Positions 1 to 64,000 of a DNA stretch of 64,000 nt are shown in pieces (the stretch's first letter is position 1; each line of letters starts with the position of its first letter). The notes under the pieces are model-generated. The model worked only from the letters and a program-made list of their open reading frames with translations. It had not been told where the DNA came from and ran no database searches. The DNA comes from Elusimicrobiota bacterium. Its GTDB lineage: Bacteria; Elusimicrobiota; Elusimicrobia; Elusimicrobiales; UBA9959. A program made the translations under genes and the position numbers. Location: assembly GCA_012517285.1 (NCBI GenBank), contig JAAYVG010000038.1, forward strand, positions 1-64,000, in the 5' to 3' direction.

Positions 1-124
1 AGCTAAGTATATATTATCCTTTTTCTTTATCCTTCTTATAAATGCCATAATGTATATTATATACACTACTATAAAAAAAGTCAAGCATATTTTCTCAATG
101 GCTTTTTAGTAGTGTATAATTTTC

Positions 125-230
125 AGGGTAAACTTAGGTATTTGGTTGTTTAGTCCTTTAGTTGTTTAGTTATTTAGTTGTCTGGTTATTTAGTTGTTTG
201 GTTGTTTAGTCATCAAGATAAAAACATGGA
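125..230. repeat. Degenerate TTTAGTTG/TTTGGTTA/TCTGGTTA octamer-like array
   Basis: TTTGGTTGTTTAGTCCTTTAGTTGTTTAGTTATTTAGTTGTCTGGTTATTTAGTTG... Confidence 0.75.
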
Positions 231-240
231 TTCAAATAAA

Positions 241-339
241 TTATTCCTGAAACTTTTCTGTATGACTACATCTTGGGTAGTTGGAGCTTGGCTTACAGTC
301 CATTTCAATTAGGATCTCAAATTCACTTTTACTTGCCAT
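241..339 (-). pseudogene. Internally deleted remnant of the Mrr-like gene (5' ~13 codons joined to 3' ~17 codons)
   Basis: Reverse complement reads MASKSEFEILIEMDCKPSSNYPRCSHTEKFQE*, resembling the N-terminus (MAKKTNLEVLIES) and C-terminus (CSNYPKCRHTEKFQE*) of the 1503-2432 gene; DNA 238-282 closely matches 1500-1545. Confidence 0.75.
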
Positions 340-458
340 CTCCTAGAAATATTATATTAAATATTTAAATCAGTTCAATTTTTTATATAATAAAATAGAG
401 GAGTAAATTAATATATTATAGATATTAAATTTATTAATAATTTTTTAAAGGATATGTT

Positions 459-1493
459 ATGAGTTTTAAATTATGGAGTGATACTAATCCAAAAGCAAAG
501 AAAGAATTAAAACCTGATCTTGGTATGAGAAGCTGGGATTCTCTAAATACAGGGGATAAATATAAGATCTGGAAACATTTAGAATCTTATTTATTTGATG
601 AAGAACCACATAGATTTCATGGACAAACTTCGGAGCCATATTCCTTAAAGACAAATGGAATTTTTTATTCTATAAAATCTCTTAATGAAAGATATAAAGT
701 AAGAAGTTATGCAAAAAATTTTTTAGAAAAATCAGATTTAGCTTCAGCATACTATGACTTTTATAAAATTTTTATGGAAGAAAAAGGAGATGTCGTAATA
801 GAATTATTATCCCTATACTGCCAAGTCTTGATCTCTGAAATAGAAAAGGAAAAAAGCAACATAAAATCAATAGTTCAATACTACAAAGCTTCGTTATCCG
901 GAAAAAATCAAAGAACAGATAAAGAAACAAATGAAACAGAAGAAGATAAAAAGATATTAGAAAGTTTGAAATGGGAAGATTTTGATAACTTTTCAAAGAG
1001 ATTAAATGAGGTTTTTATTGACTTTGGTATAAACCTTTATTTAACACGGGATGGCTTCATACCCCGTCAAGATAAAAAAATCACTGAAGAAATTTATGAA
1101 CCGGTTATTAATTTTTTATCCAACAAAGATTTCAAAGAAGTCAACAGAATATTATCAGATGCATTCAGTGAATACAGGCGTAATACTTTTGAAGGATACA
1201 GTAATTGCATAACCCATGCAGTTTCTGCTATTCAGGCATTCCTACAAATTAAAGTTAATGGCAAAACAGGTAGTGGAAATATAAAAGATTTAATTAAAAA
1301 AGCTCAAAAAAATGAACTAATTCCTAATGATTTTTTTACTGAAAAAATATTTGATAATATGGAATCAATTTTTGCAAGAGAAAGACAGGATATGGGAATA
1401 GCTCATCCTAAAAAAGAGTATTCAAACGAAAAAAATGCCTGTCTGATATTAAACCTAACTATGGTATTTATTCAACACTGTATCCAGAAATAA
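459..1493 (+). CDS. STM4504/CBY_0614-like protein with HEPN-like C-terminus (RX6H: RQDMGIAH)
   Basis: ORF 344 aa; C-terminal ARERQDMGIAHPKKEY; in a defence gene neighbourhood. Confidence 0.6.
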   Translation: MSFKLWSDTNPKAKKELKPDLGMRSWDSLNTGDKYKIWKHLESYLFDEEPHRFHGQTSEPYSLKTNGIFYSIKSLNERYKVRSYAKNFLEKSDLASAYYDFYKIFMEEKGDVVIELLSLYCQVLISEIEKEKSNIKSIVQYYKASLSGKNQRTDKETNETEEDKKILESLKWEDFDNFSKRLNEVFIDFGINLYLTRDGFIPRQDKKITEEIYEPVINFLSNKDFKEVNRILSDAFSEYRRNTFEGYSNCITHAVSAIQAFLQIKVNGKTGSGNIKDLIKKAQKNELIPNDFFTEKIFDNMESIFARERQDMGIAHPKKEYSNEKNACLILNLTMVFIQHCIQK

Positions 1494-1502
1494 ATTATTA
1501 AA

Positions 1503-2432
1503 TTATTCCTGAAACTTTTCTGTATGCCTACATTTAGGGTAGTTAGAACATCCCCAAAATTTTTCTCCCTGATGTTCTCCCCTTGTTGCAACTCTCAATA
1601 CCATAGGCTTATGACAGAACGGACATAACGGCGGCACAGCTGTTTTTGAAGTGTTATTTAATTCTTTCTCCTTTAAATCAGGTGGCATAAAATCTTTCTC
1701 ACTATATTTAGTTCCACTTGAACTATCTTTATCATCATTTAGAATTAAAACTGATTTTTTTTGATAGCTTTTATTATAAGTTTTATTGTTAAAATCAGCT
1801 TTCCCATCTTTTTCATTATGCTTTTCTTTTACTTTACTAATAATTTCAATAAGCTTTTTACCATTTATAAGTTCTACTGGTTTATCCGCTACAAAATCAA
1901 TTGCTGGCTGAGTAAAATCACCTGAACAAATCACAACAGCTTTGCTTGCATTCTCACTAACCATAACCCCATATATCTCCCTTATAACTTTCACATCAAC
2001 CTTATACGCCTTCCAGTGCTTACACTGTATTACAAGTTTTTCTCCATTCTTTTTAGCCACAATATCTATTCCACCATCACTGACATTTTCCCCACCAGAA
2101 TGATAAACCGAATATCCCTGATTTTTATAAAAGCTTTCTATGAGAGACTCAAACTCCTGCCATGATAATTTTTTTATATCATCAAGAGAGATAGTATTTT
2201 TAAATTTCTGATTCTTTAACAGTGAAACAAAAAAAGATATCACTGCAATAAAAAACACAATGACACTTAAAAACTTCAAAGCAGGAGCAATTATAGGCCC
2301 AATATTGAAAAACCCGGCTTTTATATTGCTATTTCTCAACACAAGATAAATAATATAAAGAACAATTGAAACAGCCAGATTTACCTTCCAGCTTGATTCA
2401 ATTAAAACCTCAAGATTAGTTTTTTTAGCCAT
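1503..2432 (-). CDS. Mrr-like restriction endonuclease with N-terminal TM segments and C-terminal topoisomerase-type zinc finger
   Basis: FESLIESFYKNQGYSVYHSGGENVSDGGIDIVAKKNGEKLVIQCKHWK (PD-(D/E)xK Mrr core); CPFCHKPMVLR...FWGCSNYPKC zinc finger. Confidence 0.85.
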   Translation of the reverse strand: MAKKTNLEVLIESSWKVNLAVSIVLYIIYLVLRNSNIKAGFFNIGPIIAPALKFLSVIVFFIAVISFFVSLLKNQKFKNTISLDDIKKLSWQEFESLIESFYKNQGYSVYHSGGENVSDGGIDIVAKKNGEKLVIQCKHWKAYKVDVKVIREIYGVMVSENASKAVVICSGDFTQPAIDFVADKPVELINGKKLIEIISKVKEKHNEKDGKADFNNKTYNKSYQKKSVLILNDDKDSSSGTKYSEKDFMPPDLKEKELNNTSKTAVPPLCPFCHKPMVLRVATRGEHQGEKFWGCSNYPKCRHTEKFQE

Positions 2433-2466
2433 TTATCCTCCAGAAATTAATCTTAATAAAGTTTTT

Positions 2467-3381
2467 TTATTTATTCATATCATAACTTTGCTTGATTAAA
2501 TCAAAAACTGGCTCAATTTCATTTTCTTTGCAAAGTTTTACTTCGTAATCACCATTTCCCCAGTGCCCAATTTTTTTGGGTTTTGTTAAATCACGAGCTA
2601 ACTTCTGTGGATCATTAAGATGTCCACTCATTACATTTAAAAAAATTTTAAGACCATATTGGTTAACCACTATATCTGTAAAATTTGTCGATGTTTTATA
2701 TGCAATATATTTTGCTTTTGCCTCTTCTATAATATTTTTATCCAACGATAATATTTTTTCCCTCAAACCTTGAAACAAATCAATTATTTGTTGATTAATT
2801 CCATTAAGATGATCATTTATAGAGTAAGTTTTTTGTAATTGTTCATCCTTTTCTTTTCCCCGCTTTGCTTTTTTAATTATTCCCGATGTTGAAATTTTAA
2901 CTTTTTGATAGTTCTCTGGCTCTAAATATAAAATATTTTCATCATATATGCGATATCTTAAAAGTTCAATATTGATTGGCAATATATCAGCGGTATCAAG
3001 ATCAAACTTATTGTAATTTTCAGCGATACATATAACACGAGGGGAATCCCAATCTATTTCAAAATCAATTTTTTTATTTTTACATAAAACTTCAAAATCA
3101 GCTTTATGATCAAGAAGCCAACGCAAATATGAAAGTCCTTGATTAATAACATTATCGTTTTGATTCTTCTTATATTCAATAATACATGGAGAACCATTCC
3201 TATCTATACCAAGAGTATCAATTCTCCCTCCAAAGCTTGTAGAATATTCATGAGCGAGAAATATAATATTCAAAATTTCATTTAAATTTAACTCAAAAAG
3301 TTTTTGGAGATTAGACTCTAAATCAAGATTACACACCATTAGTTTTTTTACTATTAAATTATTTATTTTAAATAATGCCAT
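2467..3381 (-). CDS. DUF5655-like protein with PD-(D/E)xK-type nuclease domain
   Basis: GRIDTLGIDRNGSPCIIEYKK motif; C-terminal HWGNGDYEVKL. Confidence 0.7.
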   Translation of the reverse strand: MALFKINNLIVKKLMVCNLDLESNLQKLFELNLNEILNIIFLAHEYSTSFGGRIDTLGIDRNGSPCIIEYKKNQNDNVINQGLSYLRWLLDHKADFEVLCKNKKIDFEIDWDSPRVICIAENYNKFDLDTADILPINIELLRYRIYDENILYLEPENYQKVKISTSGIIKKAKRGKEKDEQLQKTYSINDHLNGINQQIIDLFQGLREKILSLDKNIIEEAKAKYIAYKTSTNFTDIVVNQYGLKIFLNVMSGHLNDPQKLARDLTKPKKIGHWGNGDYEVKLCKENEIEPVFDLIKQSYDMNK

Positions 3382-3385
3382 ATTT

Positions 3386-4411
3386 TCATTTTCCTAATTC
3401 TTTTTCAATATCTTTAATCGATGGTAATGACTTACGCAATGTTTTAGGAATCGTACGAGATAACTTATATTCTGAAACTCCCATTGGTTTTGTCATATTT
3501 CTCAAAGCATATTCCGCAATAATTCTATCTCTATTTTTACAAAGAATAATCCCTATTGAAGGATTATCATTATTATTTTTTATTTGGCTGTCAACTGCTG
3601 AAAGATAAAAGTTAAGCTGACCAGCATCTTCAGGTTTAAAATTTCCTGTTTTTAATTCAATAACGACATAGCATCTGAGCTTCAAATGATAGAAAAGGAG
3701 ATCTATATAAAAATCTTTACCCGATACTTTTATATGATACTGCTGACCTACAAATGAAAATCCCGCTCCGAGTCCTAAAAGAAATTTTGTTATATGACGA
3801 AGAAGTTCATTTTGAAGCTCTAACTCTTTTGCGTTTCTGGAAATGTTTAAAAAATCAAAGATATAGGGGTCTTTTACTGTTTGTTGAGCAAGTTCAGATT
3901 GAGGATAAGGTAGAGTTCTCTTAAATGTGGTTATTTTATGTGTTTTTCTTTGTCTTTCATAAAGCTGGCTTTCTATCTGATGAATTAAGACATCTCTTGA
4001 CCAGCCATTTTTGATAGTTTCGTTGATATACCATATTCGTTTTTGATAACTTTTGACATAATCCAGAATTCTAACATTGTGCCCCCATGGTATTTGTGCA
4101 ACAATCTGTTGCACAATTAATTTATCAGGATATGCTTCAGCAAACGCCCGCATATATTTAAGATTGCGAGGAGAAAAACCTTTCATATCTGTAAAAGTTT
4201 TTGTTAAATCACTGGCAAGGTGATCTACTACTTTTGTACCCCATCCTTGTTCTTTTTGCTGTTTTAAAATTGTAATTCCGATATCCCAATATAATAATAT
4301 CATTTCTTTATTAGCCGAAAGAATCGTTTTATGGCGTGCTTTACGAATTTTATTTTTGAGTTCTTCAAGAATAGTTATGTAGGAAGATGTGTTTATAGTT
4401 TTTATATTCAT
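3386..4411 (-). CDS. DUF1016/YhcG-like PDDEXK nuclease family protein
   Basis: FYIDLLFYHLKLRCYVVIELKTGNFKPEDAGQLNFYL; LLYWDIGITILKQQKEQGWGTKVVDHLASDL typical of DUF1016. Confidence 0.9.
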   Translation of the reverse strand: MNIKTINTSSYITILEELKNKIRKARHKTILSANKEMILLYWDIGITILKQQKEQGWGTKVVDHLASDLTKTFTDMKGFSPRNLKYMRAFAEAYPDKLIVQQIVAQIPWGHNVRILDYVKSYQKRIWYINETIKNGWSRDVLIHQIESQLYERQRKTHKITTFKRTLPYPQSELAQQTVKDPYIFDFLNISRNAKELELQNELLRHITKFLLGLGAGFSFVGQQYHIKVSGKDFYIDLLFYHLKLRCYVVIELKTGNFKPEDAGQLNFYLSAVDSQIKNNNDNPSIGIILCKNRDRIIAEYALRNMTKPMGVSEYKLSRTIPKTLRKSLPSIKDIEKELGK

Positions 4412-4552
4412 TACATTCCTAAAATCTTTTAAATATTTTCATTTTACTAAATATTCTTAAATTAGATTTATAAGTTAGAAATTTATTTTATTCTAAAATC
4501 ATTTAAGTTTTTTTATTTTTAGTCCTAAAAATCAAAAGTTGAGTTAAATAAA

Positions 4553-4620
4553 AACCAGCCATATTTACTTTCCAACTTGATTCAATTAAAACCTCAAGAT
4601 TAGTTTTTTTAGCCATTTAT
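4553..4620 (-). pseudogene. 5' fragment of the Mrr-like gene (duplicate of 2370-2436)
   Basis: Near-identical DNA 'ttgattcaattaaaacctcaagattagtttttttagccatttat', encoding MAKKTNLEVLIES.. on the minus strand; no downstream reading frame. Confidence 0.85.
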
Positions 4621-4638
4621 TCCTTAAGAAAATTATAA

Positions 4639-7281
4639 TTATATCAACTCTGACAATTTTGTTACTGACTTAAATTTTACATCTGAAAATTCTTTAAAAT
4701 GGGCTTCACCACATTTTATTTTCATAAGTTCAGATGTCCTTAAATCAAGCTTATTAAGATTATACTTAGTTTCAGCTACAAAATATATTCTCCTATCATT
4801 CTTATAAATCAATGCCCAATCAGGATTATAATTGCCTATAGGAGTTTTAATAGTAAACCAGTCTGGTAGTTTTATAAAAAATTCAATATTATCATTGTTT
4901 TCACAATCTTTTGCAAATTTCTTTTCGACCTCAGACATAGAATCAATTACTATATTCTCGGATATAGTCTTTTCAATTCTTGTAACTTTGTATAAATTAT
5001 CGACATATGCTTCTATATCCTTATCAGAAAACAACATCATAGAATATTCCTGTCCAGCTATTTTCTCATACTTTATACCATCTATCATCAAATCATATAA
5101 AACAGACTTTATCTCTGATACTGCCAAATCAAGAAACATTTGAGGATTTTTTAAAATATCAGTTAATCTTTGGGATTGTTTTAATATTTGAAGTATTGTA
5201 GATTTTGTTAAATCAGTTCTATTCTGTATATATGTTATGATATCAGGAATATCAATTTTAGAAATGTTAGATAATCCATTGTCATAGCTCTCTCCAACGA
5301 TATCAGTTTTAATCCCATCCTCATCCATCTTTATACTTGCCCTAATAGCTTTTATCTTCGGCTTTTCAACAACAGGCATGTTTTTTATTTTTCCTGCTGC
5401 ATTTGTTATTAAAGTTTGAGTATCATACCTTACTTTATATGAAGTTTTCTGTTTTATCCTATTCCACAGATCAACAAACTTCTCATCCATCTCAAAACCT
5501 TTTTTATATTTTACTTCAACTCTGTTTTTTTTATTTTTAATTCTACCCTCAAAATTTACACCACATTCATCCTGCATTTCTGTTTGCAATTTTCTGGCAA
5601 AATCTTCATAGCTTTCGTTTGCAATAACTGTAAGACGATTTGTATTTTTATCTTTTATTCTCTCCCCATCCTGATTTACACACAATCTCAAGCCACGACC
5701 AATCTCCTGCCTTTTTTTCATCTCAGATTTTGTTTCATTCAAAGTGCAAATCTGAAAAACATTCGGGTTGTCCCATCCTTCCCTCAGAGCAGAGTGTGAA
5801 AATATAAATTTTAATGGCTCATTTATATCTAAAAGCCGCTCTTTATCCTTCATTATAAGCTGATACACATCGTCGTCATCATTTGTTTCACCAGATGAAT
5901 CCTTTAAAAAACCAGTCTTTTTGTCCTGAGCAAAATAACCGTTATGCACTTTATCAATAGTAAATTGTTTAAACCCAGAACACATAGTTTTCCCACTCAA
6001 TTTCATATATATTTCTTCAAACCATAAAGCAAACTTGCCTTTGTTTACTCTTTTTTGTTCATCATAATATCTGTAATTTTTAACCCTGTCAATAAAGAAA
6101 AGAGTGAGGACCTTGATCCCTTTTGGGAGAAGGACCTTCTCTTTTTTAAAATGCTCTTCAATAGCTTTCTCCATTTGATACTTCATTATTTCATCACTTA
6201 GTCCACCATGAGTCTGCCCCTTATATAATATTTCACCATTAGAAAACTCAACAAGCCCTGCCTCTCTGTCAATTCCATTAATAATATATCCATCTTTATA
6301 AACCTCTCTATAATTGGAAAGGGTATAAAGATCATCCCCAGCTTTTGCAGTAACTAATTTCTGCAGAACCCCCTTATCAGTGTTTACATCAATTTTAATT
6401 TTAACTAATATCTTATTTTTTTGTTTACTGATTATATCATCAATCTGAATAAAAGCCCTGTTCTTATCATTATCTGCAAAAACAGAATCAACCTCTATCT
6501 GTTTCACAAGTCCAAGATCATATGCCTGAACAGGATCCAATCTATAAATTAAATTATAAAGATTTTTATGTGTTGCAGAATATCTCAGAGTAAACACAGG
6601 ATTAAGACTTTCTATAGCTTTCTTACGAATCTCAGTCTCCATATTCTGAGGTTCATCAACAATAACTATAGGATTTGTTGACTGAATAAATTCAATTGGC
6701 TTTTTACCATTAAGTTTATCATTTGGCTTGTTTATAACATTCTCATCTTTTGCAAAAGAATCTATATTAATAAGCAATATCTCTATATTATTGCTATCAG
6801 CAAAATTTCTTATAGATGATATATTTTCCCGCAAGTAAACACTGTATTTAGCAGGTATTCTGTTATAAATATTCTGGAAATGCTCATAAGTGATATCAAG
6901 ACTTTTTAAAACGCCTTCTTTAATTGCTATGCTTGGGACAACTATGACAAACTTCTTAAATCCATAACACCTATTAAGCTCATAAATAGTTCTCAAATAA
7001 ACATAAGTTTTACCTGTTCCTGTCTCCATTTCCACGGAAAAATTCATACCATTCAATTTTTCAGAAATAGGCAAATTATTATCTTTTTGAACCTTTTTAA
7101 GGTTTTCTAAGACTTGTTCCTCTAAAATAGTTAAATTATTTCTAACCCCTGAATATTTCAATCCAAAACTATCACTAAACTCAAAATCACCCTTGTTTAA
7201 AGATTGACCCTCAAAAAGTTTTATCACAGAATTAACGGCATCTAACTGATATTGCTGATTTGCATCAAAATGAAGTTTCAT
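4639..7281 (-). CDS. Type III restriction enzyme, Res subunit (DEAD-like helicase plus PD-(D/E)xK)
   Basis: METGTGKTYVYLRTIYEL Walker A, VDEPQNME motif II, IGRGLRL motif VI, C-terminal NPDWALIYKNDRRIYFVAETKYN. Confidence 0.93.
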   Translation of the reverse strand: MKLHFDANQQYQLDAVNSVIKLFEGQSLNKGDFEFSDSFGLKYSGVRNNLTILEEQVLENLKKVQKDNNLPISEKLNGMNFSVEMETGTGKTYVYLRTIYELNRCYGFKKFVIVVPSIAIKEGVLKSLDITYEHFQNIYNRIPAKYSVYLRENISSIRNFADSNNIEILLINIDSFAKDENVINKPNDKLNGKKPIEFIQSTNPIVIVDEPQNMETEIRKKAIESLNPVFTLRYSATHKNLYNLIYRLDPVQAYDLGLVKQIEVDSVFADNDKNRAFIQIDDIISKQKNKILVKIKIDVNTDKGVLQKLVTAKAGDDLYTLSNYREVYKDGYIINGIDREAGLVEFSNGEILYKGQTHGGLSDEIMKYQMEKAIEEHFKKEKVLLPKGIKVLTLFFIDRVKNYRYYDEQKRVNKGKFALWFEEIYMKLSGKTMCSGFKQFTIDKVHNGYFAQDKKTGFLKDSSGETNDDDDVYQLIMKDKERLLDINEPLKFIFSHSALREGWDNPNVFQICTLNETKSEMKKRQEIGRGLRLCVNQDGERIKDKNTNRLTVIANESYEDFARKLQTEMQDECGVNFEGRIKNKKNRVEVKYKKGFEMDEKFVDLWNRIKQKTSYKVRYDTQTLITNAAGKIKNMPVVEKPKIKAIRASIKMDEDGIKTDIVGESYDNGLSNISKIDIPDIITYIQNRTDLTKSTILQILKQSQRLTDILKNPQMFLDLAVSEIKSVLYDLMIDGIKYEKIAGQEYSMMLFSDKDIEAYVDNLYKVTRIEKTISENIVIDSMSEVEKKFAKDCENNDNIEFFIKLPDWFTIKTPIGNYNPDWALIYKNDRRIYFVAETKYNLNKLDLRTSELMKIKCGEAHFKEFSDVKFKSVTKLSELI

Positions 7282-7321
7282 AATCTTCCTTTCAAAATTA
7301 TTACACTAAAAAATATAAAAA

Positions 7322-8440
7322 TTATTTTTGATACAGATTACAACTTACATATTTTTTTTCTACACCATCTATATATCTGTATTCAGGCAAATTCAACCTT
7401 ATTGCTATATTTTGCCGTCTTACAGCTTTCCTAAACGAACGTATTTGATTATCAGTCCAGTTTGAAGCAATAAAATATTCTTTCGAAGTCTGACTTTTAG
7501 CTCGTGGTTTATAATTATCTTCAGTTGCATTTAAAGGTCTATAACGACAATCAACCACCTGAACTCCCCACTTACGACATTCCTCCAATTTTTCACACAT
7601 CTCTTTATAATCTAATGAATTATGATTATACAACATAAACACATATATATCCTGATTTCTGTAACCTGCATTTTTTAAAATTTCTACCTGATTCTTAATT
7701 TTTTCTTTTAATTTTATACTTCCATCCCATGCTATTCTCGGTTTTAAAAATCTTGCTTTTTTTAATGAAATAGCCAATTCAGGGTCTTTTTCTAATATTC
7801 TTCCATCCAATCCACTCTGACTCTCGCAGAAAACTACTCTATCATTAATTTTTGAATTTTCAATTTCTTTTAGAATTAACTTTATATTAGGATTAGCCAG
7901 AAGATTATTATCATAAAAAATCAATTTATTTGATCTAATTTCTTTTAAAATTGTTTTTTTATAAGTTACTTCAGGTTCTATTTTCCATGTTCCACAAAAA
8001 TTGCAATGACGGAAGCATCCTCGTGAAGCATGAATTATCTGATAATCTACATTTACAAGAGAATAGTCAGGCTCGTATTCTTCAGCCTTACCATTTCTAT
8101 ACAACCCAGTATAAACCTTATCACATCCAGTGTATTCCTTACAATGCTCAGGCATAAGTGATGCATAAATACCGCCCACTTCTATTTTTGACTCTGGATA
8201 AAGTTTTTTATAATAATTAACACTTTCTTTAACATACTTTGACCAATATGTAAACAGAGAAGTTATCTTTATCTCATCTGGAACAAATTTTGATGGTAAA
8301 TTTCCTCTATTTAAACAAATTGTATCACCCAAACTTTTATGATAAGAAGCTATTTTCAATAGACCAATAGGTAAAAAATCTGAGTGATTTTTACTTTTTG
8401 TTGATATAGGAAAATTTGGTTCAACTAAAAGAATTTTCAT
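7322..8440 (-). CDS. Radical SAM protein, B12-binding-like N-terminal region
   Basis: ASRGCFRHCNFCG (CX3CX2C cluster motif); N-terminal MKILLVEPNFP...LPIGLLKIASYHKS. Confidence 0.85.
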   Translation of the reverse strand: MKILLVEPNFPISTKSKNHSDFLPIGLLKIASYHKSLGDTICLNRGNLPSKFVPDEIKITSLFTYWSKYVKESVNYYKKLYPESKIEVGGIYASLMPEHCKEYTGCDKVYTGLYRNGKAEEYEPDYSLVNVDYQIIHASRGCFRHCNFCGTWKIEPEVTYKKTILKEIRSNKLIFYDNNLLANPNIKLILKEIENSKINDRVVFCESQSGLDGRILEKDPELAISLKKARFLKPRIAWDGSIKLKEKIKNQVEILKNAGYRNQDIYVFMLYNHNSLDYKEMCEKLEECRKWGVQVVDCRYRPLNATEDNYKPRAKSQTSKEYFIASNWTDNQIRSFRKAVRRQNIAIRLNLPEYRYIDGVEKKYVSCNLYQK

Positions 8441-9837
8441 TGTAATTTTTTATTATTAAAAATAATAGAATAAATATCTTCAAATATTGATATAACCTTT
8501 GTTGTTGTAAGAATAATAGTTGTAGGATGAGCTGAATCACACCTTATTTGATAATCAGCTTTTAAACTACTATACTCCGTTTTATTAATCATTGATTTAT
8601 GAAACAAATACAACATCAATATATTATCATTACCATCACGTAAATCTTCTTGGGTATAGTCATTTCTTATTTGATTATTGTAATATTTATATGGAGTTTT
8701 TTTTATATTTTTGATATCATTTAAGACACGATTATATTCCTCTAAATCTTTCTCAATCAAAGTAATAATCTTACTAATTCCAGCAGCCCAAATCATTACG
8801 ACTGCAGCACGAAGACATCCTTTTTCTAAACATGTTAAAGCCTCAGCAATATAAGAATGTTCTTCTTCACTTAAATTTTTACCTAATAATTCATATTCAG
8901 CCCTAATATCCTTAATTTTGGTTTCTTGCTTAGGAGTAATACGAATTGTTTGTGATTTTGTTGATGCTATATCTTTCGAGTTTCTTTTACAAATTTTTTG
9001 AGTAGATTTCTTCACCTTTAAATATTTATCTAATGACTCTTGAATTGTTTCCGGTGGATTTTTAATAAATTCTTCAAGAATTTTTTTGGCTTCAATATGA
9101 TTTTTATCTTTAAAAACAGATTTATATTTGTCCATTAAAAAACGTGTATTTACCAGATATCCATTTGAAGCTTTTTCAACAAGTATTTCCCTAATTTTAT
9201 CCTCCCCATATACTTTTACTATTTCTGGGAAATTACTCACTAAAGGCGACAAAAAACTCTTTTTGATTTGAATCAAATAACTCACATCTAAATTACCGGA
9301 AATCACTTTATCAATTACAGCCTCATCATATTCACATAAAATCAACAAATCTTCAATTTCATGTTCCCTATGAAAAGTAATTTCACGTAATTTTTTCTTT
9401 AATTCTGATTCACTTATATTAGGTTGACTATTTTTTAAATCTTCTATAATTTTTCTAATAGATTTGGTTTCAGAAGGTTTTTCCCATTGCTTTCGTAACA
9501 TATGAATTTGATATGCAAGTATGCGAGCATCAGCATCACTGGCTGCAATTAAACAAGGAACAGTAATAAGGTTTATTTGTTTAGCAGCTCGTAATCGTCT
9601 TTCTCCATCTATTAAAACATATTTATCTTTTTCAGATTCATTAGGCTTAACAATTAATGGTTCCAGAATCCCATAACTTTTTATTGAATTTGTTAATTTA
9701 ATAAATTCTTTATCCTTAAGAATATTTTCCTCAGATTCTCCACGTGGATTATTTTTATCAAACTCAATTGTATTAATCTGTAAATTTTTTCTACTCTTAA
9801 AAATATTCTTTATATTCCCCATAATCACCTCTTCCAT
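8437..9837 (-). CDS. ParB/sulfiredoxin-fold N-terminus with HEPN-like C-terminus
   Basis: SIKSYGILEPLIVKPNESEKDKYVLIDGERRLRAAKQI (ParB-like); C-terminal CLRAAVVMIWAAG ... RCDSAHPT (RX4H). Confidence 0.75.
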   Translation of the reverse strand: MEEVIMGNIKNIFKSRKNLQINTIEFDKNNPRGESEENILKDKEFIKLTNSIKSYGILEPLIVKPNESEKDKYVLIDGERRLRAAKQINLITVPCLIAASDADARILAYQIHMLRKQWEKPSETKSIRKIIEDLKNSQPNISESELKKKLREITFHREHEIEDLLILCEYDEAVIDKVISGNLDVSYLIQIKKSFLSPLVSNFPEIVKVYGEDKIREILVEKASNGYLVNTRFLMDKYKSVFKDKNHIEAKKILEEFIKNPPETIQESLDKYLKVKKSTQKICKRNSKDIASTKSQTIRITPKQETKIKDIRAEYELLGKNLSEEEHSYIAEALTCLEKGCLRAAVVMIWAAGISKIITLIEKDLEEYNRVLNDIKNIKKTPYKYYNNQIRNDYTQEDLRDGNDNILMLYLFHKSMINKTEYSSLKADYQIRCDSAHPTTIILTTTKVISIFEDIYSIIFNNKKLQ

Positions 9838-9840
9838 TTT

Positions 9841-11808
9841 TTATACCGTCAAGAAATCTATTTCTGCGTCTTTCATCTGAAGAGATATGTTTGTTTTAAG
9901 CTGATCATTACCCTCAAATATACTATCAAGACATACTACTTTATTTGGCTTGAGTTTTATTATCTCTCTCAAACATTCCTCATCAACCTTTGAAAGCACA
10001 ATAACCATTTCATTATCAGCAACTATATAAAATTTATTTTTATCTTTTTCATAAAGCGTTATTTTTGTATTAAGGTCATATCCAGACTTTAATAGCAACT
10101 CATAAACTATATTTTCCTCTCTGGCTTCCGGCTTTAAAGACTCTTTAAAGATATCCATCTGTTTTTCCAAATCATCCTCATTATCTATAAAATCACCGCG
10201 CCATATCTTAAAATTAGAATTTTTTAATTTAAAAACCTTAAATCCTAAATCCAGAGTTTGATTTTTATCTTTTACCTCATCACTCATTTTTTTAATAACT
10301 CTCCTAATTCTTTCCTTACATATCTCAGCTATGGTTTGATAACCTGCTTTATATGCCTCAGAATCTTCTTCTGTTTTTTCTGGGAGCTGAACACAAATAA
10401 ATTTTCTATTTCCACCATCCTCCTTATTCAATTCCATAACAGAATGAGCAGTTGTCCCAGACCCTGCAAAAAAATCAAGAACAATATCGTTAGGATTTGA
10501 GGCAATTTTAATTAAATAAGATATTAATCCTATTGGTTTAGGATAATCAAATATTTTTTTATTATCAAACAATTCTTTAAACCCTTGATGTGATACATTG
10601 TTTGGAAAATCCATAATAAAAGTACCATATGGGATAATTCTATTAATATTATTTAGGTTATTATCAATAAATTGATATTCCTTGAAATAAATTCCCCATT
10701 TGTTTTTTTTATTTTTCTTCAACACAATAAACTCATTTTTAATTCCCCATTGAAGCTTATTTTGAGACCATCTCCAAGTAAAACTTTTATCTTTTTCATC
10801 TCCTCCAGGCCATATTTCTAAATTTTCTTCAACTCTTTTTTTTACAATTTTCTTTAAATTTTCATCAAATACTAAGAATTCTTCTCCCTTTTGTATTACT
10901 ATAGGATAGTCTAATTTTTCTGAATAATGGATCCCATCATCATCCATTCTTCTCAAATAAAAACATCCTCGCTCATTTTTAAACTCATCATCATATTTAT
11001 ATCCTTTTAAATTTGATTGTTGCTTATTAACTGTTAAAGAATTAATACTTTTACAATAGCAAATACAATAATCATGTTCATTCGCAAAAAATGTTGAATC
11101 TTGTTTACCTGCAAGATTTTGTCTCCTAACAAAGCATGCTACAAAATTTTCCTCTCCAAATATTTCATTCATTATAAGGCGAAGGTTATGGACTTCATTA
11201 TCGTCAATTGATACAAAAATAACGCCATCATCCCTTAAAAGATTTCTTGCAAGAAACAATCTTGGATACATCATTGAAAGCCAGTTGCTGTGATAATGCC
11301 CATTTTCTTTAGAATTTTTTCTGAATAAACCTTCCTTTAAAAGATATCCTTCCTCATCCTTTTCTCCAATTCTTTTTAAATATTCTTCTTTGCTTTCCTG
11401 AAATTTATCAGGATATATAAAACTATCATTTCCTGTGTTATAAGGCGGGTCTATATAAATCATCTTAATCTTACCGTAATAAGATTTCTGTAAAATCTTT
11501 AAAACCTCAAGATTGTCACCCTCAATAAAAATATTTTCTGTTTTATCAAAATTGACTCCCTCATTACGAGATGGCGATAATGTCGCTGTTGTGGTTGTCT
11601 GTAAAACTTTAAAAGCTTCACTTTTTCCTGCCCAGTCTAAATTATATCTCTCATCACTGTTTATTACTAACTTTCCTAAAGTTCGTCTTAAAGATTCAAA
11701 ATCAATTTTCTCTTCCCTGAATGCTTCAGGAAAGATTTCTTTCAATTTATCTATTTTATCATTCGCAATATTTAATGAATCTTTTTCAATATCTGTTTTT
11801 TTATCCAT
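9841..11808 (-). CDS. Type III restriction-modification system DNA methyltransferase (Mod, N6-adenine class)
   Basis: MIYIDPPYNTGND (DPPY) and VLDFFAGSGTTAHSVMELN (FxGxG). Confidence 0.93.
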   Translation of the reverse strand: MDKKTDIEKDSLNIANDKIDKLKEIFPEAFREEKIDFESLRRTLGKLVINSDERYNLDWAGKSEAFKVLQTTTTATLSPSRNEGVNFDKTENIFIEGDNLEVLKILQKSYYGKIKMIYIDPPYNTGNDSFIYPDKFQESKEEYLKRIGEKDEEGYLLKEGLFRKNSKENGHYHSNWLSMMYPRLFLARNLLRDDGVIFVSIDDNEVHNLRLIMNEIFGEENFVACFVRRQNLAGKQDSTFFANEHDYCICYCKSINSLTVNKQQSNLKGYKYDDEFKNERGCFYLRRMDDDGIHYSEKLDYPIVIQKGEEFLVFDENLKKIVKKRVEENLEIWPGGDEKDKSFTWRWSQNKLQWGIKNEFIVLKKNKKNKWGIYFKEYQFIDNNLNNINRIIPYGTFIMDFPNNVSHQGFKELFDNKKIFDYPKPIGLISYLIKIASNPNDIVLDFFAGSGTTAHSVMELNKEDGGNRKFICVQLPEKTEEDSEAYKAGYQTIAEICKERIRRVIKKMSDEVKDKNQTLDLGFKVFKLKNSNFKIWRGDFIDNEDDLEKQMDIFKESLKPEAREENIVYELLLKSGYDLNTKITLYEKDKNKFYIVADNEMVIVLSKVDEECLREIIKLKPNKVVCLDSIFEGNDQLKTNISLQMKDAEIDFLTV

Positions 11809-11873
11809 ATTTTTATTTTATCACTTTTTTCAATCTTTAATATAATTCTATAAAAATTAAGTGTGTAAAAAAA

Positions 11874-13235
11874 AGGTAATGTATCATATTATGTGTAATT
11901 AGTGAGAAGTGAGAGTTGACAATGTAGATAAGAAAGGGTTATCCTTCTAAGTATATTGAAATAACAAAAAAAGGAGGATAACCCAATGAACAGTATACAA
12001 AATAATGGAGTTAAAGAGCTATATTTTACGGAGGAGGATATAGAGGAACGGATGAGTGGAGTGAAAGAAGACTTTTGGGGAGATATAAAGGCAGAGACGT
12101 TACGAGGAGTTAAATTGCTACTTGAGAATAGTATGGAGATAGAAATACAGGACATGATAGGAGCGAAGAGGTGGGAACACAGTCAAGGGCGAGAAGGGAT
12201 GAGGAATGGGAAATACCGACGGACATTATGGACAGAATACGGCTGGATAAGTGATATAAGGATGCCACGATTAAGGGAAGGACGAGCAGAAATAAAGACG
12301 ATAAAGAGGTATCAAAGGCGAGCGGAAGATGTTAATAAGCTGATTATGAATATGTTTATATATGGGGTATCTACTCGTAAGATAAAAGAAGTGCTTACAC
12401 CGTTATATGGGCGAGAAATGATAAGTGCAAGTAGTGTAAGTCGGATAAGCAAGGAATTAAATAAAGAGGTAGAAAAGTTTCATTGTAAAAGCATATCAGA
12501 TGATTACAAATATATATTTTTAGACGGTATATATTTAAAGGCGAAGAGTCCGATAAGATCTAAGAGGCGATGTATACTTGTAGCATATGGTATAAAGGTA
12601 GATGGTAAAAGGGAGTTAATAGATTACAGATTATCAGGTGGAGGCGGTGAATCAGAGAGTAGCTGGGAGAGTTTTTTAAACCTATTATATAATAGAGGTC
12701 TTGAAGGAAAGAATATAGAGCTTGTAATAATGGATGGTAATAAGGGATTATATAATGCAGTAGAGATGATATGGCCACGAGCTAAGAGGCAGAGATGTTG
12801 GGCACACAAGCTGAGGAATGTGGCGAACAGAGTTCCAAAGAGGATGCAAGAAGAATGTCTTAAAGGAGCGAGAGGAATATACGATGCTGATAATAGATAT
12901 AAAGCGATAGAGGCATACAAGGGATGGTCGAGGAAGTGGAAACAAATAGCACCAGAGGCAGTGAGATGTTTAGAAGAGGATTTAGAAGATTTATTATGGT
13001 TTTATGATTGTCCAAAAGAGATAAGAGTAAAGGTAAGGACTACAAACATAATAGAACGAGTGTTTAGAGAGGTAAGGCGAAGGACGAGACCAATAAGTTG
13101 TTTTACGAACACACAAAGTGTAGAAAGAATAATCTTTGCTGTGTTTAATAGGCAGAATAATATTTGGAAGAATAAACCTTTAAAAATTGAAAAAGAATAA
13201 AATTATGAAATTACACAAAATTATTGACATTACCT
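11874..13235 (+). mobile_element. IS256-family insertion sequence with ~27-bp imperfect terminal inverted repeats
   Basis: Left AGGTAATGTATCATATTATGTGTAATT (11874-11900) vs reverse complement of right end AGGTAATGTCAATAATTTTGTGTAATT (13209-13235); encloses transposase; flanked by A-tracts. Confidence 0.88.
11986..13200 (+). CDS. IS256-family (mutator-type) transposase
   Basis: 404 aa; VIMDGNKGLYNAVEMIWPRAKRQRCWAHKLRNV; TTNIIERVFREVRRRTRPISCFTNTQSVERIIFAV. Confidence 0.95.
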   Translation: MNSIQNNGVKELYFTEEDIEERMSGVKEDFWGDIKAETLRGVKLLLENSMEIEIQDMIGAKRWEHSQGREGMRNGKYRRTLWTEYGWISDIRMPRLREGRAEIKTIKRYQRRAEDVNKLIMNMFIYGVSTRKIKEVLTPLYGREMISASSVSRISKELNKEVEKFHCKSISDDYKYIFLDGIYLKAKSPIRSKRRCILVAYGIKVDGKRELIDYRLSGGGGESESSWESFLNLLYNRGLEGKNIELVIMDGNKGLYNAVEMIWPRAKRQRCWAHKLRNVANRVPKRMQEECLKGARGIYDADNRYKAIEAYKGWSRKWKQIAPEAVRCLEEDLEDLLWFYDCPKEIRVKVRTTNIIERVFREVRRRTRPISCFTNTQSVERIIFAVFNRQNNIWKNKPLKIEKE

Positions 13236-13250
13236 AAAAAAAAATTTTGC

Positions 13251-13279
13251 TTGACATAACAAAAAAAATTTGCTATAAT
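13251..13279 (+). promoter_or_regulatory. metK promoter, perfect sigma70 consensus (TTGACA-N17-TATAAT)
   Basis: TTGACA at 13251-13256, 17-nt spacer, TATAAT at 13274-13279; starts 15 bp after the IS right end. Confidence 0.88.
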
Positions 13280-13421
13280 AATTTTATATGCTATAAAAAT
13301 AGCAAAGATCTTTAGATAAGATAAAGAAGTTTAAATAATCTTGCTCAAAAAGCAAGCGGAGGTTTGCTAGCTTCCCTTCCGATAATAGGTTAAGCGGCGT
13401 AGAGAATCTACGATTTTGTTT

Positions 13422-13465
13422 ATGCCCGCTTATTCCGTTAGAAGGAAAGCGGGCATTTTTATTTT
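13422..13465 (+). terminator. Intrinsic terminator 1 in metK leader
   Basis: ATGCCCGCTT (13422-13431) / AAGCGGGCAT (13447-13456) 10-bp stem followed by TTTTTATTTT. Confidence 0.8.
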
Positions 13466-13583
13466 CCGATTGTTTTTTAGCAAAAACGGGTTGGTTGCTG
13501 ACTTCCATACCCTTAAGGCAAATGCCTTAAAAAAATGGTAAGCGGGACGGATGTTTTGTCCGTAAAAAGATTTAGTCTTTTTA

Positions 13584-13623
13584 ATAGCCTGCTCGCCAGT
13601 ATGGGAGCAGGCTATTTTTTTTT
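13584..13623 (+). terminator. Intrinsic terminator 2 in metK leader
   Basis: ATAGCCTGCTC/GAGCAGGCTAT stem followed by T9, ~20 nt before metK ATG. Confidence 0.85.
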
Positions 13624-13641
13624 AGCAAAAAAGGAGAAATT

Positions 13642-14793
13642 ATGAAAATAACAAATCAAATATTTACATCAGAGTCTGTATCAGAAGGACATCCAGATAA
13701 GATGTGCGACAGGATATCAGATGCTGTTCTCGATGCTTATATAAGCCATGATTCACTCTCAAGGGTTGCCTGTGAAACTATGGCATCTCACAATGCTGTT
13801 CATATAAGTGCTGAAGTATCTTCATCTCATTCAATGAGTTATGATGAAATAAAAGAGATTGTAAAAAAGGTTATATATGATACCGGTTATGACGAGGAAT
13901 GGGGTTATGATCCTGAAAAATTGAAATATATAATAGAGATTGATAAACAATCAAGTTATATTGCAAAAGGAGTAGAAAAATTTGGAGCAGGAGATCAAGG
14001 AATAATGTTCGGCTATGCAACTTCTGAAACTCCAGAGTTTATGCCTGCAACTTATGTTTATGCAAACAGAATTCTTTTAAGGTTGAGGGAACTGAGAAAA
14101 AATGGTGAAATAAAAAACATTGGGCCTGATGCAAAATCACAGGTGAGTTTTTTATATGATAGCAACGGCAAGCCAGAAAAGATTACATCCATTGTTTTAT
14201 CAACACAGCACAATAAAAATGTAATTGATCACAATGGTGATGTCATGGATGAGTTTAAAAATGAAATTATTGAAAAGGTGATAAAACCAGTATGCGGCAA
14301 TTACATAGATGATATAGATTATAAAAATATACATATAAATCCAACAGGAAGCTTCTTAAAAGGTGGACCAGCAGCAGACACAGGATTGACAGGAAGAAAA
14401 ATAATAGTTGATACTTATGGTGGAAGAGCGCCACACGGCGGTGGAGCATTCTCTGGCAAAGATCCAACAAAGGTTGACAGATCTGCAGCTTACATGGCAA
14501 GAATGGTTGCAAAATCGCTTGTCAGTGCGGGATTATGCGATGAGTGCCTTATTCAGCTTGGCTATGCCATAGGAGTTTCACAGCCTGTATCTGTTTATGT
14601 AAACTCATTTCAGACAGCCGAAGTGTCCGATGATATCATAAAAAATACAGTTATAAAAAACTTTGATTTTTCACCTAAAGCAATAATAGAACTCCTCGAA
14701 CTGAGAAAGCCCATTTATTACAGAACAGCAGCATATGGCCACTTTGGAAGGAATGAGTTTAAATGGGAAAGCGTTAAAAATATAAAGGAGTAG
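13642..14793 (+). CDS. metK: S-adenosylmethionine synthase
   Basis: FTSESVSEGHPDKMCDRISDAVLDA; GAGDQGIMFGYA; GGRAPHGGGAFSGKDPTKVDRSAAYMAR. Confidence 0.98.
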   Translation: MKITNQIFTSESVSEGHPDKMCDRISDAVLDAYISHDSLSRVACETMASHNAVHISAEVSSSHSMSYDEIKEIVKKVIYDTGYDEEWGYDPEKLKYIIEIDKQSSYIAKGVEKFGAGDQGIMFGYATSETPEFMPATYVYANRILLRLRELRKNGEIKNIGPDAKSQVSFLYDSNGKPEKITSIVLSTQHNKNVIDHNGDVMDEFKNEIIEKVIKPVCGNYIDDIDYKNIHINPTGSFLKGGPAADTGLTGRKIIVDTYGGRAPHGGGAFSGKDPTKVDRSAAYMARMVAKSLVSAGLCDECLIQLGYAIGVSQPVSVYVNSFQTAEVSDDIIKNTVIKNFDFSPKAIIELLELRKPIYYRTAAYGHFGRNEFKWESVKNIKE

Positions 14794-14803
14794 TGGAGGT
14801 TTT

Positions 14804-16201
14804 ATGAATGATTGTAAAAAGAGTAACTCTATTCTTGAAAGCATAGGGGTTTACGGTTACAGCGAGGTTGAAACCCTGATTCTTTCATCACTTGTAACAT
14901 ATGAGCCGATAATACTAATAGGAGAGACCGGAACAGGCAAAACATTTCTTCTTAACAACCTTGCAAGAGTTTTAGGACTCAGGCACAAGCATTATAATGC
15001 ATCGCTTGTCTCATTTGAGGATCTTATAGGATTTCCATACCCAGATAAAACAGGGAATAATATAAAGTATCTTCAAACAGAGGCTTCTGTATGGGACGCA
15101 GAATCCATACTTGTTGATGAGATAAGCAGGTGTCAGCCATCGGTTCAGAATAAATTATTTTCACTTATATATGAAAAAAAGCTGTTAGGCATAGAACTGA
15201 AAGATCTCAGGTATGCATGGGCAGCTATGAACCCACCAACAACCTCGGATGACGATGAGAATAATATTTATCTTGGTTCTGAAGCCCTTGATATTGCTCT
15301 TGCAGACAGATTTTCACTGTTTATAGACTCACCTTCATGGGAAAATTTATCCAGTAATGATAAAAAAAAGATAGTATCAGCTGAGTCTGAGTTTAGTGAA
15401 TGTGATGTCAATAAGGATTTCATAAACCAAATTGAAAAAGCAAGGAAAAGGTTTAACAGACTAATAAAAAACATACCTGATGAGATATCCGAGTATTCAA
15501 AAAACTTTACTGATATAATGAACAAAAATAATATTTTGATATCTCCCAGAAGAGCATATAAAATATCAGTAAATCTAACCGGGATTATGGCGCTCAATGG
15601 AAATTTAAAAGAAGCTGATTTTATCAACGTTGTGGAACACAGCATTCCGAACAGATGTTTTGGTAAAAAAATTGATAAAGATAAGATCATGATAGCACAT
15701 AAGACTGCTATGATGATAACAAGGGAAAAAAATAAGATGTGGCTCTATCAGTTTTTTACATCAAGCTCAATAAAAGAAAAAATCGAAATACTTATAAAAA
15801 ACTGTAAAAATGAAGAGGAAGGAAATGAAGCAATCTTAGAATTTATAAGAATCAGCAAAAAAGAAGAACTTATACCATTCTGTTTCATTGTTTACCCTGC
15901 CGCAGTGATCAAACTAATACCTGCCGGGATTCAAGCAGTTAATGAAATGGGAAAGATTGCCATGAGAATGTATGATTTTAAATATAAGGAAAGCTATAAT
16001 GATTTTAATGATCTTGCAAAATTAAAAGAAGCAAATCTATCTATGATAAATGATAAATATAGAGAAAATATGGCTGAGAAATTCTTATTTGCATGCCTAA
16101 AAGAAGGTATTGATATAAAAGATCCTCAAAAAATGGAAGAGGATATATATCAATCAGCTCGTATGATAAGCAATATCATAAACAAAAAGGAGGTTATATG
16201 A
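14804..16201 (+). CDS. MoxR-like AAA+ ATPase
   Basis: LIGETGTGKTFLLNNLAR Walker A; ILVDEISRCQPSVQNKLFSLIYEK Walker B; AAMNPP sensor region. Confidence 0.88.
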   Translation: MNDCKKSNSILESIGVYGYSEVETLILSSLVTYEPIILIGETGTGKTFLLNNLARVLGLRHKHYNASLVSFEDLIGFPYPDKTGNNIKYLQTEASVWDAESILVDEISRCQPSVQNKLFSLIYEKKLLGIELKDLRYAWAAMNPPTTSDDDENNIYLGSEALDIALADRFSLFIDSPSWENLSSNDKKKIVSAESEFSECDVNKDFINQIEKARKRFNRLIKNIPDEISEYSKNFTDIMNKNNILISPRRAYKISVNLTGIMALNGNLKEADFINVVEHSIPNRCFGKKIDKDKIMIAHKTAMMITREKNKMWLYQFFTSSSIKEKIEILIKNCKNEEEGNEAILEFIRISKKEELIPFCFIVYPAAVIKLIPAGIQAVNEMGKIAMRMYDFKYKESYNDFNDLAKLKEANLSMINDKYRENMAEKFLFACLKEGIDIKDPQKMEEDIYQSARMISNIINKKEVI

Positions 16202-16683
16202 TATTAAATTTTTCTGTCAAAGCTCCACCCAGAGGATTAAACCAGAGAATAATTCTTGAAACTAATGATATCGATGAATTAAGTATTTTTTCAATAAATA
16301 ACAGTGATGATGATATGAAAATAATTCCTGTTATTATTGCAGGAATATTTTTCAGTTCTAATGAATCATCACCAATCAATAAAATATTAAAAATTGTTGA
16401 AAAAACAGGTATTAATGATATCAACAAACTGAAATCAAAATTCAATTATCCTGATAAAAGATTGATATGCAGGGAACTTGATGACAAAGAGTCAGTATTA
16501 ATACCTGATATAAACAAATCTGATGATAACGAAATACTTAAGAATGCACTGATACTTGGGCTTTGCTCTGATTATTTATATGACCCTGAAAGAGATATCA
16601 TTCTAACAAACTCAAAAATAAAACGAGTAGTTGCTCTCTACAGACCGGAGGATTTTTATGGATTATACAATTTCGGAATATGA
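16198..16683 (+). CDS. Hypothetical protein in the MoxR-VWA cassette
   Basis: 161-aa ORF overlapping upstream stop by 4 nt; no family recognised. Confidence 0.7.
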   Translation: MILNFSVKAPPRGLNQRIILETNDIDELSIFSINNSDDDMKIIPVIIAGIFFSSNESSPINKILKIVEKTGINDINKLKSKFNYPDKRLICRELDDKESVLIPDINKSDDNEILKNALILGLCSDYLYDPERDIILTNSKIKRVVALYRPEDFYGLYNFGI

Positions 16684-18205
16684 GTTTAAAAATATTATGA
16701 GAGAGATGTGTGACGAAGAAATTACAGCTGATAAGGTGATTTCCTTATCAGAAGTAATTTTCAGTCAAGATGTTGAAACGCTTTCTCTATCAATTACTAA
16801 AAATAAAATTATTATGTATGTAAATCTTTCATTTATAAATAATAACTGTCAAACAGAATCACACATAAAAGCACTTATATATCATGAACTGCTCCACATA
16901 GTATTTAATGATACTCTTCTTTCATCACTTGATACTCGTGAACATGAAATAAACAACATAGCACTTGACGCTTCAATAAATGCTATCATCCACAAAAAAT
17001 TTGGTGATAAGTATTCATCTTTTATGTCAATTTTTTACAAAGATACTGAACCGTATTTTTTAAATATTTTAAGAAAACCTGAGATGGAAGATAAAATAAA
17101 ATATGAAAATGATAAAATTTTTTTAAACCTGTGGAATGGAATATATTCTGGTACAGTCACTGTTCAAAATATAAAAGATTTTTTAAAGGATAGGATATCT
17201 ATATCTGGTGGAATACCAAAAATAATCCTTATAGGAGGACCTTTTGTTCTAGGTTTACCTATTTCAGGCAGAAAAACTAATCTTAACATAGTCACAGAAG
17301 AATCTTCTGTTTCAGATTCATCTAAGACTATGGATAAAGCAGGTAAAAATAATGAAGAAAAAATGTCTAAAATTATAACTGATGCTTTTAAAAAAATTAT
17401 AGAAGACAATGATTTATCTAAGACTATGGATAAAAAAGGTAAAGGGAATAAACCTATGAATAAAGAAGGTGAAAATGATAAAAAAAACATATCTAAAATT
17501 ATAACTGATGCTTTAAAAAATTTTATAGAAAACAATGCTTCATTTAATAATTATAATGCCCGTGATGCTGGATATTCTGATGAATTAGTAGAGATCTATG
17601 ATAAAGGTAAAGAAAGCAAGGAAGAATGGAAGAGTAAGACAGAAAAACTTATAAGGAAACTGCTCACGCCTCATAAGAATATTATAAAAAATAAGAAGAA
17701 AGAATTAGTATCACTATCACCTGTTCTATCATCAAATGATAGAAGAGCCATAATAAAAAGTATATGGATGCCAACCATACCATTTTCAAACAATATATAT
17801 GAACAGAATAAAGAATCTCAATTTACAGATGTTTATCTCGATGTTTCAGGTTCTGTATCTTTAGAATTGCCATTGCTTATAGATGTGCTTAACAGTATGA
17901 ATGACCTTATAAAAAAACCATTTATGGCATTCAGTAACAAGGTGGATAAAGCCGTTATAAGATATAACAGACTCTACACATCAAGCACAGGAGGAACAGA
18001 TATCAACTGTGTGCTTGATGACATATCAAAAAAGAAACAGAAATCAGTTCTCATAATAAGTGATGGATATTTTTTAGAGACAAAAAAGGAATTGATAGAA
18101 AAAACAAAAAAAACAAAGAAATTTGCACTCATTCTTCCTAACGGCAATGATAAAATGTTTAAAGAAGCAAATATTAAAACATTCTGGCTGGAAAAATTTA
18201 AATGA
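16658..18205 (+). CDS. VWA-like / DUF2201-type putative metallopeptidase
   Basis: Start at 16658 preceded by GGAGG; YHELLHIVF (HExxH) and DVYLDVSGSVS (MIDAS-like). Confidence 0.82.
   Translation: MDYTISEYEFKNIMREMCDEEITADKVISLSEVIFSQDVETLSLSITKNKIIMYVNLSFINNNCQTESHIKALIYHELLHIVFNDTLLSSLDTREHEINNIALDASINAIIHKKFGDKYSSFMSIFYKDTEPYFLNILRKPEMEDKIKYENDKIFLNLWNGIYSGTVTVQNIKDFLKDRISISGGIPKIILIGGPFVLGLPISGRKTNLNIVTEESSVSDSSKTMDKAGKNNEEKMSKIITDAFKKIIEDNDLSKTMDKKGKGNKPMNKEGENDKKNISKIITDALKNFIENNASFNNYNARDAGYSDELVEIYDKGKESKEEWKSKTEKLIRKLLTPHKNIIKNKKKELVSLSPVLSSNDRRAIIKSIWMPTIPFSNNIYEQNKESQFTDVYLDVSGSVSLELPLLIDVLNSMNDLIKKPFMAFSNKVDKAVIRYNRLYTSSTGGTDINCVLDDISKKKQKSVLIISDGYFLETKKELIEKTKKTKKFALILPNGNDKMFKEANIKTFWLEKFK
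17321..17535 (+). repeat. In-frame tandem duplication within the VWA gene
   Basis: SKTMDKAGK...MSKIITDAFKKIIEDND / SKTMDKKGK...ISKIITDALKNFIENN. Confidence 0.85.
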
Positions 18206-18220
18206 CAAATTTAAAAAAGT

Positions 18221-18263
18221 CTTCTCAAAATCCATACGATCGTGTCAAAATGAAGGAAAACTA
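18221..18263 (+). repeat. Dispersed repeat CTTCTCAAAWTYCATACGATCGTGTCARAATGAAGGAAAACTA, copy 1
   Basis: Matches 62200-62243 and, in inverse orientation over a shorter span, 46989-47016. Confidence 0.8.
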
Positions 18264-18420
18264 ATCATCAGGATGTAAACAGATATCATCAAGATTAAAA
18301 CAGATTGAAGGCACGGATGTAGACAGACAGAAAAACAAATCATTTAATCATCAAGATGAAAACAGATGTAATCAGGATGAAGACGGATATCATCAAGATG
18401 TAAACGGATATCGAATAGAA
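18264..18420. repeat. Degenerate ATCATCAAGATGWAAACGGATATC-type intergenic repeat array
   Basis: Multiple imperfect copies; same module near 43580-43620, 46860-46920 and 61215-61260. Confidence 0.7.
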
Positions 18421-18466
18421 TGCAGCAATCTAAATAATTTATGAATATTTTTTGTTAGGTTGGCAA

Positions 18467-18499
18467 TAAGCCCGAAGAGTTTAAAACTCTTCGGGCTTA
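18467..18499. terminator. Bidirectional terminator between VWA gene and rho
   Basis: TAAGCCCGAAGAGTTT-A-AAACTCTTCGGGCTTA palindrome between convergent genes. Confidence 0.85.
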
Positions 18500-18511
18500 A
18501 TTAACTAAATG

Positions 18512-19822
18512 CTAAACTCCGCTCTCCATTGATTTAAGGAAATCTTTGTTTGATTTTGTAACACCAAGCTTGTTTATAAGAAGTTCCATTGCATCAACAG
18601 GTGAGAGAGGGGCTAAAACCTTTCTCAATATCCAGACCTTGTTAAGCTCATCATCGCTTAACAGCAGCTCTTCCTTTCTTGTAGATGTTCTGTTTATATC
18701 AATAGCAGGGAATATCCTTCTGTCAGAAAGTTTTCTGTCAAGATAGATCTCAGAGTTTCCTGTCCCTTTGAACTCTTCAAATATAACATCATCCATTCTG
18801 CTACCTGTTTCAACAAGAGCAGTAGCAATTATGGTTAAAGAGCCACCCTCTTCTATATTTCTTGCTGCACCAAAAAATCTTTTTGGCCTTTGAAGTGATG
18901 TGGATTCAAGACCACCTGAGAGAACCCTTCCGCTTGATGGGGTTATGGTGTTGTAAGCTCTGGCAAGTCTTGTTATTGAGTCAAGAAGGATAACAACATC
19001 CTTTTTTAACTCAACAAGCCTCTTTGCCCTTTCAAGCACCATCTCAGCAACTTGAACATGCCTTTCTGCTGGTTCATCAAAGGTTGAAGCTATGACATCA
19101 CCCCTGACGGATCTCCTCATATCTGTGACCTCCTCAGGTCGCTCATCTATCAAGAGAACTATGAGTTCTATATCTGGATGATTTGTGGTAAGAGCATTGG
19201 CAATTTTTTGAAGTATCATTGTCTTACCAGCCTTAGGCGGTGAAACGATCAAGGCACGCTGTCCCTTTCCTATTGGAGATATCAGGTCTATAACCCTTGT
19301 TGTGAGTTCATTCTTCGCCGTTTCAAGCAAAAATCGTTTATTTGGATGAAGTGGAGTTAGGTTATCAAAAAAATACCTATTTCTAAGCTTATCGATAGGA
19401 ACTCCGTTGATTGACTCAACCTGAAGAAGTGCAAAGTATTTTTCACCCTCCTTTGGTGGCCGCATCACTCCATATATTTCATCACCCTTTCTCATACCAA
19501 ATCTTTTTATTTGTGAGGGTGATACATATATATCATCATGGCTTGTGACATAGTTATATTCTTTTGATCTTAAAAACCCATATCCTTCGTTATGTACATC
19601 AAGCACTCCTGATCCCCTTACAAGTCCACTCTCCTTAGCTTGAATCTCCATTATCTTCCCTATGATATCCTGTTTTTTCAGACCATTTAAGTCCTCTATC
19701 TTATGCTGTTCTGCTATTTTCATAAGCTCACTAACAGTCATCTTTGAAAGCGAGTTCATATCAAGCTTTGAAAGGTTATCCGCATCATCCTCATGATGGT
19801 TTTTTATGTTTCTTTCTTCCAT
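18512..19822 (-). CDS. rho: Transcription termination factor Rho
   Basis: [50 protein letters not shown]. Confidence 0.97.
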
Positions 19823-19824
19823 GT

Positions 19825-20466
19825 TTACTCCTTTTTAGGTTTTAATTTAATTAAAGCCTCATAAAGCATTTTAATATCAGATTCAAGTTCATCAATATCA
19901 CCATTATTGGCTATGACGACATCTGATCTATCTATCTTAAATGAATCTGAAAGCTGATTCAACAATCTTCTCTCAGCGTCTTTTTTAGACATCCCTCTCC
20001 GAAGCAATCTGTTAAGGATGTTTTTTCTATCAGCTGTTATGACAACACTCAAATCAACAAGCTCATCAAATCCTGTTTCAAACATAAGCGGAACTTCTAT
20101 GACTATTATGCTGTCATTTAGTTTAGAAATATCTAAAACTATAGACTCTACTACTAAGGGATGAATAACATCCTCTACAAACTGCTTTGCTTTTTTATCG
20201 TTGAATATAAGCTTGGCAAGTTTCTTACGATCTATAGCTTTTCCCTGATCAGATAGCTCAGGATACCTGCTTAAAATTCTATCACAGTTTTTTTTGTTTG
20301 TCAATACCAGTCTGGATTTTTCATCGCTTGAGAGAGTTATACATCCATAGTTGTTAAGGAACTTTAAGGCTGTGCTTTTGCCACTTCCTATTGTACCACT
20401 AAGACCTACAACAAGATTTTTTTTTGATATATTTAAAAAATTTTTTTTATATCTATTAAATCTCAT
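19825..20466 (-). CDS. coaE: Dephospho-CoA kinase
   Basis: [39 protein letters not shown] 20466 follows polA stop by 2 nt. Confidence 0.92.
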
Positions 20467-20468
20467 CT

Positions 20469-22922
20469 TTACAGTTGCGACCAACGTTGACCATATTTTA
20501 CATTAACAACAAGCGGAACTTTTAGAGTAAAACAGTTTTCCATAATATTTTTTATATCATTGATATATTTTTCAAGGCTGCTTTTTTTTATTTCAAATAT
20601 AAGCTCATCATGGATCTGAAGAATAAGCTTTATGTCATCCTCATTCTTTATTTTTTTATATATCATCACCATTGCTTTTTTTATTATATCGCTTGATCCA
20701 CTCTGAACCGGCATATTTACAGCCATCCTCTCACTTAGAAGCCTCAAACCTCTTTTCGCAGAAGCTATATCAGGTATAAATCTTCTCCTACCAGCAAAGT
20801 TTACTACATAACCATTTGATCTTGCAAATATTATGGTGTTATCAATCCATTTTTTTACACCTGAATATTTTTTAAAATAGTTGTCTATGTAAGTTTTTGC
20901 ATCCTCATATGAGATATCTGCCTCAAGAGAAAGTCCAAGAGGAGTCTGTCCGTATATTATACCAAAATTAACGATCTTGGCTATGCTCCTGAGCCTTTCA
21001 TCCACCCGGTTTTCATCAATATTAAATATGGATGCAGCAGTTTTTTTATGAATGTCTTCTCTGTTTAAAAATGCTCTTATAAGTTCTTCATCATCGCTTA
21101 GGTGAGCAAGAACTCGCAGATCTATCTGCGAATAATCAAAGGAAACAAGGAAGGAGTCATCAGGAGACTTAACACAATTTCTTATTCTCTGACCCGTTTC
21201 AGTTTTTACAGGAATGTTCTGAAGATTCGGGTTGAAGCTTGAAAGCCTTCCTGTTTGGGTTGTTGTCTGATCAAAGGTTGAGTGTATCCTTCCATCAACA
21301 ATGCTTTCTTTAAGTGTCTCAACAAAAGATAACAGCTTTGAATACTCCCTGTGTTTGAGTATAAGGCCAATAAGCTCAGGGCTGTATGGCTTAAGAATTT
21401 TTAAGACATCCTCGCTTGTTGAATATCCGCCTGACTTTGTCCTGTAAATATTTTGATATTTATCATCAAGTTTTAGATTTAGTTTTTTAAATAAAAAATC
21501 TGACACCTGTTTAGGAGAATTAAGATTTATATCATATCCTGATTTTTTTACAAAATCATTTTTAGCATTTTCAATCTCATTTTTAAACTCAGAATATAAA
21601 CTTTCTATTTCAGTTAAATCAAATCTAACTCCATTTTTTTCCATAGAGTATAAAACCTTTGAAAGCTCAATTTCATTTGAGTAAAGTTCTTTTATACCAT
21701 ATTCTTCTATCTTTGAATACAGATCCTCTGCTATCTCTTTAAAGTAGACTGTTTTTATATCCTGAGTTAAAAAATATTTTTCCTGAATAATCCTTGTTAT
21801 ATCAGGCTTTCTAAAACCACCATTCACCAGATGATACATTATATATATATCATCACAGTTTGATATATCACCATCATAATCAGCAATATGAAGTATATTT
21901 TTAAGATTATAAAAGTATTTTGAGATATTCCTTTCAAACAGTTTCAGGAGCAAATCTTTGCTTGTATCAGTGTAGAAATCATCATATGATATTGTATCTT
22001 CATCTACAGCAAAATACTTTAAATCAAGTCTGGCGAAATCCTCAGACAAAAGTTTTTTCAATTCTTTTTTATCCATCACAGCACTCTTATCAATAAAACT
22101 AATTGCTTCTCTAAACTCATATCTTTTTGCAAGCTCAATCAAGCCTTTATCATCAAATCTATCAACCCTGAAATCAAATATATTAAAATTTAAAGGGACA
22201 TTTTCATCAAGTCTTAAAAGCCTTTTGGCATTATTGATATCATCAATAGAATCTTTTATTTTTTTGAATTCCTTTGACTCATCAGATTCAAGAGCCTTTG
22301 AAACTATAGAATCGATATCGCCGTATTCATTTATCAATCTCGCAGCAGTTTTAGGACCAACACCGCTCACTCCCTTAATGTTATCAGAGCTATCACCAAC
22401 CATAACAAGATAGCTAAAAAGCTTATCAGGTGGAAAACCATATTTTTTAACAATATATTCAGGACCAAAATATTTATCAGACTTTCCATCCCAAATACAA
22501 ATCCTATCGTTTATGATCTGCATAAGGTCTTTATCAGCACCAACGATAACAGCCTCAAAGCCTTCATCAACAGCCCTCTTTGCAATGGTCGCTATTATAT
22601 CATCAGCCTCAAAGCCTTCCTTGGAAATACTTTTTATACCCAATAGCTCAAGTACATTCCTTGACTTTTCTATCTGCTTTAACAGCGATTCGTCCATCTT
22701 TTTTCTGTTGGCTTTATAAGCCTCGCTTATATCCCTTCTAAAGCTTTTGCCGCTATCGTAGCAGGCAACTATATAATTGCCTCTCTCCTTTATCCTGAAT
22801 ACAAGCCTTATAAAACCATACAATGCTCCAACTTCCTCACCGGATGAGGTTAGAAGCTTGGGTAAAGCATAATAATTTTTGAAAAGAAAAGCATAGCTAT
22901 CAATTATAAAGATTTTTTCCAT
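20469..22922 (-). CDS. polA: DNA polymerase I (5' nuclease plus polymerase; central exonuclease domain appears degenerate)
   Basis: SFDYSQIDLRVLAHLS; RSIAKIVNFGIIYGQTPLGLS; LQIHDELIFE. Confidence 0.97.
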   Translation of the reverse strand: MEKIFIIDSYAFLFKNYYALPKLLTSSGEEVGALYGFIRLVFRIKERGNYIVACYDSGKSFRRDISEAYKANRKKMDESLLKQIEKSRNVLELLGIKSISKEGFEADDIIATIAKRAVDEGFEAVIVGADKDLMQIINDRICIWDGKSDKYFGPEYIVKKYGFPPDKLFSYLVMVGDSSDNIKGVSGVGPKTAARLINEYGDIDSIVSKALESDESKEFKKIKDSIDDINNAKRLLRLDENVPLNFNIFDFRVDRFDDKGLIELAKRYEFREAISFIDKSAVMDKKELKKLLSEDFARLDLKYFAVDEDTISYDDFYTDTSKDLLLKLFERNISKYFYNLKNILHIADYDGDISNCDDIYIMYHLVNGGFRKPDITRIIQEKYFLTQDIKTVYFKEIAEDLYSKIEEYGIKELYSNEIELSKVLYSMEKNGVRFDLTEIESLYSEFKNEIENAKNDFVKKSGYDINLNSPKQVSDFLFKKLNLKLDDKYQNIYRTKSGGYSTSEDVLKILKPYSPELIGLILKHREYSKLLSFVETLKESIVDGRIHSTFDQTTTQTGRLSSFNPNLQNIPVKTETGQRIRNCVKSPDDSFLVSFDYSQIDLRVLAHLSDDEELIRAFLNREDIHKKTAASIFNIDENRVDERLRSIAKIVNFGIIYGQTPLGLSLEADISYEDAKTYIDNYFKKYSGVKKWIDNTIIFARSNGYVVNFAGRRRFIPDIASAKRGLRLLSERMAVNMPVQSGSSDIIKKAMVMIYKKIKNEDDIKLILQIHDELIFEIKKSSLEKYINDIKNIMENCFTLKVPLVVNVKYGQRWSQL

Positions 22923-22989
22923 ATAAAACTAATAAGGTTTTAAAACACTTTATTGGATTAGAACTATACCCCTTAAAAACTGCAAAGGC

Positions 22990-23307
22990 TCAGATTAACT
23001 CATCAATCACTTTTTTTATCTCTTCCTTTGGAAGCACTCCGACAAGTTCCTTAACAACCTTTCCACCCTTGAAGAAAATAAGTGTTGGTATAGCAGAGAT
23101 CTGATAGTTACCAGCAGTCTGCGGGTTTTCATCTGTGTTTAATTTTACAACCTTAATCTTTCCCTCATACTCCTTAGATATCTCATCTATAACAGGAGCA
23201 AGCATCCTGCATGGACCACACCATGGTGCCCAGAAATCCACAAGCACAGGTGTGACAGAATTCAAGACCTCTTTTTCAAACTCTGAATCATTTATATTTA
23301 ATGCCAT
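22990..23307 (-). CDS. trxA: Thioredoxin
   Basis: [33 protein letters not shown]. Confidence 0.97.
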
Positions 23308-23346
23308 AAGATCTCCTTTTTAAAAAATCAATACTATAATATTTTA

Positions 23347-24147
23347 CTAAATTAAAACAGTTTCTCTCATATGCCGAGGTCTAATTTTATAGCTGACGCA
23401 GAGTATCTCTGATACAATAGATACAGCTATTTCATTGGGAGTTTTACCACCAAGGCTGAGGCCAACAGGCGAATAAACCCTTTTATCCCTTTGGGGATAT
23501 AATCCTTCCTTATCAAGCCTTTTAAAGATCTCTTTGACCTTGCTCTTGCTTCCTATCATACCTATATAGCATGCCTTCGTATTCAATGACTCTCTCAAAC
23601 ATTTTTCATCATATATATGCCCTCTTGTAACTATGACAATATATGTGTTTTCATCAACAGGATATTTTTTTAACGCTTTGTGTGGAAGATCATTTATTAT
23701 ATCAGCAGCGTTTAAAAAATTATCTCTGTTTGCAAATTCGTTTCTATCATCTGCTACTGAGTATGGGATTTGAAGGAAATCAAGAAGCTTTGAAAGGCTC
23801 AAAGCTACATGTCCAGCTCCTAATATAAGAACTCTGACAGGCCATGTATAAACCTCTATCAAGACCTCAACCTTGCCCATACAAAGAGCATCTATTCCTG
23901 ACGGGGTTAGATCAAATACAAGCTTTTTATTTTCATTCTTTTTTATACAATCAACCGCATCTTTTATAACAAGATGCTCTAACTCGCCACCGCCAATTGT
24001 CCCATATATTGTTTTATCAGGATAAACAATCATCTTTGAACCAATATCACGCGGGGTTGAACCCTCAGAAGAAACTATACTTACTACTGCAAGATTCTTT
24101 TTATTGTTTATATCATCATTTAATCTTGATATTATATCGGTATTCAT
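23347..24147 (-). CDS. XdhC/CoxI family protein
   Basis: SSEGSTPRDIGSKMIVYPDKTIYGTIGGGELE; VLILGAGHVALSLSKL; YIGMIGSKSKV. Confidence 0.92.
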   Translation of the reverse strand: MNTDIISRLNDDINNKKNLAVVSIVSSEGSTPRDIGSKMIVYPDKTIYGTIGGGELEHLVIKDAVDCIKKNENKKLVFDLTPSGIDALCMGKVEVLIEVYTWPVRVLILGAGHVALSLSKLLDFLQIPYSVADDRNEFANRDNFLNAADIINDLPHKALKKYPVDENTYIVIVTRGHIYDEKCLRESLNTKACYIGMIGSKSKVKEIFKRLDKEGLYPQRDKRVYSPVGLSLGGKTPNEIAVSIVSEILCVSYKIRPRHMRETVLI

Positions 24148-24150
24148 ATT

Positions 24151-25350
24151 CTAACCTGCTTTTGATGCAATCTCTCCCATCTCAAACATCGGTATAAACA
24201 TTGCTATAACAATAAAACCTATAACAGCTCCCATAAACACCATAACAATAGGTTCTATCATTGAGGTAAGACCCTTAACAGCAGCATCAACCTCTTGGTC
24301 ATAGAAATCAGCAATCTTTGAAAGCATATTGTCAAGGCTTCCTGTTTCTTCACCAACAGATATCATCTGAACAACCATTGATGGAAATACATCTGACTTC
24401 CTAAGTGGATCGGATATCTTTCCTCCCTCCCTTATTGATTTCATGCTGTCAAGCAGAACCTCTTCTATGATTTTGTTTCCACTTGTTTTTGCAACAGTTT
24501 CAAGCCCCTGAAGTATTGGAACACCTGATTTAACAAGTGTCCCAAGCGTCCTTGAAAACCTCGCTATGGCAACCTTTTTTAATATCATACCAAAAACAGG
24601 TAGTTTTAAAAGTATGTAATCAAACTTTCTTCTACCATCATCTGTGCTTATATATTTTTTTAGGCCGTATCCAGCACCACCAGCAACAATTATTATATAT
24701 ATTATATTTGCTTTTAAAAAGTCAGAAATACCTATAACTATTCGAGTTATCAAAGGCAGCTCTGCTCCAAAACCCATAAATATGTTCTTAAATATTGGTA
24801 TGACAAATATCACAAGAAAGATGGTAAGAACAATTGCTATGCTTCCAACAATCATTGGATACATAAGAGCACTTTTAACCTTATCCCTAAGAGCTGAAGA
24901 AGATTCAAGGTATGTGGCAAGCCTGTCAAGTATAGTATCAAGGATTCCACCTACTTCACCAGCCCTTATCATTGAGACATAAAGCTCATCAAAAGCTTTG
25001 GGGTGCTTTGCCATAGCATCAGATATTGAAAGCCCTCCCTCTATATCCTGCCTGATACGCTCTATTACCTGTTTGAAATTTTTTGTTTCAGCCTGAGACT
25101 CCAGTATCCCGAGGCTCTGAACTATTGGAACACCGCTTGAAACAAGAGTTGAAAGCTGCCTTGAAAAGATGACTATCTCCTTTGCTTTAACCTTCCCCTC
25201 TTTTGATTTTTTCTTCTTTGATTGAGAAATACTTACAACTGATAATTTTAAAGATTTGATCTTGTTTATTGCTTCCCGCTGATCAGAAGCCTCCACCTCA
25301 CCATCAACCAGTTTGCCCTTCTGATCCTTTGCTTTATAGCTGAATACCAT
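24151..25350 (-). CDS. pilC: Type IV pilus inner membrane protein PilC / GspF family
   Basis: FSRQLSTLVSSGVPIVQSL repeated architecture; SVGEETGSLDNMLSKIADFYDQEVD. Confidence 0.95.
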   Translation of the reverse strand: MVFSYKAKDQKGKLVDGEVEASDQREAINKIKSLKLSVVSISQSKKKKSKEGKVKAKEIVIFSRQLSTLVSSGVPIVQSLGILESQAETKNFKQVIERIRQDIEGGLSISDAMAKHPKAFDELYVSMIRAGEVGGILDTILDRLATYLESSSALRDKVKSALMYPMIVGSIAIVLTIFLVIFVIPIFKNIFMGFGAELPLITRIVIGISDFLKANIIYIIIVAGGAGYGLKKYISTDDGRRKFDYILLKLPVFGMILKKVAIARFSRTLGTLVKSGVPILQGLETVAKTSGNKIIEEVLLDSMKSIREGGKISDPLRKSDVFPSMVVQMISVGEETGSLDNMLSKIADFYDQEVDAAVKGLTSMIEPIVMVFMGAVIGFIVIAMFIPMFEMGEIASKAG

Positions 25351-25355
25351 TTATA

Positions 25356-26432
25356 TTAATTGCTTCCAAGAACAGATTTTTGCAGTAGTTTCTTAAGATC
25401 CTCAGGGTCAGGAGATCTGTTTATCGCCTCCTGATAGGTTATCTTCTGCTTCTTATAAAGTTCAACAAGCGACTGGTTCATAGTAACCATACCAAACTTG
25501 CCACCTGTTTGAATTATCGTATTTATCTGTTCAATTTTTCTTTCCCTTATCAAATTTCTCACAGCCGAGTTAGCTATCAAGACCTCACTTGCAAGAACCC
25601 TTCCCTTACCATTTGATGCGGATACAAGCTGCTGAGCAAAGACTGACTGCAAAACAAATGATAGCTGAACCCTTATCTGCTCCTGCTGATGTGGAGGAAA
25701 TACATCTATTATTCTGTTTATGGTCTGAGCAGCATCTGATGTGTGAAGTGTAGCAAAAACAAGGTGACCTGTCTCTGCAATATTTAATGCTGCACTTATG
25801 GTTTCAAGGTCTCTCAACTCTCCTATGAGTATGACATTGGGATCCTGTCTCAAAACATGTCTTAGGGCCTGAGCAAAGCTCTCTGTATCGGCACCAACCT
25901 CTCTTTGATTGACTATGCTTTTTTTGTGAGTGTGAACGTATTCTATAGGGTCCTCAACAGTCATTATATGGTAATTTGTGTTCTCATTAAGATAATCAAT
26001 CATTGAAGCAAGTGTTGTGGACTTACCAGAACCAGTTGGACCTGTAACAAGCACAAGCCCTTTCTGCAACTTCATTATATCATAGGTAACTGCTGGAAGT
26101 CCAAGCTCATCAAAGGTCATAAACTTATTAGGTATTGATCTTATTGCTGCACCTATTATGCCTCGCTGTCTGTAAACATTCATCCTGAGTCTTCCAAGCC
26201 CTTTTATACCAAATGCAAAATCCAGTTCATTGCTTGCCTCAAACTTCTGCCTCTGAGAATCAGTCATAAGTGAAAATATAAGGGTCTGACACATCTCAGG
26301 AGTTAGTTTTTCATAAGGAGTGGCAATCAGATCTCCATCTATTCTTAGCATTGGAGCGGCACCTGCAGTAAGATGCAGATCGCTTGCCTTTTTTTCATGC
26401 ATCAATATAAACAAATCACTCATCGTTACCAT
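25356..26432 (-). CDS. pilT: Type IV pilus retraction ATPase PilT
   Basis: ASDLHLTAGAAPMLRIDG; LVTGPTGSGKSTTLASMIDYLN; LIGELRDLETISAALNIAETGHLVFATLHT. Confidence 0.96.
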   Translation of the reverse strand: MVTMSDLFILMHEKKASDLHLTAGAAPMLRIDGDLIATPYEKLTPEMCQTLIFSLMTDSQRQKFEASNELDFAFGIKGLGRLRMNVYRQRGIIGAAIRSIPNKFMTFDELGLPAVTYDIMKLQKGLVLVTGPTGSGKSTTLASMIDYLNENTNYHIMTVEDPIEYVHTHKKSIVNQREVGADTESFAQALRHVLRQDPNVILIGELRDLETISAALNIAETGHLVFATLHTSDAAQTINRIIDVFPPHQQEQIRVQLSFVLQSVFAQQLVSASNGKGRVLASEVLIANSAVRNLIRERKIEQINTIIQTGGKFGMVTMNQSLVELYKKQKITYQEAINRSPDPEDLKKLLQKSVLGSN

Positions 26433-26507
26433 AAATTCCTCTTTTTAATAGTTATTAATATATACCAAAAAACTTATATCAATTAAATAATATCAATTTA
26501 TTAAGAT

Positions 26508-28280
26508 CTAATCAACATCACTGCCTGTTACCCTTATTATTTCCTCAACAGTTGTAAGCCCCATAAGCATTTTTCTTATAGCTGATTCTCTCAGAGTAAC
26601 CATCCCATTTTTTTTAGCAATATCCTTTATCTGATTGGCATCAGCCTTATCTATTATCAGTTTTCTTATCGGATCTGTAACCTCAAGTATTTCATGAATC
26701 CCTACTCTCCCCTTATAACCGGTGCCCGTACATCTATCACAACCCTTTCCCTTATATAGGATTAGCTTGCCATTCTGTAAATTTTGATCAATAAGACTTT
26801 TTGGGGCACCCAGCCCTGTTATAAGCTCAGGCTGAACCTCATATGCTTCCCTGCAAGCCGTGCAGACAGTTCTCACAAGACGCTGTGCAACGATCATAAG
26901 CAGTGTAGATGATGTAAGGAATGGTTCAATGCCCATCATCCCTATTCTTGTTATTGATCCCGCAGCATCGTTTGTGTGAAGCGTAGAAAAGACAAGGTGG
27001 CCAGTCATAGCAGCAGTTATAGCTGTTGACATAGTTTCAAAATCTCTTATCTCACCAACCATTATTATATCTGGATCCTGCCTCAAAAACGATCTCAAAC
27101 CACTTGCAAATGTTAAACCAACATCAGTATTAACGCTCACCTGATTTATCCCATCAAGATTATACTCAACAGGATCCTCTATGGTTGATATATTGACATC
27201 AGGAGCATTCAAAGTTGCAAGGGCAGAGTAAAGCGTTGTTGATTTACCAGAACCGGTAGGACCGGTTATAAGATTTATACCGTGAGGTGCCTTTATACAC
27301 TTTGAAAATATTGCTAAATTTTCTGGCTCAAAGCCTAGGTCATCAAGCCTCAGCTTTAAACCTGATGAGTCAAGTATCCTCATAACAATCTTCTCACCAA
27401 AGACACATGGCAGCACAGATACCCTTAGATCTATCTCTTTATCCATAAGCCTTATTTTTATTCTTCCATCCTGAGGAATTCTTCTCTCAGATATATCAAG
27501 TGTTGCCATTATCTTGAGCCTTGATACGATAGCATTATGAAATTTCTTTGGTATCGGTGGTTGAGGATGGAGAACGCCATCTATTCTGAACCTGACCTTA
27601 GTTTCCTTATATGATGGCTCTATATGGATATCAGAGGCATGAGCCTTTATAGCTGATGATATTATGATATTGACCATCTTGATTATCGGGGCTGCCTCGT
27701 TTTTGTTTTCAAGTGATATTATATCATCCTTTTCATCATCCTTCTTTTCAATGAGAGATAGCTCTTCATCGCTTTCATCAGATTGAGTCTTTTTTAATAT
27801 TTCATCAAGGGCCTGCTGTGAAGATTTATTTCCGTAATATTTTTCTATCGCAGATGAGATATCATCCTCAAGTGAAAAAATAGGCTCTATGTTAAAACCT
27901 GTCATAAGCTTGAGTTCATCAAGAACAACAATATTTAGTGGATCAATCATAGCCACGCTTAAAAGGTTCTGATCCTTTTTTATCGCTATAAGATTATACC
28001 TTCTTGCTATGCTTTCAGGAATTAACGAAACAATATCAGGACTGAGATCAAGATTTGATAACTCAATAAATTTTATGGCAAACTGCTTGCTTAAAAATTC
28101 AAGAAGCTGTTTCTCTGTTATAAATCCTTTTTCTATCAGTATCTGCCCAAGCTTGAGTCCACTTTTCTTCTGATCTTCAAGGGCCTCATTAAGCTGCTCA
28201 CGAGTTATAAAAGAATTTAAAACAAGCATTTCCCCAAGTCTTTTTGATATGTTTATTTTAAAATTTGCCATTAATACCAT
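26508..28280 (-). CDS. pilB: Type IV pilus assembly ATPase PilB / GspE family
   Basis: N-terminal GspE_N-like domain; ITGPTGSGKSTTLYSALATLN; CTACREAYEVQ...CDRCTGTGYKGRVGIHEIL. Confidence 0.95.
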   Translation of the reverse strand: MVLMANFKINISKRLGEMLVLNSFITREQLNEALEDQKKSGLKLGQILIEKGFITEKQLLEFLSKQFAIKFIELSNLDLSPDIVSLIPESIARRYNLIAIKKDQNLLSVAMIDPLNIVVLDELKLMTGFNIEPIFSLEDDISSAIEKYYGNKSSQQALDEILKKTQSDESDEELSLIEKKDDEKDDIISLENKNEAAPIIKMVNIIISSAIKAHASDIHIEPSYKETKVRFRIDGVLHPQPPIPKKFHNAIVSRLKIMATLDISERRIPQDGRIKIRLMDKEIDLRVSVLPCVFGEKIVMRILDSSGLKLRLDDLGFEPENLAIFSKCIKAPHGINLITGPTGSGKSTTLYSALATLNAPDVNISTIEDPVEYNLDGINQVSVNTDVGLTFASGLRSFLRQDPDIIMVGEIRDFETMSTAITAAMTGHLVFSTLHTNDAAGSITRIGMMGIEPFLTSSTLLMIVAQRLVRTVCTACREAYEVQPELITGLGAPKSLIDQNLQNGKLILYKGKGCDRCTGTGYKGRVGIHEILEVTDPIRKLIIDKADANQIKDIAKKNGMVTLRESAIRKMLMGLTTVEEIIRVTGSDVD

Positions 28281-28301
28281 TATACATAAAGATTAATATA
28301 T

Positions 28302-30251
28302 CTAAAACATCTCATCATCCTTATCCATATTCTCAGCTATTTTTTTATTTTTTTTGCTAATAACCTTTTTTGTTGTGACACTCCCAGAAAGCAGTTCTAT
28401 TGCATTATTATTTATACCCCTAATAATTTTATTTTTTTTGACATCGACCTCAAAGAGGTAAACTATTGGTTCACTTTTATACCTTAAAACCCTGTACTGC
28501 ACAACAAATAGATCCCCACTGAGATATGTTGCATTCCACTCCTCCCTGACCTGATTGCTCGCTGAAAAAGTATTTGAGAACCAATTGCCAATACTTCCCT
28601 TTCCACTGCCAAGTTGGTAATTTTTTACAACATCTATCGCTTTTTTAACATCATCATTTATTTTTGCTATGTCTATATCTGATGAAACTGTAGATTGCTT
28701 CTTTGCAGCATCACCTTTACTATCTGCAACAGCTTCTTCCTTTGGAAACTTTGGAGTGGCATAGGATTGATTTGATTTTGAATCCGATCTAAGTATATAC
28801 ATTATTGACACAGCAAAAAGAGCAACGAATAGAATAGCAGCTAAGACTTCAATAACAACCTTAAACTTACCACTGCTTTTTTTCTTTTTCATCCCCTGAG
28901 AAAGATCTATTTTATTATCTGGAGGCTTGATCTCTTTATCAGACGCGTTAACTGTATTTACTGATGGCTCAGTAGGAACTGTTTTATCATTTTTATTTTT
29001 AACTGAGTTTTCTAAAGCAATATCAGGGGTGGCTGTATCCATTGTTGAATCAGATGAATTTTCTTTATCACCTGCATTAACAACAGCTACAGGTTTAACA
29101 AATCTTTTTGGAGGTGTGAGTCTTAAATTCTGTGAAAGCAATGGGTCAACATCCTTTTTTTCTTCTTGTGGCTCATCATTTTTTTTGTTTTCATAGTTTA
29201 ACTCCTCAATATTCTTTGATTCAACCACATCCATATTGGTTTTAACAGGCTCAAGTTTTATATCAGCAAACTGAAAACCAGTTTTATCCTCAGTTGCTTC
29301 CTCTTTAAAGGAATCCAGCTTCAACTCATCAATATCAACATCAGCAGCGACAGCACTATCATCGGAGCTGTCTAAATTCATATCAACCCTTGAAAGATCT
29401 CTGACAGGCCCAGAGAATGTATCAAACTCCTCTTCCCTTTCAGGCTTTCCCTCATCTTTAACATTTGTCTCAAAAACATTTTCTTTTATAATGGTTTCAT
29501 GATTATTATTTTCATCAACACCACCAGCTATAACACCATCTGTCCTATCATTTTTTGTGGTTTCTTTATCCGATTCATAAATACTTTGAACAGATGTATT
29601 TTCATCATAACTGTTAGCCTCAACTTCGGAAATTTTTCCAAAATCAGTTTCCTTGTTTAAAAGAATCTCATCTTTCTTCTCAATAGTCTTTATATCATTT
29701 TCTTTTATAACAGGTTTTTCATCCGTTTTTTTTGATTCAGCTAAATCGGTTTGTTCAGCATCTTTTTTTACATCTCTAATCCCTTCTGATAATATTTTTA
29801 TCTCACTATCCTTTTCAAAAAGCTTGTTTTCATATCTCTGTATAAGATTTGTGGCTCTATCAAGATTTTTTTCTATGATATCAATCCTTGATTCAAGATA
29901 TGAGATCTTGTCCTTATAAAGCTGTATTTCTCTTTCTTTGATCTCAATATTTTCCTTTAAGACCTCCTTTTCTCCTATAACCTCATCCAAATTGTCTCTA
30001 TTCCTATTTTCTTCAATTGAGCTTACAGAATTTATGATCTCATCGATATTGATTTCATCCACTATAACATTTCTATTAAAATATTTTTCAAACTCTGGAA
30101 GTTCTTTTACAAAATACCAATTTGATGGCTTAACCCCATCCATCTCATAGGGGCACACCAACAGATCCTCATCAAAATAACTTCTATTAATGATTTCTTT
30201 TATATTTAATGGCCCGAGAACGTTATCGTTTACAAATATCCAGTATCTCAT
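28302..30251 (-). CDS. GYF_2-like domain protein, acidic low-complexity region, single TM, C-terminal domain
   Basis: MRYWIFVNDNVLGPLNIKEIINRSYFDEDLLVCPYEMD N-terminus; paralogous to 32309-34435. Confidence 0.7.
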   Translation of the reverse strand: MRYWIFVNDNVLGPLNIKEIINRSYFDEDLLVCPYEMDGVKPSNWYFVKELPEFEKYFNRNVIVDEINIDEIINSVSSIEENRNRDNLDEVIGEKEVLKENIEIKEREIQLYKDKISYLESRIDIIEKNLDRATNLIQRYENKLFEKDSEIKILSEGIRDVKKDAEQTDLAESKKTDEKPVIKENDIKTIEKKDEILLNKETDFGKISEVEANSYDENTSVQSIYESDKETTKNDRTDGVIAGGVDENNNHETIIKENVFETNVKDEGKPEREEEFDTFSGPVRDLSRVDMNLDSSDDSAVAADVDIDELKLDSFKEEATEDKTGFQFADIKLEPVKTNMDVVESKNIEELNYENKKNDEPQEEKKDVDPLLSQNLRLTPPKRFVKPVAVVNAGDKENSSDSTMDTATPDIALENSVKNKNDKTVPTEPSVNTVNASDKEIKPPDNKIDLSQGMKKKKSSGKFKVVIEVLAAILFVALFAVSIMYILRSDSKSNQSYATPKFPKEEAVADSKGDAAKKQSTVSSDIDIAKINDDVKKAIDVVKNYQLGSGKGSIGNWFSNTFSASNQVREEWNATYLSGDLFVVQYRVLRYKSEPIVYLFEVDVKKNKIIRGINNNAIELLSGSVTTKKVISKKNKKIAENMDKDDEMF

Positions 30252-30328
30252 AAATAAATCTTAGTAATAAAAAAACACAAAAATATGAAATTTTTATTAC
30301 AAATATAACAAATCAAAGATGATAGATT

Positions 30329-31813
30329 TCAGGACAAGCTATCTGATACAATTTTTAGAGCTTCATCTATTCTTTTAATGACAAGATCTTTACCAAAATA
30401 TTCCATCATCTTGAAAAGCGTAGGGCCCTCAGTTCTCCCGCTCACGCTTACCCTAAGAGGATGGAAAACCTGACCTGCTTTATAACCATTTTCTTTTGCA
30501 AAAGCCCTTGTTTTTTCCTCTATGACAGTATCCTTAAAATCATCTATTGAAGTATAAACAGCTTTTATACCACTCAGTATTTTTAAAACCTCAGGCTTTT
30601 TTAAAACCTTCTCCACAGCATCAGGATTGTAGTTGATCTCATCAATGAAGAAAAAATCTACCAGCTTTGGTATATCGCTCAAAAGCTTATATTTTTCTTG
30701 TTCAAGAGCAACTATCTCAACAGGACTGACCCTTGATTTTGATAGATCTATGCCTGCATCTTTGATAAATGGGATGGCATAATCAAAAAGCTGATCCTTT
30801 GATAGCTTTCTTATATACTCACCATTCATCCATTTAAGCTTGACAGGATCAAATATAGCAGGATTCTTTTGGCATCCATCAAGGCTAAACTTTTCTTCTA
30901 ACTCTCCAACCTCAAAAATCTGCTGACTGTCCTTGGTTGACCATCCCAAGAGTGCTAAATAGTTTTTCATAGTATTTGGAAGATATCCCTCCTTCCTATA
31001 CTCGCCAACACTTGTTGCCCCATGACGCTTTGAAAGCCTTGAACCATCAGGTCCGAGTATCATTGAAAGATGAGCAAACTCTGGAAGCTTCCAGCCAAAT
31101 GCCTTGTAGAGATTTATCTGCAAAGGAGTGTTGGAAATGTGATCATCACCCCTTATTATATGGGACATCTCCATAAGATGATCATCAATAACACAGGCAA
31201 AGTTATAGGTAGGATATCCGCTTGCCTTTATCATTATAAAGTCATAAAGAAGTTTGTTCTCAAAAGATAGATGACCGTGAATAAGGTCATTCCACTCAGT
31301 GACTCCATCATCTGGCATCTTAAACCTTATAACAGGTTTTCTTCCCTCAGCTCGAAATTTTTCTATCTGCTCATTGGTAAGATTCCTGCATCTTCCATCA
31401 TATCTTGGAGGTCTTTTCTCAAGAGTTGCCTTTTTCCTCATCTCTTCAAGCTCTTCAGGGGTACAGTAACAGTAATATGCATACCCCTTCTCAATCAAAA
31501 AATCGACATATTTTTTATATATTCCCCGAGCCTCTCTTTTGCTCTGGATATAAGGGCCATAATCACCCTTTTCATCATCCTCACTCATAGCACCCTCATC
31601 CCAGTTCAATCCAAGCCATTTAAGACTTTCAAATATTGAATGCATTGATTCTCTGGTACTCCTAAGTTCATCAGTATCTTCTATCCTCAAGATGAATGTC
31701 CCGTTATATTTTCTTGCGAAAAGATAATTAAAAAGGGCAGTTCTTGCTCCTCCTATATGGAGGTGCCCGGTAGGTGAAGGTGCAAATCTTACTCTTATTT
31801 TATTGTTTTCCAT
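30329..31813 (-). CDS. gltX: Glutamyl-tRNA synthetase
   Basis: VRFAPSPTGHLHIGGARTALFNYLFAR; GSRLSKRHGATSV. Confidence 0.97.
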   Translation of the reverse strand: MENNKIRVRFAPSPTGHLHIGGARTALFNYLFARKYNGTFILRIEDTDELRSTRESMHSIFESLKWLGLNWDEGAMSEDDEKGDYGPYIQSKREARGIYKKYVDFLIEKGYAYYCYCTPEELEEMRKKATLEKRPPRYDGRCRNLTNEQIEKFRAEGRKPVIRFKMPDDGVTEWNDLIHGHLSFENKLLYDFIMIKASGYPTYNFACVIDDHLMEMSHIIRGDDHISNTPLQINLYKAFGWKLPEFAHLSMILGPDGSRLSKRHGATSVGEYRKEGYLPNTMKNYLALLGWSTKDSQQIFEVGELEEKFSLDGCQKNPAIFDPVKLKWMNGEYIRKLSKDQLFDYAIPFIKDAGIDLSKSRVSPVEIVALEQEKYKLLSDIPKLVDFFFIDEINYNPDAVEKVLKKPEVLKILSGIKAVYTSIDDFKDTVIEEKTRAFAKENGYKAGQVFHPLRVSVSGRTEGPTLFKMMEYFGKDLVIKRIDEALKIVSDSLS

Positions 31814-32006
31814 AAATAATATTATATAAAAAAGATTGAGATATATATTTTAGGGTTCGCTATTTTTATTAAAAAAATAAGGTTATAACCATTCCAAGTT
31901 TGTTATAATATATTTTATTGAATTTATGTTATATACAAATGATAACGGCAGAATTTAATGGCGTAAGTGTTGTTTTTAAAATATATAATTTCTAAAATTT
32001 AATTTA

Positions 32007-32281
32007 GGGTTCACTGAAAAAGTCTATTTGCGATAGAAATTAGCCGATTTTTAGCCGAGACGAGGAGCGAGGAGCGAGCATACACGAATAGTGTCTGTAA
32101 ACGACGAGCAACGAAGTCGCAGGCAAAAATAGACAATTTATACGCAAAAGGTTTGAAAAAATTGCCCGGAATTTGTTAACAATACTTAAAAAACCTTGCA
32201 GTTTTAATCTAAGTTTCAATGTTTTAAAGAACAATTTTTCATTGTTTAAAATTCAAAGCGTTAGACTTTTTCAGTGAACCC
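32007..32281. mobile_element. MITE-like element with perfect 20-bp terminal inverted repeats
   Basis: GGGTTCACTGAAAAAGTCTA (32007-32026) / TAGACTTTTTCAGTGAACCC (32262-32281); flanking AATTTA direct repeats (32001-32006, 32282-32287). Confidence 0.85.
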
Positions 32282-32308
32282 AATTTAGAATACAGGAATG
32301 AGGTAATT

Positions 32309-34435
32309 ATGAAATACTGGGCATATATAAACGATGAAATAAAAGGCCCTCTTGAAAAAGAAGAAATAATGAAGTTAGAAGGATTCAATGCTTCAACACT
32401 TATCTGCCCTCAATCACCTCTTGAGGAGGAGACAAAGGAGTGGAAAGAGGCTTCATCCTTTCCTGAATTTGCCACAGCTGCCACTCCTGCACATAATATT
32501 GATGAAACCAGTAAATCAGAGGGAGACATAAACTCCGGAAAACTTAATGTATCTGATAAGAAAGAAGACATAATGATAGAAAGATTCAGTATGGAGAACA
32601 TATTTACCACTCCCGTTGACTCTAATAATATAAATTTAGACATACCAAACACCGATCCTCTCACACTCTCACAGATAAGAAACAGAGAGGATGAAGTCTC
32701 TCAAGATCTTTCATCAGAGGAAGAGGTAAAAAAGAGAACAAGCTCAGATCCAATGACACTCTCACAGATAAAAAACAGGGGAGAATCAATGATTGAGAAA
32801 ATGGAATCAGATAATGAAAAGAAAAATACTGTATCACAAGACTCCACTTCAAACGAATCAAATGATGTTGAACCAAAAACTGATGATGATACAAATAAAA
32901 ATCTTGAAGGAATAGAAGACTTTGATATACCTGATACAGATTCACTCATTTCTTCAGATGTATCTGCCACAACTGCCGATGAGCAACCAGTTGAGATGCC
33001 TCGCGAAGAACCAGAAGAATTTAATGTAAAACCGTTGGAAGCAAAGAATATCACTGAGGAAGATCTTAAAATCTCAACTAGAGAAAGCAATCAGGATAAC
33101 GATGTTAATATGTTGCCCGTGGATGATCTAAAATCAACAGATATAAACGAAAACACTATGGGCAGTTCCTCTGCCAATATTAACAATAATTTATCAAACA
33201 TATCAGAAACAGACATAAACAAAATAAAGGAAGAGATCCTTTCTGAGGTAAAAATACTGATAGACGAGATAAATTCAGAGACTGTAAAAAAGGAAGAGCT
33301 TGAAAATATTAAAAATGAAATTGACAATAAATTATCAGCTATATCAGTTCCGCCTCAGCCACAGAGCGACACCAACGAGGTATTAAATCATCTTGAGATA
33401 GAGGTCAATGATTTATCAGCAAAGCTTGATATGATTCAAAAAAGGCTTGATGAATCACAAAAAAGCAGCACAACTTTAAAACAAGAGGAAGAAGTCATTG
33501 AGCAAAATCTAAAACCTGCAAACATAGAAAGGCTTGATAAAGTGGATAAGAAAGAAGCTACAAAAACTGTTGTTATGCCGTTGGATGAAAAAAAAGAAAA
33601 TAAAAAATTATCAGAGTTACCAAAAAAAATTTTAAAGCCATTGATAACAATTATTCTCATCATAGTAGCTGCAGTAGGAATACTTTTTTTTCTCAAAAGT
33701 GCTGGCATATTTGATATAACAAAGCTGTTTTCTAAAAAGGATAGCAATATTCAGATTCAAACCAAACCTCAGGTGGATAAGACAGATAACTCAACAAATC
33801 TTCTTTCACCAGATATATCGACAATGACATCAGTCTCTACAACAACGGAAACAGGGAATTTTAATCTGATGAATTCTACACCAACACAGCTACCAGAGAT
33901 GAAACCAGGCGAACAGATGAAACTCGGCCAGAATAACCCTCTAACTTCTGACAATGCTATACTCAATGAGGTTAAAAATTATAGGATGGAAATAAATGAG
34001 AATTTAGAGCAGGTGATAAAGAAAATTGTAAGAGAGAAGAAGGCAAATGTTAACAGTATAAATTGGGGGATCATACCTGATAAGGATAGCACATACTTAA
34101 TAACAGCAACTGTTAAAAACAAAAAAAATATTCTTTTTAAGTTTAATTATGAACCGAACAGTAAAATCTTAAAGCCGCTGAATACTCTTTCTATTAACAC
34201 AATAAATATTCTTATGGGTAAAGCAAACCCACAGAGGCAAAACAAAAAAGTTCAACCAAAATCAACTGCAAAACAAAAATCAAATACTCATAAGACTGAA
34301 CAAAAACCTTTACAACAACCTACAAAAGAAGCTATTCAGGAATCCACTGATGAAGAACCTATTGATAAACAAAACACCGATGCTACAGGTGGTGATGAGA
34401 CATCTGAGGATGAATATTTAATAATTGGTGAATAG
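32309..34435 (+). CDS. GYF_2-like domain protein, acidic low-complexity region and TM helix
   Basis: MKYWAYINDEIKGPLEKEEIMKLEGFNASTLICPQ; same architecture as the 28302-30251 product. Confidence 0.7.
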   Translation: MKYWAYINDEIKGPLEKEEIMKLEGFNASTLICPQSPLEEETKEWKEASSFPEFATAATPAHNIDETSKSEGDINSGKLNVSDKKEDIMIERFSMENIFTTPVDSNNINLDIPNTDPLTLSQIRNREDEVSQDLSSEEEVKKRTSSDPMTLSQIKNRGESMIEKMESDNEKKNTVSQDSTSNESNDVEPKTDDDTNKNLEGIEDFDIPDTDSLISSDVSATTADEQPVEMPREEPEEFNVKPLEAKNITEEDLKISTRESNQDNDVNMLPVDDLKSTDINENTMGSSSANINNNLSNISETDINKIKEEILSEVKILIDEINSETVKKEELENIKNEIDNKLSAISVPPQPQSDTNEVLNHLEIEVNDLSAKLDMIQKRLDESQKSSTTLKQEEEVIEQNLKPANIERLDKVDKKEATKTVVMPLDEKKENKKLSELPKKILKPLITIILIIVAAVGILFFLKSAGIFDITKLFSKKDSNIQIQTKPQVDKTDNSTNLLSPDISTMTSVSTTTETGNFNLMNSTPTQLPEMKPGEQMKLGQNNPLTSDNAILNEVKNYRMEINENLEQVIKKIVREKKANVNSINWGIIPDKDSTYLITATVKNKKNILFKFNYEPNSKILKPLNTLSINTINILMGKANPQRQNKKVQPKSTAKQKSNTHKTEQKPLQQPTKEAIQESTDEEPIDKQNTDATGGDETSEDEYLIIGE

Positions 34436-34544
34436 CAATATCGTTTTCCCTTTGGTCCCAGTATATATTAGGGCTTAAAAATATTTATTTATAAACCAAA
34501 GCCCCTTTAAAATATATCATTTAATTGATAAAATTTATATAGTT

Positions 34545-35363
34545 ATGGTTCTTAAGCTTTTGGGAAAAAGGTTTACACTGATCCTTTTATTGAATGCTAT
34601 AATAGCTACAGCTATGCCATTTTTACTTTGTTCAGAGGCTATTGACCCTGATGTAGAAAGATATTTTGAGGGAAAATACGGTTATTTAAACGTCAACAAC
34701 GGTTACAGGGAAAGCCCCGTATCAATAGTTTCCACTGATGAGCAATACAAACCTGATACAACTGATAGAGCTATGGAGTATTCAGTTCTATCTCAGGCTG
34801 ATTTTACTGATATTCCTCTTCACTACAAAATAAAGAACATAGCTACATCGGGGGCTATATCATATTACATATCAAAAAGTGACAAAGAAAATATTAATTT
34901 TAAGAGCTATACGCTCATAGATATAAATATATCAAAAAAAAATTATTCAAAAGTAATGACCATGTTGAGTAAAGATTATGGATTTATAATGGCAGGGGAA
35001 GAGAATTATATAGATAAAAAAGACAGCCTCTTAACCATATTTGGCTGGATAGAGGAAAAATATTTTAACAAACTTTCATATGTAAAAGATATTGAATCCT
35101 ATTCTTTATCCAAAAGAGATATAAAAGCTCCTGTGATGGGCATATCAATGACTGTTAAAATACCCAACGACAGAAAGATAGATGTTTTTGTATTAAAGTT
35201 TATAGAAAAACTCGAGGAATATGGCTTTCAGAAAAATAACATTGAGATGCTATCAGATGGTAAAAAATACAGGTTTGCTGTTATAAAGATAAATGGGCTC
35301 ATACCCATAGACAAAACACGCGAGCTCATATCAAACCCTTTCGTTATAAAAATAAATTCTTGA
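34545..35363 (+). CDS. Hypothetical protein with N-terminal signal/TM segment
   Basis: 272-aa ORF, LLGKRFTLILLLNAIIATAMPFLLC. Confidence 0.65.
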   Translation: MVLKLLGKRFTLILLLNAIIATAMPFLLCSEAIDPDVERYFEGKYGYLNVNNGYRESPVSIVSTDEQYKPDTTDRAMEYSVLSQADFTDIPLHYKIKNIATSGAISYYISKSDKENINFKSYTLIDINISKKNYSKVMTMLSKDYGFIMAGEENYIDKKDSLLTIFGWIEEKYFNKLSYVKDIESYSLSKRDIKAPVMGISMTVKIPNDRKIDVFVLKFIEKLEEYGFQKNNIEMLSDGKKYRFAVIKINGLIPIDKTRELISNPFVIKINS

Positions 35364-35394
35364 AAAAATTCAACTGATATTTTTCAAGATAATC

Positions 35395-36315
35395 TTAATT
35401 TTTAGATACCATATCCATTGCAATTTTTATCGCTTCATACATGGAAGTTTCATCAGCCGTATTTTTATAGGCAATATCAAAAGCTGTCCCGTGAGCGGGT
35501 GATGTCCTTATAAAATCAAGCCCCCATGTTATATGAACTATATCATTTTTATTGTTAAGAAATTTTAAAAGAGGAATGAGCTGATCATGATACATAAAAA
35601 AACCACCACCAGCTTTTTTATTATTATATTTTTTTAAAAGATCATCTGGATTATAAGGCCCAATTACATCAACCCCAGCTTTATTAGTTGCTCTTATTGC
35701 AGGGATTATTTCTTTTACTTCCTCTTTTCCTATGACGCCATCATCACCACAGTGAGGATTTAATCCTGCTACCATAAGCTGAGAATTACAAGCAAAAGCA
35801 TCAGTCATAGACTTGAATAGCTTCAGTTTTGATATTATGTTGTTTTTTTTGACAAACCTGCTAACATCCCTTAATGCAACATGCTCTGTTAAAAGAGCAG
35901 TATTAATCTCACCCTTTTTAAAACACATCAACAATTCTTTTTTAAATCTATCCCTCAGATAGTCAGTATGACCAACATATTTTATTCCAGCAAGAGCCCA
36001 TGCTTTTTTTGATATTGGAGCAGTAACAATTGCGTCAATCTTTTTTTTCTCAGCTAATTTTACTGCTGTTTCAAATACCTTAAAAGAAAGTCTTCCTGAA
36101 AAGACATTTTCCTTGCCCCTTACAAGTTTAAAATTACTGACAGAAGTTTCAATCAATGAACAGAGGTTTGAGTCCCAGCCATTCTCAATAAAAACCGCTT
36201 TACTACCAACAAGAACTATTTTTCTGCGGTCTTTCTCACTAAATCTTCTTAAAGCCCTTACTGTGATCTCAGGACCTATTCCTGAGGCATCACCCTGAGT
36301 TATAAGAATACTCAT
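35395..36315 (-). CDS. pdxA: 4-hydroxythreonine-4-phosphate dehydrogenase
   Basis: ITQGDASGIGPEI; VTAPISKKAWALAGIKYVGHTDYL; MVAGLNPHCGDDGVIGKEE. Confidence 0.95.
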   Translation of the reverse strand: MSILITQGDASGIGPEITVRALRRFSEKDRRKIVLVGSKAVFIENGWDSNLCSLIETSVSNFKLVRGKENVFSGRLSFKVFETAVKLAEKKKIDAIVTAPISKKAWALAGIKYVGHTDYLRDRFKKELLMCFKKGEINTALLTEHVALRDVSRFVKKNNIISKLKLFKSMTDAFACNSQLMVAGLNPHCGDDGVIGKEEVKEIIPAIRATNKAGVDVIGPYNPDDLLKKYNNKKAGGGFFMYHDQLIPLLKFLNNKNDIVHITWGLDFIRTSPAHGTAFDIAYKNTADETSMYEAIKIAMDMVSKN

Positions 36316-37400
36316 TGTTTAAACTTTTGATCAAACACAACTATCTTGGCTGTTTTTTTAAGATCATCAATATATTTGTCAAGCTCCTTTGCAAAGGATT
36401 GTTGCATCATAATATTGGCAAGATCATCCTTAACCATCTCAAACTTTATCTTTTGAGCTATTCTTTTCTCTGTAACCTGAATTATATGATAACCAAAATC
36501 AGTCTGTATAACATCAGATATCTCACCCGGTGCAATGGAGAAAGCAACCTTATCAAGGCTCTCCGGCAACATTCCCTTAACAACATATCCGATATCACCA
36601 CCATGCTTCGAGCTTTCGATGTCATCAGATTCCTTAGCAGCTATATCCTCAAAATCTGCTCCAGAGAGAAGCTGTTTCCTAATACCGTTAGCCTTTTCAA
36701 GAGCCTGATTTTTTGAAACGAGATCATCACCTTTTGATTTTATAAGTATATGCCTTATCCTTATCCTTTCAGCAAACATATCTTTTAATTTATTTGCTAT
36801 ATTTGTATAATCATCCATCTCTTCACTGCTCAATTTAAGAGACGATGTAGAATTGTTTATGATGGCAATTATATTATCATAAAACTTTTTTACATCATCA
36901 TCAGATGGGGACTTAACCTTTGGCCTTATAACCTGATCTATCAACTTCCTTGCCATAAGATCCTTCTTCACTCTTTCCCTGAAATCATCATAGCTTATAT
37001 TCTGCTTTTTTAGCTCATCAAGGAATAAAGCCTCAGCATCCTTCTGAGATATTTTATTTCCTTCTTTATCAACAGAGAATCTATTCTTCACCTCTGATAT
37101 ACCATTGTCTATTTCACGCTCACTTACTTTTATCCCGAGCTTTGTTGCTTCCTGTTTTATAAGAAGCTCGCTTACAGCCTTATCAAAAGCCATTTTATTT
37201 ATCTTATCCTCGCTTCCTTGCTGTTTCAATATATCTGGAGCTAACTCAAGATATTGAGAAAGTATTGCCTGTTTTGAGCTATTTATATCAGAATTAAAAA
37301 TAGCCTCTCCATTAACCTTTGCTACCACATCCTCCTTAACCTCGGAATAAAGAGGCATAGATAGGAAAAAAATGAAAAATATCTTATTTATATTCTTCAT
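36312..37400 (-). CDS. SurA/PpiC-type peptidylprolyl isomerase
   Basis: N-terminal signal; RIRHILIKS...GGDIGYVVKGMLPESLDKVAFSIAPGEISDVIQTDFGYHIIQVTEKR. Confidence 0.92.
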   Translation of the reverse strand: MKNINKIFFIFFLSMPLYSEVKEDVVAKVNGEAIFNSDINSSKQAILSQYLELAPDILKQQGSEDKINKMAFDKAVSELLIKQEATKLGIKVSEREIDNGISEVKNRFSVDKEGNKISQKDAEALFLDELKKQNISYDDFRERVKKDLMARKLIDQVIRPKVKSPSDDDVKKFYDNIIAIINNSTSSLKLSSEEMDDYTNIANKLKDMFAERIRIRHILIKSKGDDLVSKNQALEKANGIRKQLLSGADFEDIAAKESDDIESSKHGGDIGYVVKGMLPESLDKVAFSIAPGEISDVIQTDFGYHIIQVTEKRIAQKIKFEMVKDDLANIMMQQSFAKELDKYIDDLKKTAKIVVFDQKFKQ

Positions 37401-38202
37401 CTACTACCTCCACCTTGTACTTGGACTGAAGCTTATCCATATATGAATCAAATTTTTTCTTTTCAAGAACATTCTTTATCCTTTCCTTAAACTGCACATT
37501 ATTAGGATCATAGCTATTCTGAGCAAGCTTTTTAACTATATGATAGCCAAGCTTTGTTTTTATGATTCCGCCCAACTCACCAACCCTCATCTTAAAGGCC
37601 ATATCCTCAAGCTCAGGCATAAGCTCACCCTTTATAACAGGTGGAAGCTTATTAACAACAACGTTAGGATTATCCTTATACTTCTTTGCTATACTATCCA
37701 TACTCTCACCTTTTTTCATAGCTGCCATAATGCTCTGAGCAGTTTCATAATCAGTTGTTATGATCTGATCAAGCGAAACCATATAAGGATTTTGTTTTAT
37801 ATACTCTGTTACCTCATTATCAGCTATTTTAAGTTCATTCTCTCTAAGCTTTTCAAGCCACATCTTTGTAAGCACCATATCCTTATATTCCTCAAGCCTC
37901 TTGTTAAGCTCCTTTTCTATTTTATCAATGTTTTCCTTGTATTCCTTAGAATTTTTAACATCACTGTTTTCCGATGCCATCTTAACAAGCCTTTCATTTA
38001 CAAGTATATCAAGAAACTGCTTCTTACCAATCTTTGTTTTAAGGTAATCGAAATCTCCTATTTCCATAGCCTTTTCATTCAAATAATCCTCAGTTATAGA
38101 TGTATTGCCAACCTTTGCAATAACCTTTGACTTGTTTTCCTTTTTCTGGCATGAAAAAAGCAATGCCAAAATTGATACCGACAGTATTATGTTTTTCTTC
38201 AT
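37384..38202 (-). CDS. Parvulin-type peptidylprolyl isomerase lipoprotein
   Basis: Lipobox-like ILALLFSCQKKE; GELGGIIKTKLGYHIVKKL. Confidence 0.85.
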   Translation of the reverse strand: MKKNIILSVSILALLFSCQKKENKSKVIAKVGNTSITEDYLNEKAMEIGDFDYLKTKIGKKQFLDILVNERLVKMASENSDVKNSKEYKENIDKIEKELNKRLEEYKDMVLTKMWLEKLRENELKIADNEVTEYIKQNPYMVSLDQIITTDYETAQSIMAAMKKGESMDSIAKKYKDNPNVVVNKLPPVIKGELMPELEDMAFKMRVGELGGIIKTKLGYHIVKKLAQNSYDPNNVQFKERIKNVLEKKKFDSYMDKLQSKYKVEVVDEEYK

Positions 38203-38359
38203 ATTTAACTCCTGTAATTAAACAATTAAGCAGTTTAATTATCATAATAAAAGTTTAGCATTTTTTTATAATCTATTACAAAAAACTTGTTGATACATAA
38301 GATATTTTAAATCCATATATTAAAATTTTATACTGTTTTAGATATGTTATAATATAATT

Positions 38360-38830
38360 ATGACAGAAGAAAAGCATATCACGATAGGTGATATTCTTGA
38401 TTGTAAGAATATAATAATAGAAAGAAAAGGTTTTAAAGATTTAAAATCGCTAATAGATTTCGCTGTTTCTAAAATTTCCCCATTTCTCCCTGAACGCTTT
38501 ACACCTGAGAACATCAAGGAGAGGCTTGAGGTAACAAATCTTGACTATTCTGTTTTTGAAAACGGCCTCTTTATCCCGCATCTAAAACTTGAAGACCTTG
38601 ATGACTTTAAGTCTATTCTTATTATTACGCCGAATCCTGTGAAGGATAACAGGATAAAACACAGCATATTTATTACTTTTATGTTTTTTTCTCCGCTTTC
38701 ATCCGATTTTTTTGATAAACATCTTAAAATACTCAGTTCAATCACGCAGTCATTTAGAGATAATATTCCAAAATTGATATCGATGAACTCACCATCTGAG
38801 ATTTGTTCCTATATAAAATCCATCAGATAA
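38360..38830 (+). CDS. PTS EIIA-like domain protein
   Basis: NGLFIPHLKLEDLDDFKSILIITPNPVK resembles the EIIA(Ntr/Fru) active-site region. Confidence 0.6.
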   Translation: MTEEKHITIGDILDCKNIIIERKGFKDLKSLIDFAVSKISPFLPERFTPENIKERLEVTNLDYSVFENGLFIPHLKLEDLDDFKSILIITPNPVKDNRIKHSIFITFMFFSPLSSDFFDKHLKILSSITQSFRDNIPKLISMNSPSEICSYIKSIR

Positions 38831-38835
38831 TTTAT

Positions 38836-40839
38836 ATGAACAAAAAGATAAAGAATATTTTAGTGTTAAACACAGCAGTATTGAGTTTTATTTCTTTCTG
38901 GAGAGCAGGCTCAATAGTCCTATGCGACTTTGCTTCAAGCGCCTACTATGCTGGTGGTATTGCTGCAAAGGCATACGGGCCGGCATTCCCATATTTTATA
39001 CTCGCAGTAATGATTCTGTCAGGTTTTCTTTTGATGACTTACATAGAATCCTCCTCTATTTTTACAAGAGGTGGGGTTTATATGACGGTAAAGACATCAA
39101 TGGGAAAGTCTATGGCAAAGTTTTCTGTCTCTGCCCTTGTCTTTGATTATCTCTTAACCGCTCCCATAAGTGCAGTGAGTGCCGGACTTTATTTAGCATA
39201 TCTTCTGGAAATAATCTTTCCATATCTGAAAATAGGCTGGAACATAAATCCAAGGGGTGTTGCTGTTATCTTTTCACTCATTATGATAGCATACTTCTGG
39301 AGAGAAAATATAAAGGGGGTTAAGGAATCATCAGAAAACAATTTAAGAATTATCATATTCACAGGAGTTGTTGCACTTCTTCTGCTTGTCCTTTCAGTAT
39401 ATACGGTTACAAAGATAGGATTCAAATGGCCAGAATTTAGGCTTGAGTTCAACAAAGAGTCATTAGGATGGACATCATATTTTAGTTTTTTAAAACCTGT
39501 TGGATTGATAGGCATCATAATGGCTATGGGACATTCAATACTTGCCTTGAGCGGACTTGAAACGCTTGCTCAGGTTTATCGGGAAATAGAGGATCCAAAA
39601 ATAAAAAATTTAAAAAAGGCTGTTGTGTTCATATTTATATCAGCCCTAATTTTTACAGGCTTTCTTACATTTCTTTCAGCAGTAATAATACCATACGATA
39701 AAATAATAAGCAGCTACTCAGAAAATCTATTGAGTGGCCTTGCTATGGAGTTATCTATACCATATGCAGCAAGGGTTGTTATGAAGACACTCGTAGTCAT
39801 ATCTGCACTGCTAATACTTGTAGGTGCTGTGAACACTGCCATAGTTGGAGCAAATGGAATACTCAACAGGGTTGCTGAGGATGGCATTCTTCCAGACAGC
39901 ATAAGGAAGTTACATCCCAAATATGGAACAACATATAAAATCATAACCCTTATTGCTGTACTACAGGCAATTATAGTTATACTATCAGGAGGAGATGTTT
40001 TTCTGTTAGGTGAGGCCTATGCCTTCGGTGTTTTGATGAGTCTTACATTCAATCTTTTATCCTTAATATTTTTAAGATTTAAAAAATCTATGGAACCACG
40101 CGAGTGGATATTTCCACTTAATATAAAGAGTGGAAGATATGAGATCCCGGTTGGACTTATAATTCTTTTTTTGATAATCTTTTCACTTTTTCTGATGAAT
40201 CTTTTAACAAAAAAAATTGCAACCATATCAGGGATTACCTTCTCAGTTGTGCTTTATATAATCTTTACCTACTCTGAAAAAAAGCAATCCCATGAAATAG
40301 ACCTGCATGATATAGAAGGAGAAGTTGATGATGAGAAGGTCAACATAGCCACAGAAAATGATATATTAAACATCTTTAAAGACTTCAAAAAAACTGAGAG
40401 AATCCTTGTTCCTGTTAGAAATCCAAACAACCTAACACATTTAAAAAGTGTTCTTGAAACAGCCAACGATGATAACACTGACATTATTGTGTTATATATA
40501 AAGGTTGAGAAGGGCTATGAATACTCTTCAGATTATGAAAATCTTACAAACGATGAAAAGGATCTTTTTAGAAAGGTTATACTGTTAGCTGAAAAATATG
40601 GGAAAACAATTCATCCTCTTATAATTTTTTCAAACGATCCTATATATATTATTGTCTATACCGCTTTTTACGGAAGAGTGAACAAAATTGTTATGGGGGT
40701 TTCAGGTAGGATGGGTGCTGAAGCTCAGCTTGAAGAATTAGCCATAACGTGGGGTATGATAAAACCAAAAGATTTTAATGGTAAAATAGAAATAGATATA
40801 ATATGGGAGTCAAGGACACTGTCTTATACGCTTACTTGA
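38836..40839 (+). CDS. APC-family amino acid permease with C-terminal Usp-like domain
   Basis: ~12 TM segments; GHSILALSGLETLAQVYREIEDP; C-terminal ERILVPVRNPNNL...DIIVLYIKVE. Confidence 0.8.
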   Translation: MNKKIKNILVLNTAVLSFISFWRAGSIVLCDFASSAYYAGGIAAKAYGPAFPYFILAVMILSGFLLMTYIESSSIFTRGGVYMTVKTSMGKSMAKFSVSALVFDYLLTAPISAVSAGLYLAYLLEIIFPYLKIGWNINPRGVAVIFSLIMIAYFWRENIKGVKESSENNLRIIIFTGVVALLLLVLSVYTVTKIGFKWPEFRLEFNKESLGWTSYFSFLKPVGLIGIIMAMGHSILALSGLETLAQVYREIEDPKIKNLKKAVVFIFISALIFTGFLTFLSAVIIPYDKIISSYSENLLSGLAMELSIPYAARVVMKTLVVISALLILVGAVNTAIVGANGILNRVAEDGILPDSIRKLHPKYGTTYKIITLIAVLQAIIVILSGGDVFLLGEAYAFGVLMSLTFNLLSLIFLRFKKSMEPREWIFPLNIKSGRYEIPVGLIILFLIIFSLFLMNLLTKKIATISGITFSVVLYIIFTYSEKKQSHEIDLHDIEGEVDDEKVNIATENDILNIFKDFKKTERILVPVRNPNNLTHLKSVLETANDDNTDIIVLYIKVEKGYEYSSDYENLTNDEKDLFRKVILLAEKYGKTIHPLIIFSNDPIYIIVYTAFYGRVNKIVMGVSGRMGAEAQLEELAITWGMIKPKDFNGKIEIDIIWESRTLSYTLT

Positions 40840-40935
40840 AAACCATTATATTAGAGATAGATAACGGAAATTAATAATAAGACAGTCAAAACAGATTTAT
40901 TTTAAATCCTGACTTTCATATGCTCGGAGGTTTAT

Positions 40936-41493
40936 ATGGCTATAAGAAGAATAGTAAAGTATGGAGAAAGCATACTCAACAAAAAAACAAAAAAAATAGA
41001 CTATAAAGAAATGAAAAATGAACTTGATAATATAATAGCTGATATGTTTGATACATTAAATTTTACTCATGGAGTGGGACTCTCCGCAAATCAGATTGGG
41101 CTTGACATACAGTTATCCATTATAAGCATGGAGGATAAAGAAAAAAATAAGAATTATAACATTGTAATAATAAACCCCCAAATAGTTTCTTACGGCGAAG
41201 AAATAATAGAAGAGGATGAGGGCTGCCTTTCTTTTCCAGGACTTTTTATCAAGGTTAAAAGGCATACATCCGTTGTTGTAAGGGCATTAAATCAAAAAGG
41301 AATTCCTATTGAGATAAAAGCATCAGGACTTTTAGCAAAAGCACTCCAGCACGAGATAGATCATCTGAACGGCATCACCTTCATAAAACGTATTCCAATT
41401 GCTCAAAAAATCAAACTTAAGCCAACGCTTTTAAAACTAAAAAAACAATGGAAGAATATAGATGAATCAAAGATGAAACCTGAAGTTATGTGA
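40936..41493 (+). CDS. def: Peptide deformylase
   Basis: GVGLSANQIGLD; EEDEGCLSFPG; LQHEIDHLNG. Confidence 0.96.
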   Translation: MAIRRIVKYGESILNKKTKKIDYKEMKNELDNIIADMFDTLNFTHGVGLSANQIGLDIQLSIISMEDKEKNKNYNIVIINPQIVSYGEEIIEEDEGCLSFPGLFIKVKRHTSVVVRALNQKGIPIEIKASGLLAKALQHEIDHLNGITFIKRIPIAQKIKLKPTLLKLKKQWKNIDESKMKPEVM

Positions 41494-41494
41494 A

Positions 41495-42442
41495 ATGGAT
41501 AAAAAAGTTATTTTTTTAGGAACGGACAACACAGCAGCTGAGTTTTTGCAAACTCTTTATGATAATGGTTTTAATATTAAAGCGGTTATAACACAGACAG
41601 ATAAGCCATTCGGTAGAAAAGGAATAATAACTCCACCACCAGTTAAATCGCTTGCTCAGAAGCTAAAGATTGATGTTTATCAGCCTGAATCTTCAAAGGA
41701 TATAGAGACCTTGCTTGATCAAATAAAACCAGATTTTGGTATTGTCGTAGCATACGGAAGGATACTTTCAAAGAAAGTACTTGATATGATTCCATATGGT
41801 TTTTTTAATGTACATTTTTCTCTTCTGCCAAAATACAGAGGTGCTGATCCGGTAAGAGCTGCTGTTTTAAACGGCGAAACAAGGACTGGTGTAACAATAT
41901 TTAAAATTGATGAAGGACTTGATACAGGTTCAATACTTCTTTCAGAGAGCATTGAAATAGGATCAGATGATACATCATATATGCTCTTACAGAGGCTTTC
42001 AGTTCTTGGAAGAAGGATGATGATTGAGGCTGCAAAAAAAATATCATCAGGAGATATAAAACTTTTGCCGCAAGAAGGTGTTGCAACATACACAACAAAA
42101 GTAACAATAAAAGACACTTATATTGATTTTAATATGCCAGCTGAGAAAGTATATTCAAAGATAAAGGCTTTCTCATTTGATCCCTATTCAAGGTTCATTT
42201 TCAAACACAACCTTAAGAACGCAATGGTTCAGATAACATCGGCTAAAATCAATAAATCAGATAGCAGCAATTTTCCTCCTGCCACTATCTCTGGTTTTGA
42301 AAAAGGAACTGGTATTTTTGTAAAATGTCTTGATACAAGCATACTCATTGAAAAGGTAAAACCAGAGGGTAAAAAAGAAATGAGTGCCTATGATTTTTTT
42401 ATAAATGGTCTTAAGCTCAAAAAAGGAGATTCTTTGATATGA
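41495..42442 (+). CDS. fmt: Methionyl-tRNA formyltransferase
   Basis: FFNVHFSLLPKYRGADPVRAAVLNGETRTGVTIFKIDEGLDTGSIL. Confidence 0.95.
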   Translation: MDKKVIFLGTDNTAAEFLQTLYDNGFNIKAVITQTDKPFGRKGIITPPPVKSLAQKLKIDVYQPESSKDIETLLDQIKPDFGIVVAYGRILSKKVLDMIPYGFFNVHFSLLPKYRGADPVRAAVLNGETRTGVTIFKIDEGLDTGSILLSESIEIGSDDTSYMLLQRLSVLGRRMMIEAAKKISSGDIKLLPQEGVATYTTKVTIKDTYIDFNMPAEKVYSKIKAFSFDPYSRFIFKHNLKNAMVQITSAKINKSDSSNFPPATISGFEKGTGIFVKCLDTSILIEKVKPEGKKEMSAYDFFINGLKLKKGDSLI

Positions 42443-43410
42443 AAATAAATGATATACCAGCCAACTATAAATATTTTTTAAAGATTTTAGTAGTAATGCT
42501 ATCCATATTAGTCCTTTCATACTTTATGATAGACTGGGTTATAGGCTCTGTAGTCCACTCAAGAAAAGAGGTTATTGTTCCTGATATAAAAGGAAAATCA
42601 GCTATGACTGCACTCGAGCTTATATCTGAAAATGATCTTGCTATGAAGATAAAGGGATTTGAATTTGATTCATCTGTTCCTGTTGGAACTGTCCTGAGGC
42701 AAAATCCACAATCAGGTATATCTGTGAGGGAAGGAAGGATAATAGAGGTTGTGTTTTCTCAGGGTGGAGAATCAGTCTTTGTTCCAAACATTGTAGGTAT
42801 GCCTATAAGAAATGCAGAACTTCTTCTGAGACAACGGCAATTAATACTTGGAGAAATAAGTGAATCATATTCAACAAAGTTTGACAAGGGAATAGTTATG
42901 TATCAGGATCCAAAGGTCGATTCACAGGTTTCAAAAAATACATACATAAATCTTATAGTATCAGCTGGGAAACCTCCAAAAGGGGTTATTCTTATGCCTG
43001 ATTTTCGTCAGAAAAAAATATCAGACTTCTATAAATGGATAGAAGAGAACCCAAACGTTAAATATACAATAAACAGAGAAAAAAATACAATATTCCCAAA
43101 AGACACAATAATAGATCAGAATCCAGATTATGATGTTCAGATAAATGAAGCAACAAACGTTATAATAACAATGAGTGATAGTGATGAAGAGCAATCAGTT
43201 GAAGAGTATAAAATTGTTTACAACCTCTCTCAGAGCGGTTCACAGAGAAATGTCAGGATAGTAGCCATTAGCAGAACAGGTGATAAAGAGGTATTCAATG
43301 CTATAAGGGATCCCGGTTCAAGGATAGAGCTTTCAATACCAAAGACATCAGCTGATAAGATAAGGATATTTGTCAACGGTATACTTGTAGAGGAAAGACA
43401 GGTCAGGTGA
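42439..43410 (+). CDS. PASTA-domain membrane protein
   Basis: N-terminal TM; repeated VPDIKGKSAMTALELISENDLAMKI / VPNIVGMPIRNAELLLRQRQL units. Confidence 0.88.
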   Translation: MKINDIPANYKYFLKILVVMLSILVLSYFMIDWVIGSVVHSRKEVIVPDIKGKSAMTALELISENDLAMKIKGFEFDSSVPVGTVLRQNPQSGISVREGRIIEVVFSQGGESVFVPNIVGMPIRNAELLLRQRQLILGEISESYSTKFDKGIVMYQDPKVDSQVSKNTYINLIVSAGKPPKGVILMPDFRQKKISDFYKWIEENPNVKYTINREKNTIFPKDTIIDQNPDYDVQINEATNVIITMSDSDEEQSVEEYKIVYNLSQSGSQRNVRIVAISRTGDKEVFNAIRDPGSRIELSIPKTSADKIRIFVNGILVEERQVR

Positions 43411-43419
43411 TAAGATCTT

Positions 43420-43640
43420 AGTTGTCTGGTTATTTGGTTATCTCGTTATTTAGGAAGAAAAAGAAGATAGTTATCTGATTGTTTAGTCAATTAGTTTTTT
43501 AATCTTCTGGGAAGAAAAACCATAAGTAACCTCGTAGGTTACTTATGGTATAGGATTTATTCTATCTGTCTTTATCAGACGTCTTATCCGTTTACATCTC
43601 GATGATTAGATAACCAGATAACTAAATGACTAAACAACCA
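43420..43640. repeat. Mosaic intergenic repeat (TTTAGTTA/TCTGGTTA-type units and ATCATCGAGATGTAAACGGATA module) with central perfect hairpin
   Basis: Left part reads TAGTTGTCTGGTTATTTGGTTATCTCG; right part is inverse-oriented; CCATAAGTAACCT-cgt-AGGTTACTTATGG at 43520-43548. Confidence 0.75.
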
Positions 43641-43653
43641 ATTAGTCTCAGAT

Positions 43654-44388
43654 TTATAATCCCCTTGCATAATTCACAGCATTCTTAAAAAATTCATAAC
43701 CTATGGACAAAATACCCTTATTCTTCCATGGCTGTTGCAAAGAAAAGAATACCCTCTCAGGATGAGGCATAAGCCCAAAAACATTTCCCGAGTTGTTTGT
43801 GATCCCTGCTATATCGCTATAGGAGCCATTAGGATTTTCCAAATACAAAAGTGCATCAAGATTTTTTTGCTTTAAATCTGATATAATAGATCTGGTTGAT
43901 ATGAACTTTCCCTCACCATGAGCTATGGGTAAATAAAATTCATCTGGCAAACCCTTTGTAAATATACACGGACTGTTTTTATTGACCCTCACCTTAACCC
44001 ACCTGCATATGAAATGACCGAGATCGTTTGAATAAAGCGTTGCCCTCTGTTTCAGTTCAATATCATAAGGAAGAAAGCCAGTTTTTACAAGGACCTGAAA
44101 TCCATTGCATATTCCTATCACAGGTTTTTTTGCTTTTATAAAATCATTGAAATCAGACTTAAGTTTTTTTATTCTCAATGCAAAAATCTTTCCGGCTGAT
44201 ATATCATCACCGAATGAAAACCCGCCGGGTATTGCCATGATGTCATAATCAACCAGTTTCTTCGCTCCATTTAAAAGTTCATTGATATGAACAAGCTCAG
44301 TCCTTGCCCCAACAAAATCAAAAGCACTCCTTGTCTCCAGATCGCAGTTTGTTCCAGAAGCCCTGAGTATTATAACCTTTGGTTTCAT
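43654..44388 (-). CDS. purQ: Phosphoribosylformylglycinamidine synthase, glutaminase subunit
   Basis: IPGGFSFGDDISAGKIFA; GICNGFQVLVKTG; FGLMPHPERVF; ATG at 44388 overlaps purL stop. Confidence 0.95.
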   Translation of the reverse strand: MKPKVIILRASGTNCDLETRSAFDFVGARTELVHINELLNGAKKLVDYDIMAIPGGFSFGDDISAGKIFALRIKKLKSDFNDFIKAKKPVIGICNGFQVLVKTGFLPYDIELKQRATLYSNDLGHFICRWVKVRVNKNSPCIFTKGLPDEFYLPIAHGEGKFISTRSIISDLKQKNLDALLYLENPNGSYSDIAGITNNSGNVFGLMPHPERVFFSLQQPWKNKGILSIGYEFFKNAVNYARGL

Positions 44389-46796
44389 CTCAATACTTCC
44401 CTTTCCCAAAATTTTTTTAAAACTGCAGGGTTTTCATTTATCAGAACAACATCATCATTTTTTATTATAAATGAATTTTCATCAGATGTATCTCCAAGTT
44501 TTATAAAAGGCAATCCCTTCATTAACTCTATAAACTTGTCCTCAAACCTTTTATCAACTTCAAGAACTATTCTTGAGCCACACTCGCCAAAAGCAACTTC
44601 CACATCTGAAACCCCATATTTTTTACAAGCCTTTGATATATCAACATCAACACCATATCCGCCTAACGACATCTCAAACATAGCTGATAAAAGCCCACCA
44701 TCAGAAACATCATGTGATGCCAGTATGTAATTTTTCCTAATTGCATCAATTATCCTCAGATATATTTTTCTGTTCTTCTTCAGATCAATCGGTGATATAT
44801 AATTATCTTTTTCTCCAGAAATTTTTGAATAGACAGAGCCACCCAATCCCTTCATAAACTCTCCAACAACATAAACAGGATTTCCCTCATTCTTGAAATC
44901 TGAACTTACAACTATTCTCACATCATCAACAGGGGCAACCGCTGATATAAGAAGTGTTACTGGTATTTTATAATTTTTACCGTTTATAACAGTCTGATTA
45001 TAAAAGCTATCCTTACCTGATATGAAAGGTAGTTCCATATCTATAGCAGCCTCCTTTATTCCTATAGCAGCAGCTGTGAAATCACCCATAACCTCGCTTA
45101 TGTTTGGGTTTGCCGAACAGAAGTTATCAAGAAGAGCCGCTCTCGTTATATCAGCACCAACACAGCAGAGATTTCTAACAGCCTCATCAAGAACATAAAA
45201 TGACATATAATAGGGAGATATCTTTGAAATTGATGGATTTATTGCTGACGATACTGCAAAACCCCTGTAATCATTAAAATTTCCAACAACATTATACGGC
45301 CAGATAACACAAGCATCACTTGGGGTGGATTCATTCTTTGAACAGAATGGCTTTAAAACAGTCTGCCCCATAACCTCATGGTCATACTGCTCTATTATTG
45401 ATCTCCTTGAACAAACATTGAGCTCGGATATAACCCTTTTAAATATTTCTAAAAAATTTATATTTTTAACAGTCAAATTTTTGTTAATTTTTCTCTCTTT
45501 ATAAACCGCCTTTTTTTCTATCCTTGGAAGACCTGAGTGCAAGAAGCTCATATCAATATCAATTATAAGTTTATCATCATAAGAAACTCTTAATTTTTTA
45601 TCATCAGTAAACTCTCCTATTATATAATACTGACACTCCTCTATCTCACATATTCTCTTAAGCTCATACACACATTCTTTTTTAACAGCAAGCACCATTC
45701 TCTCCTGAGACTCGCTCAGCCATATCTCCCATGGATTTATGTTTTTGTCCTTAAGCAAAACATTTTTAAGCTCAACTACAGCACCACAATCCGAGGCAAG
45801 CTCACCCACGGCAGATGAAAATCCACCAGCACCACAATCAGTAACAGCAGTGTAAAGATCAAGATCCCTTGCCTTTAAAAGAACATCAAGCACCTTTTTT
45901 TCATTTATAGCATGACCTATTTGAACATGGGATGACGAAGTATCCTCATCTATATCAGCTGACGAAAACGTTGCCCCACCAATACCATCCCTTCCCGTTG
46001 GTCCACCAAGCACAAATATAAGACTTCCAACTTCAACCTTCTTGGTTATTTTCTTCTTTTTTATCAATCCAGCTGAACCGACAAACACAAGTGGATTAAA
46101 CAAATAATCATCATCAAAATAAACACTCCCATTTGCTGTTGGAATACCCATCTTATTGCCATAATCTCTCACACCGCTTACCACTCCTGATATTATCTTA
46201 TGCGGTGAAAGAAATCCATCAGGAATTTCATATCTTCTGTCATTATAAGCAAAACAGAATACATCCGTATCAATCACTGGCTTTGCACCAAGCCCAACAC
46301 CAAGTATATCTCTTATAACACCACCTACCCCAGTCTCTGCACCACCATATGGTTCAAGTGCACAGGGATGGTTATGAGTCTCAACCTTAAAGCATATCCC
46401 CCAATCAGATTTATCATAAAGCTCAATTATACCAGCATTATCCTCAAAAACACTGAGGCAGTATTTTTTATTAAGCTTTTTTGTTGTATAAACTATTGTC
46501 TCTTTAAAAAGATTTTTAAATTTTTTACTTAGCTTCACCTTTCCATTTTCATCCTTCCATATAAAATCAACAGGCCCTGAAAATGTCTTATGTTTGCAGT
46601 GTTCAGACCATGTCTGTGCTACAGTTTCTATCTCAGCTCTTGTAGGATTTCTCTTAAGCATTCTAAAATAATTTTTTACCATCAAAAGCTCTTTATCATT
46701 CAGCGACCATCCATATTTTTTATTCAGTGATAAGAGCTCCTTTTGAGATGAGCCTAAAAAATTTATCTCGTCTTGATTCTTTTCTAAAATTCTCAT
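44385..46796 (-). CDS. purL: Phosphoribosylformylglycinamidine synthase, synthetase subunit
   Basis: TVAQTWSEHCKHKTF; FKVETHNHPCALEPYGGAETGVGGVIRD; GGPTGRDGIGGATFSS. Confidence 0.95.
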   Translation of the reverse strand: MRILEKNQDEINFLGSSQKELLSLNKKYGWSLNDKELLMVKNYFRMLKRNPTRAEIETVAQTWSEHCKHKTFSGPVDFIWKDENGKVKLSKKFKNLFKETIVYTTKKLNKKYCLSVFEDNAGIIELYDKSDWGICFKVETHNHPCALEPYGGAETGVGGVIRDILGVGLGAKPVIDTDVFCFAYNDRRYEIPDGFLSPHKIISGVVSGVRDYGNKMGIPTANGSVYFDDDYLFNPLVFVGSAGLIKKKKITKKVEVGSLIFVLGGPTGRDGIGGATFSSADIDEDTSSSHVQIGHAINEKKVLDVLLKARDLDLYTAVTDCGAGGFSSAVGELASDCGAVVELKNVLLKDKNINPWEIWLSESQERMVLAVKKECVYELKRICEIEECQYYIIGEFTDDKKLRVSYDDKLIIDIDMSFLHSGLPRIEKKAVYKERKINKNLTVKNINFLEIFKRVISELNVCSRRSIIEQYDHEVMGQTVLKPFCSKNESTPSDACVIWPYNVVGNFNDYRGFAVSSAINPSISKISPYYMSFYVLDEAVRNLCCVGADITRAALLDNFCSANPNISEVMGDFTAAAIGIKEAAIDMELPFISGKDSFYNQTVINGKNYKIPVTLLISAVAPVDDVRIVVSSDFKNEGNPVYVVGEFMKGLGGSVYSKISGEKDNYISPIDLKKNRKIYLRIIDAIRKNYILASHDVSDGGLLSAMFEMSLGGYGVDVDISKACKKYGVSDVEVAFGECGSRIVLEVDKRFEDKFIELMKGLPFIKLGDTSDENSFIIKNDDVVLINENPAVLKKFWEREVLR

Positions 46797-46818
46797 ATAA
46801 ATATTCTATAATTTTTTG

Positions 46819-47125
46819 AGTGGTCACTGAAAAGTTATTTAGGAAGAAGGATCATCATGATGGATACAGATAATAGATCAGATGAAAACGGATAAAAATC
46901 ATGATAAAGGCAGATAGAATAAATAATTTAATCGAAGTAACCGTTTTGGTTATTTGGGACTTATCAAAAAATCGCCCAAAAAAAAGATGATCGTATGGAA
47001 TTTGAGAAGAGTTAAGCAAAAATAAGACCAGAAGTCCCCTCATAGATTACTCTTTTATTCCTAAACGACTAAACAACGAGATGACTAAATAACTAAACAA
47101 CCAGACAACTTTTTTAGTGTCCACT
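46819..47125. mobile_element. MITE-like element with imperfect ~18-bp TIRs, related to the 32007-32281 ends
   Basis: AGTGGTCACTGAAAAGTT (46819-46836) vs AACTTTTTTAGTGTCCACT (47107-47125). Confidence 0.6.
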
Positions 47126-47578
47126 ATCTATATATACCAGATATTTTTTATTTTTTGTGCTCTTATACCACTTTTTAATGGTTTCAACAGCCGCATTTTT
47201 TAGATCTTCATCATCATACCCCATCGCTCTGATAACAGCCCTTTCATCATTTTCATCAGGATCCTTTATGTATCCGAGCTGTTTTATTGATCTAAGATAT
47301 GTGTAATAGTTTATTGGTCTATTCTCTGAAACAAATATTCCTACATCATCTACCTTTTTTTCAAGATTTTTCTTTTCAGGTTTAAAAAGATAAAACAAAA
47401 CAGCAGCCAGAATCAGAAGTGAGATAGAAAAATAAACTCTTTTATTTTTCCCCTTCAAATCAAATCTAACAAGCTTCTCTGAACCACATATATCACATCT
47501 TTCATTATCCAGATCGTTTTTATATCCACAGTTTTTGCATAGCTTATATGACTCTTTTGCCATACAATATTCCATCAC
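47114..47578 (-). CDS. Zinc-ribbon membrane protein, unknown function
   Basis: CKNCGYKNDLDNERCDICGSEK followed by one TM segment. Confidence 0.65.
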   Translation of the reverse strand: MMEYCMAKESYKLCKNCGYKNDLDNERCDICGSEKLVRFDLKGKNKRVYFSISLLILAAVLFYLFKPEKKNLEKKVDDVGIFVSENRPINYYTYLRSIKQLGYIKDPDENDERAVIRAMGYDDEDLKNAAVETIKKWYKSTKNKKYLVYIDSGH

Positions 47579-48773
47579 TTAGATTATTAATAATAACAGG
47601 ACAAATAATGTTTGTTTCAAATACTTCATCAACAACAATCTCAACAAAGTTTGAACCCAAAAAAATTGTTTTACCATCCTTATGCTTAAGGCTTAATGAA
47701 ATCACCACCTCTCCAATAAGAGATTTTTTATAATCATCTCTCAGCTTCTTATCCAGCATGTGTGCTTTTTTAGATCTTTCCTTCTTTATCCTCTCATCAA
47801 GCTCTGGCATACTCTCTGATGCAGTGTAAGGTCTCTTAGAATATGTGAAGATGTGGAGACCACTCAAGCCGAGAGAGCTTATAAAGTCCATACTATTATT
47901 GAAGTCGTCATCGGATTCACTTGGAAAACCAACTATGATATCGCTGTACAGCCCAGGATTTTTCATCCTCTTCCTTATCAGCTCCATTCTTTTAGAGTAA
48001 AATGATCTGTTGTAAGGCCTTCTCATAAGTGAAAGTATTCTATCACTGCCACTCTGAAGCGGTATATGAAAATAATTACAGAATCTCTCAGAATTCGAGC
48101 ATATATCTACAAGCTCCTCGTTTATCTCCATAGGCTCAAGCGATGAAAGCCTTACCCTGAAATCACCTTTTAATGATGATAGCATCCTTAAAAGCTCATT
48201 AAGTTTTTTACCTCCACTATCATAGGCACCAAGTCTTGTCCCTGATAACACTATCTCTTTATATCCATTATCAATAAGTCTTTTTATCTCATCAACAGCA
48301 GTATCAAAAGGTTTTGATGAGATACTGCTCCTTGCAAATGGGACAATACAGTAGGAACATTTTAAATTACAGCCATCCTGAAGCTTTACAAAGGCCCTCG
48401 TCTTTGAATAAAAACCATTTATACTAAAATAGTTTGTAGGAATATCTCTGCCACTTAAAGCTGATGGGATTTTTTCTTTTTCATCATTTTTAAATATCTC
48501 AATATTTTTTGAAATTTTCTTTATCCTCTCAGCGAAAAGACTTGCCATACAACCAGTGATCACTATTCTTGCATCAGGATTTTTTGAAGCGATCTTCTTT
48601 ATAAAAGAGATTTCTTCATTTTCAGCCCTTGCTGTAACTGAACAGCTGTTTATCAAAAAAACATCCCAATCATTTTCAGATACAACAAAACCGGCAGATA
48701 CAAGATTTTCAACTATGCTCTCGATTTCTATCTGATTTGTTCTGCATCCAAATGATTTAAAATAAATCTTCAT
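47544..48773 (-). CDS. mtaB: MtaB-type tRNA (N6-threonylcarbamoyladenosine) methylthiotransferase
   Basis: FKSFGCRTNQIEIESI; KLQDGCNLKCSYCIVPFARSSISSKP (MiaB/MtaB radical SAM signature). Confidence 0.88.
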   Translation of the reverse strand: MKIYFKSFGCRTNQIEIESIVENLVSAGFVVSENDWDVFLINSCSVTARAENEEISFIKKIASKNPDARIVITGCMASLFAERIKKISKNIEIFKNDEKEKIPSALSGRDIPTNYFSINGFYSKTRAFVKLQDGCNLKCSYCIVPFARSSISSKPFDTAVDEIKRLIDNGYKEIVLSGTRLGAYDSGGKKLNELLRMLSSLKGDFRVRLSSLEPMEINEELVDICSNSERFCNYFHIPLQSGSDRILSLMRRPYNRSFYSKRMELIRKRMKNPGLYSDIIVGFPSESDDDFNNSMDFISSLGLSGLHIFTYSKRPYTASESMPELDERIKKERSKKAHMLDKKLRDDYKKSLIGEVVISLSLKHKDGKTIFLGSNFVEIVVDEVFETNIICPVIINNLSDGILYGKRVI

Positions 48774-49483
48774 ATTGTATTCATAGCTCCAACTATAACA
48801 GCCACAGCAGCAATAGCGGCTGTCTGAGCTCTCAATATATTTTCTGAAAGCATCAATGTCATACAGTTATGGCTTACCATAAATGAAACCTCATCATCTG
48901 AAAATCCGCCCTCAGGACCTATAAGGATATTGAACTCATTCAAATTCATAGCTGCGATGTCAGTTGCATTGTATATCTTTCCATTTATAGCAGTTCTGTT
49001 TGCAATAATGATATCTCGTTCAAATATATCTTTGAATTTAAGAGGGCACAATACCACTGGGATAGAGTTCCTTTCGCTCTGTTTAACAGCTGATTTAATT
49101 ATTTCAATCATTCTAAGATTTTTTTCACCGACATCAAACTCGTAGTGTTTTTGAGTATAGTCACTTGTAAATGGTATGAATTTATCAACCCCTAACTCCG
49201 TTCCCATCTTTATCACAAGTTCAAAGTATTTTTTTTCTATGAATGGTATATAAAGATTTATCCTGTATTTTTTCTCTTTTGCTATTATTTTTTCATAGGG
49301 CTTTAAAACAGCTCTCCCATCATTAAAACCAATGACACGTGCTTTCCATTGATTTTTCCCATCAAATAGTTTTATCTCATCACCAACTCTAACCCTTAAA
49401 ACCTTTTTTAAATGAAACGACTCTTCATCACTTAAAATTATCTCAGATGTGTCTTTAAATATTTCTGTTGTTAAGAACTGCAT
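48770..49483 (-). CDS. rsmE: 16S rRNA (uracil1498-N3)-methyltransferase
   Basis: HLKKVLRVRVGDEIKLFDG; NILIGPEGGFSDDEV; LSENILRAQTAAIAAVAVI. Confidence 0.93.
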   Translation of the reverse strand: MQFLTTEIFKDTSEIILSDEESFHLKKVLRVRVGDEIKLFDGKNQWKARVIGFNDGRAVLKPYEKIIAKEKKYRINLYIPFIEKKYFELVIKMGTELGVDKFIPFTSDYTQKHYEFDVGEKNLRMIEIIKSAVKQSERNSIPVVLCPLKFKDIFERDIIIANRTAINGKIYNATDIAAMNLNEFNILIGPEGGFSDDEVSFMVSHNCMTLMLSENILRAQTAAIAAVAVIVGAMNTI

Positions 49484-49488
49484 TTAAT

Positions 49489-50625
49489 TCAATTAAAAAT
49501 CTTTTTAAAGAATCCACCATCATCTTTCTTTTCGCTATCATCCTTTAACTTATCCTTATCAAAACTCTCCTTTAATTTTATGAAAAGCTCTCTTTGCTCG
49601 TCATTAAGATGAGTAGGTGTCTCTATCTTTATATTTATCAACACATCACCGCGCTTCCTTGAGTTTGGAAGTGGCATACCCTTTTCATTAAGCCTCAATG
49701 TTTTACCATACTGAACGCCTCGAGGAATCTTTATCTTTGTTTTTCCGCCCTCTATCAAAGGGACATCAACCTCACATCCCAGGACAGCATCTGCAATGTT
49801 TATCTTTACATCATAAAGCAGATCATACTTGTTTCTTTCAAAATGGTTGTGATGTTTTATATGAACCTCAAGATAAAGATCCCCTGCATCGCCATTTTTG
49901 TTTACATCACCCTCATCCTTTATTCTTAAAACACTTCCATTATCAACACCAGCAGGAATCTTCACAGAAACCTTATTCTTCTTTGTAACGACACCACTAC
50001 CACCACAGCTTCTGCATGGTTCAGTAATGATTTTACCCTCCCCATGACACTTAGGACAAGTCTGAGTAAATGCAAAGAACCCTTGAGAATACTGAACCCT
50101 TCCACGACCATTGCAGTAATCACATTTTTTTATTTTTGATGCACTGCTTGCACCCTCGCCATGACATACATCACACCTATCCATTCTTTCATACTCAAAA
50201 TCAAGTTTTTTACCATTGAAGGCATCCTCAAGTGTTATATCTATATCAAATTTCAGATCTTCACCCCGTCGCTCATTTTTTCTTGATGTTCTTGTTGAGC
50301 CACTACCAAAAAAACTTTCAAAAACATCTCCAAAAACATCGTTTAAATCACTGAAACCTTCAAACCCACCTCCACCAAATCCAGAACCTCCAAATCCACC
50401 CTTAAGCCCTTCCTCACCATAAGCATCATATATTTTTCTCTTTTCATCATTTGAAAGGACCTCGTAGGCTTCATTTATCTCTTTGAAATTAGCCTCAGCC
50501 TCACTGTTGCCAGGGTTTCTATCTGGATGATACTTTAAAGCTAATCTTCTAAAAGCAGATTTTATCTCATCCCCTGTAGCATTTCTTGAAACTCCAAGTG
50601 TTCTGTAATAATCTTTTTCTGCCAT
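49489..50625 (-). CDS. dnaJ: Chaperone DnaJ
   Basis: [43 protein letters not shown] zinc repeats. Confidence 0.97.
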
Positions 50626-50746
50626 ATTGTTTAGTTAACAGAAACAAGTCTTTCACTATGTCTTTTAAAATAACTCTATACTTTACATAGTTGTATATAA
50701 AAATGACCGCTGTAATCTGTTAACATCCTCCATTTATCAAAAGCAT

Positions 50747-50769
50747 CCCCGACCGCAATGCGGTCGGGG
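50747..50769 (-). terminator. GC-rich hairpin between dnaK and dnaJ
   Basis: CCCCGACCGC-aat-GCGGTCGGGG. Confidence 0.6.
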
Positions 50770-50805
50770 GGTAATAACCTACTTTGTCAAACACCCAACA
50801 CTATA

Positions 50806-52671
50806 TTATTTTTTGTTATCATCAACCACTTCAGCATCCACAACATCTTCTTTCTTATCATTAGACTGATTCTGCTGTGTCTGCTCTGTCTGAGACTGAG
50901 ATTGCTGCTGATTCTGTTGCTGTTGAGCCTTATAAACAGCTTCTCCTAACTTTTGAGAAACATTTATAAGCTCCTCCTTTAATTTCTTTATCTTTTCAAC
51001 ATCATCACCCTTTAATGCTTCCTTTAGATCAGAGATTGCTCTCTCAATGTTAAGTCTCTCATCCTGAGATATCTTGTCTCCATAATCCTTGAGCGATTTC
51101 TCTGTTGAATATACTATAGCATCAGCCTCATTTTTCGCTTCTATGATCTCCTTCGTCTTCCTATCTTGGTCCGCAAACTTTTCAGCCTCTTTCACATATT
51201 TATCTATATCATCCTTTGTAAGTTTGTTTGGGGCTGATATGGTTATATGCTGTGATTTTCCAGTTCCAAGGTCCTTTGCTGAAACCTTCAATATTCCGTT
51301 CGCATCTATATCAAATGTAACCTCAATCTGCGGTACACCCCTTGGTGCTGGAGGAATGCCATCAAGGTCAAACTTTCCGAGGGGGACATTGTCCTTTGCA
51401 AGAGGTCTCTCACCCTGAAGAACATTGACTGTCACAGCCGGCTGATTGTCTGTTGCAGTGGAAAATATCTGAGTTTTCTTGACAGGTATGGTTGTATTTC
51501 TCTCAATAAGCTTTGTCATAACACCACCCATGGTCTCAATTCCAAGCGAGAGTGGTGTAACATCGAGCAAGAGTATATCCTTAACATCGCCTGTAAGTAT
51601 TGCTGCCTGAATAGCTGCACCGTTGGCAACACATTCCATAGGATCCACGCCCCTTTCAACCTTCTTGCCAACATAATCCTCAACAAACTTCTGAACTATA
51701 GGCATTCTTGTTGGTCCACCAACAAGTATTATCTTATCTATATCTGTTGATTTAAGCTTTGCATCACCAAGAGCAGTATCTATTGAGTTCTTACATCTAT
51801 TTACAATCCCATCAACAAGAGACTCCAATTTTGCCCTTGATAACTTCATTGAAAGATGCTTCGGCCCTGATGAATCAGCAGTTATGAATGGAAGATTTAT
51901 ATCTGTTTCAAGAACTGTTGAAAGCTCAATCTTTGCTTTTTCTGCTGCTTCCTTTATCCTCTGCATTGCAGTGGAGTCACTCTTTAAGTTTATACCATAC
52001 TGCTTTTTAAATTCATCAACTATCCAGTCTATTATTGCATTATCCATATCAGTTCCACCGAGCTGGGTATCACCGCTTGTGGAAAGAACCTCAAATGTTC
52101 CTTCCTTTCCTATCTCCATTATTGTTACATCAAGAGTTCCACCTCCAAAGTCAAAAACCATAACCTTCTGATCCCTTCCTAACTTATCAAGACCGTAGGC
52201 TAATGATGCCGCAGTAGGCTCATTAACAAGTCTTACGACTTCAAGCCCTGCAATTGTTCCAGCATCCTTTGTTGCCTGTCGCTGGTTATCATTGAAATAT
52301 GCTGGAACTGTTATAACCACCTTTTCAACCTTATCACCGAGAAACGCCTCCGCATCCCTCTTTATCTTTTGAAGTATAAAAGCTGACAGCTGCTGCGGGG
52401 TGTATTCCTTATCAAATACTTTATACTTGTAATCAGATCCCATCTTTCTCTTAAAAGCACTCACTGTCCCCTCAGGATTTGCAATAGCCTGCCTTCTTGC
52501 AGGTTCACCAACAAGAAGCTGACCATCCTTTGTGAATGCCACATATGATGGAAATGCTTTTCCTCCTATAGTTGTTCCCTCTGCAGCTGGTATAAGTGTA
52601 ACCTTTCCTCCCTCCATAACAGCCGCAGCTGAGTTGGATGTTCCTAAATCAATTCCTATAATCTTTGACAT
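50806..52671 (-). CDS. dnaK: Chaperone DnaK
   Basis: [35 protein letters not shown]-rich C-terminus; probable start 52671. Confidence 0.97.
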
Positions 52672-52694
52672 AAATACCTCCTTAAGTTTCTGCT

Positions 52695-53321
52695 TCAATC
52701 ATTATGATTACTATCTTCTTTTTTTACATCACTCTTATCCAGATTCTTATCATCTATAACTTCTTCCTTCTTCTTTGCTATCTTAACCTTTGCAGGTTTA
52801 ATAAGCCTTCCATTTATAAGATAACCCGGCTGAACAATATCAACAACCTTATTGTCGTCCTCTTCGCTACCATCAACCGTAGCAACTATTTCACAAAGCA
52901 TCGGATCATATTTTTTGTTCAGTATATCAATCTGGGTCAACCCTTCTGACTTAAAAAGTTTATCAAACTCTGCAAAAATCATATTGAGCCCTGTCTTTAT
53001 ATCATCAATAGAAGAGTTAGGAGATGTGAGATGATCCTTTGCCATATTCATCATCTCATACACAGGAAGCATGTGCTGCATAAGATCATACCTCCCCCAT
53101 TCCAGTAGCTCCTTTTTTTCCTTTTCTACCCTCTTCCTGTAATTTTCAAACTCAGCCTTAAGCCTCAACAACTGATCATAGTATTCATCAGCCTTAGCCT
53201 TATAATCATTCACTTCCTTCTCAATTTCTTCCTTTTTATCCTCACACTCGTCCACCTTTTTTTCAGCTTCTTTAATCTTTTCTTTTATCTCTTCAGAATC
53301 TGTTTTCTCATTTTTCTTCAT
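52695..53321 (-). CDS. grpE: Nucleotide exchange factor GrpE
   Basis: [17 protein letters not shown]; between hrcA and dnaK. Confidence 0.93.
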
Positions 53322-54430
53322 AAATCCTTTGTCTCCTCCTCCCATTTCTTTAGTATATCCTCTATCATCATACTCATAGAGTCAACTATTGATATAACCT
53401 TAGGATACTCCATCCTCTTAGGCCCTATAACACCTATAAGTCCGAAATTTTTATCACCGGCTGAATAAGCTGATGTTATAAGGCTGAAGTTGTTTAATTC
53501 CTTTATCCTATTCTCCTTTCCAACGCTTATCTCCATAAGTCTTCTTCTCTTAGGATCGGTTTTATTCTCTTGAACCGCTGCGGAAGGAACCCTATTCAAA
53601 CTCTCAGAAAATCTTTCCTTTATAAGCTTTGAAAATTTTTCTTTTTCTTCAAGAAGCCTTGCCATACATCGAAGCTCATCCACCGATAACTCATCGCTTT
53701 CATCGTAAATGCTGCTCATTCCTTCAAGGAATACCTCATCGCCCTCCTTCAATATAGCATTAAATATATCATAAATAGCATAATATATCTCACTGTTATC
53801 ATTTGAAAGAAAATCCTTTACTATGATATCCCTTGCCTCTTTTATAGTAAAATCTCTGAGCCTCTTATTAAGTACGAGAAGCATATTTCTTATATTAAAG
53901 CCCTTCGTATCCTTTATTGTAAATGGATAATGTTTTACAAGGCCATTTTCTGTGACAATTATAAATATATAATTGATGTTTGAAACCTTAACAATATCTA
54001 TCCTTTTTATATGCTCATCAGCCATATCAGCTGATATAGAAAAACCAATCTTTTTTGTCAGATCAGATAAAATCTTTGTGGTATGCCTTAAGAAGTAATC
54101 AAGCTCTGCAATCTTTCTCTCGTATTCTATCTCTATTTTTTCCTTTTCCTGCTCGGCAAGATTCTGTAGCTTTAAAACGCTGTCTATATAGCTCCTGTAT
54201 GCCTTATCGGTTGGAACCCTTCCACCAGAAGTATGAAGCTGCTCTAAATATCCCTCATCATCAAGCTCTTTCAGTATGCTTCTTATGCTTGCCGGCGATA
54301 TATCAAACTGTTTTGAATCAAAGATATCCTTTGAACTCACTGGCCTTCCTGTTGATATATAATTATACATCACCCAGTTGAGTATCTTATCCTTTCTTTC
54401 CTGTGCTATCTCTGGTTTTAGTATCCTCAT
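53318..54430 (-). CDS. hrcA: Heat-inducible transcription repressor HrcA
   Basis: RKDKILNWVMYNYISTGRPVSSKDI; start set at ATG 54430 downstream of promoter and CIRCE-like site. Confidence 0.94.
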   Translation of the reverse strand: MRILKPEIAQERKDKILNWVMYNYISTGRPVSSKDIFDSKQFDISPASIRSILKELDDEGYLEQLHTSGGRVPTDKAYRSYIDSVLKLQNLAEQEKEKIEIEYERKIAELDYFLRHTTKILSDLTKKIGFSISADMADEHIKRIDIVKVSNINYIFIIVTENGLVKHYPFTIKDTKGFNIRNMLLVLNKRLRDFTIKEARDIIVKDFLSNDNSEIYYAIYDIFNAILKEGDEVFLEGMSSIYDESDELSVDELRCMARLLEEKEKFSKLIKERFSESLNRVPSAAVQENKTDPKRRRLMEISVGKENRIKELNNFSLITSAYSAGDKNFGLIGVIGPKRMEYPKVISIVDSMSMMIEDILKKWEEETKDL

Positions 54431-54432
54431 AA

Positions 54433-54459
54433 TTAGCAACTCCATCAAAAGATTGCTAA
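54433..54459 (-). promoter_or_regulatory. CIRCE-like operator (variant) at hrcA
   Basis: TTAGCAATC-N8-GAGTTGCTAA on minus strand, vs canonical TTAGCACTC-N9-GAGTGCTAA. Confidence 0.75.
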
Positions 54460-54464
54460 TATTA

Positions 54465-54493
54465 ATTATATCACAATTATTTAAAATTGTCAA
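54465..54493 (-). promoter_or_regulatory. hrcA-operon promoter, perfect sigma70 consensus
   Basis: Minus strand TTGACA-N17-TATAAT. Confidence 0.88.
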
Positions 54494-54527
54494 CAGGTCT
54501 GCATGAGTGCTAATTTTGGTCAGGCTA

Positions 54528-54902
54528 TCAGTAATTCTCAGTAAAATCTTTTATACTTACTGTATAGTATTTAGTGCCACAAGGATAGCCCGGTGTAGGG
54601 CCACAGTTCTTATTGATATCACCAAATGGATTATCCTCACTTTCTATAATAGACTGGACGGATTGGGTTGTTTTATTGATATTATACGAATCAGACTTTG
54701 TCTGTTGGGATTGATTGACAGGTTTTGATGGTGTCAGCTGCTCTGCATTTCCCTTGATCTCATTCTTATTGCATGAAGCAAAGAGAGAGACAATAAGTCC
54801 AGCAAAACCAATAAGTGTAAAATTTAAAAATTTTTTTGAATCATTTTTTTCAACACCTGTATTTTTTAAAAGTTCGTTTATTTTCATTATAACCTCCCGC
54901 AA
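54528..54902 (-). CDS. Small putative lipoprotein with Cys/Pro/Gly C-terminus
   Basis: FTLIGFAGLIVSLFASCNKNE (lipobox-like); C-terminal NCGPTPGYPCGTKYY. Confidence 0.55.
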   Translation of the reverse strand: MREVIMKINELLKNTGVEKNDSKKFLNFTLIGFAGLIVSLFASCNKNEIKGNAEQLTPSKPVNQSQQTKSDSYNINKTTQSVQSIIESEDNPFGDINKNCGPTPGYPCGTKYYTVSIKDFTENY

Positions 54903-54949
54903 ATCATTAGAATTGTTTACTCTAAGCTTCCAATTACATTATAACATTT

Positions 54950-56275
54950 TTAAAAGCTGCTCCAAATCTTTCCAGCTATATTAGATGCTTTTTCAAAAAC
55001 CTCTTTTTCATCAATACCAATTTTAAGCTCTCTGTTTTCCATAAGGACATCGCCATTAACTATTGTCGTTGTGACGTCAGACTGAGATATACCAAATATC
55101 AGATGACCATAAAAGTTATCAGAGCTCAGAGGGGTGTGAGGGTAGTAGTCAAGTATAACGATATCAGCATAATTACCCTTTTTGATCTCAGCTATTTTAT
55201 CAAAATGCCTTAATGCTATTTTTTGATTGTTCAGTAAAAGCTTTGAGACTTCAGCAAAACCAGCTGAAGGATTTTTGTTTTTTAGATGGCACATCCAGAG
55301 TGCTGCCCGCAACTCCTCCATCATATTGTTTGTCATTGCATCCGTTCCAAGCCCGTAAAGTATTCCATTTTTAGCAAATTTTAATATATCGGATATTCCA
55401 ACTGCATTGTTAGCATTTGACTGTGGGTTTAAGACAACAGGAGCGTCATTAATCCTTATGATATCCATCTCCCTTTCGTTGACACAAACACAGTGTGCTA
55501 ATATTGTTTTAGGACCAAGTATAGAAAATTTATTCAATCTTTCAACTATCCTCATATTGTATTTTCTGATACAGTCCTCTTCATCTGAAATATCCTCAGC
55601 ACAATGTATATGAAAACCTGAGTCAAGGCTGTTGCCAAGATCAGAAGCTATCGCGAGGGTCTCATCCGAAAGGGTAAATGATGCGTGAAGTCCAAAAAGA
55701 CCTTTGACAAAATTATCATTGTTTTTTCTGTTGTGCCTTATAAATTCATAGTTTTCCCTAAGTCCTTCAATGGTTTTCTTTTTACCATCCCTGTCCGATA
55801 CCTCATAGCATAAAGATGCTCTCAAACCACAACTTCTGACTGCTTTCTCTATTTCAAAGAGAGAACCTCTTATCGCAAACGGGCTTGCATGATGATCTAT
55901 TATGGTTGTTGTTCCATTTTTAATTGCGTTTATAAGTGCAACCAAGGCACTGTAATATGTTGCCTTTAAAGAGAGTTTCTTATCAAGCCTCCACCACAGA
56001 TTTTCAAGAACTTCAATAAATTTCTCTGATGGTTTTACTCTGTTAAGCCCTGTGGAAAAGCTTGAATAAAAATGCATATGTGAGTTTATAAAACCGGGCA
56101 TAACTATCCTGCCGTTGGCATCAATAGTTTTTTTTGCATTTATTTTTTTTGAACCAGATTTAAATATATCCTCTATGATCCCATTTCTTACAAATATGTC
56201 ATAGTTTTTTAAAACTTTGCCAGATTCAGGACCAGTAAACAGAACAGCATTTTTAATGATTAAAGTTTTCTGCAC
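54950..56275 (-). CDS. SsnA-like amidohydrolase
   Basis: GRIVMPGFINSHMHFYSS; TIIDHHAS; GLGTDAMTNNMMEE; GTG start at 56275 after GGAGG (upstream ORF extension runs into tRNA). Confidence 0.85.
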   Translation of the reverse strand: MQKTLIIKNAVLFTGPESGKVLKNYDIFVRNGIIEDIFKSGSKKINAKKTIDANGRIVMPGFINSHMHFYSSFSTGLNRVKPSEKFIEVLENLWWRLDKKLSLKATYYSALVALINAIKNGTTTIIDHHASPFAIRGSLFEIEKAVRSCGLRASLCYEVSDRDGKKKTIEGLRENYEFIRHNRKNNDNFVKGLFGLHASFTLSDETLAIASDLGNSLDSGFHIHCAEDISDEEDCIRKYNMRIVERLNKFSILGPKTILAHCVCVNEREMDIIRINDAPVVLNPQSNANNAVGISDILKFAKNGILYGLGTDAMTNNMMEELRAALWMCHLKNKNPSAGFAEVSKLLLNNQKIALRHFDKIAEIKKGNYADIVILDYYPHTPLSSDNFYGHLIFGISQSDVTTTIVNGDVLMENRELKIGIDEKEVFEKASNIAGKIWSSF

Positions 56276-56340
56276 ATCTCCTCCGGAAGTATAAGATTTA
56301 AAATGAAGATATAACCAGAAAAGAACAGACGACCAACCTC

Positions 56341-56410
56341 TCCCGGGCATGGATTCGAACCATGAATTACGCCTCCAAAGGGCGCTGTGTTACCATTACA
56401 CCACCCGGGA
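56341..56410 (-). tRNA. tRNA-Gln (anticodon UUG)
   Basis: Cloverleaf: TCCCGGG...CCCGGGA acceptor, anticodon loop CTTTGGA, TTCGAAT T-loop. Confidence 0.95.
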
Positions 56411-56431
56411 ATAAAGGCTTTTTATCTAATT

Positions 56432-56725
56432 TTATTTATTGTTGTTTTCCTGCGGAGTTGATGATCCCTGCTCGGTCAATGCCTTGTTATAGGCATCAAG
56501 GACAGCTTTCTCAAGCTTACTCCTGAATTCATTGGTTATTGGATGTGCAATATCCTTGAATGTCCCATCCTTTACCCTTCTTGACGGCATAGCAACAACA
56601 AGCCCATTTTTCCCACTCACTACCTTAACATTATGGACCACAAACATCTGGTCAAATGTAATAGTAGCAAACGCTTTTAGCTTATCATCAGGTCTCAAGT
56701 GTATTCTTACTTCTGTTATTTCCAT
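56432..56725 (-). CDS. spoVG: SpoVG family protein
   Basis: MEITEVRIHLRPDDKLKAFATITFDQMFVVHNVKVV; PSRRVKDGTFKDIAHPI. Confidence 0.96.
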   Translation of the reverse strand: MEITEVRIHLRPDDKLKAFATITFDQMFVVHNVKVVSGKNGLVVAMPSRRVKDGTFKDIAHPITNEFRSKLEKAVLDAYNKALTEQGSSTPQENNNK

Positions 56726-56810
56726 AACGTTCTCTCCTTTCCATACTAATATAGTGAGGCTAACGAACCTTTTTTGCCGAAAAGCCCCTCAATTTTTACC
56801 ACAATTTTAA

Positions 56811-57677
56811 TTATACAAATTTTGTCAAAAAAACAAAATCAAAGCTTTTTAAAAGTTTTTCATATATTTTTTTAAGCTTCTGATAATCATAGCTTATAGC
56901 AAAAATGCTTGAGCCAGAGCCACTCATAAGTGAAAACAAACCCTCGCTTAAAAGAAGTTCTTTTAATTGACCTACCTCTTTTGATATATTAAAGGTTGTT
57001 GCTTCAAGACGATTAAAAAGATAGCGAGAAAAATCTACCATCTTTTCCTCCATCAGCTCGCTTACAAACATATCAAAAAGATCTGTTTTAGGGGTATATT
57101 GATGATCCATAGATTGATAAACTTCTTTCGTTGATATGCTTACTGATGGAAAGACTACAAGTACACTTGGCAGAAAAGCCTTGATATCCAAAGGAGTCAC
57201 AATCTCACCCCTTCCCTCACAGCAAGCAAAGCTGGTGTTTTTTAAAAAGAATGGGACATCACTGCCGAGACTTGCCCCGATATCAAAGACCCTTTTATAA
57301 TCTTTTATTTTAAATATATCTGAAAGAGCAGCAAGGGTCATACCACAGTCAGATGAGCCACCACCAAGCCCGGCACCCAGAGGAATATTTTTTGTAAGTG
57401 TTATTGAAACACCCGATTTAATATCAAACTCCCTCATAAACATATCAGCAGCACGATAAACCAGATTGTTAGTATTGGCTATGTTAAAAGCGTTTGATTT
57501 GTTTATAACTTCAAGGCTTATACCTAATGACTTTTCATTTATTGATATTTTCAATGAATCGTATATATCAACCCTTGCAAAAAGACTTTTTATATTATGG
57601 TACCCATCATCGCGTCTGCCAAGGATTTCAAGAAAAAGATTTACTTTTGCAAAGGCCTTATATTCATCAGTAATCAT
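56811..57677 (-). CDS. ispE: 4-diphosphocytidyl-2-C-methyl-D-erythritol kinase
   Basis: AFAKVNLFLEILGRRDDGYHNIKSLF; NIPLGAGLGGGSSD. Confidence 0.95.
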   Translation of the reverse strand: MITDEYKAFAKVNLFLEILGRRDDGYHNIKSLFARVDIYDSLKISINEKSLGISLEVINKSNAFNIANTNNLVYRAADMFMREFDIKSGVSITLTKNIPLGAGLGGGSSDCGMTLAALSDIFKIKDYKRVFDIGASLGSDVPFFLKNTSFACCEGRGEIVTPLDIKAFLPSVLVVFPSVSISTKEVYQSMDHQYTPKTDLFDMFVSELMEEKMVDFSRYLFNRLEATTFNISKEVGQLKELLLSEGLFSLMSGSGSSIFAISYDYQKLKKIYEKLLKSFDFVFLTKFV

Positions 57678-59850
57678 ACTTAATATCTATTGTTTTGGTT
57701 TTTAAATTCACTCTTATATCATCTATATTTATCTCGTATCTGTAAGGGATGTATGTGTTATCGGAGGAAGAATATCTTCCAGCAACAGGTCTGAAATCAC
57801 TAAAATTTATAACAAAGGATGTATCGGACGTATATTTAAGATAATCAAGCGCAAAGGCATTGTTCTTCATACACAACTCTACTGTATCGCTGCTTTTAAA
57901 AACACTGTGATAGTAATAACAACCATTGTTATATTCTATAACCTTCATATTACGTTCATAATCCTTATAAAATGATGACGTGGTGTACCATTTTATAGCA
58001 AGCAATATATCTGTTGCATAGCGTTCAAGAATCTCGTTAGGAATCCTTTTATCAGATATATCAGTCTTTATGTTATAGTTTTTATTAGATGCCTCAAAGC
58101 TTAAAATTGGCGTGAAAAGCGGGCTTAAAAGCTCAAAGTTCATATACTTATAGTTAGGGTTTATAAACATAACTCCATTAAACGTAAATTTTATATTCTT
58201 CTGCTTAAACAGCTTCTTATAAGAATAATTAAACTCAGCATCAAATGTGGCAGTAAATCGCTTCTCAGGATTATTTAACATAAGATTACTCAAGAGATCT
58301 CCATAGTTAATTTTATAGACTATAGACATAGCTTTTTTATTCAACTCATCAAAATTTTTTGGGCCAAGCACAGCAGTTGCCCAGTATGACTGATAGGCAT
58401 CTCCAATATTGTTCATCTTTAGCAGTATATCTCCCTCGTGTTCATATATAAGAGGGTCTGGATCACCACTCCGCTTCCTTATAAGATCAAGTGATTTTTT
58501 TATATAAGAATATGCCTTATCATAATCACCCTTTTTATAGTATGCCCAAGCAAGGGAATCTAAGTATGCGGGGTCATCAGGAGATAGTGAAACAGCCTTT
58601 TCAATCATCGCTGTTGCCTCTTCCAGTTTAATGCCTCTGTCCACAAGTGAGTACCCTAAATAATTTAAAACGGAAGCATCATTTGGATTTTTTAACAGAA
58701 GGTATCTGAAATGTCTCTCAAAGCAATCAACATCGTTTAACCTTTCACATATAACTCCCAGATTATATCTTGCCTCATAAAAATCAGGCTTTGTTGAGAT
58801 AACAATCTCAAAATAATTGCGAGCAGATTTATCATCTCCATTATCCATATAACCGAGCGCGAGATAGTATGATATATCAGGATTATCAGGCCATTTGTTA
58901 TGAGCATCGTTCAGGATTCTTATTGTCTCATCCATATTGCCAATCATTATATTGTAATAGCTCATCTTTAAAACCATATCCACATCATCCTGCCATTTGT
59001 TTATCTTAGAAAGATAGCTTTTTGCCTCAGCATAATTCTTTTTGTTTTCATTTAGTATGCTGAGCCACCACAATGCTTTTGTATCCTCAGGATTTATTTC
59101 AACTGTCTTTAAAAAATATTCCTCAGCCCTGTCATATGCCTTTGTGGATATATAAAGCTCTCCGAGCCTGTTTGTTACCTCAGAATTGGTTGGTTCAACG
59201 TTCAGTATATTGTTGTAAGCCTCAATTGTTTTATTGAAATTATTTTTATTTTCCCAGTAAAGTGCTAAAAAATAATATGGCTTTGGATTGTACTTATCAG
59301 CCTTTATGGCAAGATCAATGTATTCAAGCATCTTTTTCTCATCCTTCTTTGATGAATAGATAACAGCTATATTATAATAGGCGTCACTTTTAAATGATGG
59401 ATCTATTTCAATTATCTTCTTTAGATATCCTATGGACTCATCAGGATTATCCACAGTGATCACAGCAAGCTGGTAGTATGCATCAACGTTATCAGGATCA
59501 AGCTCAATAGCTTTTTTATAGGCAGCCTTTGCCTCCTTAATTTTGTTCTGAACCACAAGAGAGTTGGCATACATTAACCAGTTATCAGAGGTTGTAGAAT
59601 CTATCTCCACAAGCTTTTTTGATATCTCCTCAGATTCCTTTATCATTCCATTCTTAGATGAAATATCAAATAGATATTTATAAAGGAAAGGATCGTTTTC
59701 CTGCTTGTTTATGTTGCTAACTATATCAAAACTTTTTTTATAATCCCCTGCTTTCTCATAGAACAAAGCATCAACAAAATCATAATAATTATCAGCAAAC
59801 AGCGGGGTTAATGAAAAAATCGAAAAAAAGACCAAAATAAAATTTTTCAT
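57667..59850 (-). CDS. TPR-repeat protein with signal peptide and C-terminal DUF4292-like domain
   Basis: Multiple TPR units (AKAAYKKAIELDPDNVDAYYQLAVI...); N-terminal signal peptide; beta-rich C-terminus. Confidence 0.82.
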   Translation of the reverse strand: MKNFILVFFSIFSLTPLFADNYYDFVDALFYEKAGDYKKSFDIVSNINKQENDPFLYKYLFDISSKNGMIKESEEISKKLVEIDSTTSDNWLMYANSLVVQNKIKEAKAAYKKAIELDPDNVDAYYQLAVITVDNPDESIGYLKKIIEIDPSFKSDAYYNIAVIYSSKKDEKKMLEYIDLAIKADKYNPKPYYFLALYWENKNNFNKTIEAYNNILNVEPTNSEVTNRLGELYISTKAYDRAEEYFLKTVEINPEDTKALWWLSILNENKKNYAEAKSYLSKINKWQDDVDMVLKMSYYNIMIGNMDETIRILNDAHNKWPDNPDISYYLALGYMDNGDDKSARNYFEIVISTKPDFYEARYNLGVICERLNDVDCFERHFRYLLLKNPNDASVLNYLGYSLVDRGIKLEEATAMIEKAVSLSPDDPAYLDSLAWAYYKKGDYDKAYSYIKKSLDLIRKRSGDPDPLIYEHEGDILLKMNNIGDAYQSYWATAVLGPKNFDELNKKAMSIVYKINYGDLLSNLMLNNPEKRFTATFDAEFNYSYKKLFKQKNIKFTFNGVMFINPNYKYMNFELLSPLFTPILSFEASNKNYNIKTDISDKRIPNEILERYATDILLAIKWYTTSSFYKDYERNMKVIEYNNGCYYYHSVFKSSDTVELCMKNNAFALDYLKYTSDTSFVINFSDFRPVAGRYSSSDNTYIPYRYEINIDDIRVNLKTKTIDIKYDY

Positions 59851-60007
59851 CCATCCTCCATTAAAAAAATAACAGCTCCAGAAATCAATACCTTTATAAT
59901 ATCATTTTATAATTTTTAATCATCAGTGTATCAATCACGCATCAAATTATATAAAATATTACCGATAATACTGACAAATAATTTTTAAATATTGTAAAAT
60001 TAGGTTT

Positions 60008-61132
60008 ATGGCAGATATTGAATTTAAGGATGCAGAAAACAAAATAAAAGAAGTTGAGAATATATATATTGAAATCGATGGTATATATAACATAAAAGAA
60101 AAACAGGAAAGATTAAAGGGGCTTAAAGAATTAACCAACTCCAATGATTTTTGGTCTGATCAGCAAAATGCTCAAAAAATTACAAAAGAGATAAATGAAA
60201 TAGAGAATAAGATAGAGACACTTAAAAAAATAAAAAATGAGATTGATGATTTTAAGGTTCATCTTGATTTGACTAAAGAGGCAGGGGATTTAGATGAACT
60301 TAAAATACTTTTTGAGGAGATCAAGGATGCAGAAAGAACTCTTAAATCTCTTGATTTTGAGTTAAAGCTTTCAGAACCATTTGATAAAAGCGATGCTATA
60401 TTATCAATACATGCAGGGGCAGGTGGAACTGAGGCCTGCGATTGGGCAAATATGCTTTTGAGGATGTATATGAAGTGGGCATCATCAAAAGGTTTTCAAT
60501 TTATCATAACAGATATGATAAATGGTGATGAGGCTGGTATTAAAAGCGTAACAGCTTTTGTTAAAGGAAAGTATGCCTATGGATATCTTAAGAGTGAGAT
60601 AGGAGTCCACAGGCTTGTAAGAATATCACCATTTGATGCAAACAAAAGGCGACATACATCATTCGCAAGCATTGATGTACTCGCTGATATAGAAGACGAT
60701 ATAGACATAAAAATTGAGGACAAGGATATTGAGATGGAAACATACCGTGCAGGTGGACACGGCGGACAGAATGTAAACAAGGTTGAAACAGCTGTGAGGA
60801 TAAGACATATACCAACAGGAATTGTCGTATCCTGCCAAGTGGAAAGATCCCAGTATCAGAACAGACTTAATGCCATAAAAATGCTCAAAGCAAAGCTCTA
60901 TGAGATAGAGATGGACAAGAAAAGGTCCCAGATGGAAAGAAGATATGATGAGAAGGGTGATATAGGCTGGGGATATCAGATAAGGTCATACGTTTTTATG
61001 CCATATCAGCTTGTAAAAGATTTAAGAACTGACTATGAGACATCTCAGGTTGATGATGTTATGAACGGTAAATTGGATGATTTTATGCATAGCTATTTGA
61101 CTTGGAAGGCCACAAACAAGAAGGTTATTTAG
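60008..61132 (+). CDS. prfB: Peptide chain release factor 2, no programmed frameshift evident
   Basis: [48 protein letters not shown]. Confidence 0.95.
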
Positions 61133-61345
61133 TCATCTCGTTGTTTAGTTATTTAGGAAGAAAAAGAAAATAGTTATCTCGTTATTTAGTTATTTGGTTA
61201 TCTGGTTGTTTAATCATCGAGATGAAGACAGATTAAGTCAGGATGAAAACGGATATCAGATAAATAAGAAATTCCTTTAAAATCTGACATCTGACCTCTG
61301 CTTTCTGACATCTGTCCTCTGTCTTCTGACTTCTGAATTATACAA
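61133..61345. repeat. Mosaic intergenic repeat: TTTAGTTATTTGGTT-type units, GATGAAAACGGATATC module, then TCTGACATCTG array
   Basis: Direct reading; related arrays at 125-230, 18264-18420, 43420-43640, 46838-47106. Confidence 0.8.
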
Positions 61346-61361
61346 TCTGGCTCTCGAATTT

Positions 61362-62156
61362 ATGATTGACTCACACTTACATTTATCAGATTCCCAATTT
61401 GATATTGATAGGTACAACTTAATAGATAATTGTTTATCAAAAAATTTTAAATCATTTCTTGAAATACTTTGCTCGGCTGATGACTGGGATAAATATCATT
61501 TGTTTGAAAAATATGCTGATTATTTTTATTTCGCCTTTGGAATACATCCGGAGTATCCATCACACTTAAATGATAATAATCTTAGAATGCTTGAAAAATA
61601 TTTAAACATTAAAAATGCTATAGCCGTCGGTGAAATAGGAATTGATCTCTGGTATTATCCAGACACCATTGGCCAACAGCTTCAACTTATGGAAGCTCAG
61701 GTGGATATTGCAAACAGATTAAAAAAACCGCTTATATTTCATATAAGAAATCCTCGTGAAAGCAACAAGGCATATGATGAATTTTTTGCTTTTATAAAGA
61801 CCAGAATTAAAAATTCAATGGAGATACCTGCAGTCATACACTCGTTTTCAGGAACTCTTGAAGATGTTTCTAAAGCTTTGGATCTGGGATTTATGATAGG
61901 TATAAACGCAACACTAACATATCCTAAAAACCAGATTTTAAGGGATGCTGTAAAAAAGGCAGGAATCAAAAATATTCTAACAGAAACAGATTCCCCATAT
62001 CTTCCGCCGCAGAGCAGTAGGGGTAAGAGAAACAATCCATCGAACATAGCTGAAATAATCAGAAAGATATCAGAAATACTTGAAATACCTTTCAAAGAGA
62101 TTGAAATGCAAACGGAAGAAAATTTTAAAAGATTTACCAGAATATTTCATTCATAG
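61362..62156 (+). CDS. tatD: TatD family metal-dependent hydrolase
   Basis: MIDSHLHLSD; AVGEIGIDLWYY; VIHSFSGTLED; LTETDSPYLPPQ. Confidence 0.95.
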   Translation: MIDSHLHLSDSQFDIDRYNLIDNCLSKNFKSFLEILCSADDWDKYHLFEKYADYFYFAFGIHPEYPSHLNDNNLRMLEKYLNIKNAIAVGEIGIDLWYYPDTIGQQLQLMEAQVDIANRLKKPLIFHIRNPRESNKAYDEFFAFIKTRIKNSMEIPAVIHSFSGTLEDVSKALDLGFMIGINATLTYPKNQILRDAVKKAGIKNILTETDSPYLPPQSSRGKRNNPSNIAEIIRKISEILEIPFKEIEMQTEENFKRFTRIFHS

Positions 62157-62195
62157 TCAGTTTGTGTTGTTAAATTTGTTTATGTTATTTTTTTA

Positions 62196-62244
62196 AACTC
62201 TTCTCAAATTTCATACGATCGTGTCAGAATGAAGGAAAACTATT
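62196..62244 (+). repeat. Dispersed repeat ACTCTTCTCAAATTTCATACGATCGTGTCAGAATGAAGGAAAACTA, copy 2
   Basis: Matches 18221-18263. Confidence 0.8.
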
Positions 62245-62320
62245 TTAAATTTTATATAAATTTTTTATGTATAAAGTTTTAGGGGGCACTGAAAAAGCAT
62301 CAGCGACTGAATTTTTCTGA

Positions 62321-63550
62321 TTATTCTTCAATCTTAAATCTGCTAGCCATATACGACCAAAGCCCTGAGAATGCTGCTATCAGAGGTATTGTCAGTGGTA
62401 TAAAGTTATATGATAAAATATTCATCAATGAAAGTATCAAGGATGTGAAACCCTTTGAAAACCTATATGTAAAAGCATCAACAAACTGTTTTGCACGATA
62501 TCTTGTGTCATAGGAAAACGGTATATAAATTATCTCCTTTGATGCCCTGTATATTGAATAATCCATAGATTTAAATATCATAAGCACAAGCGATGCTGAA
62601 AACAGAGACGGATGAATGAATGAGTAAAGCGAAGTCACAATATGCAAAAGTGGTATCAGCACAAGAACATATTTTACTTTAAACTTTCTTAAAACTATAG
62701 GTGTTATAAGGAATTGCATTGTAAAAGATATTATATTAACCTTCTGCCAAAAACCACCTAAATATGCAGTTCTTAGATCAACATCTGATATATACTGCTG
62801 AACATAATATGTGAAATTGATATCACCGAGTGTTGAAACTATCTGTGCTATGAATACTACAACCGCAAGAAGCATAACTGTTTTATTTTCAACAAATATG
62901 GAAAGATGAAGATGTCCTTTCTTGCCACCCTTTTCATCATCTGCTGGCTTTGGCTCGCCACTTATGTTATAAGCATAATAAAGAAAGAGTAATGATGGGA
63001 ACAATAAAAACGATGAATAAAGGATAAGACTTTTTGTTGTAAGTCTTACAGCAAATGATGAAACAAAATATCCACCAATTAATGACCCTAGCGCACCAAG
63101 CCCTGCCATAGGACCATTTAGTATTCTTGCCTCATCCTGCTTTAATATACTGTTTATATACGACCAGTAGATTTCAGACAAAACAACGATATATCCTTCC
63201 TTAAATATAAGAAGTCCAAAACCTGCCCACGCAATTTTTTTAAGCGTCAAAAAATATAAAGAAATAATTGATATAAACACAAAAGCAAAATAAATAAGCA
63301 TTGTTTTTTTACTACCAAATTTTGATAGCAAAAAACCATAAAAATATATTATGAGAAAAAGAAATATCGGGGTAAGGGTAAGAGCATAAACCTTAGAAGA
63401 AGCAGGAAAGAAACTTAAGAAAACCGATTCACTGCTTGACCTCATAAATTCATAAGCCATAAAACAGAACATTGCAGATACACCGGCAAATATGGTAGCA
63501 ACCCCTACCTTTTTACCTCTTTCTGTTTTTATAAAATTTAAAAAACTCAT
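62321..63550 (-). CDS. Npt1/Npt2 (ATP:ADP antiporter)-like membrane transporter
   Basis: Polytopic; MDYSIYRASKEIIYIPFSYDTRYRAKQFVDAFTYRFSKG. Confidence 0.75.
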   Translation of the reverse strand: MSFLNFIKTERGKKVGVATIFAGVSAMFCFMAYEFMRSSSESVFLSFFPASSKVYALTLTPIFLFLIIYFYGFLLSKFGSKKTMLIYFAFVFISIISLYFLTLKKIAWAGFGLLIFKEGYIVVLSEIYWSYINSILKQDEARILNGPMAGLGALGSLIGGYFVSSFAVRLTTKSLILYSSFLLFPSLLFLYYAYNISGEPKPADDEKGGKKGHLHLSIFVENKTVMLLAVVVFIAQIVSTLGDINFTYYVQQYISDVDLRTAYLGGFWQKVNIISFTMQFLITPIVLRKFKVKYVLVLIPLLHIVTSLYSFIHPSLFSASLVLMIFKSMDYSIYRASKEIIYIPFSYDTRYRAKQFVDAFTYRFSKGFTSLILSLMNILSYNFIPLTIPLIAAFSGLWSYMASRFKIEE

Positions 63551-63655
63551 AAATTACCGCACTACTGATGGTCATTTTTGGAGTGTATAAAGAAACTATA
63601 AAATATAGGATAAACTGTGTTTAAAAAGATGACCTGTGAGATTATTTTTGGTTTA

Positions 63656-64000
63656 TTATGGTCTTCCACCCATTATGAGTGCAAGTATAGCTTTAACCGT
63701 ATGAAGCCTGTTCTCAGCCTGATCAAAAACCACACTCTGAGGACCATCTATAACTCCATCCTCAACCTCATATCCTCTATCGGCTGGAAGTGGATGCATA
63801 TATATAGCCTCTTTTTTTGCCAACTTCATTCTGTTAACAGTGCAGACCCAGTCCTTATACTTGTTGAGATATTCCATTCCTATTTTCTTTTTATCATCCT
63901 CAGGAATATTTTTTTCAGCTAAATACTGATGACATCCCCAAGACTTTGGATATACAACGTCAGCATTTTTAAAAGCCTCATCCATATTATTAACCATCTC
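63656..64000 (-). CDS. Carbamoyltransferase C-terminal part (YgeW/ornithine carbamoyltransferase-like), truncated by window edge
   Basis: ADVVYPKSWGCHQYL; YMHPLPADRGYEVEDGVIDGPQSVVFDQAENRLHTVKAIL. Confidence 0.85.
   Translation of the reverse strand, partial: EMVNNMDEAFKNADVVYPKSWGCHQYLAEKNIPEDDKKKIGMEYLNKYKDWVCTVNRMKLAKKEAIYMHPLPADRGYEVEDGVIDGPQSVVFDQAENRLHTVKAILALIMGGRP

Follow-up and report, generated by a model that had tools for sequence, protein, structure and literature searches.

What role do two additional genes, one encoding a ParB-type protein and the other a radical SAM protein, play between the mod and res genes of a type III restriction-modification locus? The locus in question lies in the window, by which we mean the whole 64,000-nucleotide stretch of Elusimicrobiota DNA that was analysed. 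An ORF check placed all four genes on the minus strand: mod (9841..11808), encoding the 655-aa N6/N4 DNA methyltransferase subunit; the gene for a 466-aa ParB_N domain protein (8437..9837) whose all-helical C-terminal tail carries RCDSAH, a putative HEPN-like RX4H motif; the gene for a 372-aa radical SAM protein of the PHROG 9298 family with a predicted two-domain B12-type fold (7322..8440; hereafter rSAM); and res (4639..7281), encoding the 880-aa restriction helicase-nuclease. Inspection of the sequence revealed, in this order, a 3-nt gap, a 4-nt ATGA overlap and a 40-nt gap at the junctions; the four reading frames are intact, and the catalytic motifs of the locus are kept. A preceding sequence-only reading had reported a run in a single direction with junctions of 3, -4 and about 40 nt, and the coordinates, strand and spacing were all confirmed. 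This run is more than a chance arrangement, because a second genome of the phylum (G247) has a ParB-rSAM junction with the same overlap. The answer that we favour, at a probability of roughly 0.4, is that a mobile two-gene module occupies a slot between mod and res, that rSAM modifies DNA together with its ParB-fold partner, and that the RX4H tail possibly serves as an RNase back-up.

The restriction chassis itself is complete. Mod matches PF01555 (1.3e-37) and the PADLOC model MTase_III (1.4e-195), with intact DPPY (at 120) and FAGSG (at 447) motifs, and Res matches PF04851 (1.5e-16), PF19778 (1e-34) and the PADLOC model REase_III (3.7e-289), with intact GTGKT, DEPQ and PD...ETK motifs. A Mod with N6/N4 methyltransferase motifs and a Res with an SF2 helicase and a PD-(D/E)XK nuclease are encoded in the same operon, and by these defining genes the locus is assigned to the type III restriction-modification systems. 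Cleavage by such systems needs two inversely oriented sites, and methylation takes place on one strand. In comparison with a standard mod/res system, the window locus possesses the same intact pair but has two genes added between its members, the very place at which its type III relatives carry other inserts.

The first of the added genes codes for a member of the ParB/sulfiredoxin superfamily, as judged from its ParB_N domain (PF02195, 7.6e-15) with a GERR-type nucleotide motif (GERRLRAA at 78) and from matches to solved ParB structures. Its tail is predicted to be all-helical in a low-confidence model (pLDDT 56), whose best fold matches include HEPN entries with E above 1, and the RCDSAH motif is kept as RCDCAH in the sole homologue, a 49% identical protein of G247. 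A HEPN assignment of the helical RX4H tail is plausible; hence, the earlier description of a ParB-like-HEPN protein stands for its ParB part and has to be toned down for its HEPN part. If the tail were indeed an RNase, the pair might be an abortive cargo reminiscent of PrrC, in which the ParB-tail protein would be an RX4H toxin silenced by the type III complex, and rSAM would modify RNA, a nucleotide or the toxin, while the DNA would stay unmarked. Conservation of RX4H in both ParB-tail homologues suits this alternative, and HEPN proteins encoded in restriction-modification operons, PrrC/EcoprrI among them, are a described theme, with ParB-HEPN fusions being listed among the HEPN genes (PMC3710099). 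The window locus resembles PrrC/EcoprrI in having an accessory RX4H gene inside a restriction-modification operon, but its tail is only a putative HEPN domain, is paired with rSAM and belongs to a type III rather than a type I operon. Moreover, the HEPN homology of the tail is not significant, neither Pfam nor NCBIfam provides a match to it, and the RX4H tail is limited to two ParB partners (those of the window and G247), with no match in phage or plasmid collections; run against viral sequences, the ParB-tail profile returned one weak ParB match. We consider the abortive alternative somewhat unlikely.

The unexpected element is the second added gene. rSAM matches PHROG 9298 ('radical SAM domain protein'; 2.3e-34), and both PF04055 and PF02310 fall below their cut-offs. 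Pfam and NCBIfam hold no name for the subfamily, no PADLOC model covers the protein, and a sequence search of the PDB with the rSAM profile gave no match. The description of PHROG 9298 goes no further than that of a phage family in the category 'other', and in the open-access literature we found no description of cellular members in restriction loci. The cluster motif CxxxCxxC (CFRHCNFC at 142), located in a TIM-barrel-like domain, is shared by all 30 family members in the phylogenetic tree. An AF2 model (pLDDT 83.5, pTM 0.80) has MgmA, MiaB and TokK as its closest folds (E values from 1e-10 to 7e-7 at 10-14% identity), and motif and fold together assign rSAM to the radical SAM superfamily as a divergent member. 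With a B12-binding-type N-terminal domain among the fold matches, the protein is predicted to be a two-domain, B12-type enzyme; its use of cobalamin is uncertain since the DxHxxG motif is absent. Hence, rSAM shares the predicted two-domain fold and the cluster motif with the B12-type enzymes MgmA and TokK and with MiaB, but differs from them in its low sequence identity, in the missing DxHxxG motif and in its setting, which is that of restriction and phage loci. MgmA acts on a protein, MiaB on tRNA and TokK on a small molecule, so that the fold of rSAM does not settle its substrate.

Insight into the position of the two genes came from other members of the phylum. Strong matches to the window Mod are present in 26 of 338 genomes (the window genome included), and 20 mod loci were taken for inspection, 18 of which include mod as well as res within the stretch. 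At least one gene intervenes between mod and res at 13 of these 18 loci; at another (L125), the two genes are spaced by 3 nt or less. According to a reading of the sequences rather than a family scan, the inserts are AlbA/Schlafen-type genes (six loci), RloC-like ATPases (two loci) and, at one locus each, an OLD-like ATPase-Toprim gene, a DUF4062-type set, a pair of AAA and DUF4276-like genes, a large methyltransferase with YhcG, and RhuM. The mod-res gap is a cargo slot in this phylum, and the pair in the window is one of its cargoes. No ParB protein or rSAM of the window type was seen in the gap among the mod-res loci examined. The presence of RloC/PrrC-like ATPases and of OLD-like, AlbA/Schlafen-like and RhuM genes in the slot of relatives would also befit an abortive, PrrC-like cargo. 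As a separate observation, the gap holds many different defence-like inserts across the inspected loci (L121-L140), making it a potential source of new systems; even if rSAM does not mark DNA, it offers a practical place in this phylum in which to seek new defence genes.

The occurrence of many unrelated cargoes in the slot means that co-location alone is no proof of joint function. This bears directly on the proposal, put forward in the sequence-only reading, that the four genes make up a dedicated, augmented type III system whose parts all work jointly, a proposal that the single operon-like run of four intact frames would fit. However, both observations that the sequence-only reading had itself named as contradicting it were made within this phylum: homologous mod-res loci lack the pair, and G247 has the pair but no detectable mod or res of this family. 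In addition, a search for co-occurrence of all four genes uncovered no second case, either among the mod-res loci examined or among the 342 genomes of this one phylum that were scanned for the ParB-tail protein, so that the four genes were not found to recur as a conserved unit in this survey. The four-gene system is, in our view, improbable. What survives of the original idea that the inserted pair contributes a base modification or an RNase arm is its accessory, defence-linked status; the contexts of relatives favour base modification by rSAM, and the RX4H tail may be the RNase arm.

Among the 342 phylum genomes, the ParB-tail profile has matches in the window genome and in G247 only, and the pair is thus known from two genomes. 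G247 possesses it with the same gene order and overlap as the window, and no mod or res of the window family was detectable in this genome, which is about 96% complete; its contig breaks off a short way upstream of the ParB gene, and linked genes could have been lost there. In another genome, G014, an insert of a different kind separates mod from res (L121), and an rSAM of 66% identity lies at the beginning of a separate contig. The ParB-tail/rSAM pair is separable from mod and res. One may then ask if the pair is a mere passenger, an independent mobile module for which the slot is only a landing place with no functional tie to Mod and Res. Its occurrence without mod and res in G247 and the readiness of the slot to accept many unrelated inserts would be expected in that case, but the 3-nt gap to mod and the ATGA overlap within the pair suggest co-expression with mod, and other rSAMs are built into restriction operons as well. 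For these reasons, we regard a mere passenger as unlikely.

The settings of the wider rSAM family carry most of the weight for our preferred reading, a module whose rSAM modifies DNA. In a tree built from 30 family members plus two outgroup rows, the window rSAM groups with those of G247 and G014 (support 95/92) inside a 13-row clade (100/100). This clade spans the type III locus, a type I restriction-modification operon, a GHKL operon, a Dnd-related system (Pbe) and no fewer than seven viral contigs (IMG/VR). Within the clade, the L076 locus has the gene for a GHKL ATPase, that for a 335-aa protein and rSAM directly followed by the genes of the type I operon, and the same trio occurs at L015 without the type I genes. 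At L040, also in this clade, rSAM overlaps a dnd_assoc_4-like gene of a locus with PbeA (1.1e-219) and PbeC (4.8e-165). Deeper members, found on plasmids of Rhizobium, Mesorhizobium, Novosphingobium and Roseomonas, are flanked by a gene of the DGQHR/DpdB fold (neighbour matches of 2e-44 to DGQHR and 2.7e-17 to DpdB at these alphaproteobacterial loci) and a GHKL ATPase gene; three of the four plasmid loci have a DEAD/SNF2-type helicase nearby, with that of Rhizobium matching the DpdE and ZorD models, and neither a methyltransferase nor a TGT is annotated at these loci. A further genome (G268) combines three ParB-like genes, an SNF2 helicase, a GHKL gene and rSAM. Viewed separately, DGQHR or ParB, a GHKL ATPase and rSAM form a recurring plasmid or chromosome cluster (L038, L043, L044, L141, L142, L077), mostly with a DEAD/SNF2-type helicase and with no methyltransferase annotated in it, and this cluster has the appearance of a restriction-type system not yet described.

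In phages and archaeal elements, rSAM overlaps a ParB gene, directly follows one, or has three DNA methyltransferase genes downstream. Phage rSAM copies beside DNA methyltransferases point to marking of self-DNA, which speaks against the PrrC-like alternative. One such locus, from an Oscillospiraceae phage (L147, 4000-8908), is an overlapping run in which rSAM is accompanied by a MetK-like gene, a ParB-methyltransferase fusion gene and the gene for a C5 methyltransferase that contains a large insertion. On two viral contigs, the gene immediately after rSAM encodes another radical SAM protein, of SplB-like type (L080, 2963-3814; L083, 5101-5952).

Members of the family are repeatedly associated with restriction chassis, and also with ParB/DndB-fold proteins or DNA methyltransferases. 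Immediate adjacency of rSAM to a ParB, DndB or DNA methyltransferase gene was recorded at 9 of 27 loci, the expectation within these loci being 3.1 (P 8e-4), and at 8 of 26 loci (P 0.003) when the window locus was left out; the seed genes of this test were taken partly from the same loci, and this mild circularity makes it supportive rather than decisive. Weighing against a DNA-modifying role, no ParB or methyltransferase was detected near rSAM at six loci (L015, L040, L078, L079, L086, L036). A scan of genome contigs with one sequence yielded one locus, L015, the survey outside the phylum being thin, and no further rSAM was found in 297 genomes of the phylum to which L015 belongs. We found no report in the open-access literature of this rSAM family in restriction systems.

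From the settings of these relatives, and by analogy with DpdA and DpdB, we infer that DNA is the substrate of rSAM. As a B12-type radical SAM enzyme, it would introduce a carbon-centred or methyl-type modification, while the ParB-fold NTPase partner would load it onto DNA or gate it, in the way that DpdB serves DpdA. The helical RX4H tail could be a back-up RNase that is released when restriction fails. At the window locus, where the type III system would have captured the ParB-tail/rSAM module in its cargo slot, the rSAM mark would add to adenine methylation by Mod and not replace it. ParB can bind CTP. Viperin-like chemistry was considered in view of this property, and nothing supports it. 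For the family at large, we tentatively suggest that PHROG-9298-like rSAMs are uncharacterised DNA-modifying enzymes that phages may use to mask their DNA, and that may serve cells as an exchangeable modification component across several kinds of restriction systems, in most cases alongside a ParB/DndB-fold or GHKL partner. If rSAM marks DNA, it would represent a route of base chemistry in restriction distinct from methyltransferases, Dnd and Dpd, and the same part would be common to phages and defence systems.

Known DNA modification systems show partial likeness to this arrangement. In the 7-deazaguanine systems, the DNA-modifying enzyme DpdA is aided by the ParB-like ATPase DpdB (PMC12839542), and distant rSAM relatives have a DpdB-fold protein and a helicase resembling DpdE as neighbours; however, no TGT-type DpdA is annotated beside them, with rSAM standing in place of the modification enzyme, and the window locus has no match to TGT, DpdB or DpdC. 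Dnd phosphorothioation and the Pbe/CxC ABC-ATPase system (PMC10853773) are connected to rSAM through its close relative at L040, and DndB, a ParB-superfamily protein, resembles the ParB partner; in contrast, DndA/C are missing and the window locus lacks an ABC ATPase. No DndCDE or PbeABCD genes were found in the window locus, and only a relative of its rSAM sits in such a system. From its gene content, the window locus is judged not to be a Dpd, Dnd or Pbe system.

After res, and outside the pair, the same strand carries further defence genes: a YhcG/DUF1016 PD-(D/E)XK nuclease gene (3386..4411, minus strand; PF06250 7.6e-66, PADLOC PDC-S02 1.4e-152), a gene for the candidate defence protein PDC-S18 (2467..3381, minus strand; PADLOC PDC-S18 2.9e-92) and a gene for an Mrr-type restriction endonuclease with a zinc ribbon (1503..2432, minus strand; PF04471 2.6e-31, PF01396 4.3e-10). 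With these three genes (1503-4411), the locus amounts to a defence island of small size. A 68-nt direct repeat (94%; 2369-2436 and 4553-4620) places a copy of the mrr 5' end just downstream of res; the two copies flank the YhcG and PDC-S18 genes and resemble a cassette-insertion scar. At the other end of the locus, just upstream of mod, lies a Mutator/IS256-type transposase gene (11986-13200, plus strand).
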